From the NCBI GenBank assembly GCA_011391595.1, contig JAABQG010000007.1, positions 18,615 through 82,614 of the forward strand: a DNA stretch of 64,000 nucleotides. The letters run 5' to 3'. A program made the translations under genes and the position numbers. The notes beneath the pieces are model-generated. The model was not told the origin of the DNA. It worked only from the letters and a program-made list of their open reading frames with translations, and searched no databases. This document shows positions 1 through 64,000 of the stretch, piece by piece. The first letter of the stretch is position 1. Each line of letters begins with the position of its first letter. The DNA is from Hydrogenophaga sp. GTDB taxonomy: Bacteria; Pseudomonadota; Gammaproteobacteria; Burkholderiales; Burkholderiaceae_C.

Positions 1-1081
1 TGAGATCACGCAGGGGCAAATTCCGGCGAACCAGGTCGTCGCCGCCGGCCCGCCTGTCGCCAGGCGCCGGATCGCTCGCGAAGAACTCGCGCAGATCGAT
101 CGAGTCAAGGCCCAGCTTGCCACTCAGGCGAGGACGGTCAGCGTCGAGGGCCAGCGCGAGGTGACCGGAAACGCCGGAAGTCCCCAACGCGCCCTGCAAG
201 TCGGTGAGCTCAACCAGGTCAGCCGTCGCGCGGCCGGCCCCGTCAAGTGTGAAGGCACCGCCGCGCGGCAGACTGATATCCAGTAGCCGCCCGACCTGCG
301 CGACGTCCTTGGCGCTGCCATTGAACTCGAACCGGGCTTCGCCTCGACCCGCATCGAACCCGCCGCGCGCCTGAAGGCGTGTTCCCAAAGATTCAAAGTC
401 GAGCGAGAACGGCCACGACGCGGAGGCCTCCCGAAGGAGCCCCAGCGGTCCGCCTTCAAGCGTGACGGCGTAGGCATGGTCCTTTTTGGCACGGCCCCGC
501 ACGGCCATCCGCGTCGGTTCGCCCGGCCGTGCACTCGCGGACACTTCGTCCAGTGCGAAGACATGGCGCCTAGTCGCGACCGCATCGTTGAAATTGATGG
601 CGATGCGGCGCAGCGTGATCTGTCCGACGTTGATCGCTACCCCGGGGGGCGCCGAACCTTCGCGTGGCGCCAGTGCCCAATTCGTGCGACCGTCGGCAGC
701 CCGCTCAAGCGACAGCCAGACATCTTCAGCCTCGATGTTGCTGATGCGCGGCTGCCCGCGCAGTGCTTCGAGAAGCCGGAACCGCGCACGCGTTTCACCG
801 AGTGAAAGAAACTCCCGCCCCGTGAACCCGGACGCGTTCAGGACGCGCGCACCTCCGATACGCAGCGCCACCTCGCGGCCCAGCGTCAGCTCGAAAGCAC
901 CCTCCAGAATGACCAGTCGTTCAAGCGCGACGGAAGCCCGCCGCGCGAAGGCGTCTCGCCAGGGTGAAGCGTCGAACGTCACACCGAACACCGCCGCCGC
1001 GACCAGAACGACCAATGCCGTTGCGAGCGGCAGACCGATCAACGCCGCGGCCGCGACCAGACGCCGACGCCGGCAGTTCAT
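1..1081 (-). CDS. AsmA family protein, N-terminal part (runs off the window)
   Basis: The minus strand reads open from an ATG at 1081 to the window edge, about 360 codons, with no stop. The protein starts with a basic stretch (MNCRRRR) and one hydrophobic segment (about residues 8-32), then a region of the AsmA type: a VFGVTFDASPWRD-like entry, 'ARVLNASGFTGREFLSLGETR', and repeated beta-rich segments such as 'LDGAGRATADLVELTDLQG'. AsmA-like proteins are inner-membrane-anchored periplasmic proteins related to bridge-like lipid transfer proteins and influence outer-membrane lipid composition. Family members are usually 600-1200 aa, so at least 40% is missing here. The plus-strand ORFs over this stretch are shadows of this GC-rich gene. 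The family call is from overall pattern, not from a catalytic motif. Confidence 0.75.
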   Translation of the reverse strand, partial: MNCRRRRLVAAAALIGLPLATALVVLVAAAVFGVTFDASPWRDAFARRASVALERLVILEGAFELTLGREVALRIGGARVLNASGFTGREFLSLGETRARFRLLEALRGQPRISNIEAEDVWLSLERAADGRTNWALAPREGSAPPGVAINVGQITLRRIAINFNDAVATRRHVFALDEVSASARPGEPTRMAVRGRAKKDHAYAVTLEGGPLGLLREASASWPFSLDFESLGTRLQARGGFDAGRGEARFEFNGSAKDVAQVGRLLDISLPRGGAFTLDGAGRATADLVELTDLQGALGTSGVSGHLALALDADRPRLSGKLGLDSIDLREFFASDPAPGDRRAGGDDLVRRNLPLRDL

Positions 1082-1453
1082 CGGAACCGGCAGGCCGCCG
1101 GCCCGGGCAAGGCGCGCTCAGAAAAGGACTGGCGTTTCAATCCGAAAATCCAAAAGGGGCACAAGCTTTCCTTGCTCTGAGGCTTCCGGTCGATGCCAGA
1201 GCCTCGGCTGGAGAACCCGGAAAATCTGTATTCTGCCCTTTCCGTCACGGTGGGCCGCAATGCGTTCGTAAAGATCAGGCATGCGATGCCTCGACGATAC
1301 GGCAGGACATCCCGCCGGAAAGCAGCCGCGCCAGCGCGATGGACTTGATTAGGAAAAGACACTGTGCCGACAATGGCGCGAAAGTAGGTCTCGCGCGAAG
1401 GCCCTGGGCGAATACCGCCGACACCTGTGAACCACGGCGTGCAAAATCCGGCC
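1082..1453. other. Intergenic gap between divergent genes
   Basis: About 370 bases separate the minus-strand AsmA gene from the plus-strand acyl-CoA synthetase. It presumably holds both promoters. I see no convincing -35/-10 pair, hairpin or conserved small ORF; the ORFs that cross it have no recognisable product. Confidence 0.5.
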
Positions 1454-3259
1454 ATGGAACCAAGTCACGACCGGATCGGTTTGCTGGATTTCGGCCGCGC
1501 CGCGCTGGGGCTGCTGCCCTCGGCCATGAGCTCGTTGTGGGCGACGCTGAAGGTCTACGCGCTGACGCCGGACAGCCATCAGTCGATCGGTTCGATCCTC
1601 GAGCACCAGGCAGAGAACATCCCCGACAAGGACTGCCTGCTGTTTGAAGGCCAGCGCTGGAACTACCGGGATTTCAATGCCTGGGCCAACCGCATTGCGC
1701 ATGTGCTGCAACAACAGGGCGTGCAACAGGGGGATACGGTGGGCCTGCTGTTCGAGAACTGTCCCGCTCTGCTGGCTTGCGTGGCGGCCATGGCCAAGCT
1801 CGGCGCGGTCGCCGGCATGTTCAATCCCAGGCAGCACGGCGCGGTGCTGAGGCACAGCATCGACATCATCAAGCCCCGGTTGGTGGTCATCGGCGACGGC
1901 TGCGCCTCAGCGCTTCACTCGGCGAGCCCGAAGCAGCCTGCCGGCGTGCCCTGGCTGTGGGCCGGGATGGGTGCGGTGCCCAGGGGGCTCGTCAGCCTGC
2001 CCGCCGCCTGCGCAGGCGCCCGCACGGAAAATCCGGCCTCCACCGCCAGCATCCCTGCGAGCGCTCCGTGCTATTTCATCTTTACCTCGGGCACCACGGG
2101 CCTGCCCAAGGCTTCGGTGATGACGCACCTGCGCTGGCTGCGCAGCGGCTACGGCATGGGACAGGCCGCGATGCGGCTGGGGGCCGACGACGTCTTCTAC
2201 TGCCCGCTGCCTTTCCATCACAACAACGCCCTGACGCTGTGCTGGAGCGCGGTGCTCACCAGCGGCGCAACGCTGGCCATGGCGCGCAAGTTCAGCGCCT
2301 CGGGCTTCTGGCGCGACATCCGCTCGACCCGCGCAACCGCCTTTGTCTACATCGGCGAGCTGTGCCGCTACCTGCTCGAACGGCCCGCAGACAAACACGA
2401 TCGCGATCACCAGGTGCGGGTGGTGATCGGCAATGGTCTGCGACCCGAGATCTGGGGCGAATTCCAGCAGCGCTTCGGCATCCCGCACATCTGCGAGTTC
2501 TATGGCTCCAGCGAAGGCAACCTGGTCTTCATCAACGCCTTCGGGCTACCGCGCACGGCCGGGTTCACGCCCATGCCCTACGCCATCGTCGCCTTCGACA
2601 CCGAGAACGAGCGCCCCCAACGCGATGCCCAGGGCTTCATGCACCGCGTGGCGGTCGGCGAGACCGGCCTGCTGATCACCGAGGTCAGCGCGGCCTATCC
2701 CTTTGACGGCTACACCGATGCCCAGGCCACCGAGGCCAAGCTGCTGCATGACGTGTTCCGAAAGGGCGACGTCTGGATCAACAGCGGGGACCTGGTGCGC
2801 TCCCAGGGCCTGCGGCACATTGCCTTCGTCGACCGGGTCGGCGACACATTCCGCTGGAAGGGCGAGAACGTCGCCACCACCGAGGTCGAGCGCGCCATCG
2901 GCGCCGTGCATGGCGTTGCTCAGGCCAGCGTCTATGGTGTCGCGGTGGCGCACGCGGACGGCCGCGCCGGCATGGCGGCCATCGTGATGCAGCACGGCAG
3001 TGCCTTCGACGGCCGGTCCATGGCGCAGCAGCTTGGCCAGGCCCTGCCCGCCTACGCCATGCCGCTCTTCGTGCGCATCTTGAAGACGCAGGAAACCACC
3101 GGCACGTTCAAGCTCCGCAAGGTCGAGCTGAAGCAGCAGGGCTTCGACCCGGCCGGCATCAGCGAGCCGCTCTTCGTCTTGCTTGACCGGAGCAAAGGCT
3201 ACGAAGCTTTGACGGCTGGAATCCACCGCCGGATTCTGGCTGGCAAGGTGAAGCTCTGA
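1454..3259 (+). CDS. Long-chain/very-long-chain acyl-CoA synthetase (FATP/FadD6-like)
   Basis: AMP-forming ligase that activates fatty acids to acyl-CoA. The P-loop-like motif YFIFTSGTTGLPKAS lies at about residue 207. The later core motif FYGSSEGN, the adenylate motif around 'GDVWINSGDL' and the hinge/C-terminal motif 'VDRVGDTFRWKGENVATTEVE' are all in order. The GENVAT form and 'SGTTGLPKA' fit the fatty-acid-transporter (FATP) branch rather than classical FadD. From ATG 1454 it has 601 aa, usual for the family. An in-frame GTG at 1427 would add 9 residues; neither start has a clear ribosome binding site. The downstream SDR gene is 56 bp away on the same strand and may act on the acyl product (inference). 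The exact substrate chain length cannot be read from sequence. Confidence 0.88.
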   Translation: MEPSHDRIGLLDFGRAALGLLPSAMSSLWATLKVYALTPDSHQSIGSILEHQAENIPDKDCLLFEGQRWNYRDFNAWANRIAHVLQQQGVQQGDTVGLLFENCPALLACVAAMAKLGAVAGMFNPRQHGAVLRHSIDIIKPRLVVIGDGCASALHSASPKQPAGVPWLWAGMGAVPRGLVSLPAACAGARTENPASTASIPASAPCYFIFTSGTTGLPKASVMTHLRWLRSGYGMGQAAMRLGADDVFYCPLPFHHNNALTLCWSAVLTSGATLAMARKFSASGFWRDIRSTRATAFVYIGELCRYLLERPADKHDRDHQVRVVIGNGLRPEIWGEFQQRFGIPHICEFYGSSEGNLVFINAFGLPRTAGFTPMPYAIVAFDTENERPQRDAQGFMHRVAVGETGLLITEVSAAYPFDGYTDAQATEAKLLHDVFRKGDVWINSGDLVRSQGLRHIAFVDRVGDTFRWKGENVATTEVERAIGAVHGVAQASVYGVAVAHADGRAGMAAIVMQHGSAFDGRSMAQQLGQALPAYAMPLFVRILKTQETTGTFKLRKVELKQQGFDPAGISEPLFVLLDRSKGYEALTAGIHRRILAGKVKL

Positions 3260-3315
3260 CCCGCGCGGGGCAAAGCCTTTACGATCCATCCCCTGTCTGA
3301 AGTTCAAGGAACCCC

Positions 3316-4464
3316 ATGGTCACGACAATCAAAGCAAAGGTCGAACCGGCCCCGACCAAGCGCAGCAGGGCAAGCGCCAAAGCGCCGGTGAAGCCGGTGC
3401 GCAAGCCTGCGGCGGCAAGTGCCACAAGCGCCCCGCCAAAGCGAGCCAGACCGGCCGCCGTCAGGACTGTGAAACAGGTCACCCGACTGATGCAGGACAG
3501 CCCGGTGGGCAAGGCCGGCGCCGCGGCCCAGGCGATGGTTCGTGCCGGCAAGTCCAGTCGCCTGAGCCAGGAAGTGCGCAACAAGGTGGTGGTGGTGACG
3601 GGTGCCAGCTCCGGGATCGGTGAAGACTGCGCCCTCAAGCTTGCCGCCGCGGGCGCGGTGGTCGTCCTGGCGGCGCGCACGCCCCAGAAGCTGGCGGAGA
3701 CGGTGACGAAAATCGAGCAGCAGGGCGGGCGCGCCTTTGCCTATGCCTGCGACATCTCCGACCTGGCGGACTGCGACCGGTTCTGCAAGACCGTGCTGGA
3801 CAAGCATGGGCATGTGGACATCCTGATCAACAACGCGGGGCGCTCGATCCGGCGCTCGGTGAAGCATTCGTTTGACCGTTTTCATGACTTCGAGCGCACC
3901 ATGCAGCTCAATTTCTTTGGTGCCTTGCGCCTGATCTTCGGCTTTGCGCCGACCATGCTGGCGCGCAAGCAGGGCCACATCATCAACATCTCCTCGATCG
4001 GTGTGCTGGCCAGCCCGCCGCGCTTTTCGGCCTATGTGGCGTCCAAGGCGGCGCTAGATGCTTTCTCCTGGTGTGCCGCCTCCGAATTTGCCGACAGCAA
4101 CGTGCGCTTCACCACCATCAACATGCCGCTGGTGCGCACGCCGATGATCGCGCCCACCAGGCTCTACGACGCCTTCCCGGCACTATCGCCGGACGCGGCG
4201 GCGGAACTGGTGATGAAAGCCGTGATCGAGAAACCCAAGCGCGTGGCCACCGGCCTGGGCCTGGTGGGCGCGCTGGCGCAGGCGCTGACGCCGGGCATCA
4301 GCGAGTTCGTACTGAACCAGGCCTTTCGCCTGTTCCCCGACTCGCTGGCCGCGCAGGGCAAGAACGGTGAAACCGGCGAAACCGCTGCGCAGGACCTGGC
4401 CGGCAATCCGGTGGCGCTGGCGCGCAAGCTGTTCTCGCAGGTGTTCAGCGGCGTGCACTGGTAG
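3316..4464 (+). CDS. SDR-family oxidoreductase with a Lys/Ala/Pro-rich N-terminal tail
   Basis: A classical short-chain dehydrogenase/reductase of 382 aa. The nucleotide-binding motif TGASSGIG sits at about residues 95-102, followed by NNAG, a catalytic Ser (NISSIG) and YVASK carrying the Tyr/Lys pair. The enzyme should use NAD(P)(H) on a hydroxyl or carbonyl substrate. The first ~85 residues are unusual: a low-complexity, strongly basic stretch rich in Lys, Ala, Pro and Arg (for example KRSRASAKAPVKPVRKP) resembling histone-H1-like C-terminal tails. The C-terminal ~80 residues after the Rossmann core are also longer than in typical 250-aa SDRs and resemble the SDR halves of fatty acyl-CoA reductases (inference). 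It follows the acyl-CoA synthetase by 56 bp, so acyl-lipid metabolism is a plausible role. Confidence 0.82.
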   Translation: MVTTIKAKVEPAPTKRSRASAKAPVKPVRKPAAASATSAPPKRARPAAVRTVKQVTRLMQDSPVGKAGAAAQAMVRAGKSSRLSQEVRNKVVVVTGASSGIGEDCALKLAAAGAVVVLAARTPQKLAETVTKIEQQGGRAFAYACDISDLADCDRFCKTVLDKHGHVDILINNAGRSIRRSVKHSFDRFHDFERTMQLNFFGALRLIFGFAPTMLARKQGHIINISSIGVLASPPRFSAYVASKAALDAFSWCAASEFADSNVRFTTINMPLVRTPMIAPTRLYDAFPALSPDAAAELVMKAVIEKPKRVATGLGLVGALAQALTPGISEFVLNQAFRLFPDSLAAQGKNGETGETAAQDLAGNPVALARKLFSQVFSGVHW

Positions 4465-4769
4465 CCGATCGTCGGGTTCCGTAGGCAAAAATCGCCCCGA
4501 ACGCCCCCCGTGGCAGCCCAAGGACCGGCGGAAAGCACAATTTCAGAACCAGATTGGCACTTTCCCATCGTCAGACGGTCTTGGGCAGCTATCTATTTTG
4601 AAGTAATTGTGCTTCGAATACTTGACCCTTGATGCGCCCAGACGAGACCTCTGCGCTGGTTGCCTGTTGAACTCCGTTACATCTGAGATGCCTGCTGCGT
4701 CACCTTCCCGTTGAATCGCGCATTATAAACCCGCAGGCCATCAGTCAGGCTTGTCAATCGGAGTATCCA
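4465..4769. other. Intergenic gap with dispersed repeat copy
   Basis: 305 bases between the SDR and the glycine-zipper gene. It contains one copy of the dispersed repeat (4551-4604). The rest is AT-richer than the flanking genes, including around 4620-4740, and probably holds the promoter of the next gene. I see no other gene. Confidence 0.5.
4551..4604 (+). repeat. Dispersed ~50-bp intergenic repeat, copy 1
   Basis: Best-conserved copy of a repeat family found seven times in this window. Its core reads TTTCCCATCGTCAGACGGTC followed by an AGCTAT box and TTTTGAAG. The copies share the order CCCA-TCGTCNNATGGTC-N4-CAGCTAT-N3-TTTTGAAG. The central CCAT...ATGG can form a short stem in several copies. 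It lies 87 bp after the SDR stop. Confidence 0.7.
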
Positions 4770-5339
4770 ATGGAAATGAATCAAACCTCGAACCGCATCC
4801 ACCCCTTGATGGCGGGCGCAGCCGTATCTGTCATCCTCGTGAGCCTGGCGGGCATCGCCGCCATCACTGGCGTTTTGCCGAATTCCCATACCACCGCGGC
4901 GCCAACCACAGAAGCGCAAACGGCGCAGGTGACCGCACAGGTTCCCGCTGCCGCACCGATAGCTGCGCCCGCGCAGCCCGTCGTGAATCCAGTTGCGGCG
5001 GCTCCGGCCGTCCGCGATGAACGCGCAACGCACAAAACTGCCGTGCAGCGGCCTCCGGTCCAGCACGCTCAGGCCCAGTCTGGCCAGCAAGTTTCCCAGG
5101 CACCTGCGTACCAGCAGCCAGCACCAGAAGACCAGCCATCAGCGCGCGTCTACGAACAGTCAGCGCCCGCACCCGCACCTGTTGCGCAAAACAGTCCGAT
5201 TGGCATCGGCGTAGGCGCGGTGGTAGGGGGATTGCTGGGCAATCAGGTCGGTGGCGGCAAGGGCAAGACCCTGGCGACCATCGCCGGGGCGGTGGGTGGT
5301 GGCTATCTTGGCAATGAAATTGCCAAGCGAACTCCATAG
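4770..5339 (+). CDS. Glycine-zipper 2TM domain protein
   Basis: 189 aa. There is one membrane segment near the N-terminus (about residues 14-35: AGAAVSVILVSLAGIAAITG). A long Ala/Pro/Gln-rich linker (about 40-135) follows. The C-terminal glycine-zipper domain (about 140-185) has 'IGVGAVVGGLLGNQVGGGKG' and 'IAGAVGGGYLGNEIAKR'. The domain is that of SlyB/17-kDa-antigen-like envelope proteins, in which small-residue (GxxxG) helices pack in a membrane. The linker suggests it spans part of the periplasm, anchored in the inner membrane. It has its own upstream region and no operon partner; a hairpin at 5429-5450 probably ends the transcript. Confidence 0.8.
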   Translation: MEMNQTSNRIHPLMAGAAVSVILVSLAGIAAITGVLPNSHTTAAPTTEAQTAQVTAQVPAAAPIAAPAQPVVNPVAAAPAVRDERATHKTAVQRPPVQHAQAQSGQQVSQAPAYQQPAPEDQPSARVYEQSAPAPAPVAQNSPIGIGVGAVVGGLLGNQVGGGKGKTLATIAGAVGGGYLGNEIAKRTP

Positions 5340-5428
5340 GTCCTGGGTCCAGTTGTCAGGCAGCCTGGCCCGCTGGCAAAAGGTGGCGACCCACAGGCCA
5401 CGTCCGGTCCGATGCGCCAGTAATGAGA

Positions 5429-5450
5429 AACCCGGCTCTCTGGCCGGGTT
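5429..5450 (+). terminator. Hairpin, likely terminator of the glycine-zipper gene
   Basis: AACCCGGC pairs with GCCGGGTT around a 6-nt loop, about 90 bp after the stop at 5339. There is no long T run after it, so intrinsic termination would be weak. It also sits about 150 bp past the 3' end of the convergent gene ending at 5601. Confidence 0.45.
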
Positions 5451-5600
5451 AGTCCCTGAATGCAGGGCACGCATTGCGTGAGGCAATCGCCCAAGCCAAA
5501 TATGCGCTTTCTTCAGACGGACGACTTGTGCCAGATCAAAGAACAGCCAGACTGCGGCGATGGCACCAGATTCAGAGACCGCCTCTCGTTGCCCGAATTG

Positions 5601-6023
5601 TCACTGGTTCCCCTTGCCGTGGCCTTTGCCATGACCTTTGCCGTTATCTTTGCCGTTACCGTTGCCGTTGCCACGGTAACCATTGTCCTGATGGCCGCGA
5701 CGCTCTTCGTACCGCTCTCGCACCCAGTCTTCCTGTACAAAATAGACCGGCTGACCACAGGCGTTGTAGCGTCCGCAATTCTTCGCCCAGTGCTTCTGGT
5801 GCCCCGGCGGCACATAAAGATACACTGGCCGCTGATAGACCGCCACGGGGGACTGGACGATGACGACCGGCTGCGGATAGACGACGCGGGGCTGCGGGAA
5901 GTTGCCAATATCGATGCGGCCGTAGACCCCCGGCTGGTTGATGCCGACGGACACACCCACGCTGGTTTGTGCAAAAGCAGGCGCCAAGGCGAGAGCACCC
6001 AGCAGAAGTACGATTTTTTTCAT
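5601..6023 (-). CDS. Small secreted protein with Gly/Asn/Lys/His-rich tail, function unknown
   Basis: 140 aa from ATG 6023, chosen because GGAG stands 7 nt upstream and it starts a clear signal peptide (MKKIVLLLGALALAPAFA, cleavage about residue 18). The mature part begins VGVSVGINQPGVYGRIDIGNFPQP, then Val/Pro/Tyr-rich segments and two Cys in 'NCGRYNACGQPVYF'. That pair could form a disulfide. The last 30 residues are a low-complexity run of Gly-Asn and Gly-Lys-Gly-His units. The pattern is of a periplasmic or exported protein. I cannot assign a function; the His/Lys-rich tail could bind metal or polyanions (guess). A longer reading from 6128 would bury the signal peptide, so I rejected it. 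Confidence 0.7.
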   Translation of the reverse strand: MKKIVLLLGALALAPAFAQTSVGVSVGINQPGVYGRIDIGNFPQPRVVYPQPVVIVQSPVAVYQRPVYLYVPPGHQKHWAKNCGRYNACGQPVYFVQEDWVRERYEERRGHQDNGYRGNGNGNGKDNGKGHGKGHGKGNQ

Positions 6024-6499
6024 CAGGGTTCTCCAAAAATAGTGACTGAATCCAACACCGGAAGCCAAACGGCAGGCATCCCCGGCGGGCATCACGAGCG
6101 CCGCGACCGACGCTTCGAAAAGTTGCATGTTGCGCTTTCAACGCGCGAATCGTCTGTTGGCTGACACACACATGGTGCGACTTCCACTGTAACGGCTGTC
6201 ACAAATGGTGTGCTGTCAGTCTTACGGAAACGGCGAGGGTGCGCTGGAGCTGCGGTGACTCCGCCCGCAGCCTGAGAACACATTTCATGAAGAGAAGAGC
6301 CATCAACCCAGCTTCGAATGGTCTTAGTAGGCTATTTATTTTGCATTGTCCGCAAGGCTTGAATCGTCGTCGCCCGCAAGAATGCAGCCTTGCCGTTGGC
6401 CCCATCAAAAACTACACTCCACCGGACAGACGGCTAGTCCGCTTCCATCGGCCATGATGGACGCCAGCCATCCGATCCCGACGCCCTCAGGGTCGCCGC
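6024..6499. other. Intergenic gap, divergent promoters and a repeat copy
   Basis: 476 bases between divergent genes (secreted protein on -, ccmG on +). It contains a degenerate copy of the dispersed repeat (6301-6343). No protein-like ORF with family resemblance is seen. Promoters for both sides should lie here but I cannot place them. Confidence 0.5.
6301..6343 (+). repeat. Dispersed intergenic repeat, copy 2 (degenerate)
   Basis: Matches the repeat core as CCCAGCTTCGAATGGTCTTA, then a GGCTAT box and TTATTTTG. The 5' part (GGCACTTT in copy 1) is diverged. Confidence 0.55.
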
Positions 6500-7027
6500 A
6501 TGAACAAATTCACCCTTCCCCTTGTCGCTTTCACCGCACTGGTTGCGGTGCTCGCGGTCGGCCTGACCCTCAACCCGCGCGCGGTCCCCTCCCCGCTCAT
6601 CGGCAAGCCGGCGCCGGATTTCAAGGTCGCGCGACTCGATGATCCGAACCTGGAATTTTCACCCGGGGACATGGCTGGCAAGGTCTGGCTGCTCAACGTC
6701 TGGGCCTCATGGTGCGTTGCCTGCCGCGAGGAACATCCGGTTCTGGTCGCCTATGCCAAGAACGAATCGGCCGTGCCCATCATCGGACTGAATTACAAGG
6801 ACAAGCGCGACGATGGCCTGCTCTGGCTGGCGCGTTATGGCAATCCCTACCAGTTGTCCGCCTTCGACGCTGATGGCCGCGTTGGCATCGACTACGGCGT
6901 CTATGGTGTCCCCGAGACCTACCTGATCGACAAGGCCGGCAGGATCCGCTTCAAGCAGACCGGCCCCATCACGGCCGCCGCGCTGGAGAAGAACATCCTG
7001 CCGCTCATCAAGGAGCTGAACCGATGA
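6500..7027 (+). CDS. ccmG: CcmG/DsbE-type thiol:disulfide oxidoreductase
   Basis: 175 aa. An N-terminal membrane anchor (residues 4-25) is followed by a periplasmic thioredoxin fold. The redox motif WCVAC is in 'LLNVWASWCVACREEHP'. The CcmG/DsbE-specific acidic region 'IIGLNYKDKRDD' and the cis-proline segment 'YGVYGVPETYLID' follow. The protein keeps apocytochrome CXXCH thiols reduced for heme ligation. It overlaps ccmH by the ATGA of its stop and the next start, so the two are translationally coupled. Unlike typical System I loci, no ccmABCDE genes are nearby; ccmF and ccmI are on the opposite strand. Confidence 0.92.
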   Translation: MNKFTLPLVAFTALVAVLAVGLTLNPRAVPSPLIGKPAPDFKVARLDDPNLEFSPGDMAGKVWLLNVWASWCVACREEHPVLVAYAKNESAVPIIGLNYKDKRDDGLLWLARYGNPYQLSAFDADGRVGIDYGVYGVPETYLIDKAGRIRFKQTGPITAAALEKNILPLIKELNR

Positions 7028-7467
7028 AATGGCTGCTTGCCGCCTTGACCGCGCTTTGCTTCATCCAGCCGGCGCTGCCCAGCCCAGCCGCGCCGCTGGC
7101 TGAAGACCCCGTGATCGAGCAACGCTTCAACCACATCGCCGAGGAACTGCGCTGCCTGGTCTGCCAGAACGAATCGCTCGCCGGTTCGCGCGCCGAGCTC
7201 GCGATGGATCTCAAGCGCGAAGTGCGCGACCTGATCAAGGCAGGCAAGACCGATGCGCAGGTCAAGGAGTTCCTGGTCACCCGCTATGGCGACTTCGTCC
7301 TGTACCGTCCCCCCTTAAAGCCCACCACCTATTTGCTGTGGGCGGGGCCTTTTGCGTTGCAACTCGTCGGTATCGCACTGCTCGTCCGCTATCTGCGCCG
7401 ACGCAACAGGAAAGACGGTAGAAAAGCGCTCAGCGAAGCGGAAAAGGAGCGCGTCGACGCGCTTTAG
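7024..7467 (+). CDS. ccmH: CcmH/NrfF-type cytochrome c biogenesis protein
   Basis: 147 aa with a signal peptide (about residues 1-19) and the hallmark redox motif LRCLVCQN at about residue 38. A three-helix periplasmic domain follows, then one C-terminal membrane helix (about 101-122) and a basic tail. It is the short CcmH form (NrfF or CcmH N-terminal domain only); the TPR half is the separate ccmI gene on the other strand. It works with CcmG and CcmF at heme attachment. Because a CXXCK-containing octaheme cytochrome lies 4 kb away, it may be the functional equivalent of NrfF (inference). Confidence 0.9.
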   Translation: MKWLLAALTALCFIQPALPSPAAPLAEDPVIEQRFNHIAEELRCLVCQNESLAGSRAELAMDLKREVRDLIKAGKTDAQVKEFLVTRYGDFVLYRPPLKPTTYLLWAGPFALQLVGIALLVRYLRRRNRKDGRKALSEAEKERVDAL

Positions 7468-7619
7468 CGTGCACCTCGGCGCGGCATCACCGACTCAATC
7501 AAGACAAGGCCTCCGCAGGACACGCCGACGCTGAATCCGGCCTAGCCTGGCAGCCTCAATTGGCGCACAATTCACAATTTGGCAGGCCCCAAAGTGTTCT
7601 TTTCACCCCCGTTTTTTCG

Positions 7620-8213
7620 ATGCCTGGTTTGCGCGTCCTGACCCCTTTTCTGTTGTCGCTGGCGTTGCTGCTGCCCGCATCCCTTCGTGCCGCCGATGCC
7701 CAGGAAATGGTCAAGACGGTCTGCGCCGCCTGCCATGGTGTCGATGGCAACAGCACCGACCCCGTCAATCCGAAGCTCGCCGGCATGGACCAGGAATACC
7801 TGATGCGCCAGCTCAAAGCTTTTGCGGCGGGCACGCGCCGCGATGACGCCATGTCGGGCATCATTGCCACGGTCGATACCAGTGATTTCGCCAAACTGGC
7901 CGCCTACTACGGTCCCCAGAAACCGGCGCCGGGCAAGGTGCTGGATGCGCAACTGGCCACCAAGGGTCGAACACTTTATGAAGACGGCAACACCGACAGC
8001 GGCGTGCCGGCCTGCGCTGGGTGCCATCAATCCGATGGCAAGGGGAATGCGCGATTTCCCCGTCTGGCAGGACAGCATCAGGCTTACACGCTGAAACAGC
8101 TGGCCGACTACAAGAGCGGGCGCCGCGCCACCGACCCGCTGATGACCACCGTCGGCAAACGCCTGACGACAGATGAAAGCAAGGCGCTGGCCGAATATAT
8201 CGCCGGGCTTTAA
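7620..8213 (+). CDS. Diheme cytochrome c (c4-like)
   Basis: 197 aa from ATG 7620. This start begins a proper signal peptide (MPGLRVLTPFLLSLALLLPASLRAADA); the longer reading from 7560 adds a polar leader and is less likely. Two heme sites are visible, CAACH at residues 35-39 and CAGCH at 132-136, each heading a ~90-residue c-type domain with the repeated PKLAG/PRLAGQ and 'KQLADYKSGRR' elements of the cytochrome c4 family. It is periplasmic and shuttles electrons between quinol-linked donors and terminal reductases. It lies just before a second diheme cytochrome with an 11-bp gap, so both are probably one transcript with ccmGH upstream. Confidence 0.87.
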   Translation: MPGLRVLTPFLLSLALLLPASLRAADAQEMVKTVCAACHGVDGNSTDPVNPKLAGMDQEYLMRQLKAFAAGTRRDDAMSGIIATVDTSDFAKLAAYYGPQKPAPGKVLDAQLATKGRTLYEDGNTDSGVPACAGCHQSDGKGNARFPRLAGQHQAYTLKQLADYKSGRRATDPLMTTVGKRLTTDESKALAEYIAGL

Positions 8214-8223
8214 GAGGAAAAAC

Positions 8224-8889
8224 ATGTTGTCTCGATGCTTGCCTGGATTACTGCTCGCCAGCCTTGGCTGCTCGCTGGCGCTGGCCAGCCCGCCGCAAGA
8301 GCGTTGGAACACGCCATACGCGGAGAAAACGGCAGCGCTCGAATTGAAGGGCGACATCGTACGTGGCGAATCTGCCTTCGTGATTTGCCAGGGCTGCCAT
8401 CGCGTCGGCGCTCTGGGGCGGTCCGATGGCAGCTATCCGCGCCTCGCCGGACAGCACGCCACAGTGCTGATCAAGCAACTGTCTGACGTGCGCTCCGGAC
8501 GGCGCAGCAATCTGAAAATGCTGCCGTTTGCCGACCATCAGGCGCTCTCCATGCAAGACGTTGCCGATATTGCCGCCTACCTGCGGTCGCTGCCCGTGCC
8601 GGCCAGCCAGGGACAGGGTCCGGGCAACGATCTGGCGCGAGGCCGGCAACTCTACGAACGCGATTGCCAGGTCTGCCACGGCCGGCAAGGCGAGGGCAAG
8701 GCCGACAAATTTTTCCCCAGGGTATCCGGCCAGCATTACCAGTACCTGCTTCGCGAAGGTGGCCTGATTCGCGACGGCAAACGACGCAATGCCCATCCGG
8801 ACATGGTCCAGGCCATCAGCACGTATTCCGACGATGACAACGCCGCCGTCTCGGATTACATGTCGCGGCTGCCCATGGACGGCCGTTAG
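8224..8889 (+). CDS. Diheme cytochrome c, second of a pair
   Basis: 221 aa from ATG 8224, preceded by AAGAGGAAAA. The signal peptide is at residues 1-22. Heme motifs are CQGCH (residues 55-59) and CQVCH (148-152). The repeated 'YPRLAGQHATVLIKQLSDVRSG' and 'FPRVSGQHYQYLL' elements again mark the c4/c553-like diheme fold. Sequence differs enough from the preceding cytochrome that the pair is an old duplication or two distinct carriers. It ends 22 bp before the convergent ccmI gene. It could be electron donor to the octaheme reductase in the same block (inference from neighbourhood only). Confidence 0.85.
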   Translation: MLSRCLPGLLLASLGCSLALASPPQERWNTPYAEKTAALELKGDIVRGESAFVICQGCHRVGALGRSDGSYPRLAGQHATVLIKQLSDVRSGRRSNLKMLPFADHQALSMQDVADIAAYLRSLPVPASQGQGPGNDLARGRQLYERDCQVCHGRQGEGKADKFFPRVSGQHYQYLLREGGLIRDGKRRNAHPDMVQAISTYSDDDNAAVSDYMSRLPMDGR

Positions 8890-8892
8890 TCA

Positions 8893-8912
8893 AACCCGCC
8901 TGCGGCGAGGTT
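8893..8912. terminator. Bidirectional hairpin between convergent operons
   Basis: AACC-CGCC pairs with GGCG-(A)-GGTT around TGC with one bulge, in the 22-bp space between the converging cytochrome and ccmI genes. There is no T run; low confidence as an intrinsic terminator. Confidence 0.3.
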
Positions 8913-9619
8913 CAATGGGGCGTTTGCTGCTTTTCCGGCGGCGCCAGCTTGGCACGCTCGCCGAGACCCGAAGCTTCCACCACCTTGCCTTCGGCGATCT
9001 TCACGGCCCGCTCGATTTCTTCGTAAAACTCGCTGTTCTTCGGCAGTTTCTTCATGAGCCGACGCCAGAAATGCAGCGACTCCGCCCACTTTTGCTGCTG
9101 ATAGGCCGCCAGACCGGCCAGTTCAAGCGCCTTCTCGTCCTCGTAATCCAGGTCCAGCGCCTGCATGACGAGTTCCATCGGACGCCCCTCCAGACTGCCA
9201 GCCTTGAGCGCGATCGCTTCGGCGTACTGGGACAGCATCCTGGCCTCCTTGGGCGCCAGTTTGGCGGCCCTGGCCAGCGCCTGCTCGGCATCGTCCAGGC
9301 GTTGCAGGGCGATGTAGGCACGTCCCAGCGCATACCAGCCCTCGGCGTCGTCGGGCATTGCCTTCAGTTTGTCTTCCAGCGCCTTGACCATGGCGTCGGT
9401 ATCGTAGGCCGAATGCGCCTGCGTCAACGCCTGCTCCTGAAGAATCGTCGGTGCGCCCAGATGCAGATAGAGCGCGACCGTCACTGCCGGCAGGGCCCCT
9501 AGCAATCCCACGGTCAACCAGCGCCGTCCCGACAGCACTGACTTATCGCGCCCGAGGGGAATCAGAAGGAAAAGCAAAGCGACGACGACCAACGCGCCCA
9601 CGACCAGCCACAGACTCAT
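8912..9619 (-). CDS. ccmI: CcmI/NrfG-type TPR protein of cytochrome c biogenesis
   Basis: 235 aa from ATG 9619. This start overlaps the ccmF stop by 4 bp (ATGA) and begins with a membrane helix (SLWLVVGALVVVALLFLLIP). A second helix follows at about residues 34-52. The rest is TPR repeats, for example 'AEGWYALGRAYIALQRLDDAEQALARAAKLAPKEA' read as helical pairs. CcmI captures the C-terminus of apocytochromes and presents them to CcmF/CcmH. Longer readings from 9739 run into ccmF and are artefacts. It is shorter than fused CcmH/I proteins and similar in size to NrfG plus an anchor. Confidence 0.87.
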   Translation of the reverse strand: MSLWLVVGALVVVALLFLLIPLGRDKSVLSGRRWLTVGLLGALPAVTVALYLHLGAPTILQEQALTQAHSAYDTDAMVKALEDKLKAMPDDAEGWYALGRAYIALQRLDDAEQALARAAKLAPKEARMLSQYAEAIALKAGSLEGRPMELVMQALDLDYEDEKALELAGLAAYQQQKWAESLHFWRRLMKKLPKNSEFYEEIERAVKIAEGKVVEASGLGERAKLAPPEKQQTPH

Positions 9620-11550
9620 GCTTTCGTCTCCGTTTGTTTGCGCGCGCCGAGGGCGGCCAGCAAACCACCGCAGACCATCAGCAGCGCGCCAGCCCAGAGC
9701 CAGCTGACGAAGGGCTTGATGTACAACTGCAAGCTCCAAGCGCCGCCCGGCAAGGGCTCCCCGAGGGCCACGTAGACGTCGCCGAAGAAACCATAGCGGA
9801 TGGCGGCTTCGGTCAGGGTCGTCCTGGAGGCCACGTAAATGCGCTTTTCAGGCAGCAACAGGGCGATGGCCTTGCCGTCACGACCGAGTTCAAGCATGCC
9901 GCGCATGGCAGAGTAATTCGGGCCTGGAACCTCGGCCGCGCCCTGGAAGACAAATTCGTAGCCGCCCAGTGTCGCCTTGTCGCCTTTGCGCATCGAAACG
10001 GTGCTTTCGCTCTGATAGGCTGAAACCAGTCCGATGCCAATGATGCCGATGGCGAGGCCGACATGGGCAAAGCCCATGCCAACCGTGCCGAGAGACAAGA
10101 AACCCGCCTCCCGCCGGCGATCAATCAGGCCGCCCAGTGTGGCAAGAATCATCCAGGCGGCAAGACCCACACCCAATGCGGCCTGCCACCTGAATTCGCC
10201 GAAGGCAAAGGGCACGGCGACCGCGAGCACCAGCGCAGCCAGTGCATGCCAGCGTACACCGCGCAGGACCGCGCCAATATTCGACTCCCGCCAGCGCAAG
10301 CGCGGCGCAATGCCCAGCAACAACAGAACCGGAACCATCATGGGCACGAAAACAGCGTTGAAGTATGGCGCGCCCACCGAGACCTTGCCGAGATCGAAGG
10401 CGTCGAGGACCAGCGGATACAGGGTGCCCAGCAGCACCGTGGCAAGTGCTGACAAAAGCAGGACGTTGCCAGTCAGGATCGCTGTTTCGCGCGAGGTCGG
10501 CTTGAAGTCACCGGTGGTCCTGGCGAGATCGCCTGCGATCTTCACAGCGTTCGCACGCTTGGCGAACAACACCAGCGAGCCCCCGATGACGATCGCCAGG
10601 AAAATCAGTATGAACAAGCCGCGTAGTGGATCCTGGGCAAAGGAATGCACCGAGGACAGAACGCCCGATCTCACCAGAAAAGTGCCCAGCAAAGACAGCG
10701 AGAACGCGCCGAGCGAGAGGAAAACGGTCCACACCCGCAAAGCACCGCGTCGCTCGGTGACTACCAGCGAATGCAAGAGCGCCGTGCCCGCGAGCCAAGG
10801 CATCAGCGAAGCGTTTTCGGCCGGATCCCAAAACCACCAGCCGCCCCAGCCCAGTTCGTAGTAGGCCCACAACGAACCGACCATGACACCCAAGGTCAGA
10901 AAGGACCACGCCACCAGCGTCCAGGGGCGCACCCAACGCGCCCAGACGGCATCGAGCCGACCGGAGATCAAAGCAGCGATGGCGAAAGCGAACGCCACCG
11001 AAAAGCCGACATAGCCCATGTAAAGCAGTGGCGGGTGGAAGATCATTCCCGGGTCCTGCAAGAGCGGGTTCAGATCGCGCCCGTTGGCCGGCGGCGGCTG
11101 CAGGCGCATGAATGGGTTGGAGGTGAACAGGATAAAGGCGAGGAAACAGGAACTGAGCAGGCCCATGACGCCGATGACGCGCGCCACCAGGTCGGCAGGC
11201 AGGCCGCGGCTGAACAACACGACGGCCAGGGTCCAGCCGCCCATCAGCGTGGTCCACAGCAGGAAAGAGCCCTCATGCGAACCCCAGGCTGCGGTGAAGC
11301 GGTACTCGATCGGCAGGTGCCGCGAAGAATGATCAGCCACATTCATCACGGAGAAATCATTGACCAGAAAGGACCAGATCAGCGCCAGGAACCCCAGCAC
11401 GACAAACAGCAGTTGCCCGGCGACGGCTCCGCGCGCCATGGCCATCCAGCCCGCCTTGGCACGGGATGCGCCTGCCAGCCCGAGGATGCCCTGGAGCAGT
11501 GCCAGTTGCAGGGCAATGATCAGTGCCACATGGCCGAGTTCTGGAATCAT
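9616..11550 (-). CDS. ccmF: Heme lyase CcmF/NrfE
   Basis: 644 aa polytopic membrane protein with about 15 hydrophobic segments. The heme-handling WWD motif is present as WGGWWFWDPAENASLMPWL (about residues 235-253). Conserved histidines occur in 'WGSHEGSFLLW' and 'MIFHPPLLYMGY'. CcmF attaches heme to CXXCH cysteines; NrfE paralogues do so at CXXCK. The gene lies downstream of the octaheme cytochrome gene on the same strand, with a strong hairpin between them, and overlaps ccmI by 4 bp. The missing ccmABCDE suggests either a split ccm system or a dedicated NrfE-like lyase that relies on a general Ccm system elsewhere (inference). Confidence 0.92.
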   Translation of the reverse strand: MIPELGHVALIIALQLALLQGILGLAGASRAKAGWMAMARGAVAGQLLFVVLGFLALIWSFLVNDFSVMNVADHSSRHLPIEYRFTAAWGSHEGSFLLWTTLMGGWTLAVVLFSRGLPADLVARVIGVMGLLSSCFLAFILFTSNPFMRLQPPPANGRDLNPLLQDPGMIFHPPLLYMGYVGFSVAFAFAIAALISGRLDAVWARWVRPWTLVAWSFLTLGVMVGSLWAYYELGWGGWWFWDPAENASLMPWLAGTALLHSLVVTERRGALRVWTVFLSLGAFSLSLLGTFLVRSGVLSSVHSFAQDPLRGLFILIFLAIVIGGSLVLFAKRANAVKIAGDLARTTGDFKPTSRETAILTGNVLLLSALATVLLGTLYPLVLDAFDLGKVSVGAPYFNAVFVPMMVPVLLLLGIAPRLRWRESNIGAVLRGVRWHALAALVLAVAVPFAFGEFRWQAALGVGLAAWMILATLGGLIDRRREAGFLSLGTVGMGFAHVGLAIGIIGIGLVSAYQSESTVSMRKGDKATLGGYEFVFQGAAEVPGPNYSAMRGMLELGRDGKAIALLLPEKRIYVASRTTLTEAAIRYGFFGDVYVALGEPLPGGAWSLQLYIKPFVSWLWAGALLMVCGGLLAALGARKQTETKA

Positions 11551-11567
11551 GGTGTCAAACCGATGGA

Positions 11568-11596
11568 CAAAAAAGGGGCGCGGAATTCCGCGCCCC
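11568..11596 (-). terminator. Strong intrinsic terminator after the octaheme cytochrome gene
   Basis: A perfect 22-base palindrome at 11575-11596 (GGGGCGCGGAA half-site, centre GAATTC) is followed, on the minus strand, by a run of T (positions 11574-11568). It stands 26 bp beyond the octaheme gene stop at 11622 and 18 bp before the ccmF start, so it should limit read-through from the cytochrome gene into ccmF-ccmI. Confidence 0.8.
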
Positions 11597-11621
11597 GGGG
11601 ATCGTACTACTGGCTAAAGGA

Positions 11622-13394
11622 CTACTTCGCCGCAGGTGCCGCCGCCGCTACCGGCACTGCCATCTTCGCGGCAATCGCGTCGTTGAGAACCTTGATGCCG
11701 GCCTGCGACTCGTTCACCGACTGCGTCAAGGACTTGCGGGCGTTCTCCGGATTATGGAAACCGACAGAGTTCTCGGCCGTCCACCATTCCCACTGGGTTT
11801 GAGCGTCGTCATGGTGCTTCTGCGCTGCCTTGATCGCCTCTGCTGGAACACCGGCCGCCCGGGCTCGCGGGAAGGCATCAATCAACTGGGCAAGCCAGAA
11901 TTCGGCTTTGGCGATCCTGCCGCGGGTGTAGTTCTGGATCGCGTCGATCTGGTACTTCGCCTCCTGCTCGGTCATCTCTCCGTGGCACTTCACGCAGGTG
12001 TCCTTGAGGTTCTGGCGTGGCGATATCTGCTGGTGCGAGGTGAATGTCTTGCCGCTCTTCTCGACCTTGGCCATGTGGCAGTTCTTGCACTCGACCCCTG
12101 CACGCTCGTGCTTGGACATCCAGAAAGTTTCGGTCTCCGGATGCTGGATCTTGGACAGCGCCGCGCCCGTCACCGCGTGCCTGAAGTCCTTGAAGTTGCC
12201 GAACTTGTCGACCATTTTCTTGTTGTAGTCGAAGACGTTGGACCACTGGAACAGGTTGGTGCGCTGGTCGGCCATGGTCACCGGCTTGTCCTTGCCATCG
12301 GGTCCGGCGTTCGGCTCAAAGCCCGGGTTGCAGTTGTATTCCACATGGCACTGGGCGCACATCATGGTCGAGTCCGCTTTGGAAAGCAGGCCGATGGCAC
12401 GGAAACCGTCGCGGAAAGTCACCTTCTTCATCGGGTTTTTGTCGCTCTTGACTTTGTCGTAGGGGTAGGTCCCCTCGCCGCGATCCACCACGGCCTGAAT
12501 CAAGGCATCACGCACGACACGGGGCGCCGACGAATGCGGGTCGTGGCACATGTAGCAGTTGAGCGCGTGATTGACATCGCGGGCAAACTCGACCGGCTTG
12601 GAAACGCGGCTCCACTTGGCCTTCGGGTCCGGATCGCCCATGTACTTCCACTTGAGGATGTTGTCGAAGGACTTGCAGTTCATGCACACCGGGTTGGCTG
12701 CCGTCGCGGTTCCCGGCTTGAAAGCCTTCTGGTCGCTGTTGGCGGGATCGGCATCCTTCAGCACGACATCCCACATATTGGTCAATGCGCTCTTGGCGTC
12801 AGTGATGTAGGTCCAGTCCTTGAGCTGGAAGCGGCCGCCGTAGGCACGGTCGACGATCAGGTGATCCAGATTCATGAAGACATGGCTGCGCGGTTCGTTG
12901 TGCTCCCGGGTGAAACCGTGTGGCGCCATCAGCTTGTCGAACAGAGGCGAAACACCCCTGGCAGTAGCCTTTTCGATCTTGGCGCCGGAATCGTAGTTCA
13001 CCGTCGCGAACGAGTTGAACTGCTCCTGGTGGCAGGTGGCGCAGGCGGCGTGGTCGGTGCGCGTGCCGATAGATTGGTTAAGGCCATCGGCCTTGCCATT
13101 CTTGGCAAGGTGATTCTCTGCGCCGGTATGGCAGTAGGCGCAGTTCACACTGGAGTGCTTGCTGCTGACGTGGAATTCCTTGATGTCTTTGTGGCAGCTG
13201 TAACAGTTGTTGACATCGACGTACTTGATCTTCGACTCCGCCGACTTCGCCAGATTGCCCTTCGTCTGGCCGATAGTCGCCTCCTGCTGCTTGGCATAGG
13301 CCGGATCAGGCCCCTTGGTTTGTGCCATGGAAACGCCAAGGACGGCGGCCACACACAGTGCAACGAACCCTCTCAGCCACTTGCTTTGACCCAT
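11622..13394 (-). CDS. Octaheme c-type cytochrome nitrite reductase family protein (one CXXCK heme)
   Basis: 590 aa from ATG 13394, preferred over ATG 13400 because GGGAG then stands 7 nt upstream instead of 1. There is a signal peptide (to about VSMAQ). Eight heme motifs occur in order, numbered here from the 13400 ATG: CYSCH 66, CAYCH 87, CATCH 120, CMNCK 239, CYMCH 282, CAQCH 348, CKNCH 438, CVKCH 469. Lys as the fourth-heme ligand is the mark of ammonia-forming nitrite reductases (NrfA and octaheme ONR). Motif CHVEYNC gives the catalytic Tyr (355) plus a Cys two residues on, as in the Tyr-Cys crosslinked pair of Thioalkalivibrio ONR. QHPETETFW supplies the catalytic His (420). It is periplasmic and expected to reduce nitrite (possibly hydroxylamine or sulfite) with six electrons. 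Hydroxylamine dehydrogenase is unlikely given CXXCK. Confidence 0.87.
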   Translation of the reverse strand: MGQSKWLRGFVALCVAAVLGVSMAQTKGPDPAYAKQQEATIGQTKGNLAKSAESKIKYVDVNNCYSCHKDIKEFHVSSKHSSVNCAYCHTGAENHLAKNGKADGLNQSIGTRTDHAACATCHQEQFNSFATVNYDSGAKIEKATARGVSPLFDKLMAPHGFTREHNEPRSHVFMNLDHLIVDRAYGGRFQLKDWTYITDAKSALTNMWDVVLKDADPANSDQKAFKPGTATAANPVCMNCKSFDNILKWKYMGDPDPKAKWSRVSKPVEFARDVNHALNCYMCHDPHSSAPRVVRDALIQAVVDRGEGTYPYDKVKSDKNPMKKVTFRDGFRAIGLLSKADSTMMCAQCHVEYNCNPGFEPNAGPDGKDKPVTMADQRTNLFQWSNVFDYNKKMVDKFGNFKDFRHAVTGAALSKIQHPETETFWMSKHERAGVECKNCHMAKVEKSGKTFTSHQQISPRQNLKDTCVKCHGEMTEQEAKYQIDAIQNYTRGRIAKAEFWLAQLIDAFPRARAAGVPAEAIKAAQKHHDDAQTQWEWWTAENSVGFHNPENARKSLTQSVNESQAGIKVLNDAIAAKMAVPVAAAAPAAK

Positions 13395-13737
13395 TTCCAT
13401 TCTCCCGGTACGTCATGGGGAAATCCACGCCTGCGAGTTTATGACGCAACCAGATGCACCAGAAGGGGGGGAAGTCTGGCCCGGAATCGACTTTGGACGG
13501 AAATTCAATAAACCTTGATCTGGCGCAACCCTGTGAAGCGACCGGTGCGCGCCGGAACGGGCTTGCCGGACCCACCGGATGGCCCGTGAATGACGCCGTC
13601 CGGTCGGCACAAGCAGGCCTGTAATAGCTATATAAATAATAGCTTAATGCGACCTGTCGACGCTGGAATAGTGAGATATTCTTCATAAATTCGCACCGAA
13701 AGGCCGCCCGCCGGCCTTGGACGGCAAGTCGGCGCAC
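13395..13737. other. Intergenic gap upstream of the octaheme cytochrome
   Basis: 343 bases. Position 13515-13528 reads TTGAT-CTGG-CGCAA, one perfect and one 3/5 half of an FNR box (TTGAT-N4-ATCAA), centred 128 bp upstream of the cytochrome start. At 13622-13644 the 8-mer TAATAGCT occurs twice, separated by 7 bp, next to an AT-rich stretch. Both could be regulatory; neither is certain. I see no gene. Confidence 0.35.
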
Positions 13738-14343
13738 TCAAGCCGCGAGCACGGCCTCGTAGGCATGGCGCGTCGACGGTGCCACCGCCGCCAGCACCTG
13801 GCTGTAGGAGGTCTGGTGCCGGGCCAGCAAGCGCGCCGAAGCGACAGCCCGTGACCGGCAAAACCAGTGGCAACTGTGTTGCATCAGGAACAGTTCGGCC
13901 GACAGGGCAAAGGCCTTGTCCCGGGTCGACTGGCCCTGGCGGTTGTTCGCCGCATCCGCGATGCCGTGCGCGTGAACGGCCAGCAGCTTGCGCATGTCGA
14001 ACGTGGCTTTCGGAAAAAGCCGGACCGCGTAGGGAATCGGCCACGCCAGCCGGCTCACGCGCGCCTGCGCCTCGTCGACCCGGGCAAATTCGGTCACAAA
14101 CCGGCCGAACTGCGCAGACAGCTCGGTCTCCGAAGCGCCCAACAGGTTCATGACCTGCCCTTGGCGCTCGGGGTCCGCCTCGCCCAGCGCACGCAGGTAG
14201 CCGTCGGTCAGGGTTTCCATCAACTTCTCGATCTGGAAGCGCCCGAGATGACGGCCGAGCAGGGCAATGCGCCGCGCCCGATCCCGTGCATTGACGGCAT
14301 AGGCGCCAAGGACAATCACCATCACCAGCGTTACGATTTCCAT
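13738..14343 (-). CDS. Hypothetical membrane-anchored protein
   Basis: 201 aa beginning with a single hydrophobic helix (MEIVTLVMVIVLGAYAV) and then a basic, helical, soluble region (RDRARRIALLGRHLGRFQIEK...) without Cys-pairs or catalytic motifs that I recognise. Charge bias places the soluble part in the cytoplasm. 'HSCHWFCRSRAVASARLL' near residue 155 contains two Cys. It stands alone between the octaheme cytochrome and the divergently oriented glycogen operon. I cannot assign a function. Confidence 0.6.
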   Translation of the reverse strand: MEIVTLVMVIVLGAYAVNARDRARRIALLGRHLGRFQIEKLMETLTDGYLRALGEADPERQGQVMNLLGASETELSAQFGRFVTEFARVDEAQARVSRLAWPIPYAVRLFPKATFDMRKLLAVHAHGIADAANNRQGQSTRDKAFALSAELFLMQHSCHWFCRSRAVASARLLARHQTSYSQVLAAVAPSTRHAYEAVLAA

Positions 14344-14483
14344 GGGCGCTTGCAGGTCGTTTGAACGGGCTACGAGTGTAGTTGTCGGCTCCAGACCCTG
14401 AAACCTCGGCGCGCAGCGAAAAAACAGGCTTCAAGAGTGCCAAAATGTGCCTGACACCACTTCTCATTCCTCTTCCCGCCCCT

Positions 14484-16685
14484 ATGTCCCCTGTCGATCC
14501 GGAAACCGCACTGGCCCTGTCTTTGCAACAGGGCCGTTGCCGCGACCCATTCAGTCACCTCGGACCGCACACGGACACGGTTTCGGGCCTGACCACGCTA
14601 CGGGTGTACCTGCCGGGTGCTACTGCGGTTGTTGCACGTGCCCGCCAAAGCGGAGAACCCCTGGTTGAACTGGCGAACTGCGGCGGCGAAGGCCTGTTCG
14701 TTGGCCGGCTTCCCGGGGCCGCAGGGGCGGACTACAAGCTCGACGTTGGCTACGGTGGCCATCGGGAAACACTGGAAGACCCCTACCGCTTCGGTCCCTG
14801 GCTGGGCGACATTGATGTCTGGCTGCTGGCCGAAGGGCGACACCATCGCCCCTGGCAGAAGCTGGGCGCGCATCTGGTCTTGGTGGCCGGCGTGGCCGGC
14901 GCGGCGTTTGCCGTCTGGGCTCCCCATGCGCAACGGGTTTCCGTGGTGGGGGACTTCAACGGCTGGGACGGCCGGCGCCACCCCATGCGCTGGCGTGTCG
15001 AGTGTGGCGTGTGGGAGATTTTCCTGCCCGGCGTGGGCGCGGGGGCGCTGTACAAGTTCGAGATTGTGGACGCCCAAGGGCAGTGCAGCGTCAAGGCCGA
15101 CCCCTATGCGCGCCGCAGCGAAGGTCCACCCGGCAACGCGGCCTGGGTTTGCGAGGGCGCTCTTGCCCCCGACGGCTCGACGCCGGGCGACTCGCCCCAG
15201 CGGCCCGCGCCCGACCACGGCACTGCGCCCATCGCCATCTATGAGGTGCACGCGGGTTCCTGGCGCCGGCCGGGCGGCCAGATGCCGGACTGGGACTATC
15301 TGGCGGCGACCCTGGTGCCCTACGCCGCCGACCTCGGTTTCACGCACATCGAGCTGCTGCCGGTCAGCGAGCACCCGTTCTACGGCTCCTGGGGCTACCA
15401 GCCCACCGGCCTGTACGCGCCCACCGCGCGCTACGGCTCGCCGGAGGCATTGCGCCGATTCATCGCCACGGCTCACGCAGCCGGCCTGAAGATCATCCTG
15501 GACTGGGTGCCCGGTCATTTCCCGGCGGATGCGCACGCGCTGGCCCGCTTTGACGGTACCGCGCTGTACGAGCATGCCGACCCGAAAGAGGGCTTTCACC
15601 GCGACTGGAACACGCTGATCTACAACTTCGGCCGCAACGAGGTGCGCAACTTCCTGGTCGGCAATGCGCTGTTCTGGGTCGAACAGTACGGGGTGGACGG
15701 GCTGCGCGTGGACGCCGTGGCCTCGATGCTCTACCGCGACTACAGCCGACCGGCCGGGGAGTGGGTGCCGAACCGCGACGGCGGCCGCGAGAACTACGAG
15801 GCCATCAATTTCCTGCGCGAGACCAACGACATCCTGCATCGCGAGGCCGCTGGCGTGGTGACGCTGGCCGAGGAGTCGACCGCCTTTCCGCGCGTCACCG
15901 GACCCACAGCGCACGGTGGCCTGGGCTTCGACTACAAGTGGAACATGGGCTGGATGAACGACACGCTGGCGTATTTCGCGCTGGACCCGATGTACCGCCG
16001 CTGGCATCACGAGCGCATCACGTTCGCCATGATGTATGCGTACAGCGAGCATTTCGTGCTGCCGCTGTCGCATGACGAAGTGGTGCACGGCAAGGGCTCG
16101 CTGCTGGGCAAGATGGCCGGCGACCCCTGGCAAAAGCGCGCCAACCTGCGCGCGCTTTATGGGCTGATGTGGGCATTCCCTGGCAAGAAACTGATGTTCA
16201 TGGGCTGCGAGCTGGCCTCGCCGACTGAATGGAACCACGACGCCGAGCTGGACTGGGGCCTGCTGCAGGACCCCGCCCACGCTGGCGTGCAACGCCTGGT
16301 GCGCGACCTCAACCACGCTTATCGCACCCACCCGGGCCTGCATGCGCGCGATTCAGACCCTGGCGGTTTTGGCTGGATCCACGCCGATGACCGCGACAAC
16401 TCGGTGTTCAGCTTCATGCGCTATGGTCACGCCGAGCACGAGCATCTGGCCGTGGTCTGCAACCTGACGCCGGTGCCGCGCGACGCCTACCGCATTGGCG
16501 TGGCCCACGGCGGCGCCTGGCGCGAATGCATGAATACCGATTCCGCCCACTATGGCGGAACCAATGCCGGCAACCATGGCCGCGTCGAGGCCGAGCCTGT
16601 CCCGATGCACGGGCAACCGTGGTCGCTGAGTCTGCATCTACCCCCGTTGGCTGTGATCTGGCTGGCGCCGGAGTCCGCCGCATGA
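14484..16685 (+). CDS. glgB: 1,4-alpha-glucan branching enzyme
   Basis: 733 aa from ATG 14484 (MSPVDPETALALS), the usual length; a longer ORF from 14382 adds unrelated residues. The N-terminal carbohydrate-binding beta domain is followed by the E-set domain with 'VVGDFNGWDGRRHPM'. The GH13 barrel has DGLRVDAVASML (nucleophile Asp), LAEEST (acid/base Glu) and LSHDEVVHGK (third Asp). The enzyme cuts alpha-1,4 chains and rejoins them as alpha-1,6 branches in glycogen. It is the first gene of a six-gene operon and overlaps glgX by the ATGA of stop and start. Confidence 0.95.
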   Translation: MSPVDPETALALSLQQGRCRDPFSHLGPHTDTVSGLTTLRVYLPGATAVVARARQSGEPLVELANCGGEGLFVGRLPGAAGADYKLDVGYGGHRETLEDPYRFGPWLGDIDVWLLAEGRHHRPWQKLGAHLVLVAGVAGAAFAVWAPHAQRVSVVGDFNGWDGRRHPMRWRVECGVWEIFLPGVGAGALYKFEIVDAQGQCSVKADPYARRSEGPPGNAAWVCEGALAPDGSTPGDSPQRPAPDHGTAPIAIYEVHAGSWRRPGGQMPDWDYLAATLVPYAADLGFTHIELLPVSEHPFYGSWGYQPTGLYAPTARYGSPEALRRFIATAHAAGLKIILDWVPGHFPADAHALARFDGTALYEHADPKEGFHRDWNTLIYNFGRNEVRNFLVGNALFWVEQYGVDGLRVDAVASMLYRDYSRPAGEWVPNRDGGRENYEAINFLRETNDILHREAAGVVTLAEESTAFPRVTGPTAHGGLGFDYKWNMGWMNDTLAYFALDPMYRRWHHERITFAMMYAYSEHFVLPLSHDEVVHGKGSLLGKMAGDPWQKRANLRALYGLMWAFPGKKLMFMGCELASPTEWNHDAELDWGLLQDPAHAGVQRLVRDLNHAYRTHPGLHARDSDPGGFGWIHADDRDNSVFSFMRYGHAEHEHLAVVCNLTPVPRDAYRIGVAHGGAWRECMNTDSAHYGGTNAGNHGRVEAEPVPMHGQPWSLSLHLPPLAVIWLAPESAA

Positions 16686-18862
16686 ATGCAGTCGCCAGCC
16701 CCGTCTGCGAGCCCGGGCGCGCTTGGCCGATGGGCGTGGTGCCGGCCGTGATGGGTGGGCGTGCCGGGTTGAATGTGGCGGTGTACTCGCGCCATGCGAC
16801 GGCTGTCGAGCTGTGCCTTTACGACGACGAGGGCAAGGCCGAGACAGCGCGAATCCGCTTGCCGGCCTGCACCGGAGGCGTCTGGCACGGTTTCGTGCCG
16901 GGACCGGGCGCTGGACAACGCTATGGCTTGCGCGCCCAAGGACCCTGGAATCCAGCGGCCGGCCACCGCTTCAATCCCGAGCGGCTGCTGATCGACCCCT
17001 GGGCCCGTTCGCTGTCCGGCCCGCTGGCCGAGCTGGCGCTGGAGATCGGGCACCGGGCCAGCGCCCCCGATCAGCCTTGCGGCTCCGACAACGCGGAGCG
17101 CATGCCCAAGGCCCGCGTGGTCGATATGGCCGCCGAGCTGCACGCTGGCGCGGCGATCATGCCGGGCCCCGACACGCCGATGGCCCGGACCATCCTGTAC
17201 GAAGTGCACGTCAAGGCACTGACGGCGCTGCACCCGGGCGTTGCGCCCGCACAGCGAGGCACCTACGCCGGGCTGGCCAGCCCGGCCATGCTGGCGCACT
17301 ACAAGCGCCTGGGACTGACCGCGCTGTGCCTGCTGCCTGTGCAACTGCACGTGGACGAACACCATCTGGTCGAGCGCGGCATGACCAACCACTGGGGTTA
17401 CAACACGCTGGCCTTCTTTGTGCCGGAGCCACGCTATGCAACGCCTGCCGCCCGCGGGCGGGACCGGGACGACGCCAGTGTGCGGGCCGAGTTCCGCCAG
17501 ATGGTGGACACGCTGCACCGCAACGGAATCGAAGTCATCCTCGACGTGGTCTATAACCACACGGCGGAGGGCAACTCACTTGGCCCGACGCTGTCCTGGC
17601 GTGGCCTGGACAACGCCAGCTGGTACGCCCTGGACGCTCACGGCCACCACCTCAACCCCAGCGGTTGCGGCAACACCTTCAACATGGGCGAGGCGCGCGT
17701 GGTGCAGATGACCATGGACAGCTTGCGCTGGTGGGTGCAGGCCTACGGAGTGGACGGTTTCCGCTTCGACCTGGCCGTGGCGCTGGGACGCGACCCGGCG
17801 CTGGACCGGCGCTTCAATCCCTTTGGCACCCTGTTCTCGGCCATGGCGCAGGACCCGGTACTGGCCCGCGCCAAGTTCATTGCCGAGCCCTGGGACATCG
17901 GGCCCGAGGGCTACCAGACCGGCGGTTTCGGGCCGCGCTGGCACGAATGGAACGACCAGTTTCGTGACACGGTTCGCGCCTGGTGGCTCGGGCACGCGTG
18001 CACGCGCGGGCAGATCGCACGGCGCCTGGCGGGCTCGAACGACCTGTTCCAGGGCAGTGGGCGTAGCCCGCTGGCCAGCATCAACATGATCACCGCCCAC
18101 GATGGCTTCACGCTGGCCGACCTGACCTCGTACGTTCACAAGCACAACGAATCCAATGGCGAGGACAACCGCGACGGGCACGGGCACAACCTGAGCGCCA
18201 ACGCCGGCCAGGAGGGACCGAGCGACGATCCGGCCATCCTGCAAAGGCGCTCGCGATGGCGCCGCGCCTTGCTGGCCACCTTGTTGTGCGCCCAGGGCAC
18301 CCCTCAATTGCTGGCCGGTGACGAACTGGGGCACAGCCAGCAAGGCAATAACAACGCCTACTGTCAGGACAATGCCGTGACCTGGCTGGACTGGGCCACG
18401 GCAGACGAGGCTCAGATGGATTTCGTGGCCGGGCTGGTACATCTGCGCCAGCGCTACCCGGGCCTGCGGCACCCGCACTGGTTCCATGGCGCCCCGGTCA
18501 AAGGCGAACCTTTGCCCGACATCGCCTGGCGAACGGTCGATGGCGAGCCACCCGGCACCGAAGCCTGGGAGCTCCCCGACGGCCGACTGCTGTCCTGCGT
18601 CATCACGGTCGGCGACGGCGGGGAGCCCCCGCGCGAACGTCTCATGCTGATCCTGCTTGCCGGCGAAGTACCGGCCAACCTGCGCTTGCCCGAAGGGCCG
18701 TGGGAGGTTGTGCTCGACAGCGCCAGTGGCTGGGTTGCCAGGCCGGGCGGCCCGCCTGCGGCCACAGTGTCATCGTCACTGCAGGTGGCACCCTCCAGCT
18801 TTGTGGTTCTGGCCCAGCCCCTGCCCACTTTCGACAAGCAAACCAGTGAGAACCCGGAATGA
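16682..18862 (+). CDS. glgX: Glycogen debranching enzyme (isoamylase type)
   Basis: 726 aa from ATG 16682, which overlaps the glgB stop by 4 bp. The CBM48/E-set domain ('LNVAVYSRHATAVELCLYDDEG') is followed by the GH13 barrel with 'EVILDVVYNHTAEGNS', 'VDGFRFDLAVALGRD' (nucleophile), FIAEPWDIG (acid/base) and 'NMITAHDGFTLAD' (third Asp). GlgX hydrolyses alpha-1,6 branches left after phosphorylase action, releasing short maltodextrins; these are substrates for MalQ, the next gene. The stop overlaps the malQ start by 4 bp. Confidence 0.94.
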   Translation: MNAVASPVCEPGRAWPMGVVPAVMGGRAGLNVAVYSRHATAVELCLYDDEGKAETARIRLPACTGGVWHGFVPGPGAGQRYGLRAQGPWNPAAGHRFNPERLLIDPWARSLSGPLAELALEIGHRASAPDQPCGSDNAERMPKARVVDMAAELHAGAAIMPGPDTPMARTILYEVHVKALTALHPGVAPAQRGTYAGLASPAMLAHYKRLGLTALCLLPVQLHVDEHHLVERGMTNHWGYNTLAFFVPEPRYATPAARGRDRDDASVRAEFRQMVDTLHRNGIEVILDVVYNHTAEGNSLGPTLSWRGLDNASWYALDAHGHHLNPSGCGNTFNMGEARVVQMTMDSLRWWVQAYGVDGFRFDLAVALGRDPALDRRFNPFGTLFSAMAQDPVLARAKFIAEPWDIGPEGYQTGGFGPRWHEWNDQFRDTVRAWWLGHACTRGQIARRLAGSNDLFQGSGRSPLASINMITAHDGFTLADLTSYVHKHNESNGEDNRDGHGHNLSANAGQEGPSDDPAILQRRSRWRRALLATLLCAQGTPQLLAGDELGHSQQGNNNAYCQDNAVTWLDWATADEAQMDFVAGLVHLRQRYPGLRHPHWFHGAPVKGEPLPDIAWRTVDGEPPGTEAWELPDGRLLSCVITVGDGGEPPRERLMLILLAGEVPANLRLPEGPWEVVLDSASGWVARPGGPPAATVSSSLQVAPSSFVVLAQPLPTFDKQTSENPE

Positions 18863-20373
18863 GGGACCGCGCCACCGCCCACGCCCACCCCCTGCTGTCG
18901 CGCCGTAGCAGCGGCGTGCTGCTGCACCTGACCAGCCTGCCCGGGCGCCACGGCTCCGGCGACCTGGGCACGCCCGCGCGGCATTTCCTGGACTGGCTTG
19001 CATCGGCCGGCCAGTCGCTGTGGCAAATTCTGCCGCTGACGCCGCCCGGGGCAGGCCATTCGCCTTACCAGAGCCCGTCGGCCTTTGCCGGCAGTCCCTG
19101 GCTCGTGGACCTGGACGATCTCGTGGCTTGCGGCTGGCTGGCGCCCCCCGCAGACGCGGGTTTCGATCCCCGTCACTGCGACTTCGCCCAGGTGATTCCC
19201 TACCGGCTGGCGGCACTGAATGCGGCTTGGAAGGGCTTTGTCGAGCGGGCTACCGACGCCGAGCGGGCTGCGCTGGCCGAATTCACCCGGCGCCAGGCCG
19301 CCTGGCTGGACGACTACGCCCTGTTCATGGTGCTTGAAGTGCAGCATGGCCCGGCGTGGACCCAATGGCCTGCGCCGCTCGCCCGCCACGATCCGAGCGC
19401 ACTGCGCGTGGTGCGGGAGGAGGCGGGATTCGAGCTGGGCTTCTGGTGCTTCGTCCAGTGGCGTTTTCACGTGCAGTGGCAACGCTTGCGGCACGACGCC
19501 CACGCGCGCGGCGTTCACATTGCAGGCGATGCACCGATCTTCGTGGCCCACCAGAGTGCCGATGTCTGGGCGCACACCGACCAGTTCCTGCTGGACGAAC
19601 GCGGCGAGCCACGCGTCGTGGCGGGCGTCCCACCCGACTATTTCAGTGCGACCGGCCAGCGCTGGGGCAACCCGCTGTACCGCTGGGACGCCATGGCGCA
19701 CGACGGCTACCGCTGGTGGAAACAGCGCATGGCGCACCTTTTGTCCCAAGTGGATCTGGCGCGGCTTGACCACTTTCGTGGCTTCGAGGCGTACTGGAAA
19801 ATCCCGGCCAGCGAGCCGACTGCCCAGGGCGGCCAGTGGTGCGCCGGACCCGGCAAGGCGTTCTTCCACGCCCTCAAGGAAGAGCTCGGTCCGTTGCCGA
19901 TCATTGCCGAGGATCTGGGCATCATCACCGATGCGGTGACCCGACTGCGCCACGAATGCGCCTTCCCCGGAATGCGCGTGATGCAGTTCGCCTTTGGCGA
20001 CACGGCCCGCAACCCTTATCTGCCGCACAACTTCGAGCCCTGCACGGTGGCCTATACCGGGACCCATGACAACGACACCACGGTGGGCTGGTGGGCAACC
20101 GCCAGCGACCTCGAGCGCGAGGCAGCCCGCCGGTATCTCGGCCCGATGGCCGACCAGGAAATCAACTGGGCGATGATCCAGTCGCTCTCTCAATCGGTCG
20201 CCCACACGCTGGTGATTCCTTTCCAGGACGTGCTGGGCCTGGACGGCCGCCACCGCATGAACACGCCAGGACAGGCCGAAGGCTGCTGGGCCTGGCGGTT
20301 CACTTGGGCCGACGTGGGCGACGCGCCCGCCAGGCGGCTGGCCTCGATGGCCCGAGCCCACGGACGCACATGA
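18859..20373 (+). CDS. malQ: 4-alpha-glucanotransferase (amylomaltase)
   Basis: 504 aa, GH77. The N-terminal motif 'SSGVLLHLTSLPGRHGSGDLG', the 'WQILPLTPPGAGHSPYQSPSAFAG' region, and catalytic segments 'VDLARLDHFRGF' (nucleophile Asp), 'IIAEDLG' (Glu) and 'TGTHDNDTTVGWW' (third Asp) are all present. It disproportionates maltodextrins released by GlgX and GlgP. Its presence inside the glg operon, between glgX and glgC, closes the recycling of short chains. It starts inside the glgX stop (ATGA). Confidence 0.94.
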   Translation: MRDRATAHAHPLLSRRSSGVLLHLTSLPGRHGSGDLGTPARHFLDWLASAGQSLWQILPLTPPGAGHSPYQSPSAFAGSPWLVDLDDLVACGWLAPPADAGFDPRHCDFAQVIPYRLAALNAAWKGFVERATDAERAALAEFTRRQAAWLDDYALFMVLEVQHGPAWTQWPAPLARHDPSALRVVREEAGFELGFWCFVQWRFHVQWQRLRHDAHARGVHIAGDAPIFVAHQSADVWAHTDQFLLDERGEPRVVAGVPPDYFSATGQRWGNPLYRWDAMAHDGYRWWKQRMAHLLSQVDLARLDHFRGFEAYWKIPASEPTAQGGQWCAGPGKAFFHALKEELGPLPIIAEDLGIITDAVTRLRHECAFPGMRVMQFAFGDTARNPYLPHNFEPCTVAYTGTHDNDTTVGWWATASDLEREAARRYLGPMADQEINWAMIQSLSQSVAHTLVIPFQDVLGLDGRHRMNTPGQAEGCWAWRFTWADVGDAPARRLASMARAHGRT

Positions 20374-20413
20374 CCCGACCCTTTCGACAACACGCTGATC
20401 AAGGAGGCCTCCC

Positions 20414-21703
20414 ATGGAACTGAACGCACCCCACCAACTCGCCCGCCGCACCATCGCCTTGGTGCTGGCCGGTGGCCGCGGCTCGCGCCTGCACGCGCTG
20501 ACCGACCGGCGCGCCAAGCCGGCCGTGTATTTCGGCGGCAAGTTCCGCATCGTCGACTTCGCGCTGTCCAATTGCTTGAACTCCGGCGTGCGCCGTATCA
20601 GCGTCGTCACACAGTACAAGTCGCACAGTCTGCTGCGCCACCTGCAGCGAGGCTGGTCATTCCTGCGCAGCGAGTTCAACGAGTACATCGATCTGCTGCC
20701 CGCGCAGCAGCGCATCGACGAGACCTCGTGGTACCGGGGCACCGCCGACGCAGTGTTCCAGAACCTGGACATCCTGAGCGCGGAGCGCCCCGACTACATC
20801 CTGGTGCTGGCCGGCGATCACATCTACAAGATGGACTACGCCAGACTCATCGCCGACCACGTGGCGCAGGGCGCGCCCTGCACCGTGGCCTGCATCGAAG
20901 TGCCGCTGGCCGAGGCGAGCGCCTTTGGCGTCATGGCCGTCGACGCGCAGCGGCGGGTGATCCGCTTTGATGAAAAGCCGACCCATCCAGCGCCGATGCC
21001 CGGGCGGCCCGGCCAGGCATTGGCCAGCATGGGCGTCTACGTCTTCAACGCCGACTACCTGTACGCAACCCTGAAGGCCGACGCGCTGGTGCAAAGTTCG
21101 AGCCGCGACTTCGGCAAGGACCTGATCCCGGCGATTGTGGCCCGAGGCGAGGCGGTGGCCCATCCGTTCGGAATGTCCTGCGTCAAGAGCGCGCCCGACG
21201 CGCCCGCGTACTGGCGAGACGTGGGCACCATCGATGCCTACTGGGCCGCAAACATTGACTTGACTGGAATCACGCCCGATCTGGACATGTACGACCGGCA
21301 ATGGCCGATCTGGACGCATCAGGAGCAGTTGCCGCCGGCCAAGTTCGTATTCGACGACGAAGGCCGGCGCGGCATGGTGGTCGACTCGCTGGTGTCCGGC
21401 GGGTGCATCATCTCGGGCGCGCACGCCCGCCGATCGGTGCTGTACTCCAAAGTCAGGCTGCATTCGTACAGCACAGTCGAGGAAGCGATTCTGCTACCGG
21501 AAGTCGATGTCGGCCGGCACTGCCGGTTGCGCAAGGTGGTCATCGACAAGGGCTGCCAGATTCCCGACGGCATGTCGATCGGATTCGACGCGACCGAGGA
21601 TGCACGCCGTTTCTTCCGCACGGAACAGGGAGTGGTGCTCGTGACCCGAGAGATGCTGGAAAAACTGGCGGCTGCAGAGGCCCCTGGCGAGGCTGGCGCG
21701 TGA
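20414..21703 (+). CDS. glgC: Glucose-1-phosphate adenylyltransferase (ADP-glucose pyrophosphorylase)
   Basis: 429 aa. A strong ribosome binding site AAGGAGG stands just upstream of ATG 20414. The N-terminal nucleotidyltransferase motif '[20 protein letters not shown]' and [15 protein letters not shown] are canonical. A C-terminal left-handed beta-helix region follows ('[27 protein letters not shown]'). The enzyme makes ADP-glucose from ATP and glucose-1-phosphate, the committed and allosterically controlled step of glycogen synthesis. It overlaps glgA by the GTGA of start and stop. Confidence 0.96.
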
Positions 21704-23217
21704 GGGTTCTCTACGTCTGCACCGAACTCTTCCCCCTGCTCAAGACCGGCGGGCTGGCCGATGTGAGCGCTGCTTTGCCTGCGGCGCTGGCGATGGCCGG
21801 TTGCGAGGTACGGGTCTTGTTGCCCGCCTTTCCGTCGATTTCCGCTGGCGTGGAACTCCAGGGGCAAGCCATCGCCCTGCCCGCCACGGGTGGGCCCGAT
21901 GTCGCGCGAACGGCGCATCCCGTGCCGCGGATCGTGCCGGGCCGCGTGCGAGCGACCGGCCAGGCGGTGTACCTGCTGGACGCCCCGGCACAGTACGAAC
22001 GTCCGGGCGGACCCTACCTCGACGCCAGCGGCCATGACTGGCCCGACAACGCGGCGCGCTTCGCCCTCCTGAGCTGGGTGGCCGCCTGGCTGGGCTGCGG
22101 CGGCGACCCTCACTGGCAGCCCGATGTGGTACATGCGCACGACTGGCACGCCGGACTGGCCCCGGTGTACATGCAACTGCTGGCGGGTGGCGGCGCCAGG
22201 CCGGCGAGCATCTTCACGATTCACAACCTCGCCTACCAGGGCGTTTTCCCACGAGACATGCTGGAGACGCTGGGCCTGCCTGAATCGCTGTTCACGATCG
22301 ACGGGTATGAGTACCACGGCCATCTGTCGTTCATGAAAGCGGGGCTGCAGTTTTCCGACGCCCTGACCACGGTCAGCCCGCGCTACGCCCGCGAGATCAC
22401 GACGCCCGAGCAGGGCTGCGGCCTGGATGGCGTGCTGCGCCACCGGTCTGGCCAGCTCAGCGGTATCCTGAATGGTGTGGATTACAGCGTATGGAATCCG
22501 GCCAGCGACCCGCTGCTCGAGACGCCCTACGAATTCAACCAGATGGCGGGTAAAGCCGGCGCCAAGCGCGCGCTGCAACGCCTGCTGGGCCTGGCGCTGC
22601 GTCCTGAGGCCTTGCTGTTCGGCGCCGTCAGCCGGCTGAGCGACCAGAAAGGATTCCATCTGGTGCCCTCGGTGCTGGACGATCTGGTGGCCGGTGGCGG
22701 CCAGTTGGTGGTGCTGGGCAGTGGCGACGCGGGCATCGAGGCGGCCCTGCGCGACGCCGCGGCGCGCCACCCCGGGCAGTCCGTGTTGCGCGTCGGGTAC
22801 GACGAAGCCCTGGCGCACGGCATCATGGCCGCCGCGGACGTGCTTCTTGTCCCCTCGCGTTTCGAGCCCTGCGGATTGACCCAGATGTATGCCCTGCGTT
22901 ATGGCGCCCTGCCGCTGGTGCATGGCGTGGGCGGCCTGGCCGACACCGTGACCGACAGCACGCCCCAGGCACTGAAGGACGGCACCGCCAGCGGCTTCGT
23001 CTTTCATGAATTCAGCGCCCATGGTCTGCGCCAGGCCATGGACCGCGCGTTCACGCTGCATCGCCATCCGGCGGACTGGGCCCGGGTACAGCGCCATGCC
23101 ATGCAATTGCGGTTTGACTGGAAAGTCGCCGCACAGGCCTACCGCACCCTGTACGAACAGACCGCCGCGGCCACGCCTGGCACAGCTTATGCGTCCAGCC
23201 TGAACGGCTCCCGATAG
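21700..23217 (+). CDS. glgA: Glycogen synthase (ADP-glucose dependent)
   Basis: 505 aa from GTG 21700, which overlaps the glgC stop and puts the GT5 start motif [21 protein letters not shown] at the N-terminus. The KTGGLADV loop binds ADP-glucose. The C-terminal half has '[14 protein letters not shown]' and the GT motif '[24 protein letters not shown]'. It adds glucose from ADP-glucose to the non-reducing end of glycogen. A longer ORF from 21301 lies inside glgC in another frame and is an artefact. Confidence 0.96.
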
Positions 23218-23249
23218 CCGTTTACCCCCGCTTCCTCCGGAGAGTTCCC

Positions 23250-25715
23250 ATGTCCAGCGTCCAGCCCTTCAGTTTTGACCAGCCCACGAACTCGATCGAA
23301 GCGCTGCGGCGCTCCATCTCCAACCGCCTGGTGTACCAGGTCGGCAAGGATGTGCGCTCTGCCACCCAGCGCGACTGGCTGTTCGCGATCCTTTATGCCG
23401 TGCGCGACCGCGTGATGGACAGCTGGCGCGAAGCGCTCGACGCGGCGCAGGACCGTGAACTCAAGCGCGTCTACTACCTCTCCATGGAGTTCCTCACGGG
23501 ACGCATGCTGACCAACGCGCTGATGGCGGTCGGCATCTACGACGACACAAAGACCGCCTGTGCCCAGCTTGGCGCCGACTTCGACGCGCTGCTGGACCTG
23601 GAAGCCGACCCGGGCCTGGGCAATGGCGGCCTGGGTCGCCTGGCGGCCTGTTTCCTGGACTCCATCGCCACGGTCGGCCTGCCAGGCATGGGCTATGGCA
23701 TCCGCTACGACTACGGCATGTTCGCGCAACGCATCGTGAACGGGCAGCAGGTGGAGGAGCCCGATGGATGGCTGGTCAACGGCAATCCCTGGGAATTCAT
23801 GCGGCCCGAGTTCAGCTACGCCGTGCGCTTCGGCGGCCGGCTCGCCACCGAGAATGGACGCGTCAAATGGATCGATACCGACGATGTCATCGCCACCGCC
23901 TACGACAACGCCGTGCCGGGCTATGAGCTGACTTCAGTGGCAACGCTGCGGCTGTGGTCGGCGCGCGCCAGCAGCGCCATCAACCTGGACGCCTTCAACA
24001 AGGGCGATTACATGCGCGCGATGGAGGCCAAGAACGAGTCAGAGAACGTCTCGCGCGTGCTCTACCCCGACGACAGCACCGACCACGGCCGTGAACTGCG
24101 CCTGCGTCAGGAATTTTTCTTTGTCAGCGCCTCGCTGCAGGACCTGTTGCGCAGGTTCCTGAAGGACCACGGCAGCCTTGAGCAACTGGCCGACAAGGTG
24201 GCCATCCACCTCAACGACACCCACCCCGCGCTGGCCGTTCCCGAGCTCATGCGACTCCTGGTTGACGAGCACCGGATGGACTGGAATGCCGCGTGGTCGT
24301 TGTGCAGCCGCATTTTCAGCTACACCAACCACACGCTGATGCAGGAGGCGCTGGAAACCTGGCCGGTGGATTTGATCGGGCGACTGCTGCCGCGCCATCT
24401 GCGCATCATCTACGACCTCAACACCCGTTTTCTGGCCGCCCTGCATGAGCGTTTCCCGGCCGAGCAGGAGCTCCTGCGCCGCGTCTCGCTGATCGATGAA
24501 ACTGGCAACCGGCGCGTGCGCATGGCCTACCTGTGCGTGCTCGCCAGCCACAAGGTCAATGGCGTCTCGGCGCTGCACAGCGAGCTGATGGTCCAGACCA
24601 TCTTTGCCGATTTTGCGCGGGTGTATCCCGAACGCTTCTGCAACAAGACCAATGGGATCACGCCCCGGCGCTGGCTGGCGCAGGCCAACCAGCCGCTGGC
24701 AAACCTGATCGACGGCAGGATCGGCCGCGGCTGGCGCCGCCATCTGGACGAGCTCGCCGGCCTGCGCGACCTCGCCACCGAGCCGGCCTTCAACAATGCA
24801 GTGCGTCTGGCCAAGCAGCAGAACAAGCGCCGGCTGGCCGACTTCATTGGCCGCGAGCTCGACATCAGGATCGACCCCGAGAGCCTGTTTGACGTGCAGG
24901 TCAAGCGAATGCATGAATACAAGCGGCAACTCCTCAACGTGCTGCACGTGATCACCCGCTACCACCAGATCCTGGCCAACCCCCAAGCCAACTGGGTGCC
25001 TCGCACGGTGATCTTCGGGGGCAAGGCCGCTTCGGCCTATCGCATGGCGAAGCAGGTGATCCGGCTGATTAACGACGTCGCAAGTGTCGTCAATGCAGAC
25101 TCGCACGTCGGCAATCTGCTCAAGGTCGTCTTCATTCCGAACTACCGGGTCACCCTGGCCGAGATGATCATTCCGGCGGCCGATCTGTCCGAGCAGATCT
25201 CAACGGCCGGCACTGAAGCCTCCGGAACCGGCAACATGAAGTTCGCGCTCAACGGTGCCCTGACCATCGGCACCTGGGATGGTGCCAACATCGAGATCGC
25301 CGAGCACGTCGGGCTGGACAACATCTTCATCTTCGGCAACCGCACCGATCAGGTGGCCGATTTGCGTGCCCATGGTTACCAACCGCGCCGCTACTACGAC
25401 AACAACTACGAGCTCAAGACCGCGATCGACCGCATCGCCGATGGCGCCTTCTCGCCGGAAGAACCCCACCGCTACCAGGATGTCACACACGCGCTGCTGG
25501 AGTCGGACTACTACCAGCTTCTGGCTGATTACGGCGACTACGTCGCCACGCAGCAGCGGGTGGACGACCTTTACCGGCGCCCCTCGGAGTGGACGCGCCA
25601 GGCGATCCTGAACATCGCGGCCATGGGACCATTTTCTTCGGACCGAACCATCCGCGAGTACGCCAGCGAGATCTGGGACGTGCAACCCATGTCCGGCGAC
25701 GCACCTTCCGCCTGA
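23250..25715 (+). CDS. glgP: Glycogen/maltodextrin phosphorylase
   Basis: 821 aa, GT35. A CGGAG ribosome binding site precedes ATG 23250. Hallmarks are 'YYLSMEFLTGRMLTNALMAV', 'GNGGLGRLAACFLDS', 'VKRMHEYKRQLLN' and the PLP-lysine motif 'EASGTGNMKFALNGALTIGTWDGANIE'. It releases glucose-1-phosphate from glycogen ends. As the last gene of the operon it provides degradation beside synthesis. The gap to glgA is 32 bp and to the downstream histidine kinase 44 bp. Confidence 0.96.
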   Translation: MSSVQPFSFDQPTNSIEALRRSISNRLVYQVGKDVRSATQRDWLFAILYAVRDRVMDSWREALDAAQDRELKRVYYLSMEFLTGRMLTNALMAVGIYDDTKTACAQLGADFDALLDLEADPGLGNGGLGRLAACFLDSIATVGLPGMGYGIRYDYGMFAQRIVNGQQVEEPDGWLVNGNPWEFMRPEFSYAVRFGGRLATENGRVKWIDTDDVIATAYDNAVPGYELTSVATLRLWSARASSAINLDAFNKGDYMRAMEAKNESENVSRVLYPDDSTDHGRELRLRQEFFFVSASLQDLLRRFLKDHGSLEQLADKVAIHLNDTHPALAVPELMRLLVDEHRMDWNAAWSLCSRIFSYTNHTLMQEALETWPVDLIGRLLPRHLRIIYDLNTRFLAALHERFPAEQELLRRVSLIDETGNRRVRMAYLCVLASHKVNGVSALHSELMVQTIFADFARVYPERFCNKTNGITPRRWLAQANQPLANLIDGRIGRGWRRHLDELAGLRDLATEPAFNNAVRLAKQQNKRRLADFIGRELDIRIDPESLFDVQVKRMHEYKRQLLNVLHVITRYHQILANPQANWVPRTVIFGGKAASAYRMAKQVIRLINDVASVVNADSHVGNLLKVVFIPNYRVTLAEMIIPAADLSEQISTAGTEASGTGNMKFALNGALTIGTWDGANIEIAEHVGLDNIFIFGNRTDQVADLRAHGYQPRRYYDNNYELKTAIDRIADGAFSPEEPHRYQDVTHALLESDYYQLLADYGDYVATQQRVDDLYRRPSEWTRQAILNIAAMGPFSSDRTIREYASEIWDVQPMSGDAPSA

Positions 25716-25759
25716 TCGCACAGGGTGCTGGGGCAGGTGCACTACGATAGGCACCCGCC

Positions 25760-28700
25760 ATGCCGCACAACGACTTCTCGACCCTCTTTGACTGGCTGCC
25801 GATCGGCGCCTATCGCAGCAGCCTGAGCGGGCGTCAGCTGCGTGCCAACCCCGCCCTGGTGCGCATCAACGGATATGACACCGAGGCCGAGATGCTGGCC
25901 GCCGTAGATGACATTGGCGCGCAGTGGTACGTCCAGACCGGGCGGCGTGAAAATTTCAAGATGCGTCTCGACACGCATGGTGAAGTGCGCGACTTTGTCT
26001 CGGAGGTTCACCGCTACAAGACGCGCGAGCGCATCTGGGTGTCCGAGCATGCGCGTCTGGTGCATGACGCCGAGGGGCGCCCCCTGTTTTACGAAGGCAC
26101 GGTCGAGGACATCACCGCGCGAAAGCAGGCCGAGGAGTCGCTGTCCATCACGCTGAAGCATATCGAGCAGGGGATCATGCGGTTCGACCGGCGCGGGCGC
26201 ATCGTCTTCTACAACGAACGGGCGATGGCGCTGCTGGATCTGCCCGAAGCACTGTTGGCGAGCCAGCCAACGGCCCACGAACTCGTCATCTGGCAGCAGG
26301 CGCGAGGCGATTTCGGTGCGGACTTCGAATTCCTTGCCTCCGACGAGGCACGCTCGTTCATTTCCCGGCTGGTGGATGCCAATGACCCGCTGACTGCCAA
26401 TCACGCGCCGACGACGAATTACCTGCGCCGGACACGGCACGGCCGCATGCTGGAGATTCAAAGTCGTGCGCTGCCCGATGGCGGAGCGGTGCGCACATAT
26501 GCCGACGTGACAGCCTATTTCCAAGCGCAGCAGGATCTGGCGGAGAAGGGCCGCATGCTCGAGATCACCCTGGACAGCATGAACCAGGGCATCGCCACGA
26601 TCGACGCCCGGGGACATATCGTCGTCTCGAACCGCCGTCACCAGGAACTGCTGGGATTCAGCGCGGCTTTGATGGCCAGTCGGCCCACCATGGAACAACT
26701 GGTGCAGATTCAGCTGGAACGGGACGACTTTGGCAGTCATTTCAACATTGCCGAAGCCATGGCCCGCGGGTATGGCACCTTTGGCGGCGCCAACTCCCCT
26801 TTTGGGGGCCCTGAGACTTACTTGCGAAAAGGGCGTGACGGCAAGACGCTTGAAGTCCGTACCCGCGGGCTTCCCGATGGTGGCGCGGTGCGCACCTACA
26901 CGGACATGACCGACTATGTGACGGCGCAGGAGGCCCTGGGCCAGAAGCAGGCCTTGCTCAGCGCGCTCATCAACAATATCCCCGACCGGGTTTGGCTCAA
27001 GGACACGCAAGGCGTGTACCTGCTGTCCAACCCCGCACACCAGCGCCAGCATGGCCTGAGTGATCCGGAGATCATTGGTCGCACGGCACAGGATCTGTTT
27101 GGCGACACGTACAGCAACAGTTATCGCCAGAGCGACCTGGAGACCATGGCGTCGCGCGAGCCGATCGTCTATGAAGACCGCCTGGTGAACCGGGAGACCG
27201 GACACATCCAGTATTTTGAGCTGGTCAAGGTGGCCCTTCGTGACGACGCCGGGCACTGCACCGGCGTGCTGGGCATCGCACGTGACATCACCGCGCGCAA
27301 GCAGACCGAAGCGGCGCTGATTGCCGCGCGCGACGCCGCAGACGCAGGCAACCGGGCCAAGGCCGAATTCCTGGCCAACATGAGCCATGAGATCCGCACG
27401 CCAATGAATGCGGTGATCGGCATGAGCGAGCTCTTGCTGGACATGCCACTGGCAGAGCCGCAGCGGGAGTTTGCCCAGACCATCCACGCCAGCGGCGAAG
27501 CGCTGATGGCGCTGATCAATGACATCCTTGATTTCTCCAAGATTGAATCAGGTCAGATGGACCTTGAACAGGCACCCGTCAACCTGTGCGAATGCCTGGA
27601 AGGTGCGCTGGAGCTGACCTGCGGGCCAGCCCGCGACAAAGGCCTGGAACTCCTTTCCTGGATTGAGGACGGGGTTCCGCAAGCGATCGTCGGGGACATG
27701 ACCCGCCTGCGCCAGATCTTTGTCAATCTCATTCACAACGCGGTCAAGTTCACTCCGCGCGGCGAAGTGGTCGTGACGCTGGGGTGGCGTCACGCGCAGG
27801 ATGGCACGCCGATGCTGAAAGCCTCGGTGCGGGACACGGGCATTGGAATTGCCGCCGACCAGGTGGGCCGCCTGTTTCATTCCTTCAGCCAGGTGGATGC
27901 ATCCACCACCCGCAGGTTCGGCGGGACCGGCCTCGGCCTGGCGATCTGCAGGCGCCTGGTCGACATGATGGGCGGGCAGATATGGGTCGAATCAAAGCCT
28001 GGAGAAGGCTCCGTTTTCCAGTTCGAGTTCCCCTGCCTGATCGCCTCGCCCGCCCGCCTCCCGGCACGGGAAGACCCGACGGGGCGGCTGGCGGCGCGGC
28101 GCTTGTTGCTGGTTCAAGGCAATGCGAGCAGCCGGACGATCCTCGTCGCACAGACACGGCGCTGGGGCATGGAAGCACGCGCCACGGCGACGGCGTCCCA
28201 GGCGCTCGCCTGGCTTGACGCAGGCGAACGCTTCGATGCCGCCATTGTTGACCTGCAAATGCCGGCCCCCGCGGGTCTCGACCTGGTGCGCGAACTGCGC
28301 AAGCGGGTCGACACAGCGCAGTTGCCGGTCCTGGCGCTGACGTCGCAGCCGGATGACAGTGCGCGCGTTGGCGGTCTGCAGCTGATGCAGACGCTGCTCA
28401 AGCCGATCAAGCTCCGGGTCTTGTCGGAGGCCCTGTCCACTGCTCTGGATGCCACCAGGGCAGCCGCCATTCCAGCGTCCCGCACGCCCACGCCCCGACT
28501 CGCGCAACAGATTCCGCTTCGAGTTTTGCTGGCGGAAGACAACGTTGTCAACCTGCGTGTGGCCTCGCTGATCCTGGGCGGGTTGGGCTATGACATCGAG
28601 GTCGCAGGCGACGGCCGACAGGTTCTGGATGCGGTCACCGCGGCACAGGACAATTCGCCGTTCGACGTGGTGTTGATGGACGTGCAGATGCCTGTGCTGG

Positions 28701-28921
28701 ACGGGCTGGAGGCCGCCCGACGCCTTTGTGCGTTGCGGCCGGACAAGCATCGCCCCTGGATCATCGCCATGACAGCCAGCGCCATGGATGGCGACCGTGA
28801 AGACTGCCTGGCTGCCGGCATGGACGACTATCTCAGCAAGCCCGTGCGTGCGGCAGCTCTTGGCGATGCGTTGCGGCGGGCCAGCGAAGGCCTCGCCAGG
28901 CGCCGCCAGTCCTCGTCCTGA
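25760..28921 (+). CDS. Soluble hybrid sensor histidine kinase, three to four PAS modules and two receiver domains
   Basis: 1053 aa with no membrane segment. Order: PAS (about 10-120, ending [11 protein letters not shown]); two tandem PAS repeats (about 130-255 and 265-390) that share 'QGI...[20 protein letters not shown]' and end [30 protein letters not shown]; a further PAS (about 395-515); HisKA with phosphorylatable His543 in [12 protein letters not shown]; HATPase with HNAVKF, DTGIGI and GGTGLGL. The first receiver (about 780-895) keeps Asp831 but has lost the acidic pair (LLLVQGN). The second is complete (ED 926-927, D974, T1005, K1027). No HPt domain or response regulator is adjacent. 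It sits 44 bp behind glgP, probably co-transcribed with the glycogen operon, so it may sense cytosolic redox or energy state (inference). Confidence 0.9.
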
Positions 28922-29044
28922 AGTCCTCGCGGTGCCCGGGGTCCGCGCGTCGTTGGCTCCGGTGCCATGGCGTGGCAGGCGCGGAGCGCGTAAAGTGTCG
29001 TCCTGAGTCCTTGCGTCCTCCATCCTGAAACTTCGATTCCGACC

Positions 29045-30547
29045 ATGAACGCCCCCCTTCACCGCGAAATACCTCCATCCGCCCTGCTCGACACCGATCA
29101 GGCACTGGCGCAAGTCAGCGCGCAGTGGGACAACGATATCGTGCGCCAACTGACCGACTACATCACCATTCCCGCCAAGTCGCCCGCGTTCGACGCGGAT
29201 TGGGCGGCCCACGGTTATATCGAGACGGTGGTCCGCAACGCCGCCGACTGGGTTCTGGCGCAGAACGTGCCGGGGTTGACACTGGAGATCGTCAGGCTGC
29301 AGCGCCCAGACGGTACGCCACGCACGCCAGTGCTGTTTTTCGAGATTTCCCCCACCAAGGTCGACACCGGCCAGACCGTCCTGATGTACGGCCACCTCGA
29401 CAAGCAACCCGAGTTCAATGGCTGGCGCAACGACCTCGGGCCCTGGACGCCCAAGTACGAGGACGGCAAGCTCTATGGCCGCGGCGGCGCGGACGACGGC
29501 TATGCGGTGTATGCGGCCATCGCGGCGGTGCAGGCGCTCAAGACCCAGAACGTCCCCCATCCGCGCATCGTCGGCCTGATCGAAACCTGCGAGGAGTCCG
29601 GCTCCTATGACCTGTTGCCCTACATCGACGCGCTGCGCGCGCCGGACAACAACCGGCTGGGCGACGTCGGGCTGGTGGTGTGCCTGGATTCGGGCGCGGG
29701 CAACTACGACCAGTTGTGGCTGACGACCTCGCTGCGCGGCATGGCCAGCGGCACGCTGAAGGTGGAGATCCTGACGGAGGGCATTCACTCGGGGGACGCC
29801 TCAGGCCTGGTGCCTTCGAGCTTTCGCATCCTGCGCCACGTGCTGGACCGACTCGAAGACAGCGCCACAGGGCGCCTGTTGCCGGCCAGCTTCCACTGCG
29901 AGGTGCCCCCCGACCGCCTGGCGCAGGCGCGGGCCACAGCTGCCATCCTCGGCCCTGAGCTTTTCAAGCGCTTCCCCTGGGCGCATTACGACTGCGGCGG
30001 CTCCACCACTTTTGCGCTGCCCACCACCACCGACCCGCTGCAGGCGCTGCTGAATCGCACCTGGATTCCGACTCTGAGCGTGACCGGCGCCGACGGCTTT
30101 CCCGCGATGAAGGACGCCGGCAACGTGTTGCGCCCCTGGACGGCGTTCAAGCTCAGCCTGCGGCTGCCACCCCTGGTGAACGCGGCGGCTGCGGTGCAGG
30201 AACTGAAAGCCTTGCTGGAGGACAACGCGCCGTATCAGGCAAAGGTCACGTTCGAAAGCGCGGGTGGCGCGACGGGCTGGAACGCCCCGACGTCCACGCC
30301 GTGGTTCGAGCAGGCACTGAATGCCGCCAGCCAGGCGCATTTCGGGGCCTCGTGCGGCCACATCGGCCAGGGCGGCACGATTCCCCTGATGAACATGCTG
30401 AGTGAGGGTTTCCCGAAGGCCCAGATGATGGTCTGCGGCGTGCTGGGCCCCAGGAGCAACGCGCACGGTCCCAACGAGTTTCTGCATGTGCCCTATGCCC
30501 GCAAGCTGACAGCCGCAGTGGCCCAGGTCATCGCGCAGATGCCTTGA
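29045..30547 (+). CDS. M20-family metallopeptidase (dipeptidase-like)
   Basis: 500 aa. Metal and catalytic residues are in order: LMYGHLDKQPE (His117, Asp119), GRGGADDG (bridging Asp150), 'LIETCEESGS' (Glu183 base, Glu184 ligand), and a later CLDSG segment. The insert with 'MASGTLKVEILTEGIHSGDASG' is the lid/dimerisation domain of the M20 dipeptidase branch. It probably hydrolyses dipeptides or N-acyl amino acids in the cytoplasm; there is no signal peptide. It overlaps no gene; the hydrolase downstream begins 18 bp later. Confidence 0.86.
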   Translation: MNAPLHREIPPSALLDTDQALAQVSAQWDNDIVRQLTDYITIPAKSPAFDADWAAHGYIETVVRNAADWVLAQNVPGLTLEIVRLQRPDGTPRTPVLFFEISPTKVDTGQTVLMYGHLDKQPEFNGWRNDLGPWTPKYEDGKLYGRGGADDGYAVYAAIAAVQALKTQNVPHPRIVGLIETCEESGSYDLLPYIDALRAPDNNRLGDVGLVVCLDSGAGNYDQLWLTTSLRGMASGTLKVEILTEGIHSGDASGLVPSSFRILRHVLDRLEDSATGRLLPASFHCEVPPDRLAQARATAAILGPELFKRFPWAHYDCGGSTTFALPTTTDPLQALLNRTWIPTLSVTGADGFPAMKDAGNVLRPWTAFKLSLRLPPLVNAAAAVQELKALLEDNAPYQAKVTFESAGGATGWNAPTSTPWFEQALNAASQAHFGASCGHIGQGGTIPLMNMLSEGFPKAQMMVCGVLGPRSNAHGPNEFLHVPYARKLTAAVAQVIAQMP

Positions 30548-30564
30548 CCGGCAGGGCAATAACC

Positions 30565-31413
30565 ATGGCGGATTCTGCGCTGTATTCCTTCACCGCCCAT
30601 GACGGAAACAACCTGGCCGTGATGGAATGGCCGCTGCCCGAGGGCATCAAGCGCCGGGGCGTCATCATCATCGTGCACGGGCTGGGTGAACACGCAGGGC
30701 GCTACGACCATGTGGCCGAACGCCTCAACGGCTGGGGTTTCGCGGTGCGCGGCTACGACCAGCACGGACACGGCGAGTCGGACGGCAAGCCGGGCGCCTT
30801 GCCGTCCGACAGCTATCTTCTCGACAATCTGGCCGACATTGTGGAAAGCACGCGCCTTCGCATGGATGCCAGCATGCCGTTGATTTTGCTGGGACACAGT
30901 CTGGGCGGCCTGGTCGCCGCGCGGCTGGTTTCACTCAACCGGATCAAGGTGGACGGTCTGGTGCTGTCCTCACCCGCACTGGACGCCGGAATGAGCCGTT
31001 TCCAGAAATTCCTGATCGGCGTGCTGCCGCGGTTTGCCCCAAACCTTCGCGTGGGCAACGGACTCGATCCCAGTTTCCTTTCACACGAATCCACCGTGGT
31101 GCAGGCTTACCTTGACGACCCCAAAGTGCATGACCGCATCAGCGCGCGGCTGGCGCGATTCATTGCCGATGCGGGGCCGGCCACCCTGGCCTGTGCTTCG
31201 CAGTGGAGCGTTCCCACACTGTTGATCTACGCAGGCGCAGACAAGCTGGTGGACCCGGCCGGCAGTCGGGCGTTTGCCAAGGCCGCGCCCCGAAACGTCG
31301 TCGCCTCGCAGTGCTTCGATTCGATGTACCACGAGATATTCAACGAAGTCGAGCGCGAGAAAGTCTTCAGCCGCCTTCGCGCGTGGCTGGATGCCAATTT
31401 CCACGGGCAGTAA
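30565..31413 (+). CDS. Monoacylglycerol lipase/lysophospholipase-like alpha/beta hydrolase
   Basis: 282 aa from ATG 30565 (CAGGG upstream); an in-frame TTG at 30544 is less likely. Serine-hydrolase fold: oxyanion HGLGEHAGRYDH, nucleophile elbow GHSLGG (Ser112), acid in 'YAGADKLVDPAGS', and His in 'MYHEIFNE'. 'GYDQHGHGESDG' is typical of monoacylglycerol lipases. There is no signal peptide, so it should act in the cytoplasm on monoacylglycerols or lysophospholipids. Its 3' end abuts a truncated YidB gene on the other strand. Confidence 0.88.
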   Translation: MADSALYSFTAHDGNNLAVMEWPLPEGIKRRGVIIIVHGLGEHAGRYDHVAERLNGWGFAVRGYDQHGHGESDGKPGALPSDSYLLDNLADIVESTRLRMDASMPLILLGHSLGGLVAARLVSLNRIKVDGLVLSSPALDAGMSRFQKFLIGVLPRFAPNLRVGNGLDPSFLSHESTVVQAYLDDPKVHDRISARLARFIADAGPATLACASQWSVPTLLIYAGADKLVDPAGSRAFAKAAPRNVVASQCFDSMYHEIFNEVEREKVFSRLRAWLDANFHGQ

Positions 31414-31594
31414 AGACCGCAACGAGGTCCGCGCCGCTGATCGGCGCATTCTGGCCGGATCCAATCCACGATCCGAGCACGTCACCCATGCCTGCCTGAT
31501 TGAATTTTTCCATCAGTCCCCCCGGGCCGCCGCCCTGCCCGCCTTCCTGTTGAGAGTTCAGCACCGATCCCAACATTGAATCCAGCAATCCCAT
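31405..31594 (-). pseudogene. Truncated YidB/DUF937 gene relic
   Basis: From ATG 31594 the reading frame gives MGLLDSMLGSVLNSQQ, a Gly-rich linker and 'MEKFNQAGMGDVLGSWIGSG' followed by QNAPISGADLVAVF. That is the N-terminal half of the DUF937/YidB family (intact members ~130-150 aa). The frame then runs into the antisense of the lipase-like gene's last codons and stops at 31367 after 75 residues. The C-terminal helical half is missing, so a deletion has probably joined the two 3' ends. Breakpoint estimated near 31405. It could still be expressed as a short protein. Confidence 0.65.
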
Positions 31595-31621
31595 GGCAGC
31601 TTCTTTGAAGTAAAGACGAAC

Positions 31622-32794
31622 TCAGGCATTTTGGGCGGCGCGCTGCTTGAGCGCAAGCCACGCCAGCGCAGCGCCGGTGAATGCCACAGGCACCAGGGAG
31701 CCCATGTTCAGCAGCGCCCAGCCCTGCGTCGTGACCAGCGCGCCCGAGGCAAACGAGGTGAAGGCCATGGTCGCGAACACACAAAAATTGATGGCGGCCT
31801 GTGCACGGTCCTTTTCCTCAGGCCTGTAGGCACGTAGCGAGAGCGTGGTGCTGCCCGTGAACAGGAAGTTCCAGCCCACGCCGAGCAGAAACAGGGCGAT
31901 GATGAACTGATGCAAATCCACGCCCGACAGCGCCACGGCAATACAGGCAAAGTTCAGCACCACACCGACGCCCATCACGGGCAAGGTTCCGAAGCGATTG
32001 ATCAGATGCCCGGTGAAGAACCCCGGCGCGAACATGCCGATCACATGCCACTCCAGCACCAGTGCCGCGTCTGAGAACGGAAAACCACACACCTGCATCG
32101 CCAGCGGGGTGGCTGCCATCAGCAGGTTCATCACGCCATAGCTCAGGGCCGCGCTGGCGGCGGCCACGATGAACACCGGCTGGCGCATGATCTCGGACAT
32201 CTTGCGCCCGGCCGGACTGCCTGCCACCTTGGGCGGCACCGGCGGGAACTGAACGAAGGCCATCAGCAGCATGGACAGCACGGCCACCACGGCGAGGCTG
32301 AGGTAAGCGCCTGCAAAAGGCACCTCGAAAAGCCCCTTGGTGCGCGCCGCCAGGTTCGGTCCGATCACCGCGCCGATCAACCCACCCGCCATCACCAGCG
32401 ACACGGCCTTTTCGCGAAATGCCGGCGGTGACAGCTCGGCCGCGGCAAAGCGGTAGAGCTGGCCGTTGGCGCTGTAATAGCCGGCCACCAGCGTTGCCGT
32501 GACCAGCAACCAGAAGTTGCCGCTCCAGACCGCGTAGGCGCACAGCAAGGCCGACAGCAAGGCCACCCCCAGCCCGATCTGGAACGAGGCCCGGCGGCCG
32601 TAGCGCGACTGCGTCTTCGCGACCAGGCTGGTGGAGAGCGCCCCGCCGACGACGTAGCCCATCACCGGCAGCGTCGCCATCCAGCCCAGTGGCGCCAGGC
32701 TCAGGCCCACCAGGCCGTTGATGGCGATAAAGACCACGTTGTTGGTAAGGAACAGTCCCTGGCAGAACGCCAGAAGGGTAAGGTTGCGCTTCAT
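31622..32794 (-). CDS. MFS transporter
   Basis: 390 aa from ATG 32794 (MKRNLTLLAFCQGLFLTNNVV), where the first helix starts; the longer reading from 32935 adds an unlikely Pro/Ser-rich leader. It has twelve hydrophobic segments, the loop 2-3 basic motif 'AKTQSRYGRRASFQ', and a central cytoplasmic loop with 'KVAGSPAGRKMSEIMRQP'. The family exports or imports small solutes by proton coupling; the substrate is unknown. Genes on either side give no hint. Confidence 0.85.
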   Translation of the reverse strand: MKRNLTLLAFCQGLFLTNNVVFIAINGLVGLSLAPLGWMATLPVMGYVVGGALSTSLVAKTQSRYGRRASFQIGLGVALLSALLCAYAVWSGNFWLLVTATLVAGYYSANGQLYRFAAAELSPPAFREKAVSLVMAGGLIGAVIGPNLAARTKGLFEVPFAGAYLSLAVVAVLSMLLMAFVQFPPVPPKVAGSPAGRKMSEIMRQPVFIVAAASAALSYGVMNLLMAATPLAMQVCGFPFSDAALVLEWHVIGMFAPGFFTGHLINRFGTLPVMGVGVVLNFACIAVALSGVDLHQFIIALFLLGVGWNFLFTGSTTLSLRAYRPEEKDRAQAAINFCVFATMAFTSFASGALVTTQGWALLNMGSLVPVAFTGAALAWLALKQRAAQNA

Positions 32795-33041
32795 CAGCCG
32801 CAGTTTATAGAAGTGTAGAAGTGGCCCGGATGCGCTGGCGCAAGGAGGGGCCGGCACGCCGCCCGGCGAAACCAAGCACGCATCGGACTGCCCCCCCTGG
32901 ACAGGCGACCTGCGGCGCCGATCCGGGCCTTGCAAGGACTGTCAGCGGGCCCGGGCAGCAGCGCAGGTTTTTGTTTCCAGCCGGCCCCGAACGCTCGATG
33001 AGAGGTCCACCGGGCGCGACCTTGGCGCGCTCCTGCCTTGA

Positions 33042-33788
33042 TCAGACCAAGGTCAGCGCCGCCAGTGGCGCCGTCTCGGCGCGCAGCACGCGCGGACCTA
33101 GCGTCACCGAAACAAAACCGGCGGCCAGTGCAGCGGCTTCCTCGGACGGCGTCAAGCCGCCTTCGGGACCGGACAGCAGCGTGACCGCTCCGCTGGAGGG
33201 CACGGCCTCGCGCAATGGGCGAGCGTCGGGGTGCAGGGACAGCACCAGGCGCGTCACCGGTTCCAGCCCATCCTGCATCAACAAAGGATGGTCCGCCAGC
33301 CATTCGGCCAAACTCACCGCCTCATGAAGCACCGGCACCCGGTTTCGCCCGCACTGCTCGCAGGCGGCCACGGCCACGGCCTGCCAGTGGGCGCGCTTCT
33401 TGTCACCGCGCTCGCCCTTGAGCTTGAGCACGCTGCGCTCGGCCAGCAACGGCGTGAGGCTGGCGGCGCCAAGTTCCGTCGCCTTTTCCACCAGCCAGTC
33501 CATGCGTTCGTTGGCCGTGATACCGGCCAGCAGGTGCACGGCGCGCGGCGCCTCGCGCTCGATGGCATGGTGCGCGCCGACCAGCACCTGCACGTCCGAG
33601 CGCCCCATGCGGGTGACGGTGGCGTCGAATTCACCGCCGGTCGCCCCGGCGTCGTCCGCGCCGCCGCTGAACAGCGTGATGACCGCGCCGGGCTGCAGGC
33701 GCAGCACCTGCACATGGCGCGCGGCACCGGCAGGCAGGTCGATCACCTCACCGCTGGCGAGCGGCACGGGGCAATGAAAGCGCGGCAT
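33042..33788 (-). CDS. rsmE: 16S rRNA m3U1498 methyltransferase
   Basis: 248 aa from ATG 33788 (MPRFHCP, the conserved start of RsmE). PUA-like N-terminal domain, then the SPOUT knot domain with 'WLVEKATELGAASLTPLLAERS' and 'LLSGPEGGLTPSEEAAA', 'VTLGPRVLRAETAPLAAL'. The enzyme N3-methylates U1498 of 16S rRNA using S-adenosylmethionine. A copy of the dispersed repeat lies directly upstream (33801-33858), between this gene and the 3' end of the next minus-strand gene. Confidence 0.93.
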   Translation of the reverse strand: MPRFHCPVPLASGEVIDLPAGAARHVQVLRLQPGAVITLFSGGADDAGATGGEFDATVTRMGRSDVQVLVGAHHAIEREAPRAVHLLAGITANERMDWLVEKATELGAASLTPLLAERSVLKLKGERGDKKRAHWQAVAVAACEQCGRNRVPVLHEAVSLAEWLADHPLLMQDGLEPVTRLVLSLHPDARPLREAVPSSGAVTLLSGPEGGLTPSEEAAALAAGFVSVTLGPRVLRAETAPLAALTLV

Positions 33789-33800
33789 TGAATCCAATCA

Positions 33801-33858
33801 ATCACAAATAAATAGCTAACTATGACCATTAGACGATGGGGAAGTGCCATTTTTGGCC
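33801..33858 (-). repeat. Dispersed intergenic repeat, copy 3
   Basis: Minus-strand reading gives GGCACTTCCCCATCGTCTAA then TGGTC, a TTAGCTAT box and TTATTTG: almost identical to copy 1 over 30 bases. It fills the 69-bp gap between the kinase-like gene's stop (33858) and rsmE. Confidence 0.7.
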
Positions 33859-34985
33859 TAAACACGACCAAAAGCATAGCCTGAGACCGTTTCAATGCCT
33901 TCCACCTCGTCGATCAGGCGCAGCAACGGGCCGAGTTCGCGGTAGCGGCTGGCCGTGGCACGGATGTAGCCGATGAAGCGCGGCGCATCGGCCAGGTAGC
34001 GCGGCTTGCCGTCGCGCAATGTCAGTCGGGCAAAGATGCCAGCCACCTTCAGATGGCGCTGCAGGCCCATCCATTCCACCGCGCGGTAGAACGCGCCGAA
34101 ATCGCTGTGCCAGTCCTCGTAGTCCATCAGACCGGCCTTGCGCGCCTTTTCCCAGTAGCGGACGGTCACGTCGAGCACGAAATCCTCGTCCCAGCTCAGG
34201 AAGGCGTCACGCATCAGGCTGGCGATGTCGTAGGTGACCGGCCCGTACACCGCGTCCTGGAAGTCCAGCACACCGAGCTGGGTCGATGGCGTGGCGCCAG
34301 GCACCGTCGGGATCATCAGGTTGCGCGGCATGTAGTCGCGGTGCACATAGACCTGCGGGGCCGCGAGGTTGCGCGAAACGATCAGGTCGAAGGTCTTGTC
34401 CAGCGTGGCGCGGATCGGGCCTTCGACCGCCACGCCCCTGTGCTTCGCGAGGTACCAGTCGGGAAACAGTGCCAGCTCCCGGCGCAGCAGCGCATCGTCA
34501 TACGGCGGCAACACGCCGGGCCTGGACGCGAGTTGCCAGGCGATCAGCGCGTCCACCGCCTGACCGTACAAAGGTGTGCTGGCCTCGGGGTGGTCGCGGT
34601 CGATCACCTCCATCATGGTTTTCGACCCCAGGTCACTGAGCAGCATGAAGCCCTGCGGCTCGTCCCAGGCCAGAACCTCGGGGACGTTCAGCCCGGACGC
34701 CTGCATCAGACGCGCCACATTGACGAAGGGCGCGCAGTTTTCAAGCGCGGGCGGTGCGTCCATGATGATGCAGCTGCCCGTACCATTTTCTCGGTCCACC
34801 CGGAAATAACGCCGGAAACTGGCGTCGGCGGAAGCCGGCCGCACGCTGGCAGCAACCAGGCGGTGGATCGCGGATTGATGGCCCAGCCACGCCTGAAAAG
34901 TCGCCTCGCGGGCGGGATCAGTCCAGACAGGGGCGTCGACCCGCGCTGGCACGCTGGAATCCGGGGGGGAAAGATTTGAGCTCAT
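33858..34985 (-). CDS. amgK: Aminoglycoside phosphotransferase-fold kinase, probably AmgK (anomeric MurNAc/GlcNAc kinase)
   Basis: 375 aa. Kinase motifs: VHRDYMPRNLM (HxDxxxxN catalytic loop) and 'LGVLDFQDAVYGPVTYDIASLM' (DxD-like metal site). N-lobe 'ASFRRYFRVDRENGTGSCIIMDAPP' is typical of AmgK. In pseudomonads amgK-murU lies divergent from lptD and feeds cell-wall sugar recycling (known). Here the gene is divergent from lptD too (107-bp gap), which supports the call, but the expected murU partner is absent; rsmE takes its place. Start at ATG 34985. Confidence 0.75.
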   Translation of the reverse strand: MSSNLSPPDSSVPARVDAPVWTDPAREATFQAWLGHQSAIHRLVAASVRPASADASFRRYFRVDRENGTGSCIIMDAPPALENCAPFVNVARLMQASGLNVPEVLAWDEPQGFMLLSDLGSKTMMEVIDRDHPEASTPLYGQAVDALIAWQLASRPGVLPPYDDALLRRELALFPDWYLAKHRGVAVEGPIRATLDKTFDLIVSRNLAAPQVYVHRDYMPRNLMIPTVPGATPSTQLGVLDFQDAVYGPVTYDIASLMRDAFLSWDEDFVLDVTVRYWEKARKAGLMDYEDWHSDFGAFYRAVEWMGLQRHLKVAGIFARLTLRDGKPRYLADAPRFIGYIRATASRYRELGPLLRLIDEVEGIETVSGYAFGRV

Positions 34986-35092
34986 GGATAATCCATTCTA
35001 CAAATCCAGTCTCGTCAGGCTGGCCAGACCTGCCTCCTGCCTTCGCACCGGCCGGACTTTTCGACTGATGATTGCACCCCTTGTTGCCTTTG

Positions 35093-37435
35093 ATGAAGCC
35101 TGAGCCGCCGTTCCTGCACTGCCGCCTGACGCCCGTGGCCTGCGTGGTCGCCAGCTTGCTGCACGGCCTCGCGTGGGGACAGGAACTGCCGGACGGCGAC
35201 GCGCTGAAGCTCAAAAGCAGCCGCCAGCTGGAAGAAAGGATTCCCGGGTCCGTGCGCAAGGACCTGCCCACTTTCTTGTCGGGTCAGCGCCTTTCGGGGC
35301 GCGTGGACGTGGAAACAACGATTAAGGGCGCTGCGGAAGTACGACGGGGCGACACTGTGATCCGCGCCGACCAGCTGCAATATACCTCTCCCGACGACAT
35401 GGCCCGGGGCAATGGTCATGTCCGCATCAATCGCGAAGGCAACATCTACGAAGGGCCCGCCGTGGAGCTCGAGGTCGATGCGTTCAAGGGTTTCTTCACC
35501 GAGCCCAAGTTTGATCTGCTGAAAAACGGCGCCCAGGGTGACGCTGAACGGATGGACTTTCTCGACGACAAGCATTCCGTTCTCCACCAGGCCCGGTACA
35601 GCACCTGCCGACGCGACGGCGGGCCGGAGTGGCTGCCCGACTGGGTATTGCGAGCCACCCGCATCGATATTGACAATGAGGAAGACGTCGCGGTTGCCGA
35701 AGGCGCGACCTTGAGTTTCATGAACGTCCCCATCCTGCCGATTCCCGCGGTCAGTTTTCCACTCAGCGACAAACGCAAGTCCGGTTTTCTGGCGCCTTAT
35801 TTCGGCATTGGCAACGTCAACGGAGTGGAGTACTCACAGCCCTACTACCTGAACCTGGCGCCGAACCGCGACGCCACCCTGACGGGCACGCTGCTCTCAA
35901 ATAGAGGCATTGATCTGGGCGGCGAATACCGCTATCTCAATCCCACCTACAGGGGGCTGTTGTATGGCAATTACATGCCTTGGGACAGGCTGCGCGACGA
36001 GAGCCGATGGGGGGCTGGCGCACTGCACAGCCAGACGCTCCCAAGCGGCCTTGGCCTGAACCTCAACGTCAATCGGGTCAGCGACGACAATTACTGGAAG
36101 GATTTCCCCCGCGCGCAAACGGCTCTGACCGCGCGCCTGCTGCCCAGCGACGCCAACCTGACGTGGAACCAGGGCAGCTTTTCCGCAGCCGCCAGGACGC
36201 TTTACTGGCAGACCCTGCAGGACGTGACGGCCCCCATTACGCCACCGTACAACCGCACACTGCAGCTGACCGGGCGCTATGCCGGCAGCCCGGGCGCCGG
36301 GATGGATCTTTCCGTGGACATGGACTACACGCGGTTCGAATCCAATCCCACGCTCACGGGGCAGCCCAACGGACAACGCACCTACACGCTGGCCCAGCTG
36401 AGCCGGCCCTGGGCACTGCCCGGCGCCTTTGTGACGCCAAAGGTGCAGGTGCACGCCGCCCACTACCTTTTTGACGGCACGCTGTCCGCCGGTGCCACCT
36501 CCGCCAATCCGGTGGTACCCACCTTCAGCGTGGACAGTGGCCTGATCTTCGAGCGTGACACCAACTATTTCGGACGCGACGTGCGCCAGACGCTTGAGCC
36601 CCGCGCGTTTTACGTTTACACGCCCTTTCGAAGCCAGAACGCCTTGCCGAACTACGATACGGCTTCCTTCGACTTCAACTTCACCACCATCTACACCGAA
36701 AACGCGTACGTGGGCAACGACCGGATTGCCGACAACAACCTGCTGACGCTGGGCCTGTCGACCCGACTGGTCGATGCCGTCACGGGCGCACAGCTGGCGC
36801 AGGTAGGCATCGCGCAGCGCCCGCGCTTCAGCACGCAGCTGGTCACGTTGCCGGGCCAGGCGCCGATTCCACCGGGCTGGAGCGACATGCTGGTGGGTGG
36901 CACGATCAACTGGTCCCCAAAATGGAACGCCGCTGCAGCCGTCCAGTTTGACGCCAGAGACGGCAGCTCCGTCCGCACGACCGTTGGCGGAACCTACAAC
37001 CCGGGTAACTACCGGGTCTTCAATGCCGCCTACCGCCTGCAGGCCGGGGTCAGCGAGTCGCTGGATGTAGGCTGGCAATGGCCGCTCAACGACCTGTGGG
37101 GCGACCTCGGCCTGGACCTTGGCAGGGGCAAGGGCCAGGGCGCGGGCCGCTGGTATAGCGTTGGCCGGCTGAACTACAGCCTCAAAGGGCGCGAACTCGT
37201 TGACGCGCTTGCCGGCTTTGAGTACGACGCAGGCTGCTGGATTGCCCGACTGGTCCTGACCCGGCTTCAAACCAGCACATCCACTGCCAATACAAGCATC
37301 TCGATGCAGATGGAGTTCGTAGGGTTCACGCGACTGGGCCCAAGCCCGTTGAAAGCCCTGCGGGACAACATATCGCGCTATCAGTACCTGCGTGAACAGA
37401 CCCACCCCCCCAGCCGCTTTAGCAACTATGACTAA
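35093..37435 (+). CDS. lptD: LPS-assembly outer-membrane protein LptD
   Basis: 780 aa from ATG 35093 (MKPEPPFLHCRLTPVACVV, signal peptide to about GLAWG). N-terminal jellyroll (OstA-like: 'GDTVIRADQLQYTSPDDMARGNGHVRI'), then the long beta-barrel with 'YSTCRRDGGPEWLPDWVLRA' and a late Cys in 'FEYDAGCWIARLVL', the positions used for interdomain disulfides. With LptE it inserts lipopolysaccharide in the outer leaflet. The stop overlaps the surA start (ATGACTAA). Its own folding depends on SurA, the next gene. Confidence 0.95.
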   Translation: MKPEPPFLHCRLTPVACVVASLLHGLAWGQELPDGDALKLKSSRQLEERIPGSVRKDLPTFLSGQRLSGRVDVETTIKGAAEVRRGDTVIRADQLQYTSPDDMARGNGHVRINREGNIYEGPAVELEVDAFKGFFTEPKFDLLKNGAQGDAERMDFLDDKHSVLHQARYSTCRRDGGPEWLPDWVLRATRIDIDNEEDVAVAEGATLSFMNVPILPIPAVSFPLSDKRKSGFLAPYFGIGNVNGVEYSQPYYLNLAPNRDATLTGTLLSNRGIDLGGEYRYLNPTYRGLLYGNYMPWDRLRDESRWGAGALHSQTLPSGLGLNLNVNRVSDDNYWKDFPRAQTALTARLLPSDANLTWNQGSFSAAARTLYWQTLQDVTAPITPPYNRTLQLTGRYAGSPGAGMDLSVDMDYTRFESNPTLTGQPNGQRTYTLAQLSRPWALPGAFVTPKVQVHAAHYLFDGTLSAGATSANPVVPTFSVDSGLIFERDTNYFGRDVRQTLEPRAFYVYTPFRSQNALPNYDTASFDFNFTTIYTENAYVGNDRIADNNLLTLGLSTRLVDAVTGAQLAQVGIAQRPRFSTQLVTLPGQAPIPPGWSDMLVGGTINWSPKWNAAAAVQFDARDGSSVRTTVGGTYNPGNYRVFNAAYRLQAGVSESLDVGWQWPLNDLWGDLGLDLGRGKGQGAGRWYSVGRLNYSLKGRELVDALAGFEYDAGCWIARLVLTRLQTSTSTANTSISMQMEFVGFTRLGPSPLKALRDNISRYQYLREQTHPPSRFSNYD

Positions 37436-38843
37436 CTTCAATCCTCGCCATGATGCCTGTGCCGTTCCTCGCCCGGCGTTGCGGCGAAACTGTCTGGCCG
37501 TCCTGATGCTGGCCGCAGCGTTGCCCCTGGCGGCACCCGCGCAAGGGCTGCGCCCGTCCGCCGGAACAGGGCTCGGCAGTCCTGCGGCCCGTCCGCTCAG
37601 CACGGCACAGCGTCCGGCCGATTTCATCGTGGTCGTGGTCAACAGTGAGCCCATCACCAACAACGAGGTCCTGGCCAGACTGGTTCGAACGGAGCAGCAA
37701 TTGGCGCAGCAGGGCGGGGCCAGGCCTTCGCGCGAGATCCTGGCGCGTCAGGTTCTGGAGAGCCTGATCAATGAGAAGGCCCAGCTCCAGCTCGCCCGGG
37801 AAGCCGGCCTGAAGGTGGACGATGCCGCGGTGGCGCAGGCTGAACTCACCATTGCGACCCAGAACCAGGTAAGCGTCGCCGAGCTGGAACGCCGCATCCG
37901 GCAGGACGGCATGGACGTGCGGAAGTTCCGCGAAGACCTGCGCAACCAGTTGCTGCTGACACAACTGCGCGAGCGGGAAATGGCGTCGAAAGGCCGGGTG
38001 ACCGAGTTTGACATCGACCAGTACATCCAGGAGAAGCAGGGTGGCAGCGATGCCAGCAGCACGGAGATCAATATCGCCCACGTCCTGATTGCGGTTCCGG
38101 AAAATGCGACACCCAACCAGATCGCCGCCCTGCAGGCCCGTGCCGAACTCGTCGCCACGCGGGCCCGCGCTGGCGAGGATTTTGCCGCGCTGGTGCGCGA
38201 GTTTTCAGATGCCCCCGACAAGGAAAAATCTGGCGGTCAGGTCGGCCTTCGCCGGGTCGACCGCTACCCGCCCCTGTTCATCGAGGCGACAAAATCACTG
38301 GCTGCAGGCGGCATCGGCGGCCCGGCCCGTTCGGCAGCCGGATTTCATGTCCTGAAGGTGGTGGAAAGGCGTCAGGGTACGCTGCCGGCAATGACCGTCA
38401 CGCAGAGTCGTTCGCGCCACATCCTGCTGCGCCCGGACACCCAGCTGACCGAGTCTGCAGCCATCGCGCGCCTGTCCGATTTCCGGCGCCGCATCGTCGC
38501 GGGTCAGGCCGATTTCGCCACACTGGCGCGAGAAAACTCCCAGGATGGCAGCGCCAACGAAGGCGGTGATCTGGGCTGGACCAACCCTGGGCAGTTCGTC
38601 CCAGAATTCGAGGAAGCATTGAACAGGCTCTCCCCCGGGCAGATCAGCCAGCCGGTCGTCTCGCGATTTGGCGTGCACCTGATCCAGTTGCAGGAGCGGC
38701 GCGAAGGCACGCTGAGTCAGCGCGAGCAACGCGAGATCGTGCGCAACCTGATACGCGAGAAAAAGGTGGAAGAAGCAGCCGTCCTTTGGGCCCAGGACGT
38801 TCGCGGCCGCGCCTATATCGAGTATCGCGAGCCACCACAGTGA
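37428..38843 (+). CDS. surA: Periplasmic chaperone/peptidyl-prolyl isomerase SurA
   Basis: 471 aa from ATG 37428, which lies inside the lptD 3' end. Signal peptide (hydrophobic stretch ~25-40), SurA N-terminal domain ('[18 protein letters not shown]', '[19 protein letters not shown]'), two parvulin domains ('[16 protein letters not shown]' and '[14 protein letters not shown]') and '[25 protein letters not shown]'. It escorts outer-membrane barrels, including LptD, to the BAM complex. It is slightly longer than E. coli SurA (428 aa) because of the extended N-terminus. Confidence 0.95.
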
Positions 38844-39604
38844 AGCACATCGCCCGCAAGCGCTTTGGCCAGCACTTCCTGGCTGATCGCGGGATCATTG
38901 ACGCGATCGTTCAGGCGATTGATCCCCGGGCTGGTCAGGCGATGGTGGAGATCGGTCCGGGCCTGGCGGCCCTGACGCAGCCTCTGGTCGAGCATCTGGG
39001 CCACCTGACCGTGATCGAGCTGGACCGGGACCTTGCCGTTCGGCTGCGCGCCCATCCGCAACTGACGGTCATCGAGTCCGATGTACTGAAGGTCGATTTT
39101 TCCCTGATCGAGAAGCCTGCCGGAGCGACTGGCCTGCGGGTCGTTGGCAATCTGCCCTACAACATCTCGACGCCGATCCTGTTTCATCTCCTGCAGTATG
39201 TCGAACTGATCGAAGACCAGCACTTCATGCTGCAAAAGGAAGTGATCGACCGGATGGTCGCGCAACCGGCCACCAGCGACTACGGCCGGCTCTCGGTGAT
39301 GCTTCAATGGCGTTACGCCATGGCGAATGTGCTAGCGGTCCCGCCAGAGAGCTTCGAGCCGCCACCCCGGGTGGATAGCGCCGTGGTTCGCATGGTGCCG
39401 CATCCGCAACCGGCCGCCGTCGAGCCCGCCGTGTTGTCGACCATCGTCCGCGTGGCCTTCAGTCAAAGGCGCAAGCTGATCCGCCACACGCTGGGCCGCT
39501 GGCTCGAAGAAAAGGCCTTTTCAGGGCATTTCAACGTTCAGCGCCGCGCCGAGGAAGTGCCTGTCGATGAGTACGTGGCACTGGCGCAGCGGCTGGCCGA
39601 TTGA
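38840..39604 (+). CDS. rsmA: 16S rRNA dimethyladenosine transferase RsmA (KsgA)
   Basis: 254 aa from GTG 38840, overlapping the surA stop by 4 bp; this start gives the standard N-terminus [19 protein letters not shown] motif [14 protein letters not shown] and catalytic NLPYNIS are present, then '[19 protein letters not shown]'. It dimethylates A1518 and A1519 of 16S rRNA. The E. coli order surA-pdxA-rsmA is kept except that pdxA is missing here. A strong terminator follows 44 bp later. Confidence 0.95.
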
Positions 39605-39920
39605 GCCCGGCGGCCGCGATGGTGCATACCGGCATTCGCCGGAAACGAAAAAGCCCGTTCATTGAACGGGCTTTTTCTTGTGCCGGTCAGTCAGCGCCTG
39701 AAGCGCCTCAGGTGCCCCGGTGATCAGGCGGCCGTGAGCCAGTAGCCCGCATTGAAAGGGCTGCTCATGCGCAGCGCCAGCGGAGAGATGTCCACCAACA
39801 GGTCCGTGGGCATTTTCTCGCCATTCTCGGTGCTCGTCTCAGCAACGGCAACTGCGCCGGCGTTGACTTCCCCTTTTGCCTCGTTAGCCCGTTCTGCTTG
39901 GCTGGTGTGTGCAGAACGGG
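39605..39920. other. Gap between rsmA and barstar genes
   Basis: 316 bases holding the rsmA terminator (39647-39677) and a perfect 13-bp inverted repeat (39885-39897 / 39911-39923). A minus-strand ORF 39942-39724 (72 codons, GTG start) overlaps the barstar 3' end; its last part reads MPTDLLVDISPLALRMSSPF... I see no family resemblance and cannot say whether it is expressed. Confidence 0.4.
39647..39677 (+). terminator. Intrinsic terminator after rsmA
   Basis: AAAAAGCCCGTTC-ATT-GAACGGGCTTTTT: a 13-bp perfect stem with flanking A and T runs, 44 bp after the rsmA stop. It closes the lptD-surA-rsmA operon and is symmetric enough to work in both directions. Confidence 0.9.
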
Positions 39921-39923
39921 CTA
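39885..39923 (-). repeat. 13-bp inverted repeat overlapping the barstar stop codon
   Basis: TAGCCCGTTCTGC and GCAGAACGGGCTA are perfect complements around a 13-base loop. The outer arm contains the barstar stop (TAG at 39921-39923). No T run follows on the minus strand. The 9-bp core AGCCCGTTC is identical to the stem of the rsmA terminator 240 bp away. Confidence 0.7.
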
Positions 39924-40322
39924 CAGAAAAGAATAGAAGCACCTGAACGGTATCTTCCGGTCTCCCCAGTAGTCCGCGGCATCGCGGAAGATATCCAGGA
40001 GTTGCTCACGCGCCTCCTTGTCGAATTTCCCGTTGGCCGGAATCTGCTCCAGAACCACGATGAAACCAGGTTGCGGGCCCGACTTGTGCAGCGGATCCGT
40101 CATGGAATCGTACAAGGCATCAAAATTCTTGCCGAAATGCGCGGGAAAGGTGAATTGCTGGGCAATCAAGTCCAGCACATCCTGCTTGCTTTGCGCAGAC
40201 GCCAGGTTGGCATATAAAAAGTGATGACCAAGCCCCTGGGCGGCCTCCTGCAGGTCGTTCACGCGGAAAGCGCGGATCGACTGCACGATATTGGTTCTCA
40301 CATTACGAAGTGGCGTATCCAT
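39921..40322 (-). CDS. Barstar-family ribonuclease inhibitor
   Basis: 133 aa. The barstar core is visible: 'SKQDVLDLIAQQFTFPAHFGKNFDALYDSMTD', matching the conserved 'FP.YFG.N.DAL.D.LTD' signature, then an acidic helix region used to plug the RNase active site. Family members bind barnase-like RNases in the cytoplasm. The secreted RNase gene lies 72 bp upstream on the same strand, so this is the immunity/inhibitor half of the pair. GAAAGAG stands about 8 nt before ATG 40322. At 133 aa it is longer than the 90-aa classical barstar. Confidence 0.88.
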   Translation of the reverse strand: MDTPLRNVRTNIVQSIRAFRVNDLQEAAQGLGHHFLYANLASAQSKQDVLDLIAQQFTFPAHFGKNFDALYDSMTDPLHKSGPQPGFIVVLEQIPANGKFDKEAREQLLDIFRDAADYWGDRKIPFRCFYSFL

Positions 40323-40394
40323 CTCCGCTGCTCTTTCTTAATAGTCAAAAAACTGGTTGCGACCTTGAGGGCCGGACAAATCGGGGCTGGACCG

Positions 40395-40799
40395 CTATTC
40401 GGCAATCCGGCTGAAACTGGCGTAATGGTCACCTGTGTAATAACAGGTGTCCGGTGTTCTGGGTTGACCACCGCAAACAATGCGGCGAGCGCCTCGATCA
40501 CGGGAACCCGGGGTCTTCACGGTGTATTCAAGGTAGTAGCCTCGCTGACTTGAGGGCAGCAAGCGCTCACGGTTGCCGAAAACCGAACCATCCTTGCGGT
40601 ACGGAAACGGTCCGCCTTCACGGATCAGCTGGAGGGTTTGACGCCCCTGAGGTGGCAACTCCGCCACCGCCATCGTCGCCAAACTGTCTGCCGGCACTGA
40701 CTTCCGGGCTTGCACCAAACTGGGGCTTGCCAGACTGGCCAATACCAGGACACCTGCGAGCAAAGACTTACTTCTTCCGACCCATGCAGCTCGCGACAT
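40395..40799 (-). CDS. Secreted guanyl-specific ribonuclease (RNase N1/Sa/barnase family)
   Basis: 134 aa with a signal peptide (MSRAAWVGRSKSLLAGVLVLASLASPSLVQA). Mature part has the RNase Sa pattern: 'LIREGGPFPYRKDGSVFGNRE', catalytic Glu91 in LEYTVKTPG, Arg106 in GARRIVCGG, and His125 in GDHYASF. Cys109 and Cys119 could form the known disulfide. It should cut RNA after G outside the cytoplasm or in a neighbour. The barstar gene follows on the same strand, which protects the producer before export. Confidence 0.88.
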   Translation of the reverse strand: MSRAAWVGRSKSLLAGVLVLASLASPSLVQARKSVPADSLATMAVAELPPQGRQTLQLIREGGPFPYRKDGSVFGNRERLLPSSQRGYYLEYTVKTPGSRDRGARRIVCGGQPRTPDTCYYTGDHYASFSRIAE

Positions 40800-40878
40800 T
40801 CGAATACGTCCTATGAAAACCTCGGGTTAACCCCGAAATTTCAGGCCATAGTGTGACCGAACTGCGCTGAAAATGCAA

Positions 40879-40905
40879 GCGGCTGCCCAAAACTTGGGCA
40901 ACCGC
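40879..40905 (-). terminator. Hairpin downstream of maeB
   Basis: GCGG-C-TGCCCAA pairs with TTGGGCA-A-CCGC around AAC, 50 bp beyond the maeB stop (read on the minus strand). It is flanked by two near-identical small palindromes, GGGTTAACCCCGAA at about 40830 and GGGGTTTACCCCGAA at about 40910. The T run is poor. Confidence 0.5.
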
Positions 40906-40954
40906 AAAGGGGTTTACCCCGAAGGTAAGTTAGTGCCAGCTCTCTATTTTCAAC

Positions 40955-43261
40955 TCAGCGCGCCGCGTTGGCGTCGGCCACGGTCAAGGCGGTCATATTG
41001 ACAATCCGGCGCACGGTGGTGCTGGCCGTGAGGATGTGCAACGGCTTGGCTGCCCCGAGCAGGACCGGCCCGATGGCGATATTACCGCCCGCTGCGGTTT
41101 TCAGCAGGTTGTACGAGATGTTCGCCGCATCGATGTTGGGCAGCACCAGCAGATTCGCGTCACCCGCCAGCGAACTGTTGGGCATCAGCGCCCGGCGTGC
41201 CGCGCCGTCCAGCGCCACATCGCCATGCATTTCGCCGTCCACCTCCAGCCAGGGCGCCTGGGCTTTCAGCAATTCCAGCACCCGGCGCATCTTCACCGCG
41301 CTGGGCTGGCCGGACGAGCCAAAGTTCGAATGCGACAGCAGCGCCGCCTTGGGCCGCAGGCCGAAGCGCATCATCTCCTCGGCGGCCATCATGGTGATCT
41401 CGGCCAATTGCTCTGCGCTCGGGTCGTAGTTGATATGGGTGTCTACCAGAAACACCTGGCGCCCCGGCAGCATCAGTCCGTTCATGCAGGCGAAAGTGTT
41501 AACGCCTGCGCGCTTGCCGATGACCTGGTCCACGTATTCCAGGTGTGTCTGCGTGGTACCCCAGGTTCCGCAGATCATGCCGTCCACTTCCCCCTTGTGC
41601 AGCAGCATGGCGCCAATCAGCGACAGGCGCCGGCGCATCTCGATCTTGGCGAGCTGCGCGGTAACGCCCCGGCGCTCGGTCATGCGGTGGTAGGTTTGCC
41701 AGAAGTCACGGTAGCGCGGGTCCAGTTCGACGTTGACCACGTCGTAGTCCAGCTCTTCCCTCAGGCGCAGCCCGAATTTTTCAATACGCTTTGCAATCAC
41801 TGCAGGGCGGCCGATCAGTGTCGGGCGGGCCAGCCCTTCGTCGACCACGATCTGCGCGGCACGCAGCACGCGCTCCTCCTCGCCCTCAGCGTAGGCCACG
41901 CGCTTCTTCGGCGCGCGCTTGGCCGCCAGAAAGATCGGCTTCATCATCGTGCCCGACGCGTAGACGAAGCTCTGCAGCCGCTCGCGGTAGGCGTCCATGT
42001 CGGCAATCGGGCGCAGCGCTACGCCGCTGTCAGCCGCCGCCTGGGCCACGGCCGGCGCGATCTTCATCATCAGGCGCGGGTCGAACGGCTTGGGAATCAG
42101 GTACTCGGGGCCGAAGGCCAGCTGCTCGCCGGCATAGGCCACCGCCACCACCTCGCTCTGCTCGGCCTGCGCCAGCTCGGCAATCGCGTGCACGGCCGCC
42201 AGTTCCATTTCCAGCGTGATGGTGGACGCGCCGGCATCCAGCGCCCCCCGGAAAATGTAGGGAAAACACAGGACGTTGTTGACCTGGTTCGGATAGTCGG
42301 TGCGACCGGTCGCCATGATGGCGTCATCCCGCACGGCCTTGACAAGCTCGGGCATGATTTCAGGCGTGGGATTGGCCAGCGCGAAGATCAGCGGTCGCGC
42401 AGCCATGGTTAGCACCATGTCCTGCTTGAGCACACCCCCGGCTGAAAGGCCGAGAAACACGTCGGCACCGACCATCACCTCGGCCAGTGTGCGCGCGTCG
42501 GTTTTCTGCGCGAACTGGATCTTGTCCTCGTCCATCAATTCGGTGCGGCCCTCAAAAACCACACCGGCCAGGTCCGTCACCCAGATGGCTTCGCGCGGAA
42601 TGCCCAGCTTGACCAGCAGGCCCAGGCAGGCCAGCGCGGCAGCGCCTGCGCCCGAGGTCACCAGCTTGATCTGCTTCGGGTCCTTGCCCGCGACCTTCAG
42701 GCCGTTGAGGATGGCCGCGCCCACGGTGATGGCGGTGCCGTGCTGGTCGTCATGGAAGACCGGGATCTTCATGCGTTCGCGCAGCTTGCGCTCTACATAG
42801 AAGCAGTCCGGCGCCTTGATGTCTTCGAGGTTGATGCCGCCGAAGGTGGGCTCCAGCGCGGCGATGATCTCGACCAGCTTGTCCGGGTCTTTCTCGTTGA
42901 TCTCGATGTCGAACACGTCGATGCCCGAGAACTTCTTGAACAAGACCGCCTTGCCCTCCATCACCGGCTTGCTGGCCAGCGGACCGATGTCGCCCAGCCC
43001 CAGCACGGCCGTGCCGTTGGTCACCACGCCGACCAGGTTACCGCGGCTGGTGTACTTGAACGCGGCCGCCGGGTCCTTGACGATTTCCTCGCAGGGCGCG
43101 GCCACGCCGGGCGAGTAGGCCAGCGCCAGGTCGTGCTGGTTGACCAGTTGCTTGGTCGCGGCGATCGAGACTTTTCCGGGCGTCGGGAACTCGTGGTATT
43201 CGAGGGCAGCTCGGCGCAACTGGGCGCGTTTTTCTTCCGTCTGGGCGGTTTCGGCGGGCAT
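40955..43261 (-). CDS. maeB: NADP-dependent malic enzyme (MaeB type, with phosphotransacetylase-like domain)
   Basis: 768 aa from ATG 43261, with AGGAG 7 nt upstream. Malic enzyme half: '[21 protein letters not shown]', '[13 protein letters not shown]', '[12 protein letters not shown]', '[10 protein letters not shown]' and '[19 protein letters not shown]'. The C-terminal ~330 residues are a phosphate acetyltransferase-like domain ('[19 protein letters not shown]', '[21 protein letters not shown]'), which regulates rather than acetylates in known MaeB proteins. It converts malate to pyruvate with CO2 and NADPH. The CoA-transferase gene lies 219 bp upstream on the same strand; together they suit growth on acetate or dicarboxylates. 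Confidence 0.95.
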
Positions 43262-43480
43262 TCATGTCTCCTGCTGTGGCGGCGGTCGGAGAAGTCCGGC
43301 ACGTCAACTCTTTTGAAGCTGGCCGATTCTAGACCTCGCCCCAGGGCAATTCAGGTAAGTGAATCTGCGTAAAAGGGTGGGCCGCTTTTGACTTTTCCGC
43401 ACAAATGCAGGTGGCGTCGCCCAGGCCGACTGCACAGGAGCATGGCGCCGCTGCTTGTTTGTTCTTCCTCTGCGCAGCCC

Positions 43481-45001
43481 TCAGGCCGCCATCATGCTGC
43501 CGGTCTTCAGGTAGCCCGAATGCCAGCCCAGCGCGTCGTCCAGCAGGTGTGGCGTGTGCTGGCCCGCGGATTCGCGCTGGGCGCGGTCCATGTAGTCGAG
43601 CAGCGCCGGTCGGTAGTCCGGGTGCGCGCAACGCTCCACGATGAGCCGCGCGCGCTGCGTGGGCGACAGGCCGCGCAGGTCGGCCAGGCCCTGCTCGGTC
43701 ACGATCACCTGCACGTCGTGCTCGGTGTGGTCCACGTGCGAGACCATCGGCACGATGCACGAGATCGATCCGCCCTTGGCCACCGAGGGCGTCATGAAGA
43801 TCGACAGGTAGGCGTTGCGCGCGAAGTCGCCCGAGCCACCGATCCCGTTCATCATGCTCGAGCCCATCACGTGGGTGGAATTGACGTTGCCGTAGATGTC
43901 GGCCTCGATCATCGCGTTCATCGCGATCAGGCCCAGGCGGCGGATCAGCTCGGGGTGGTTGCTCATCTCCTGCGAGCGCAGCACGATACGTTCGCGGTAG
44001 AAGTCGATGTTCGCGTTGAACTCGTCCATCGCATCGTCGCTGAGCGACAGCGCCGTGGCCGACGCCATCGACAGCGTGCCGGAGCGCAGCATGTCCAGCA
44101 TGCCATCCTGCAGCACCTCGGTGAAGGCGGTCAGGTTTCTGAACGGCCCGTCGTTGAGCCCTTCCAGCACCGCATTGGCGATGTTGCCCACGCCCGACTG
44201 CAGCGGCAGCAGGTCGGCCGGCAGACGGCCGGCCTTCACCTCCTGCTGCAGGAATTCAATGATGTGGCCGGCGATGCGCTGGGAGGTCTCGTCCGGCGGC
44301 GTGAAATGGTTGCTGCGATCGGGCAGATCGGTCTGGACCACGGCGATCACCTTGTCCGGGTCGCAGCGCAGGTAGGGCTCGCCGATGCGATCCCCTGGGT
44401 TCAGCAGCGGGATCGGGATGCGGTAAGGCGGCAGTTCAGTGCCGTAATAGATGTCGTGCATGCCTTCGAGCGCCGGATTCTGGCTGGTGTTGACCTCCAG
44501 AATGATGCGGTCGGCCTGGTCAAGCCAGGTCTTGTTGTTGCCCACCGAGGACGAGGGGATCAGCCGGCCGTCGGGCAGGATGCCCGCCACCTCGATCACC
44601 GCCACATCCAGGTGGCCCAGGAAGCCGAACCAGACGAACTGCGCCACGTGCGACAGGTGGATGTCGGTGTACTGCATCTGGCCGCTGTTGATCTGCTTGC
44701 GCACGGCCGGGTCGGACTGGTAGGGCAGACGCATCTCGACGCCATGCACCCGGGCCAGCGCACCGTCGAGCTCGGGCGCGGTGGATGCGCCGGTCCACAG
44801 GCCGATCTGGAAATCCTCGCCCGCCGCGTGCAGCAGCTCGATCCGCCGCGCCAGCGCCTTGGGCACCAGTTTCGGGTAACCCGCGCCCGTAAAACCGCTC
44901 ATGCCGACATTGGCGCCGGCCGGAATCAACGCGGCGGCCTCGGCAGCGGACATGATCTTCTGGCGCAGGCCAGGGTGACGTACGCGATCGGACAGGGGCA
45001 T
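43481..45001 (-). CDS. Acetyl-CoA hydrolase/succinyl-CoA:acetate CoA-transferase
   Basis: 506 aa from ATG 45001 (MPLSDRVRHPGLRQKIMSA); AAAGG stands 6 nt upstream. Family I CoA-transferase marks: 'VGMSGFTGAGYPKLVP', 'SGVGNIANAVLEGL', 'GIGGSGDFARNAYLSIF' and VIVTEQGLADLRGLSP. It is closest in pattern to succinyl-CoA:acetate CoA-transferases (AarC/ScpC), which activate acetate at the cost of succinyl-CoA in a modified citric-acid cycle, and to yeast Ach1. There is no signal peptide; it acts in the cytoplasm. Confidence 0.9.
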   Translation of the reverse strand: MPLSDRVRHPGLRQKIMSAAEAAALIPAGANVGMSGFTGAGYPKLVPKALARRIELLHAAGEDFQIGLWTGASTAPELDGALARVHGVEMRLPYQSDPAVRKQINSGQMQYTDIHLSHVAQFVWFGFLGHLDVAVIEVAGILPDGRLIPSSSVGNNKTWLDQADRIILEVNTSQNPALEGMHDIYYGTELPPYRIPIPLLNPGDRIGEPYLRCDPDKVIAVVQTDLPDRSNHFTPPDETSQRIAGHIIEFLQQEVKAGRLPADLLPLQSGVGNIANAVLEGLNDGPFRNLTAFTEVLQDGMLDMLRSGTLSMASATALSLSDDAMDEFNANIDFYRERIVLRSQEMSNHPELIRRLGLIAMNAMIEADIYGNVNSTHVMGSSMMNGIGGSGDFARNAYLSIFMTPSVAKGGSISCIVPMVSHVDHTEHDVQVIVTEQGLADLRGLSPTQRARLIVERCAHPDYRPALLDYMDRAQRESAGQHTPHLLDDALGWHSGYLKTGSMMAA

Positions 45002-45144
45002 GAAAAACCTTTGATGAGACACCTGCCGCGCTACAACGCGCACGCGGCAATAAGGAGGCATCCTAGCATGACATGCATCAAAACTTAGGGTTTACCCTCG
45101 AATCTGGGTTGCGAGATCACTCCATCCCGAATTTCAGGCTTTTA

Positions 45145-45193
45145 TTGGCTTTCCCCCCGCTTGGATTGGTCTTTTTCAGCTATCACTATAAGA
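45145..45193 (+). repeat. Dispersed intergenic repeat, copy 4 (degenerate)
   Basis: Reads GGCTTTCCCCCCGCTTGGAT then TGGTCTTTTTCAGCTATCAC, matching the family from the CTTTCCC block to the CAGCTAT box; the TTTTGAAG tail is diverged. Confidence 0.5.
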
Positions 45194-45495
45194 GTGACTT
45201 CAGGCGGCCGGACGAGGTGCCGGGCTTGACCAAGGTGTCGTGTGAGGGTGATGTTGCGATGCAACATCTGGCGGCTTGTGGCTGCATCAGACTGAAAACC
45301 GACTTTCCCGCTGTTGAAAATCAGCTTGAGCGAGGGTTTAGACGCCACCGGTTTCACGCGCTCATGCGAGCGCGTCTTCCATCCTGTCGTGGCCCAAAAA
45401 GATTTCAGAACCCACTGCAAAGGGCGGCTTGTGCGCGGAGCGCCGTATGGTCGTGGCGAGGGTGGATAACGTGGGGTAGGGCAACCCACACAATT

Positions 45496-45567
45496 CTTTC
45501 CACAATTGGTAGAGCGATACCTTGCCAAAGGTATAGGTCGAGAGTTCGAGCCTATTATCCCGCTCCA
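45496..45567 (+). pseudogene. Decayed tRNA-Gly(GCC)
   Basis: ATTGGTAGAGCGATACCTTG followed by CCAAAGGTATAGGTCGAGAG and TTCGAGCCTATTATCCCGCT-CCA matches a bacterial tRNA-Gly(GCC) from D-loop to CCA end. Faults: the anticodon stem ATACC/GGTAT now closes an 8-nt loop (extra A), the T stem GAGAG/CTATT has at least one mismatch, and the 5' acceptor strand GCGGGA is not recognisable. So it cannot fold as a working tRNA. It could be the leftover of a duplicated tRNA used as an integration site. Confidence 0.72.
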
Positions 45568-45846
45568 GATTTGTTAGCGCCGGTCGTGGCAATCAGAAGC
45601 TCGTCCTTTGTGATGGGCTTTGGTGTTTCTGGATTGAGGGAGCAGCATAGGGCAGGCTCGGTTCAGTTGGGGTTCGGTGTTGGGGGTGATGCAGGGTAAG
45701 CCAGTTGCTGATGCCCTAGGGTCTGGCGATCATCCAGCAAGAAAAACCACCATAGGAAAGTGGTAAATATTACTGACTGGTATTGGCGGTAACTAAAAGG
45801 TAAATAATTCAACTTTTAAGTTTTTACTTAACCTTTGGAGTCTATA

Positions 45847-45987
45847 ATGGAAGTAGTTGCACTGTTGACGGCATCGAAATACGGCATAGCCGCTCTGAGC
45901 TCGGTCTCCCTGGCGATTGGCATGCTGGCTGGAACGTTTAGCTTGTTGGCCTACAAGGCAAACCAATCAGCCCCGACCTCAAAGTAG
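45847..45987 (+). CDS. 46-aa single-helix membrane microprotein
   Basis: ATG 45847 is preceded by TTTGGAG at a 6-nt distance. The product (MEVVALLTASKYGIAALSSV...) has a single ~23-residue hydrophobic segment (about 13-37, IAALSSVSLAIGMLAGTFSLLAY) and a polar tail ending NQSAPTSK. It is too short for usual gene finders. The upstream 70 bp are AT-rich and could carry a promoter. Family unknown; small single-helix proteins of this type often bind larger membrane complexes, but nothing here shows that. Confidence 0.5.
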   Translation: MEVVALLTASKYGIAALSSVSLAIGMLAGTFSLLAYKANQSAPTSK

Positions 45988-46083
45988 TCGCGTTGGTAAC
46001 GATGTACCCAACTCCTTTTCCTTGGGTTTGAATGCGTCCTTGCGCTTAAAAAGCGAAATCAGCTCTTAAATCAATAGCCAAGC

Positions 46084-46353
46084 ATGATCACAGCCACGCT
46101 CAAACTCACCCGCAGCCTGGATGACGGTGGCAGCGGCTACCGTAAATATTATTTGTTGGCTGACTTTGCTGCAACGCATGGACAGTCCAAGGCCAGCATC
46201 ATCGCACTATCGGTAGGCGCACCCATGCCTGTGGAAGATCAGATGACCGTGCGCGGTGGCGAAAATGAAGCGATCTTGAAGGCCATCGATGTGATCAGAG
46301 AACTGCCTGACAACGAAGGTTATGTCGCCGAGGTCAACCTAGAGCCCAGCTGA
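46084..46353 (+). CDS. Hypothetical protein, 89 aa
   Basis: Complete ORF with ATG start, acidic, no membrane segment, ending 'DNEGYVAEVNLEPS'. The composition (balanced charges, few low-complexity runs) looks like a real small soluble protein, with 'VIRELPDNEGYVAEV' a helix-strand element. No motif recognised. It sits in the accessory stretch between the tRNA relic and the broken hipA. Confidence 0.5.
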   Translation: MITATLKLTRSLDDGGSGYRKYYLLADFAATHGQSKASIIALSVGAPMPVEDQMTVRGGENEAILKAIDVIRELPDNEGYVAEVNLEPS

Positions 46354-46366
46354 GCTTGGAGCCAAG

Positions 46367-46402
46367 GTGTAATTGGGGCCAGACTCCAGCTAATTTACAA
46401 GG
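46367..46402. repeat. Imperfect inverted repeat (REP-like)
   Basis: GTGTAATTGGGG...CTCCAGCTAATTT: AATT-GGGG/C arms face CTCC-AATT arms around CCAGA. Similar palindromes (AATTGGGGTCAGA-type) occur as REP elements tied to IS200/REP transposases in proteobacteria; no such transposase is in this window. Confidence 0.4.
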
Positions 46403-46552
46403 AATATGCCTTCGGCCCGTGCCCGCTGCGACCGCGGGTGAACCCACTTCGACGCCATTTCCTGCAAAGGCAGTGTCGTTTGCTCCTCATGCAGTACCCG
46501 GCACATGGCGGGGACGGCAGCGCTCCTGCACCAATAGATAGATCGGGGGTTT

Positions 46553-46744
46553 ATGAAGCGTACTCACCTGCAGATCGTTCTGGTCACTCTGCTGGGAATC
46601 GGCCTCGTCGCTTGCGGTCGCGAAGAGGCCGTTCCGGCAGCTACGGTTCGAGCCATCGATGGCTTGCCCAAAGGCGACACAAAGAAGGGGAATCCTCCCG
46701 ACACAGATCCTAAAGTCGTCGACCCGCTCAAAGAGGGCTATTGA
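46553..46744 (+). CDS. Small lipoprotein, 63 aa
   Basis: Signal peptide with lipobox LVAC (MKRTHLQIVLVTLLGIGLVAC) giving a lipid-anchored Cys21. The mature ~43 residues are polar and Lys/Asp/Pro-rich ('GLPKGDTKKGNPPDTDPKVV'). GGGGG precedes ATG 46553 by 4-5 nt. Probably outer-membrane attached; function unknown. Confidence 0.65.
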   Translation: MKRTHLQIVLVTLLGIGLVACGREEAVPAATVRAIDGLPKGDTKKGNPPDTDPKVVDPLKEGY

Positions 46745-46870
46745 CCAGCCTGACAGCAGACCAGTGGGCTAGACCAGAATGTCGGCTTCCGCTGCATAGA
46801 CCCTGCGCCTGCACGCCGTAGCCAACCTCATCATTTCTGTTGCCTCAAAGCCCGATTCCACAGCCAAAAC

Positions 46871-46919
46871 GATCACTTCCCAGCGTCACAGGGTCACTAT
46901 CAGCTATGTTTACTGAAGC
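46871..46919 (+). repeat. Dispersed intergenic repeat, copy 5
   Basis: CACTTCCCAGCGTCACAGGG then TCACTATCAGCTATGTTTAC and TGAAG. Same order as copy 1. It ends over the last codons of the hipA relic. Confidence 0.55.
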
Positions 46920-47306
46920 ATCCGCGCCGCTGCCACCCTTACCGCAGGCTTTAACGCCGGCGCAAAGTCATCCAGCTCGCGCACGGGCAGGCAGACTTCC
47001 AGACTCCACGCACACTCCCGCCAAGCACGCACGGGAGCGTGAGCCTCGGCCAGCACTTGCAGGGCGGCGACAGGGGACATGCTGAAATAGCCAGCCTGCG
47101 CCATGAGCATGGCCACAATGAATATCGGCCCGACGTCCTCACTCAGCCAGGTCTTGCAGAGGATCGTCCACGTTGGTGATCAGAAGGTTGAACACCGGCC
47201 GCAGCAGCAGCTGCTGTACGCCCGCGGATAGGTTCGCGCATCGGGCCCTGATGATGTCGACGATCTCAGCGCAGGACCTTTCTTCGTTGCGCGAGGCCTG
47301 AAGCAT
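46910..47306 (-). pseudogene. hipA-family toxin gene relic (C-terminal pieces)
   Basis: Two minus-strand pieces in different frames. Piece A (47306-47139): 'EIVDIIRARCANLSAGVQQL' then LLLRPVFNLLITNVDDPLQD, matching the HipA kinase region 'ELWRR.VFN.LI.N.DDHLRNH'; it stops right where HLRNH should be. Piece B (about 47116-46910): 'AGYFSMSPVAALQVLAEAHA' then VRAWRE...'VRELDDFAPALKP', the HipA C-terminal helical region. About 80-100 residues between the pieces, including the metal-binding part, are missing and the frames differ. The HipA N-terminus and hipB are not seen. It is therefore dead as a kinase. Confidence 0.65.
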
Positions 47307-47380
47307 GCGCGCGACTGACCGGCTTCTGGCGGAGACGGCGGGTGAGGCGATTCAGAAGTGGCCAAACCCGATCTCATGCT

Positions 47381-47436
47381 AAAAACGGCCGTCTCCCATC
47401 GTCGAATGGTCTTTGTCAGCTATGCTTTTTGAATCG
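47381..47436 (+). repeat. Dispersed intergenic repeat, copy 6
   Basis: GGCCGTCTCCCATCGTCGAA then TGGTCTTTGTCAGCTATGCT and TTTTGAA. Same orientation as copy 5; the two copies bracket the hipA relic. Confidence 0.7.
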
Positions 47437-47738
47437 ACTCGGCAAGCCTGCCAGATGCTGATCCCCGCGTCCCCACTCAGTTCGCCGGCAATTCGCGCCG
47501 CACGTTTCCCGAATTGAGCCCGCCAATCCACACGTTCCGGTCCATCGGGATGCGCTGAAGCGCCCGCAGCGCCGGGTACTCAGCGCAGCGCCCGCCGGGA
47601 TCGGAAAGGCCTGGTTGCCCGCCTCTTCGGCCGGGTTGTCCAGCACCAGCATGGTGGCGGGCCGGTAGAAAAATCACCGGGCGAGGCGCAGAACTGGAAG
47701 CCTGTGCGCGAAGTGAAGATCGGGGGTTCAGCCGTCGC

Positions 47739-48878
47739 TCAGGGCCGGCTTCTCGGCTGCGTGGCTGTTGAGGGTTTCGGACGCCGCGCGCTGGGCGGCA
47801 CAAGCTGCCCGCCGAGCGCTGGCGGCGAGGGCAGCATCAGACCTTCGTGCAAGGCCACATGTTCAAGCGCAGCTTCAAAACTGGCCCGCGCGGCGCCCGC
47901 AACGCGTCTCAAATAGGCGTGCAGCTCGGCGTCGGGGGCGCTGCGGTTTTCGCATTCGGCGCTGTAGGCCTCGAAGTGCGACAGCTGCATCAGCAGTTCG
48001 GCCACGTGGCGCGGGCACTCGCAGGCGACGGTTGTTGAGAGGCCCGCGATGTCGGCCAGGGCCGCATCGTCCCAGCGGCGCGGCGGCAAGGGCTCGGTTG
48101 AAAGTGCGTTGGTGTCCACCGCAGGTCCTTGCGCCGAGGTCGCCAAGGTCGCCGTGGACAAGGCGCGCAGCCATTGCGCCAACACCGCGTCCGGCTGCGG
48201 CTCGCGCAGCAAGGCCGTGCCAGCCGTTGCCAAGACCTCGCACACGCGGTCGGCAGCGTAGCCGTAGAGCACCGCTTTCGGCAGCCCGGCCAAGGCTGGC
48301 GCAGCCGCATCGAGGGAAGCCAGCCAGCCTTCCTGCAAATGCGCTTCGTGCACGAGCAAGGCATCCGCGTCCGAGGCTCGCAGAGCAGCGGCTGCCTGCG
48401 CGGCATCGTCGAACGGGCCCAGCACCACCAGGGGCCGGCCCAGCCAGCGCAACAGCCCGGGCCGCTGCAAGCGGGCACCCAGCGCAGCGCCTATCACCGC
48501 AAGCCGCCAGGCCCGAGCAGGAAGGAGGCGGGCCGACTCTGCGCGCGGGCTCTTTTTCGTGGCGGCCTGCGCCTGCACGTGCGTGGCAGCCACGCCTTGC
48601 AGTTGCGCCATGTCCAACGTGGCCAGGCTGCCAATCGCGTGGCCGAGGTCTGTCAACTGCTTCAGCACGGCCAGTCGGCGCACATCGTCGACCGAATACA
48701 GGCGCTGGCCGCCCGGCGACAGCGCCGGTTGCGTCAATCCATAGCGCCGCTCCCAGACGCGCAGCGTCGCCACCGGCATGCGCAACATGCGAGCCACGGC
48801 GCCGCTACGGTGCATCGGCGAACTGTCTGCATCGGAGGGACGCTGCTGAGCTGGCCGAGACCTATGGTGAGTTTTCAT
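47739..48878 (-). CDS. MerR-family regulator, LitR/CarH-like
   Basis: 379 aa from ATG 48878; an upstream ATG at 48899 would lie inside the direct repeats. N-terminal MerR winged helix (about 22-90): 'SGAVARMLRMPVATLRVWERRYG', 'PGGQRLYSVDDVRRLAVLKQL'. The middle (about 115-250) looks like a Rossmann-type domain ('LVVLGPFDDAAQAAAALRA', 'DADALLVHEAHLQEGWLASL', 'KAVLYGYAADRVCEVL'), placed where CarH/LitR carry the cobalamin domain, but I see no B12 histidine motif (DxHxxG). It is divergent from photolyase genes. LitR/CarH proteins repress light-induced genes in the dark; a B12-free class exists that works with separate photoreceptors. A BLUF protein at the far end of the cluster could play that part (inference). 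Confidence 0.8.
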   Translation of the reverse strand: MKTHHRSRPAQQRPSDADSSPMHRSGAVARMLRMPVATLRVWERRYGLTQPALSPGGQRLYSVDDVRRLAVLKQLTDLGHAIGSLATLDMAQLQGVAATHVQAQAATKKSPRAESARLLPARAWRLAVIGAALGARLQRPGLLRWLGRPLVVLGPFDDAAQAAAALRASDADALLVHEAHLQEGWLASLDAAAPALAGLPKAVLYGYAADRVCEVLATAGTALLREPQPDAVLAQWLRALSTATLATSAQGPAVDTNALSTEPLPPRRWDDAALADIAGLSTTVACECPRHVAELLMQLSHFEAYSAECENRSAPDAELHAYLRRVAGAARASFEAALEHVALHEGLMLPSPPALGGQLVPPSARRPKPSTATQPRSRP

Positions 48879-48889
48879 GGTGTTTTCCG

Positions 48890-48922
48890 TTTTTGACATC
48901 GTTTTGACTCTGTTTTGACCCG
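48890..48922. promoter_or_regulatory. Three 11-bp direct repeats, predicted operator of the MerR/LitR-like regulator
   Basis: Units TTTTTGACATC, GTTTTGACTCT and GTTTTGACCCG stand head to tail at 48890, 48901 and 48912, exactly 11 bp apart. Each carries TTTTGAC; the TTGAC inside resembles a -35 element. CarH tetramers are known to bind tandem 11-bp direct repeats overlapping a -35 box. The site lies 12-44 bp before the regulator start and 54 bp before the DUF2256 start. Confidence 0.75.
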
Positions 48923-48940
48923 TATTATTCCTCTTTTTTT

Positions 48941-48952
48941 GTGATATATCAC
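48941..48952. promoter_or_regulatory. Perfect 12-bp palindrome in the divergent promoter region
   Basis: GTGATATATCAC is a perfect palindrome 18 bp beyond the direct repeats and 24 bp before the DUF2256 start codon. It contains TATA-like sequence usable as a -10 box on either strand, or a second protein site. Confidence 0.45.
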
Positions 48953-48975
48953 TAATGAACACGTTATGAATCGTA

Positions 48976-49200
48976 ATGCGATACCATCTATCCATGCCAA
49001 CCAACCTACCTCCGAGTTTCGCCGCAACCACCCTTCGGGGATACGGCGCCACGTTTCGCGGCAACAAGGCTTCGCTGCCGAGCAAGCCTTGTGCGGCCTG
49101 CGGCCGGCCCATGAGCTGGCGCCGCAGCTGGGCCAAGAACTGGGCCGAGGTGAAGTTCTGCTCACAAGCCTGTCGCCGCGCCGGGGGCCAGCGTGGCTGA
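48976..49200 (+). CDS. DUF2256 zinc-ribbon protein
   Basis: 74 aa; ATG 48994 (MPTNLPPS) is an alternative start. The DUF2256 core is clear: 'FRGNKASLPSKPCAACGRPM' then SWRRSWAKNWAEVKFCS, with CxxC (39, 42) and CxxxC (62, 66) for one zinc. Genes of this family are common partners of photolyase/cryptochrome genes (known from gene neighbourhoods); their role is unknown. Its 3' end overlaps the start of the photolyase gene by 8 bp, so they are coupled. Confidence 0.82.
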   Translation: MRYHLSMPTNLPPSFAATTLRGYGATFRGNKASLPSKPCAACGRPMSWRRSWAKNWAEVKFCSQACRRAGGQRG

Positions 49201-50785
49201 ACTGCGCGACTTGACCCTGGTGCTGGGCGACCAGCTCGACCTCGACGCCGCGGCCTTCGACGGCTTCGATGCGAGCGTTGACGCGGTGTGGATGGCCGAG
49301 GTCGCGCAGGAGTCCACCCATGTGTGGTCGAGCAAGCCACGCACGGCGCTGTTCCTGTCGGCGATGCGGCACTTCGCGCTGGCCCTGCAATCCGCAGGCC
49401 GCCCGCTTCAGTACACCCGGCTGGATGCGGCCGACAACGCAGGAAGCCTGCAAGCCCAGCTGCGGGCCGACATCCTGCGCCTGCGGCCCAAGCGCCTGGT
49501 GATGACCGCACCGGGCGACTGGCGCGTGCTGCAGGCCATCAAGGCCGTGGCCGAGGCCAACGGCCTGCCGCTGGACATTCGCGAGGACCGCCACTTCTTC
49601 TGCAGCGTCCGCGAGTTCGCGGCGCACGCCAAAGGCCGCAAATCCCTGCGCGTGGAGTATTTCTACCGCGAGCAGCGCAAACGCCATGGCGTGCTGATGA
49701 ACGGCGATGAGCCCGTGGGCGGACAGTGGAACTTCGACGCCGACAACCGCGAAGCGTTCGGCGCTGCCGGCCCAGGGGACGTGCCGCCGCGCACGGCCTT
49801 CGCGCCCGATGCCGTCACGCGCGACGTGATCGCGCTCGTGAACACCCGCTTCGCGTCGCACCCCGGCCAGCTCGACAGCTTCGCCTGGCCGGTGACCCGC
49901 GCGCAGGGGCTGCAAGCCCTGCATGCCTTCATCAAGGAGCGCCTGCCGCTGTTCGGCCGCTACCAGGACGCCATGTGGCCCGGCGACCCCTGGCTGTACC
50001 ACGCGCACCTATCGGCCGCGCTCAACCTGAAGCTGCTGAACCCACGCGAGGTGGTGGCTGCAGCCGAGGCGGCGCACCACGCCGGGCACGCGCCGCTGGC
50101 CAGCGTCGAAGGCTTCATTCGCCAGATCCTGGGCTGGCGCGAATATGTGCGCGGCATCTACTGGACCCAGATGCCCGGCTACCTGGAACGCAACGCGCAG
50201 GGCGCCCGGGAAGACCTGCCCGCGTGGTTCTGGACCGGCGCCACCGACATGGCCTGCCTGCGCGACGCCCTGGCCCAGACGCTGGCGCACGGCTACGCCA
50301 ACCACATCCAGCGGCTGATGGTCACCGGCCTGTACGCGCTGATGCTGGGCGTGGACCCCAAGCAGGTTCACGACTGGTACCTGGCGGTCTACGTCGATGC
50401 GGTGGAATGGGTCGAGCTGCCGAACACCCTGGGCATGAGCCAATACGCCGACGGCGGCGTGATGGGCAGCAAGCCGTACATCGCCACGGGCAAGTACATC
50501 CAGCGCATGAGCCCGCACTGCAAGGGCTGCCGCTACGACCCCGCGTTGCGCAGCGGCGACACCGCCTGCCCGTTCACCACCCTGTACTGGGACTACCTGA
50601 TGCGCCATGAAGCTACGCTGGCGAAGAACCCGCGCATGGCGCTGCAGGTAAAGAACGTGGCCCGCCTGACCGACGCGCAAAAACAGGCGGTGGGCGAACG
50701 CGCGGCCGCCATCCGGCGCGGCGAGGTCGCCGCTGTTGCCGGCTCTGGCGTTGACACGACCATGGAGGGCGCTCCGCATGCCTGA
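49193..50785 (+). CDS. Iron-sulfur (6-4) photolyase / bacterial cryptochrome (PhrB/FeS-BCP type)
   Basis: 530 aa from GTG 49193. The N-terminal alpha/beta domain 'LTLVLGDQLDLDAAAFDGFD' (DUF523-like start of the family) is followed by the FAD domain with 'EGFIRQILGWREYVRGIYW', 'TGLYALMLGVDPKQVHDWYLAVYVDAVEWVELPN' and 'MGSKPYIATGKYIQRMSPHC'. Four Cys at 355, 443, 446 and 459 have the same spacing as the [4Fe-4S] ligands of Agrobacterium PhrB (350, 438, 441, 454). The enzyme repairs (6-4) photoproducts with blue/near-UV light; relatives can also signal. It overlaps the DUF2256 gene before it and the FAD-domain gene after it (8 bp each). Confidence 0.92.
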   Translation: MAELRDLTLVLGDQLDLDAAAFDGFDASVDAVWMAEVAQESTHVWSSKPRTALFLSAMRHFALALQSAGRPLQYTRLDAADNAGSLQAQLRADILRLRPKRLVMTAPGDWRVLQAIKAVAEANGLPLDIREDRHFFCSVREFAAHAKGRKSLRVEYFYREQRKRHGVLMNGDEPVGGQWNFDADNREAFGAAGPGDVPPRTAFAPDAVTRDVIALVNTRFASHPGQLDSFAWPVTRAQGLQALHAFIKERLPLFGRYQDAMWPGDPWLYHAHLSAALNLKLLNPREVVAAAEAAHHAGHAPLASVEGFIRQILGWREYVRGIYWTQMPGYLERNAQGAREDLPAWFWTGATDMACLRDALAQTLAHGYANHIQRLMVTGLYALMLGVDPKQVHDWYLAVYVDAVEWVELPNTLGMSQYADGGVMGSKPYIATGKYIQRMSPHCKGCRYDPALRSGDTACPFTTLYWDYLMRHEATLAKNPRMALQVKNVARLTDAQKQAVGERAAAIRRGEVAAVAGSGVDTTMEGAPHA

Positions 50786-51986
50786 CAGCTTCGCGCCCAC
50801 ACTCGCGGCCGCGCACGACCGCATCGCCGCCGTGCGGCCGACCGCCTACGCCCGCACGCGCAACGCGCTGGACGGCGCGGTAACGGGGCTGTCGCCCTAC
50901 ATCACACATGGTTTCGTCACGCTGACGGATGTACTGGCCGGCGTCGCGGAGCGCCAGCCGCTGGACATCCAGCACAAGTTTGTCTTCGAACTCGGCTGGC
51001 GCGCCTACTTTCGCCACGTCTGGCAGCAGCGCGGCGACGCCATCCTGCGTTCGCTGCACGACGGGCTGCTGCCCGACGATGCCTACGCCCGCGAGCTGCC
51101 GGCCGACATCCGGCAGGGCCGCACCGGTGTGCCAGTGGTGGACGAGGCGGTGCGCACGCTGTACGCCACTGGCATGCTGCACAACCACGCCCGCATGTGG
51201 CTGGCCAGCTACATCGTGCATGTGCGCAAGGTGCACTGGCGCGCCGGCGCCGACTGGCTGTACGGCCACCTGCTCGACGGCGACCTGGCCAGCAACCACC
51301 TCAGCTGGCAGTGGGTGGCTGGCACCGGCAGCCGCAAGCCCTACCTCTTCAATGCCGAGAACGTGGCCCGGTATGCCCCGGCGCCCTGGCACAGCCCCGG
51401 CAGCGTGATCGACACGTCCTATGAGGCGCTAAACCACCTGGCGCGCCAGCCGGCCCCGCCTGCGGCCGGCGCTGGCGCGGTCGCGCCCGGCGCGGGGGAC
51501 CCTGCGGAGCCGGTCCTGCTCGGCGCGCCGCCCGACGACGCGCAGTCGTCGGCCCCAGACCCCCTGCTCGCGAGGGGCCGCGACGTCTGGCTGGTCCACC
51601 CGTGGAGTCTGGGTGCACCGCCGGCGCTGCCGGCTGACACGCTGGTGCTGGGCCTGCTCATGAGCGACTTCCACCGCGCCTGGCCGTGGAGCGAACGGCG
51701 CTGGCGCTTCGTGGGCACGCGCATGGCCGAGCTGACCCCGCAGTGCTGGCACGGTGACGCGGCGGCCATCGGTGCCGCGCTGGCCGGCGCGCGCCGCGTG
51801 CGCGGCTTCGGCGAGCCGCACCTGGCGCCGTGGCTGGCCCGCTGGGCCGAGTGCCACGCGGCGCCGGCGCTTTTTCCCCCGGTCACACGGCGTTGCGACT
51901 CGTTTTCGCAATGGTGGACCAGCGCCTCACGCGGGCTGTCAACCGCCGCCGACCTGCTGGCCGTGAACGAGGTGCCCGCGTGGTGA
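50778..51986 (+). CDS. Photolyase-like FAD-binding protein with C-terminal alpha/beta domain
   Basis: 402 aa from ATG 50778 (overlaps the photolyase stop). Residues 1-215 are a complete photolyase/cryptochrome FAD domain: 'TGLSPYITHGFVT', 'FVFELGWRAYFRHVWQQ', 'TGVPVVDEAVRTLYATGMLH' NHARMWLASY, and 'LLDGDLASNHLSWQWVAGTG'. Canonical photolyases have the antenna alpha/beta domain first; here no such domain precedes it. A Pro/Ala-rich linker (225-265) leads to a C-terminal domain (267-400) starting 'RDVWLVHPWSLGAPPALPAD' 'TLVLGLLMSDFHRAWPWSERRWRFV' that looks alpha/beta, as if the two photolyase domains were swapped. Repair activity unproven. Confidence 0.82.
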   Translation: MPDSFAPTLAAAHDRIAAVRPTAYARTRNALDGAVTGLSPYITHGFVTLTDVLAGVAERQPLDIQHKFVFELGWRAYFRHVWQQRGDAILRSLHDGLLPDDAYARELPADIRQGRTGVPVVDEAVRTLYATGMLHNHARMWLASYIVHVRKVHWRAGADWLYGHLLDGDLASNHLSWQWVAGTGSRKPYLFNAENVARYAPAPWHSPGSVIDTSYEALNHLARQPAPPAAGAGAVAPGAGDPAEPVLLGAPPDDAQSSAPDPLLARGRDVWLVHPWSLGAPPALPADTLVLGLLMSDFHRAWPWSERRWRFVGTRMAELTPQCWHGDAAAIGAALAGARRVRGFGEPHLAPWLARWAECHAAPALFPPVTRRCDSFSQWWTSASRGLSTAADLLAVNEVPAW

Positions 51987-52396
51987 CCCCGACAAGCCCT
52001 GACGCGGGCGCCGAAACGCAAGCGCTGACCGTTCTCTACGACGGCGCCTGCCCGCTGTGCCGGCGCGAGATCGGCATCTATCGCGGCCTGCAGCCGCTAC
52101 GCCCGGACACCCCGGTGTGTTTTACCGACGTCAGCGACACCGCGCTGCCTTTGCCGCAGGGCACCACGCGCGAGCAGTTGATGGCGCGCTTCCATGTGCG
52201 CGCCGCCAACGGCCAGTTGCTCAGCGGCGCGCAAGCCTTCCTGGCGCTGTGGGCCACCCTGCCCGGCTGGCGCTGGCTGGCGTTGGCCGGCCGGCTGCCG
52301 GGGGCAGCCTGGGCGATGGAACGCGTCTACCGGCTGTTCCTGCGCGCGCGCCCGGCGCTGCAGCGATGGGCTTCCCGCCTGGACCGTCCGGCCTGA
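51983..52396 (+). CDS. DCC-family (DUF393) thiol-disulfide-like protein
   Basis: 137 aa from GTG 51983, overlapping the preceding stop (GTGA). The family motif is YDGACPLCRREIGIY (Cys23, Cys26). 'GAQAFLALWATLPGWRWLAL' and a C-terminal amphipathic region follow. DUF393 proteins resemble thioredoxins with a CxxC and are often beside photolyase or cryptochrome genes. Redox partner unknown. Confidence 0.82.
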   Translation: MTPTSPDAGAETQALTVLYDGACPLCRREIGIYRGLQPLRPDTPVCFTDVSDTALPLPQGTTREQLMARFHVRAANGQLLSGAQAFLALWATLPGWRWLALAGRLPGAAWAMERVYRLFLRARPALQRWASRLDRPA

Positions 52397-52434
52397 GCCG
52401 TAACCCGGCCCCTCACTTCCCTGGAAATCAAGAC

Positions 52435-53166
52435 ATGACTTCAATTGCCCTCATCACCGGCGCGAGTGGCGGCATTGGTCGCGCCCTGGTCCGCCAGTTG
52501 CACGCCCAGGGTTGCCGTGTCGCCGCCGTGGGGCGCGAATCGAGTCGCCTCGCCGACGTAGAAGCTGACGTGCGCATCGCCGCTGACACCACCACGCCCG
52601 AAGGCGCTGTACTGGCCATCAAAGCTTGCCAGGAGGCCCTCGGCGCTGCGCCCACGCTGCTGGCGCACTGCGTCGGCAGCACGCTGATCGCGCCCTTGCA
52701 CCGCACCCGGGTCGACGCCTACCGCGAGGTGCTGCGCGTCAACCTCGACAGTGCGGTGTTCATGCTGCAGGCCTGGATCGCCGCGCTGCAGGGCGGGCCC
52801 GGGGCCGCGGTGTTTGCCAGCTCGGTGGTGGCGCGCATCGGCGTGGCCAACCACGAGGCCATCGCCGCGGCCAAGGGCGGCGTCGAGGCCCTGGTGCGCA
52901 GCGCGGCTGCCACCTACGCGACGCAAGGTGTGCGCGTGAACGCCGTGGCGCCCGGCATGGCCGAAACCCCGATGGCCGCCAGCATGCTGAAAATGCCCGC
53001 GATGCGCGAAGGCGCCGCTCGGCAGTATCCTCTGGGCGGCGTCCAGACCGCCGACCAGGTGGCCGACGCGATGGCCTGGCTGCTCGGCCATGGCGCGGCC
53101 CGCCTGACCGGTCAGATCCTCGCGGTCGATGGCGGCTTCACCACCGTGCGGCCGCTCGTGAAGTAA
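52435..53166 (+). CDS. SDR-family protein lacking the catalytic tyrosine
   Basis: 243 aa. Cofactor site TGASGGIG at the N-terminus; 'AHCVGSTLIAPLHRT' takes the NNAG place; Ser in 'FASSVVARIG'. Where SDRs have YxxxK, this protein reads IAAAK (…NHEAIAAAKGG), so Lys is kept and Tyr is replaced by Ile. The C-terminal 'AVDGGFTTVRPL' is normal. It may bind NAD(P)(H) without classical catalysis, or use another residue. SDR genes are recurrent companions in photolyase clusters. It lies 38 bp after the DUF393 gene. Confidence 0.82.
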   Translation: MTSIALITGASGGIGRALVRQLHAQGCRVAAVGRESSRLADVEADVRIAADTTTPEGAVLAIKACQEALGAAPTLLAHCVGSTLIAPLHRTRVDAYREVLRVNLDSAVFMLQAWIAALQGGPGAAVFASSVVARIGVANHEAIAAAKGGVEALVRSAAATYATQGVRVNAVAPGMAETPMAASMLKMPAMREGAARQYPLGGVQTADQVADAMAWLLGHGAARLTGQILAVDGGFTTVRPLVK

Positions 53167-53193
53167 GCTGTAGTCACAACACCGGAGTTACCG

Positions 53194-53385
53194 ATGAGCG
53201 AAGACCCTCGCTGCTGCGGCAGTGGCACCTGCATCATTGACCTGGAGGGCCGCTGCTGGTGCGGCCAGCAATGGGACGGCCGGCAGATGTGCAAAGCGCC
53301 ACTGGCCTCAGCCCCGCCAGCCCTTCCTGCCGATGACAAGACGCCAAAGCGGCCGCAGTCTGACGGGAAGGCTGACGCGCGCTGA
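53194..53385 (+). CDS. Small Cys-rich protein, 63 aa
   Basis: Six cysteines in the first 33 residues: 'EDPRCCGSGTCIIDLEGRCW' CGQQWDGRQMC, then a Pro/Ala/Lys-rich tail. The Cys spacing suggests a small zinc or iron-sulfur site, or a disulfide knot. Only 27 bp after the SDR gene and on the same strand, so probably the last gene of the light cluster operon. No function known to me. Confidence 0.68.
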   Translation: MSEDPRCCGSGTCIIDLEGRCWCGQQWDGRQMCKAPLASAPPALPADDKTPKRPQSDGKADAR

Positions 53386-53396
53386 GTCTCCGAGGC

Positions 53397-53819
53397 TCAG
53401 ATCGAGGGCGCCGGCACCGGCTGGCCCCCGGCGATGAGTTCGTCAATGCGCGCCATGACCTGCGCGCCGCTGGCCGAATAAGGATCAAATTCCGGCCACA
53501 CGATCTTCGATTGCGGGTCCACGTCGGACAGGCTGACGCGCGCCATCGACCATTGCCCGTAGCGTCGCGCGGAAATGCTTTCGCAGTGAATCAGCTCCAG
53601 GGCCGTGTGGCGCGGATCGGCGGCGATGCGCGCGTAGAGTCGTGTCACCGCGCCGCGCTCGCCTTCCAGCGCCTGCAGGAACACCCCTTGTCCCTCGCAG
53701 AGCACACCGGTGATGGCGTTCTGGGTGTTCCAGGCGTGGGCCTTGCGCAAAATCGAATCGGTCAGTGTGCCGGTCTGCGCATCGACCGCCTTGCTCACGT
53801 AAATCAAGCGGATCAGCAT
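53397..53819 (-). CDS. Short BLUF-domain blue-light photoreceptor
   Basis: 140 aa. BLUF flavin-binding signature is complete: Tyr7 in IRLIYVSKA, Asn31 in 'AWNTQNAITGVL', Gln49 in GVFLQALEGE and Trp90 in YGQWSMARV. These match Tyr8, Asn32, Gln50 and Trp91 of PixD, the residues that form the light-switched hydrogen-bond network around FAD. There is only a short C-terminal helix region, so it must signal by protein-protein contact. It is convergent with the light cluster and ends 11 bp from the Cys-rich gene. Confidence 0.93.
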   Translation of the reverse strand: MLIRLIYVSKAVDAQTGTLTDSILRKAHAWNTQNAITGVLCEGQGVFLQALEGERGAVTRLYARIAADPRHTALELIHCESISARRYGQWSMARVSLSDVDPQSKIVWPEFDPYSASGAQVMARIDELIAGGQPVPAPSI

Positions 53820-53882
53820 GGTCCCGTTGTCCTCGAAATGTCTGCGCCCGGGCGCAATACCAGGCCGCGAACAGCGGCCCCT

Positions 53883-54428
53883 TCACGACTTGCGGATCAC
53901 GCCGCAGGCCACGCGCGGGCCAGAATTGCCGGTGGGCTGCGTGTAGTAGTCGTCAGGGTCCCGGTGCACGATCAGGCCCTTGTCCACGATGCTGGTAGCG
54001 CCGGGCTTGAGCGTCAGGCTCGTGGAGATGAGTTCGAACTTTGCCACGCCCTGCGCGTCAGCCTTCAGTGAAGGCAGGTCGCCCACATGGTGCTCGGCCC
54101 GGCCGTACTGGCCATGCGCGTTGCCGCCCGGATTGAAGTGGCCGCCCGCGCTCATGCCGTCGCCGCTGGAGCAGTCGCCGTTCTCATGCACATGGAAACC
54201 ATGCTCGGCATTGGGCTTGAGGCCACGCACTTCGCCGGTGACCAACAACTTGTCGCCCGTCTGGACAAAAAACATGGTGCCGCTGGCCGTGTTGCCGCGG
54301 GTGGCCTTCAGGTCGGCTGAGGCCGTTACATCGGGCTTGGGCGCGGCGCAGGCCACCAGGCCCAGTAGCAGGGCTGCCGACGAAAGCACGCGGACCAAGG
54401 AAAAAGCGAGGGGGTTGGGTGAAGTCAT
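53883..54428 (-). CDS. sodC: Cu/Zn superoxide dismutase, lipoprotein
   Basis: 181 aa with a lipobox (LLGLVAC, Cys27), so membrane-anchored in the periplasm. Metal-site signature 'HGFHVHENGDCSSGDGMSAG' GHFNP, bridging His in 'YGRAEHHVGDLP', and the C-terminal 'GPRVACGVI' with the disulfide Cys are all present. It removes extracytoplasmic superoxide. It lies next to the BLUF gene on the same strand (63 bp gap), a sensible neighbour for photo-oxidative stress though this may be chance. Confidence 0.93.
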   Translation of the reverse strand: MTSPNPLAFSLVRVLSSAALLLGLVACAAPKPDVTASADLKATRGNTASGTMFFVQTGDKLLVTGEVRGLKPNAEHGFHVHENGDCSSGDGMSAGGHFNPGGNAHGQYGRAEHHVGDLPSLKADAQGVAKFELISTSLTLKPGATSIVDKGLIVHRDPDDYYTQPTGNSGPRVACGVIRKS

Positions 54429-54472
54429 GTCAGGTTTCCAGTCAGGTGGGGGTTGGGGGGCGGGTGAAAAAA

Positions 54473-55759
54473 TCAGGGCTTGCGGTTGAGCAGGGCATAC
54501 AAAAGAATGGCGCCAAAGGTGGCGGTGCCGATGCCGCCGAGTGCGAACTGGCCGAACTTGAGCGTGAAGTCGCCGGTGCCCAGCACCAGCGTGATGGCGG
54601 CGACAATGAGGTTCTTGTTCTGCGAGAAGTCGACCTGGTTGTCGACCCAGATCTTGGCGCCGGCCACGGCGATCAGGCCGAACACGACGATGGAGACACC
54701 GCCCATCACCGGCAGCGGGATCACCTGGATCACCGCGCCGAACTTCGGCGAAAAGCCCAGCAGCACGGCAATCAGCGCCGCCACCAGGAACACGGCCGTC
54801 GAATAGATCTTGGTGGCCGCCATCACGCCGATGTTCTCGGCATAGGTCGTCACGCCGGTGCCGCCGGCGCTGCCCGAGACCATGGTGGCGATGCCGTCGC
54901 CGATGAAGGCGCGGCCCATGTAGATGTCCAGGTTCTTGCCGGTCATCGCGGTCACCGCCTTGATGTGGCCCAGGTTCTCGGCCACCAGGATGATGGCCAC
55001 CGGCGCGATCAGCAGCATGGCGTTCCCGGTGAACACGGGCGCGGTGAACGCCGGCGCGCCAAACCAGGCGGCGTTGATGAGCCCGCTCAGGTCCATCGGC
55101 TTGCCCAGCCCCAGGCCGTTGGTCAGCACGGCGTAGATGATCGTCGCGACAATCAACCCCACCAGGATCAGCAGGCGCTGCACCATGCCGCGCGTCAGCA
55201 CCGCCACCAGGCCCACGCTGACAAAGGTGACGAGCTGCATCCAGCTGTCAAAATTGCTCGCCGCCATGTTCTTGACCGGAATGCTGGCCAGGTTCAGGCC
55301 GATCACCGCCACCACCGCGCCGGTGACCACCGGCGGCATCCAGCGCTCGATCCAGCCGGTGCCGATGACCTGCACCAGTACGCCGATCAAGGTGTAGAGC
55401 AAGCCGCAAGCGATGATGCCGCCAAGCGCCACGCCAATGTTGGCGTTCGGCCCCTTGCCGGCATAGGCCGTGGCGGCAATGACCACGCCGATGAAGGCGA
55501 AGCTGGAGCCCAGGTAGCTCGGCACCTTGCCGCCGGTGACGACGAAGAAGATCAGCGTGCCGATGCCGCTCATCAGGATGGCAATGTTCGGATCAAAACC
55601 CATCAGGATCGGCGCCAGCACCGTGGCGCCGAACATGGCAATGACGTGCTGCACGCCCATTACCGCGGTCTGCGGCCAGGGCAGACGCTCGTCCGGACCG
55701 ATCACCCCGCCCTGCTGCAGCACCTCCGCGCTTCGTTCGGTCCAGTCCAGCATGCCCAT
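54473..55759 (-). CDS. Uracil/xanthine permease (NCS2 family)
   Basis: 428 aa from ATG 55759 (GGAG 6 nt upstream); the TTG at 55810 is less likely. About 12-14 membrane segments; NCS2 marks: 'QHVIAMFGATVLAPILMGFDP', 'GSSFAFIGVV', 'ILVAENLGHIKAVTAMTGKN' and 'GSAGGTGVTTYAENIGVMA'. It is closest to UraA-type uracil:proton symporters. No pyrimidine genes are adjacent, so the exact base is uncertain. Confidence 0.9.
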   Translation of the reverse strand: MGMLDWTERSAEVLQQGGVIGPDERLPWPQTAVMGVQHVIAMFGATVLAPILMGFDPNIAILMSGIGTLIFFVVTGGKVPSYLGSSFAFIGVVIAATAYAGKGPNANIGVALGGIIACGLLYTLIGVLVQVIGTGWIERWMPPVVTGAVVAVIGLNLASIPVKNMAASNFDSWMQLVTFVSVGLVAVLTRGMVQRLLILVGLIVATIIYAVLTNGLGLGKPMDLSGLINAAWFGAPAFTAPVFTGNAMLLIAPVAIILVAENLGHIKAVTAMTGKNLDIYMGRAFIGDGIATMVSGSAGGTGVTTYAENIGVMAATKIYSTAVFLVAALIAVLLGFSPKFGAVIQVIPLPVMGGVSIVVFGLIAVAGAKIWVDNQVDFSQNKNLIVAAITLVLGTGDFTLKFGQFALGGIGTATFGAILLYALLNRKP

Positions 55760-55891
55760 CGAGTTCTCCGGTTTGGTGAAGCGGCCATCGTAATCGGGTT
55801 CTTGAGGCAACTCAAGAACGACGGTCCCATGGAAACCGCTGCGTTCGCCATCCCACAGTCTGCGTCATTGGGATGCTGGTACGCTTGCCGG

Positions 55892-57136
55892 ATGAAGCCG
55901 CTTTTCAAATGGGGCGCCGCTGGGGTAGCCGTGCTGGCCTTGGTCGCAGCCGTGGCGCTGGTCAGCCAGCGCGGCACCAAGGTCCAGGTCGCGCCGGTGG
56001 TGCGAACCGGGATCGTGCAATCGGTGGTGGCCACGGGGCGGCTCAACGCGCCGGCGCGCATGGATATCGGCAGCGAAGTCACCGCCACGGTGCTGGAAGT
56101 GAAGGTGCGCGAGGGCGACCGCGTCAAGGCCGGCGACCTGCTGCTGCGCCTGTCCGACGCCGAGGCGCGCGCCGCCTTGCAACAGGCCCGCGCCGCGCTG
56201 GTGGAGGCCCGCGGCCGCGCCACCCAGCAGGCCACGGTGTCGGCCCCGGTGGCCAGCCAGGCCGTGGTGCAGGCCGAGGCCACCTTCAAGGCCGCCGAGC
56301 GCGACTACGAGCGCACGCGCGACCTGGTAGCGAAAGGCTTTTTCTCGCAGCAAAAACTCGATGACGCCCAGCGCCTGCTCGATACCGCGCGCAGCGCGCT
56401 GGAGTCCGCCCGCGTGCAGTCGGCCGCCAACCAGGCCAGCGGCATCGAGCCCGCCATGGCCGCATCGCGCGTGGCGCAGGCCGAGGCCGCGGTGGAGGTG
56501 GCCACCGCCCGCCTGGCGCGGCTGCAGATCACCAGCCCGGTCGATGCGGTGGTGCTGGCGCGCAATGTCGAGCCCGGCACCATGGCGCAGCCCGGCCGCA
56601 CGCTGCTGGCACTGGCCGCGCAGGGCAACACCCGCATCGACGCGGCGGTGGACGAGAAGCACCTGCGCCTGCTCACGCCCGGCATGGCGGCGCAGGCGGT
56701 GGCTGACGCCTTCCCCGGCCAGCGCTTCGACGCAAAACTGAGCTACATCTCGCCAGCCGTGGATCCGCAACGCGGCACGGTCGACGTGCGCCTGGAAGTG
56801 CCCAAGCCCCCCGCCTTCCTGAAGCCGGACATGACGGTGTCGGTCGAACTGCTGGCGGGCTCGAAGAATGACGCGCTGGTGCTGCCGTCCGGCGCGGTGC
56901 GCGACGCCGACCGCGAAGCGCCCTGGGTGCTGGCGCTGCAGGACGGCCGGGCCGTCCGCATGCCGGTGCGCCTGGGCCTGCGCGGCATCGGTTCGGTGGA
57001 AATCGTCGAAGGCCTGAAAGAGGGCGACGAGGCGATTCCCCAGACCGAAAAAGCCCTGCCCGGCGACCGCGTGCGCCGTGGCCCGACCCTGGCGCCGGAA
57101 AAGGGCATGGAAGTGCCCTCCTTCATCTCGCGCTGA
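55892..57136 (+). CDS. Periplasmic adaptor (MacA/HlyD-like) of an ABC exporter
   Basis: 414 aa from ATG 55892. Single N-terminal membrane helix (about 5-25). Barrel-sandwich halves 'GSEVTATVLEVKVREGDRVK' and 'ITSPVDAVVLARNVEPGTMAQ' flank a long coiled coil (about 85-215, Ala/Gln/Glu-rich), then 'YISPAVDPQRGTVDVRLEV' and a C-terminal beta domain. It is the MacA type of adaptor. A permease follows after 25 bp. The 905-codon reading that starts at 54419 runs antisense through the permease gene upstream and is an artefact. Confidence 0.9.
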   Translation: MKPLFKWGAAGVAVLALVAAVALVSQRGTKVQVAPVVRTGIVQSVVATGRLNAPARMDIGSEVTATVLEVKVREGDRVKAGDLLLRLSDAEARAALQQARAALVEARGRATQQATVSAPVASQAVVQAEATFKAAERDYERTRDLVAKGFFSQQKLDDAQRLLDTARSALESARVQSAANQASGIEPAMAASRVAQAEAAVEVATARLARLQITSPVDAVVLARNVEPGTMAQPGRTLLALAAQGNTRIDAAVDEKHLRLLTPGMAAQAVADAFPGQRFDAKLSYISPAVDPQRGTVDVRLEVPKPPAFLKPDMTVSVELLAGSKNDALVLPSGAVRDADREAPWVLALQDGRAVRMPVRLGLRGIGSVEIVEGLKEGDEAIPQTEKALPGDRVRRGPTLAPEKGMEVPSFISR

Positions 57137-57161
57137 AGCGGCAAACCGGGCGCCCCTTCTC

Positions 57162-58433
57162 ATGACATTCAGCTTCCACCGCACCCGCCCCTCCCTCAGC
57201 TCCCAGGCGCGCTGGATGCCCTTCGAGCTGCTGGTGGCGCTGCGCTTTCTGCGCGAGGGGCGCATGCAAAGCGCGCTGATCCTGGCCGGTGTGACCGGCG
57301 GCGTGGCGGTGATCATTTTCCTCACCCAGCTCATCAACCAGCTGCAGGGCACCATCATCGACAAGGTGCTGGGCTCGCAGGCCCATGTGGTGATCAAGCC
57401 GCTGGAAGAAGCCACGCAGCGCGTGGTCACGCCGCGCGCCGACCAGGCCGTGGCCGCGCTGGTGCAGCCGCGCGAACAGCGCCTGCGCTCGGTGGACCAG
57501 TGGGAGCGCATCGCCGCGCTGGCCGCCGCCACACCCGGCGTGCTGGCCGTGTCGCCAGTGGTCAGCGGGCCGGCCTTTGCCGCGCGCGGCAACAGCAACA
57601 AGAGCGTGGTGCTGCTGGGCGTGCAGCCCGAGCAATACCGGCGCGTGGTGCGCATGGACGACTTCATGACGCGCGGGCGCTTCGACGTGGCCGGCACCGG
57701 CGCGCTGATCGGCACCGACCTGGCCAGCGACCTGGGCGTGACCGTGGGCGACAAGCTGCGCGTGACCAGCGCCACAGGCCGCAGCGAGACGCTGGACATC
57801 ACCGGCCTGTTCGACATGGGCAACCGCGACCTGAACCGGCGCTGGGTCTTCGTCACGCTGAAGCTGGCGCAGTCGCTGCTCGACCTGCCGGGCGGCGTCT
57901 CCAACATCGACCTCACGGTGCGCGACCTGTTTGGCGCCGACGCCGTGGCCGACACCCTGCGCGCGCAGACCGGCCTGACCGTGGACAGCTGGATGCAGAC
58001 CAACTCCGGCCTGCTCAACGCCCTCTCCAACCAGACCGTGTCGAACAACCTGATCCGCAGCTTCGTGGTGATCATCGTAGCCTTGGGTATCTCAAGCGTG
58101 CTGGTCGTCAGCGTGGTGCAGAAGCAGCGCGAAATCGGCATTCTGCGCGCCATGGGCGCGGGCCGGCGGCGCATCATGGCCATCTTCCTGCTACAGGGCG
58201 GATTGGTGGGGCTGGTGGGCTCGGCACTGGGCTCTGCGCTGGCCTACGGCCTGCTGGTGGTGTTCTCGCACGTGTTCAAAAGCCCCGACGGCAGCGCCAT
58301 GTTCGCCGCGCAGCTCGACCCGATGCTGGTGCTGCTGGCGTCCGTGGTGGCCTGCGGCGTCGGGCTGGCGGCAGCGGCGATTCCGGCGCGCAGCGCGGCG
58401 CGGATGGACCCGGTACAGGCGATCAGGGCTTAG
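57162..58433 (+). CDS. ABC transporter permease (FtsX/LolC/MacB fold)
   Basis: 423 aa from ATG 57162. Four membrane helices: one near residue 35-55, then a large periplasmic domain (~65-290), then three at the C-terminus ('IRSFVVIIVALGISSVLVVSVV', 'GGLVGLVGSALGSALAYGLL', 'LVLLASVVACGVGLAAAAIP'). The cytoplasmic 'QKQREIGILRAMGAGRRRIM' coupling element is the FtsX-family signature. There is no fused ATPase; the likely ATPase gene is 1.7 kb downstream. Together with the adaptor it would form a MacAB-like exporter or lipoprotein/lipid extractor. Confidence 0.9.
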   Translation: MTFSFHRTRPSLSSQARWMPFELLVALRFLREGRMQSALILAGVTGGVAVIIFLTQLINQLQGTIIDKVLGSQAHVVIKPLEEATQRVVTPRADQAVAALVQPREQRLRSVDQWERIAALAAATPGVLAVSPVVSGPAFAARGNSNKSVVLLGVQPEQYRRVVRMDDFMTRGRFDVAGTGALIGTDLASDLGVTVGDKLRVTSATGRSETLDITGLFDMGNRDLNRRWVFVTLKLAQSLLDLPGGVSNIDLTVRDLFGADAVADTLRAQTGLTVDSWMQTNSGLLNALSNQTVSNNLIRSFVVIIVALGISSVLVVSVVQKQREIGILRAMGAGRRRIMAIFLLQGGLVGLVGSALGSALAYGLLVVFSHVFKSPDGSAMFAAQLDPMLVLLASVVACGVGLAAAAIPARSAARMDPVQAIRA

Positions 58434-58592
58434 TCAAGCGTGGTTGCGGTGTATTCCGAGATTGAACGTCAGCAACACCCCAGGAAGCAGACGTCTGCGC
58501 AAGAGGGCTGACCTCGCAGAAGTTGGCCTCCGCGGTCATCGTAAAACTGAATCGGTCTTGTCTCTTCGAAGCATGAAGGACCTCGCAGACAC

Positions 58593-58635
58593 CAATTGAC
58601 AACTGGTTGTCGTGTTGTAAACTGGTTGTCAATTG
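58593..58635. promoter_or_regulatory. Promoter with overlapping MarR-type operator
   Basis: CAATTGACAAC at 58593 and GTTGTCAATTG at 58625 are perfect 11-bp inverted arms. Inside, GACAAC-TG-GTTGTC (58598-58611) is a second, smaller perfect palindrome. A -35 box TTGACA (58596-58601) and a -10-like TAAACT (58618-58623, 16-bp spacing) sit within the arms, so a bound MarR dimer would block polymerase. The MarR start is 34 bp after the site. Confidence 0.7.
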
Positions 58636-58669
58636 CCCGTCTTCACGGTTTCTGGAAAGGTTTCAGTTC

Positions 58670-59128
58670 ATGGCGCATGACACGAAGTCCATCGATACGG
58701 TGACTGAAATCATCCTCATCATCTTCCGGCTCAACGCACGGCTGTTGGAACAAGGAGACCGGCTGGTTCAGCCGCTCGGGCTGACCAGTGCGCGATGGCA
58801 GGTGTTGGGTGCCATCGCCCTGGCGGGAGAACCACAAACCGCGCCGCAGATCGCCGTGGCCATGGGTGTCACCCGACAGGGCGTGCAAAAGCAATTGAAC
58901 CTCGCGGTCGCTGAGGGTCTGGTTGAGGCGCATCCCAATCCACGGCATCAACGCTCCCCCCTTCATGCGCTGTCAGCCACAGGGCAAGCGGCCTATGACG
59001 ATGCGATGGCGTTGCAACGCGTGTGGGCGAAATCGCTCGGGCAAGGGTTGACGCTGTCTGAATTGCAGCGTGCAAAACAAGCCCTCATTGCCCTGGAGCA
59101 CCGTCTCTCGCCGGTCACTGCGTCCTGA
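58670..59128 (+). CDS. MarR-family transcriptional regulator
   Basis: 152 aa from ATG 58670 (GGAAAGG upstream). Winged-helix core: 'LTSARWQVLGAIALAGEPQTAPQIAVAMGVTRQGVQKQLN' read in pieces, and wing 'PNPRHQRSPLHALSATGQAAY'. MarR dimers repress their own operon and release on binding a small phenolic or oxidant ligand. A palindromic operator lies just upstream. The gene heads a three-gene set with a monooxygenase-fold protein and a membrane protein. Confidence 0.9.
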   Translation: MAHDTKSIDTVTEIILIIFRLNARLLEQGDRLVQPLGLTSARWQVLGAIALAGEPQTAPQIAVAMGVTRQGVQKQLNLAVAEGLVEAHPNPRHQRSPLHALSATGQAAYDDAMALQRVWAKSLGQGLTLSELQRAKQALIALEHRLSPVTAS

Positions 59129-59168
59129 TCCTCAACCCCAACCAACCTCCATCAGAAGGAGTCATCTC

Positions 59169-59540
59169 ATGCTCAAACTGCGCCCACTGGATCAGAAAGT
59201 GCCCATCTTCCAGCAACTAACCACGGAAGTTTCGCCGGTAGTTCTGGTCAATATGTTTGAGGTCGCCGAACCCGACATTCCTGCCTTGCTCAAGGCTTGG
59301 GAGGACGACGCAAACTGGATGAAGCAACAACCCGGCTACATCTCCACTCAGCTGCATCGCGGTATTGCGGGAAGCACGGCATTTCTCAACTACGCCCTCT
59401 GGGAGTCGGTGGCGCATTTTCGTGCCGCTTTCACCCACCCGGATTTCCAGAGCGCCCTGGAGCAGTACCCGTCGTCCGCCGTTGCGTCGCCGCATCTCTT
59501 CACGCGTCTGGCCGTGCCCAACCTTTGTGTGGGTCCGTAG
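59169..59540 (+). CDS. ABM-fold (antibiotic biosynthesis monooxygenase-like) protein
   Basis: 123 aa from ATG 59169, with AAGGAG 9 nt upstream. Dimeric ferredoxin-like barrel pattern: '[37 protein letters not shown]' in pieces, '[20 protein letters not shown]' with the conserved W-E and H, and 'HPDFQSAL'. ABM proteins oxidise quinones or heme, or only bind small molecules. Placed under MarR control it may detoxify the inducing compound (inference). Confidence 0.82.
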
Positions 59541-59566
59541 TGAGCGATCGAACTGGAGCACAAGCG

Positions 59567-60010
59567 ATGACGCAACGAATCCATCTTTTGGCCGGTGTAC
59601 TGGCGACGTTGATCATTGCCAGTTTTTTCAGCGCTTCGCTGTTGTCAGAGCTGTTGGGCTCGACGCAAACCATCGTCGCGGTCAAGGCCCTGATCGTGAT
59701 GCCTGGACTTTTCCTTTTGATACCTGCCATTGCGGCCACAGGCGTCAGTGGTTTCATCCTGTCGAAATCTCGCCAGGGGCGCCTGGTTGCAGCCAAGAAG
59801 AAGCGAATGCCTTTCATCGCTGCCAATGGGGTGTTGATCCTGGTGCCCTGTGCGATCTTTCTGCATCGATGGGCGGCAGCGGGAACATTCGACACGTCGT
59901 TCTACTTGGTTCAGGGATTGGAGCTCCTGGCGGGGGCCACCAATCTGGCGCTGATGGGACTGAACATCCGGGATGGAATGAAAATGTCCGGTCGATCTCG
60001 CAAGTCCTGA
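59567..60010 (+). CDS. Four-helix membrane protein, function unknown
   Basis: 147 aa. Four hydrophobic segments: about 7-28 ([20 protein letters not shown]), 36-60, 83-104 and 115-135; a basic loop '[17 protein letters not shown]' on the cytoplasmic side. It starts 26 bp after the ABM-like gene, so probably in the MarR operon. No family recognised. Confidence 0.72.
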
Positions 60011-60111
60011 AAAGATTCCCTGTCAGACCATTTCAGAACTTTGGGGGTGGCAGCCCCCATCGCGCCCCCTCCCAGCCTGACAGTGCCCATGCGTTCACAA
60101 TACCCCCACGC

Positions 60112-60822
<711 letters not shown>

Positions 60823-60922
60823 GCTTTCGCACACCGTTCAGATTGCGTGTGGCAAACGCGGATGGCGGGTCCGCATCGATCGGATGACAATGGCGGGGTT
60901 CCAACCCGACCCCCGCAATGCC

Positions 60923-62050
60923 ATGACCACCTCCACTCCAGACCCAACCCCCCTTCGCATCGCCGTCATCGCCGGCGACGGCATTGGCCGCGAAGTCATG
61001 CCCGAGGGGCTGCGCGTGCTGGAAGCCGCCGCGCGCCGCTTCGGCCTGAGCCTGGAGTTCACCCATTTCGACTGGGCGCACTGCGACTACTTCCTGCAGC
61101 ACGGCCAGATGATGCCGGACGACTGGAAGGCGCAGCTGCAGGACATGGACGCGATCTACTTCGGCGCCGTCGGCTGGCCCGCCACCGTGCCGGACCATGT
61201 GTCGCTGTGGGGCTCACTGCTGAAGTTCCGCCGCGAGTTCGACCAGTACATCAACCTGCGCCCGGTGCGCCTGTTCGAGGGCGTGCCCTGCCCGCTGGCC
61301 GGGCGCAAGGCGGGTGACATCGACTACTTCGTGGTGCGCGAGAACACCGAGGGCGAGTACACCAACCTCGGCGGCGTGATGTACGCGGGCACAGACCGCG
61401 AGATCGTGATCCAGGAGTCGGTCTATTCGCGCCATGGCACCGACCGCGTGCTCAAGTACGCCTTCGAGCTGGCGCAAAGCCGCAATCGCAAACACCTGAC
61501 GGTAGCCACCAAGAGCAACGGCATCGCCATCAGCATGCCGTGGTGGGACGGCCGCGCGGATGCCATGGCCAAGGGCTACCCCGAGGTCACCGTGGACAAG
61601 CAGCACATCGACATCCTGAGCGCGCGCTTCGTGCTGCAACCGGGACGCTTCGACGTGGTGGTGGCGTCCAACCTGTTCGGCGACATCCTCTCGGACCTGG
61701 GCCCGGCCACCACCGGCACCATTGGCCTGGCCCCCTCGGCCAACCTGAACCCGGAACGCCGCTTTCCGTCGCTGTTCGAGCCGGTGCATGGCTCGGCGCC
61801 CGACATCTATGGCAAGAACATCGCCAACCCGATCGCCATGATCTGGTCGGGCGCGCTGATGCTGGACTTCCTGGCCGGCAGCCGCCCGGGCGCGGACGGC
61901 CACCCCGACGCGCGCTTCCGCCAGGCGCACGACGCCATCGTCCAGGCCATCGAGGTGGCGTTGATCACCGGCCCCTGCACGCCGGACCTGGGTGGCAACG
62001 CCAGCACGCAGGAGATGGGCGAAGCGATTGCGGCGCGGGTGGGGGGCTGA
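60923..62050 (+). CDS. ttuC: Tartrate dehydrogenase/decarboxylase (D-malate dehydrogenase family)
   Basis: 375 aa from ATG 60923. Isocitrate/isopropylmalate dehydrogenase fold: '[20 protein letters not shown]', '[33 protein letters not shown]' (in pieces) typical of TtuC/DmlA, metal site '[21 protein letters not shown]', and '[19 protein letters not shown]'. It oxidises tartrate or D-malate with NAD. The exact substrate is not decidable from sequence. Confidence 0.9.
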
Positions 62051-62080
62051 ACAGGCCGCAACAGGGGCCTGCAGAGCAAA

Positions 62081-62143
62081 ATATGGGTCAAAACTGCCTT
62101 TCCCCAGCTTCGGATGGTCATAATCAGCTATGAATTTCGAAGT
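62081..62143 (+). repeat. Dispersed intergenic repeat, copy 7
   Basis: AACTGCCTTTCCCCAGCTTC then GGATGGTCATAATCAGCTAT and TTCGAAG, with the full block order of copy 1. It lies 30 bp after the ttuC stop. Confidence 0.65.
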
Positions 62144-62209
62144 TGCCAGCGGCCCCTGAAGGCCCAGACCGGTTAGGATTTCCGGACCTTCGCACGCCCG
62201 CACCGCCCC

Positions 62210-62938
62210 ATGCCCCACCCGCTGCCCTGTCCCTCCTGTGGCGCCCCGATGGAAAAGCACCGTCTGCCCGGCCAGCGCAGCGAGGTGCTGCTGGACCTGT
62301 GCTTTTCCTGCCAGCTGATCTGGTTCGACCCGCAGGAGAACCTGCAACTGACGCCGGCCGCCGTCGTGGAGCTGCTGCGCCTGCTGCACCAGCACCGCGA
62401 CGACGCCCGCACCCCGCTGGCCACCCGGCTGGGCTGCCCGCGCTGCCGCGCCGCGCTGCAGGAAGGCTTCGACATGGTGCGCAGCGGCCGCTACGTCACG
62501 CACCGCTGCCCCAGGCGGCATGGGCGCATGGCCACGTTTTCGTCCTTCATGGTCGAAAAAGGATTTGTGCGCCACCTCACCAAGCCCGAGATCGAAGACA
62601 TCGCCGCGCGGGTGGGCACCATCCAGTGCACCGGCTGCGGTGCCCCGGTAGACGTGCGCCGCGACGACGCCTGCCCTCATTGCCGCTCCCCGCTGGCGCT
62701 GCTGGACCCGAAGGCGGTTGAGCAGGCGCTGGCCGGCTACGCCCGCGCCGCGCAGCAGGCCGGCACCGTCTCCCCGCTGGGCGTGGCGGACGCGCTGATC
62801 ATGATCGAACGCGACCGCGAGCGCGCCCGGCGCGAGGCCCAGGCCGAACGCTTCTCGACCGGGCGAGCCGACGTCGACCTCACCCACGGCGACCTGTGGG
62901 CGGCCGGGATCGAAATGGTCTGGAAGATGATCAAGTAG
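62210..62938 (+). CDS. Multi-zinc-ribbon protein
   Basis: 242 aa with five CxxC-type knuckles: LPCPSCGAPME (C7, C10), DLCFSCQLIWFD (TFIIB-like), LGCPRCRAAL, IQCTGCGAPVDV and ACPHCRSPL, so probably three zinc ribbons. The opening pair with W-F-D is the zf-TFIIB_2 pattern. The C-terminal ~70 residues are helical with Arg/Glu-rich 'ERDRERARREAQAERF'. Cytoplasmic; function unknown. Confidence 0.78.
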   Translation: MPHPLPCPSCGAPMEKHRLPGQRSEVLLDLCFSCQLIWFDPQENLQLTPAAVVELLRLLHQHRDDARTPLATRLGCPRCRAALQEGFDMVRSGRYVTHRCPRRHGRMATFSSFMVEKGFVRHLTKPEIEDIAARVGTIQCTGCGAPVDVRRDDACPHCRSPLALLDPKAVEQALAGYARAAQQAGTVSPLGVADALIMIERDRERARREAQAERFSTGRADVDLTHGDLWAAGIEMVWKMIK

Positions 62939-62955
62939 GCGCCCGGCCGGCTGGG

Positions 62956-63429
62956 TTACGCCACGCGGAAGAAGCGCATCTCCACCCTGTCCGGAAAGCG
63001 CGCACCGGTGCCAACGAAGAGGCTCTCGGTCAGCCAGGCCAGCGCGGGCGACGAGACCTCGAAGGTGGGCGCGCAGCGGAAGTAGATCGCCGCCGGGTCC
63101 ACCGGCTCGCCGCGCACCAGCCTGGCGATGTCTTCCACCGAGCCGCGGCGCAGCGCGCGGTTCATCACGAAAACGTGTTCGCCGTTGTCGAGCCGCAGCA
63201 GGTAGCGCGCATCCAGATCGGCGCAGGTGTCGGACACCACCATCTGGAAGTCCGCGCCGCCCGGCAGCACCGTGCCGCTGAGCTTTCCGGTCACTTTTCC
63301 GCCGGTGATCGGGATGATGCGCCGCCGGCCGCGGCTGTTCAGGCCGGTGACCTGCCCGGCTTCGATGGGCGTGGCCACAAAGACCGTGAGATCGGCGATG
63401 GGTTCGAGCGTGGGGGTGGGCAGGGTCAT
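62956..63429 (-). CDS. DUF3237 protein
   Basis: 157 aa beta-rich protein with the family pattern 'RRRIIPITGGKVTGKLSGTVLPGGADFQMV' (in pieces), 'DLDARYLLRLDNGEHVFVMNRALRRG' and 'IYFRCAPTFEVSSPALAWLTESLFVGTG'. No signal peptide. DUF3237 proteins are small barrels of unknown role. It is convergent with the zinc-ribbon gene (17 bp apart) and divergent from acetoacetyl-CoA synthetase. Confidence 0.83.
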   Translation of the reverse strand: MTLPTPTLEPIADLTVFVATPIEAGQVTGLNSRGRRRIIPITGGKVTGKLSGTVLPGGADFQMVVSDTCADLDARYLLRLDNGEHVFVMNRALRRGSVEDIARLVRGEPVDPAAIYFRCAPTFEVSSPALAWLTESLFVGTGARFPDRVEMRFFRVA

Positions 63430-63533
63430 GTCGGTCTAGGGATCGTGAGGCCGCCAGCATAAGGGCAATCGGCTGTCACATCCGCGTACCTTTCCCGATG
63501 CGCGGGCGGCGCCAAGCCGCTACCCTCACGGCC

Positions 63534-64000
63534 ATGAGCGCGACACCCACACCCCTTTCCCCGCCACCTTTCATTCCCCAGATCCGCCTGTACCAGAACT
63601 GGCTGCGCGACACACGCGGCCTGAGCTTCGACCGCTACGACGACCTCTGGCGCTGGTCCACCACCGAGCTCGACGCCTTCTGGCAGAGCATCTGGGACTA
63701 TTTCGACCTGCGCTCGCCCACGCCGCACACCGCGGTGCTGGAGAAAAACGTGATGCCCGGCGCGAAATGGTTTCCCGGCGCGCAGGCCAACTACGCGCAG
63801 CAGGTGTTCCGGCATGTGGGGCCGGCCCTGGCCGCAGGCCAGTCCGCAGGCCTTGCGGCGGGCTTCCCGGCCATCATCAGCCGCAACGAAAAAGGGCAGC
63901 AGCACGAGCTGTCGTGGCCCGAGCTGCGCAGGCAGGTGGCGTCGCTGGCGCTGCACCTGCAGGAAGCCGGCGTGAAACCCGGCGACCGCGTGGCCGCCTA
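63534..64000 (+). CDS. Acetoacetyl-CoA synthetase, N-terminal part (runs off the window)
   Basis: Open from ATG 63534 to the window end, 155 codons. N-terminus 'IPQIRLYQNWLRDTRGLSFD', then WSTTELDAFWQSIWDYF, 'LEKNVMPGAKWFPGAQANYA' and 'ELSWPELRRQVASLALHLQE', the order seen in acetoacetate-CoA ligases of the acyl-AMP family. It should activate acetoacetate for polyhydroxybutyrate turnover or ketone use. The catalytic core lies outside the window. Confidence 0.88.
   Translation, partial: MSATPTPLSPPPFIPQIRLYQNWLRDTRGLSFDRYDDLWRWSTTELDAFWQSIWDYFDLRSPTPHTAVLEKNVMPGAKWFPGAQANYAQQVFRHVGPALAAGQSAGLAAGFPAIISRNEKGQQHELSWPELRRQVASLALHLQEAGVKPGDRVAA

Follow-up and report, generated by a model that had tools for sequence, protein, structure and literature searches.

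A short stretch of Hydrogenophaga sp. DNA, analysed within a window of 64,000 nucleotides (the whole stretch considered here), carries a MerR-type regulator gene divergent from a run of photolyase and associated genes, which is faced by the genes for a short BLUF protein and a superoxide dismutase. The genes and the predicted control elements are as follows.

47739-48878, (-): MerR-type regulator, class III LitR-like, 379 aa, start codon ATG at 48878 (PF13411, E 1.9e-13)
48893-48921, (-): predicted operator, three TCAA copies (48918, 48907, 48896) at 11-bp spacing, from the sequence
48924-48952, (-): sigma-70-like merR promoter, GTGATA-N17-AATAAT, a consensus match only
48955-48969, (-): further predicted operator half, a pair of TCAT copies 11 bp apart, adjoining the DUF2256 start
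48976-49200, (+): DUF2256 protein (PF10013, E 1.1e-18)
49193-50785, (+): FeS bacterial (6-4) photolyase, PhrB/CryB type (PF04244, E 7.4e-75; PDB 5kcm, E 1.6e-159)
50778-51986, (+): second photolyase-fold protein, FAD_binding_7, FAD-binding domain first
51983-52396, (+): DCC1-like thiol-disulfide oxidoreductase (PF04134, E 4e-24)
52435-53166, (+): short-chain dehydrogenase/reductase, SDR (PF13561, E 2.9e-43)
53194-53385, (+): Cys-rich peptide, 63 aa, final gene of the predicted operon, with no Pfam match
53397-53819, (-): short BLUF protein, 140 aa, between the Cys-rich gene and sodC (PF04940, E 7e-28, 97 bits)
53883-54428, (-): Cu/Zn superoxide dismutase, sodC (PF00080, E 5.5e-43)

All eight open reading frames from the regulator to the BLUF gene, together with the families assigned to them in an earlier note on this DNA, were confirmed, as was the description of genes 2-7 as overlapping or nearly touching: the spacings from the DUF2256 gene to the Cys-rich peptide gene are -8, -8, -4, +38 and +27 bp, and because of these the (+) strand run plausibly constitutes a single operon. 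The further statement that all eight genes point to light was overstated, since the DUF2256, DCC, SDR and Cys-rich proteins are by themselves no indicators of light. The core cluster recurs among relatives, and ORFs similar to the Cys-rich peptide are found in several related loci. The suspected lack of a cobalamin motif in the regulator was borne out: a sequence scan detected no DxHxxG motif, and at a cut-off of E 0.1 Pfam gave the HTH as its only match, without any B12-binding family. The anatomy also agrees with a LitR/CarH-like regulator that is free of B12 and is encoded divergently to a photolyase operon.

The FeS (6-4) photolyase carries the features that define its group, namely the DPRP domain and cysteines 355, 443, 446 and 459, which we take to be the ligands of the FeS cluster. 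In the second photolyase-fold protein the FAD-binding match already occupies residues 20-216, leaving no room for a preceding antenna domain, and the canonical photolyase/cryptochrome order (antenna first) is thereby excluded. The domain order may be swapped in this protein, with a predicted alpha/beta antenna-like domain possibly placed second; such an arrangement, if confirmed, would be a naturally rearranged form of a thoroughly studied repair enzyme.

The regulator consists of an HTH domain (about residues 22-108), a Rossmann-like domain (122-250) and a C-terminal helical hairpin in an AF2 model with pLDDT 81 and pTM 0.41. Its C-terminus contains the module C286-x-C288-P-x-H291, C309 and H320, all five residues of which are invariant in the 63 aligned relatives (70 loci minus 7 duplicates, a set that still includes related species) and also in a 32-row alignment, A1. 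Four short orthologs of 207-255 aa (L059, L060, L062 and L064) retain the HTH and the Cys/His module and are devoid of the middle domain, an indication that the functional core is the module. In the AF2 model C286, C288 and H291 lie near one end of a single helix (288-311), with C309 and H320 near the other, so that a single site built from these residues would have to involve another subunit. A structural role of the motif, for example with zinc, is possible; it is likely that the regulator senses light or oxidants by means of this motif itself.

The predicted operator at 48893-48921 is situated just past the -10 box of merR, the promoter consensus search having returned one match against a shuffle mean of 0.2. 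Pairs of TCAW at 11-bp spacing were observed in 34 of 51 upstream regions (the 63 minus 11 unanchored and one redundant), as against 0-7 at the other spacings of 6-19 bp and a maximum of 7 in shuffled controls, these counts being for a motif picked after viewing the same regions, which include related ones that are not independent. The opposite strand of the repeats reads TTGAC and resembles -35 boxes. The 11-bp TCA[A/T] direct repeats are likely to be the operator of the regulator; no copy was seen upstream of the BLUF gene, by eye or with the strict pattern in the own genome.

A class-wide search, for which the query alignment (A2) contained one BluR row, matched 63 of 274 genomes; in 46 of these the match lay outside the C-terminal part, mostly in the HTH only, while C-terminal matches were obtained in 17 of the 274, the own genome included. 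The CxCPxH motif was present in 14 of the 15 genomes retrieved from the 16 others with a C-terminal match, the one left out of the count being G631, which stops inside the match. The whole C-terminal motif is present in the homologs of Burkholderia anthina, Caballeronia and Methylomagnum, the first two being 37% and 43% identical, respectively, to the regulator. Genes for DUF2256, folE, SDR and photolyase all lie within 8 kb of the B. anthina homolog, and the Caballeronia homolog adjoins folE and an SDR gene.

The regulator was compared with the known LitR classes and with other MerR-type light regulators. With CarH of Thermus thermophilus (class I LitR) it shares the HTH (PDB 5c8d, E 2.7e-9) and a Rossmann-like domain and, from the sequence, a predicted 11-bp repeat operator, which characterises class I and is represented by three copies in the window in addition to its recurrence in the upstream regions; the CarH operator likewise consists of direct repeats at 11-bp spacing. 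The lack of DxHxxG and of B12-binding domains excludes, however, an identity as a class I AdoB12 photoreceptor, and in the AF2 model the helical part comes after the Rossmann-like domain, whereas CarH has the opposite domain order. The class II system PmlR2/SB-LOV of Pseudomonas mendocina resembles the present locus in that a B12-free LitR has a separate short flavin photoreceptor nearby and controls light-inducible genes, as is predicted here, and photolyase and SDR genes adjoin pmlR1, the paralog of PmlR2. A class II identity was ruled out, since the regulator has no B12-binding_2 domain and no TGTACA-N12-TGTACA site occurs within 48879-48975; BLUF, moreover, takes the place of LOV. An identity with the MlrA-like BluR of E. 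coli is likewise excluded, as only the HTH is common to the two (38% over 63 aa) and the MlrA_helical and MlrA_C domains of BluR have no match in the regulator.

There is a likeness to class III LitR, for which the protein of Burkholderia multivorans is reportedly the subject of Sumi et al. 2018. Shared features are the occurrence in Burkholderiales, a LitR-type HTH and a C-terminus without a known domain; the comparison was made through the B. anthina homolog, of the same genus as B. multivorans, which lies near photolyase, DUF2256 and folE genes and relative to which the present regulator is extended at its N-terminus, the genes stand in a different order and a BLUF gene adjoins the operon. 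In Burkholderia, class III LitR is described as undergoing a light-dependent absorption change and as having no similarity to a functional domain, by a mechanism that is called novel and for which the relevant section of the source names no chromophore (PMC9758184); a chromophore other than B12 is said to be required (PMC6739363). The locus is likely to be a light-response cluster whose regulator is of the class III LitR-like kind, with BLUF probably accessory.

The reading preferred here, which is given about an even chance, is that the photorepair operon is repressed in the dark by the LitR-like protein with its own Cys/His sensor, BLUF being accessory. The divergently encoded repressor would keep the predicted operon off in the dark by binding, as head-to-tail units in the manner of CarH, to the direct repeats of 11 bp within the common promoter region. 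The C-x-C-P-x-H...C...H module would sense light or light-made oxidants, its Cys/His residues presumably holding a cofactor that is released or altered by light, and illumination would derepress genes 2-7, with the inserted BLUF gene probably adding an accessory input. The invariant module offers a handful of residues to alter and the 11-bp repeats a defined DNA target, so that light sensing by a B12-free LitR becomes directly testable; if BLUF also acts, the locus would exemplify a stand-alone photoreceptor joined to an existing light switch.

The principal alternative, proposed in the earlier note, is that BLUF is the missing sensor and, on illumination, contacts the MerR protein to relieve repression of the photolyase operon. 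It has precedents in the action of BluF on BluR and of SB-LOV on PmlR2 (PMC3509220, PMC9758184). The residues of the BLUF protein that we take to form its core (Y7, N31, Q49, W90 and M92, with Y7 and Q49 at the flavin site) are intact. Of 41 loci, 5 had a BLUF gene close to the regulator, where chance would give 0.27 (Poisson 1e-5; 41 of the 42 regulator-positive genomes, G092 with a partial match being left out), and an accessory BLUF input is therefore possible, though the enrichment may partly reflect clustering of light genes, as at L057, which adjoins apparent bacteriochlorophyll genes, recognised by eye. A BLUF 79% identical to that of the window occurs in an Aquincola MAG, where 2.6 kb separate it from the regulator gene and the genes are arranged differently; this genome, G118, is the second in which the BLUF of the window is kept close to the regulator and the only other locus with a close ortholog, whereas relatives of 64-68% identity sit elsewhere.

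The neighbourhood survey suggested along with that proposal weakens it, as no BLUF gene was found within 8 kb at 58 of the 63 regulator loci and one was found at only 5 (3 of the 44 loci with nearly full flanks), while the regulator has its own module, invariant throughout. A gap of 11 bp separates the BLUF gene from the end of the operon, which it faces; sodC, on the same strand as BLUF, ends 63 bp upstream of it, so that BLUF could be read with sodC and not with the operon. Two relatives, one of the same genus, retain the regulator, the Cys-rich gene and sodC without BLUF, and the gap between the latter two genes is 497 bp here as against 58 and 65 bp in them; in the same-genus relative (G050, a 78% complete MAG) the DUF2256, FeS photolyase and SDR genes are also lost from the locus. 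The BLUF gene, an insertion absent from most related clusters, is therefore probably an additional input and not the switch that was missing. Nor would the BLUF-MerR pairing be a new wiring, since antagonism of a MerR-type repressor by a BLUF protein is known from E. coli BluF-BluR (PMC3509220), listed as type ii in the discussion of PMC9758184; what would be new is solely its use together with a LitR-like regulator and photolyases. The E. coli genes are also close together, but BluF carries an EAL domain (PMC3509220), unlike the 140-aa protein here, and the known target is ycgZ-ymgABC, with no photolyases. BLUF as the missing sensor appears fairly unlikely.

A photoreceptor encoded elsewhere, such as the short BLUF beside folE on contig C52, might act in trans, the local BLUF being redundant or serving sodC. 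Such a folE-BLUF pair exists in the own genome, in G019 a 3.2-kb stretch carries the regulator, folE and a BLUF of the same type on one strand, and in Pseudomonas the region with class II LitR and SB-LOV also contains folE. Some BLUF is present in 41 of the 42 regulator-positive genomes, but also in 137 of the 158 others (Fisher p 0.051), a weak co-occurrence because BLUF is nearly universal in the family (178/200), and the folE-BLUF pair of the own genome has no strict operator match; this explanation is held to be clearly unlikely.

Equally unlikely is a regulator that responds to redox or metal state only, light being indirect or irrelevant, as might be suggested by the Cys/His-rich module and the neighbouring DCC, Cys-rich peptide and sodC genes; the photolyase and folE neighbours across lineages and the absorption change of class III LitR cited above argue for light. 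A partial parallel is provided by Vibrio cholerae, in which a MerR-type gene, VCA0056, accompanies the photolyase gene phr in a blue-light response, the two being in the same predicted operon (here they are divergent); the MerR-like gene takes part in the photo-oxidative response, jointly with ChrR or in parallel to it, and photolyase/cryptochrome proteins are named as the only blue-light receptors of V. cholerae (PMC5241685).

The composite in which one repressor takes two light inputs, with the Cys/His hairpin as a novel type of chromophore or cofactor site on a B12-free LitR reading CarH-like 11-bp repeats, a BLUF protein added in this lineage as a second anti-repressor specific for blue light, and a photolyase with circularly permuted domains among the repair proteins it controls, is very unlikely.

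The anatomy of the genes gives good support to a photorepair cluster within the window that would be controlled by a class III LitR-like regulator of the MerR type (merR; 47739-48878, minus strand), all the functional steps being inferred, and to this extent the light-response and photorepair cluster proposed in the earlier note stands, all eight genes being found at the positions that it gave. Genes 2-7, divergent from merR and encoding a DUF2256 protein, an FeS photolyase, a photolyase-fold protein, a DCC protein, an SDR and a Cys-rich peptide, are close-packed, neighbours either overlapping or being separated by 27-38 bp. Cysteines 355, 443, 446 and 459, which we take to have a role in the FeS cluster, are present in the photolyase encoded at 49193-50785, and its assignment as an FeS (6-4) photolyase is supported by a near full-length alignment to PhrB (PDB 5kcm; E 1.6e-159). 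Gene 8, the BLUF gene (53397-53819, minus strand), faces this operon and lies on the same strand as sodC, 63 bp behind it. No terminator was called in the sodC-BLUF gap (53820-53882), where an inverted repeat, GGCCGC/GCGGCC, followed by no T-run, was seen by eye.

A candidate operator is predicted upstream of merR, where TCA[A/T] repeats spaced by 11 bp occur in 34 of 51 non-redundant regions. At the remaining spacings between 6 and 19 bp, such repeats are found in 0-7 of the same regions, and Markov shuffling yields the 11-bp arrangement in a mean of 1.4 and a maximum of 7; as the motif was chosen post hoc, after inspection of the same upstream regions, the comparison of spacings is the fairer control. 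The first repeat, as read by eye, lies a few bases past the -10 box in many loci. The copies read from the sequence of the window are:

48918, 48907 and 48896, minus strand: TCA[A/T] copies
48969 and 48958, minus strand: two further TCA[A/T] copies

The operators of CarH likewise consist of 11-bp direct repeats. The class II LitR operator, given as TGTACA-N12-TGTACA in PMC9758184, was sought in the region 48879-48975 and is absent from it.

The sensor of the cluster would most likely be the C-terminal module of the regulator itself, a Cys/His hairpin (C286-x-C288-P-x-H291...C309...H320), with the BLUF protein of the window probably acting as an accessory component. PMC9758184 distinguishes three kinds of light-responsive MerR proteins, namely AdoB12 LitR/CarH, BluR paired with BluF, and PmlR2 paired with a short LOV protein; it also reports a light-dependent absorption change for class III LitR of Burkholderia. 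BluR differs from the regulator of the window in carrying MlrA-type domains, the HTH being all that the two have in common. According to PMC5241685, a MerR-like gene of V. cholerae that shares a predicted operon with phr participates in the response to blue light. Regulator orthologs of 207-255 aa at four loci (L059, L060, L062 and L064) are without the Rossmann-like middle domain and keep the Cys/His hairpin; these minimal versions may be better suited to biochemistry.

Within the family, the regulator was found in 42 of the 200 genomes, FeS photolyases in 101 and BLUF domains in 178. Of 63 regulator loci, 32 have a PhrB-type photolyase no more than 8 kb away and five have a BLUF at such a distance (the window, the Aquincola MAG G118, G019, G081 and G037); among the 44 whose flanks are nearly complete, the corresponding counts are 23 and 3. 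The presence of a BLUF near the regulator in only five of these 63 loci, together with a gap between the facing Cys-rich gene and sodC of just 58 bp in a same-genus MAG (G050) and 65 bp in G123, as against 497 bp in the window, argues against the earlier proposal that the BLUF protein is the missing light sensor relieving repression. The difference in the gap may represent a clean insertion of the BLUF gene, or losses. The G050 locus is also without DUF2256, the FeS photolyase and the SDR. On the other side stands an excess of BLUF near the regulators (5 of 41 loci, where BLUF density would predict 0.27; Poisson 1e-5), and some BLUF occurs in 41 of the 42 regulator-positive genomes versus 137 of the 158 others (Fisher p 0.051); part of the association may reflect a general clustering of light genes.

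Of the BLUFs at the other four loci, that of G118 alone is closely orthologous to the window's (79%); it is situated on the opposite side of the regulator as compared with the window and with putative cydAB (by eye) in between. BLUFs at least 64% identical to that of the window were found in 4 of 399 genomes: two in the own genome and the rest in G118, G345 and G117. For G345, for G117 and for the copy on the own contig C62, the six neighbours on each side include no gene of the window's cluster. The C62 copy (L014 6190-6612), a paralog with 68% identity, is close to a putative form II RubisCO gene (by eye). A BLUF relative (55% identity; L149 5245-10203) lies directly behind putative acsF, crtI and crtB (by eye), a photosynthesis-like setting. 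The own contig C53 carries a second FeS-type photolyase gene (L012 4883-6454), immediately adjoined by no MerR or BLUF gene, and about 4 kb beyond it a BLUF-domain protein (L012 10307-11314) in which the usual Tyr near the start is missing (by eye) and light sensing may be absent.

A regulator homolog on a Burkholderia plasmid has DUF2256, folE, SDR and photolyase genes no more than 8 kb away, and on a Caballeronia plasmid a homolog adjoins folE. The latter plasmid also carries, at a distance of about 7 kb from the LitR-like regulator-folE unit, a gene for photoactive yellow protein (L157 843-1220 and 8004-8972), which adds a further type of photoreceptor to the surroundings of these regulators. 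On the own contig C52 (L013 5712-6903), folE (GTP cyclohydrolase I) is followed directly by a short BLUF gene, and in G019 (L078) the same pair of genes stands behind the LitR-like regulator on the same strand.
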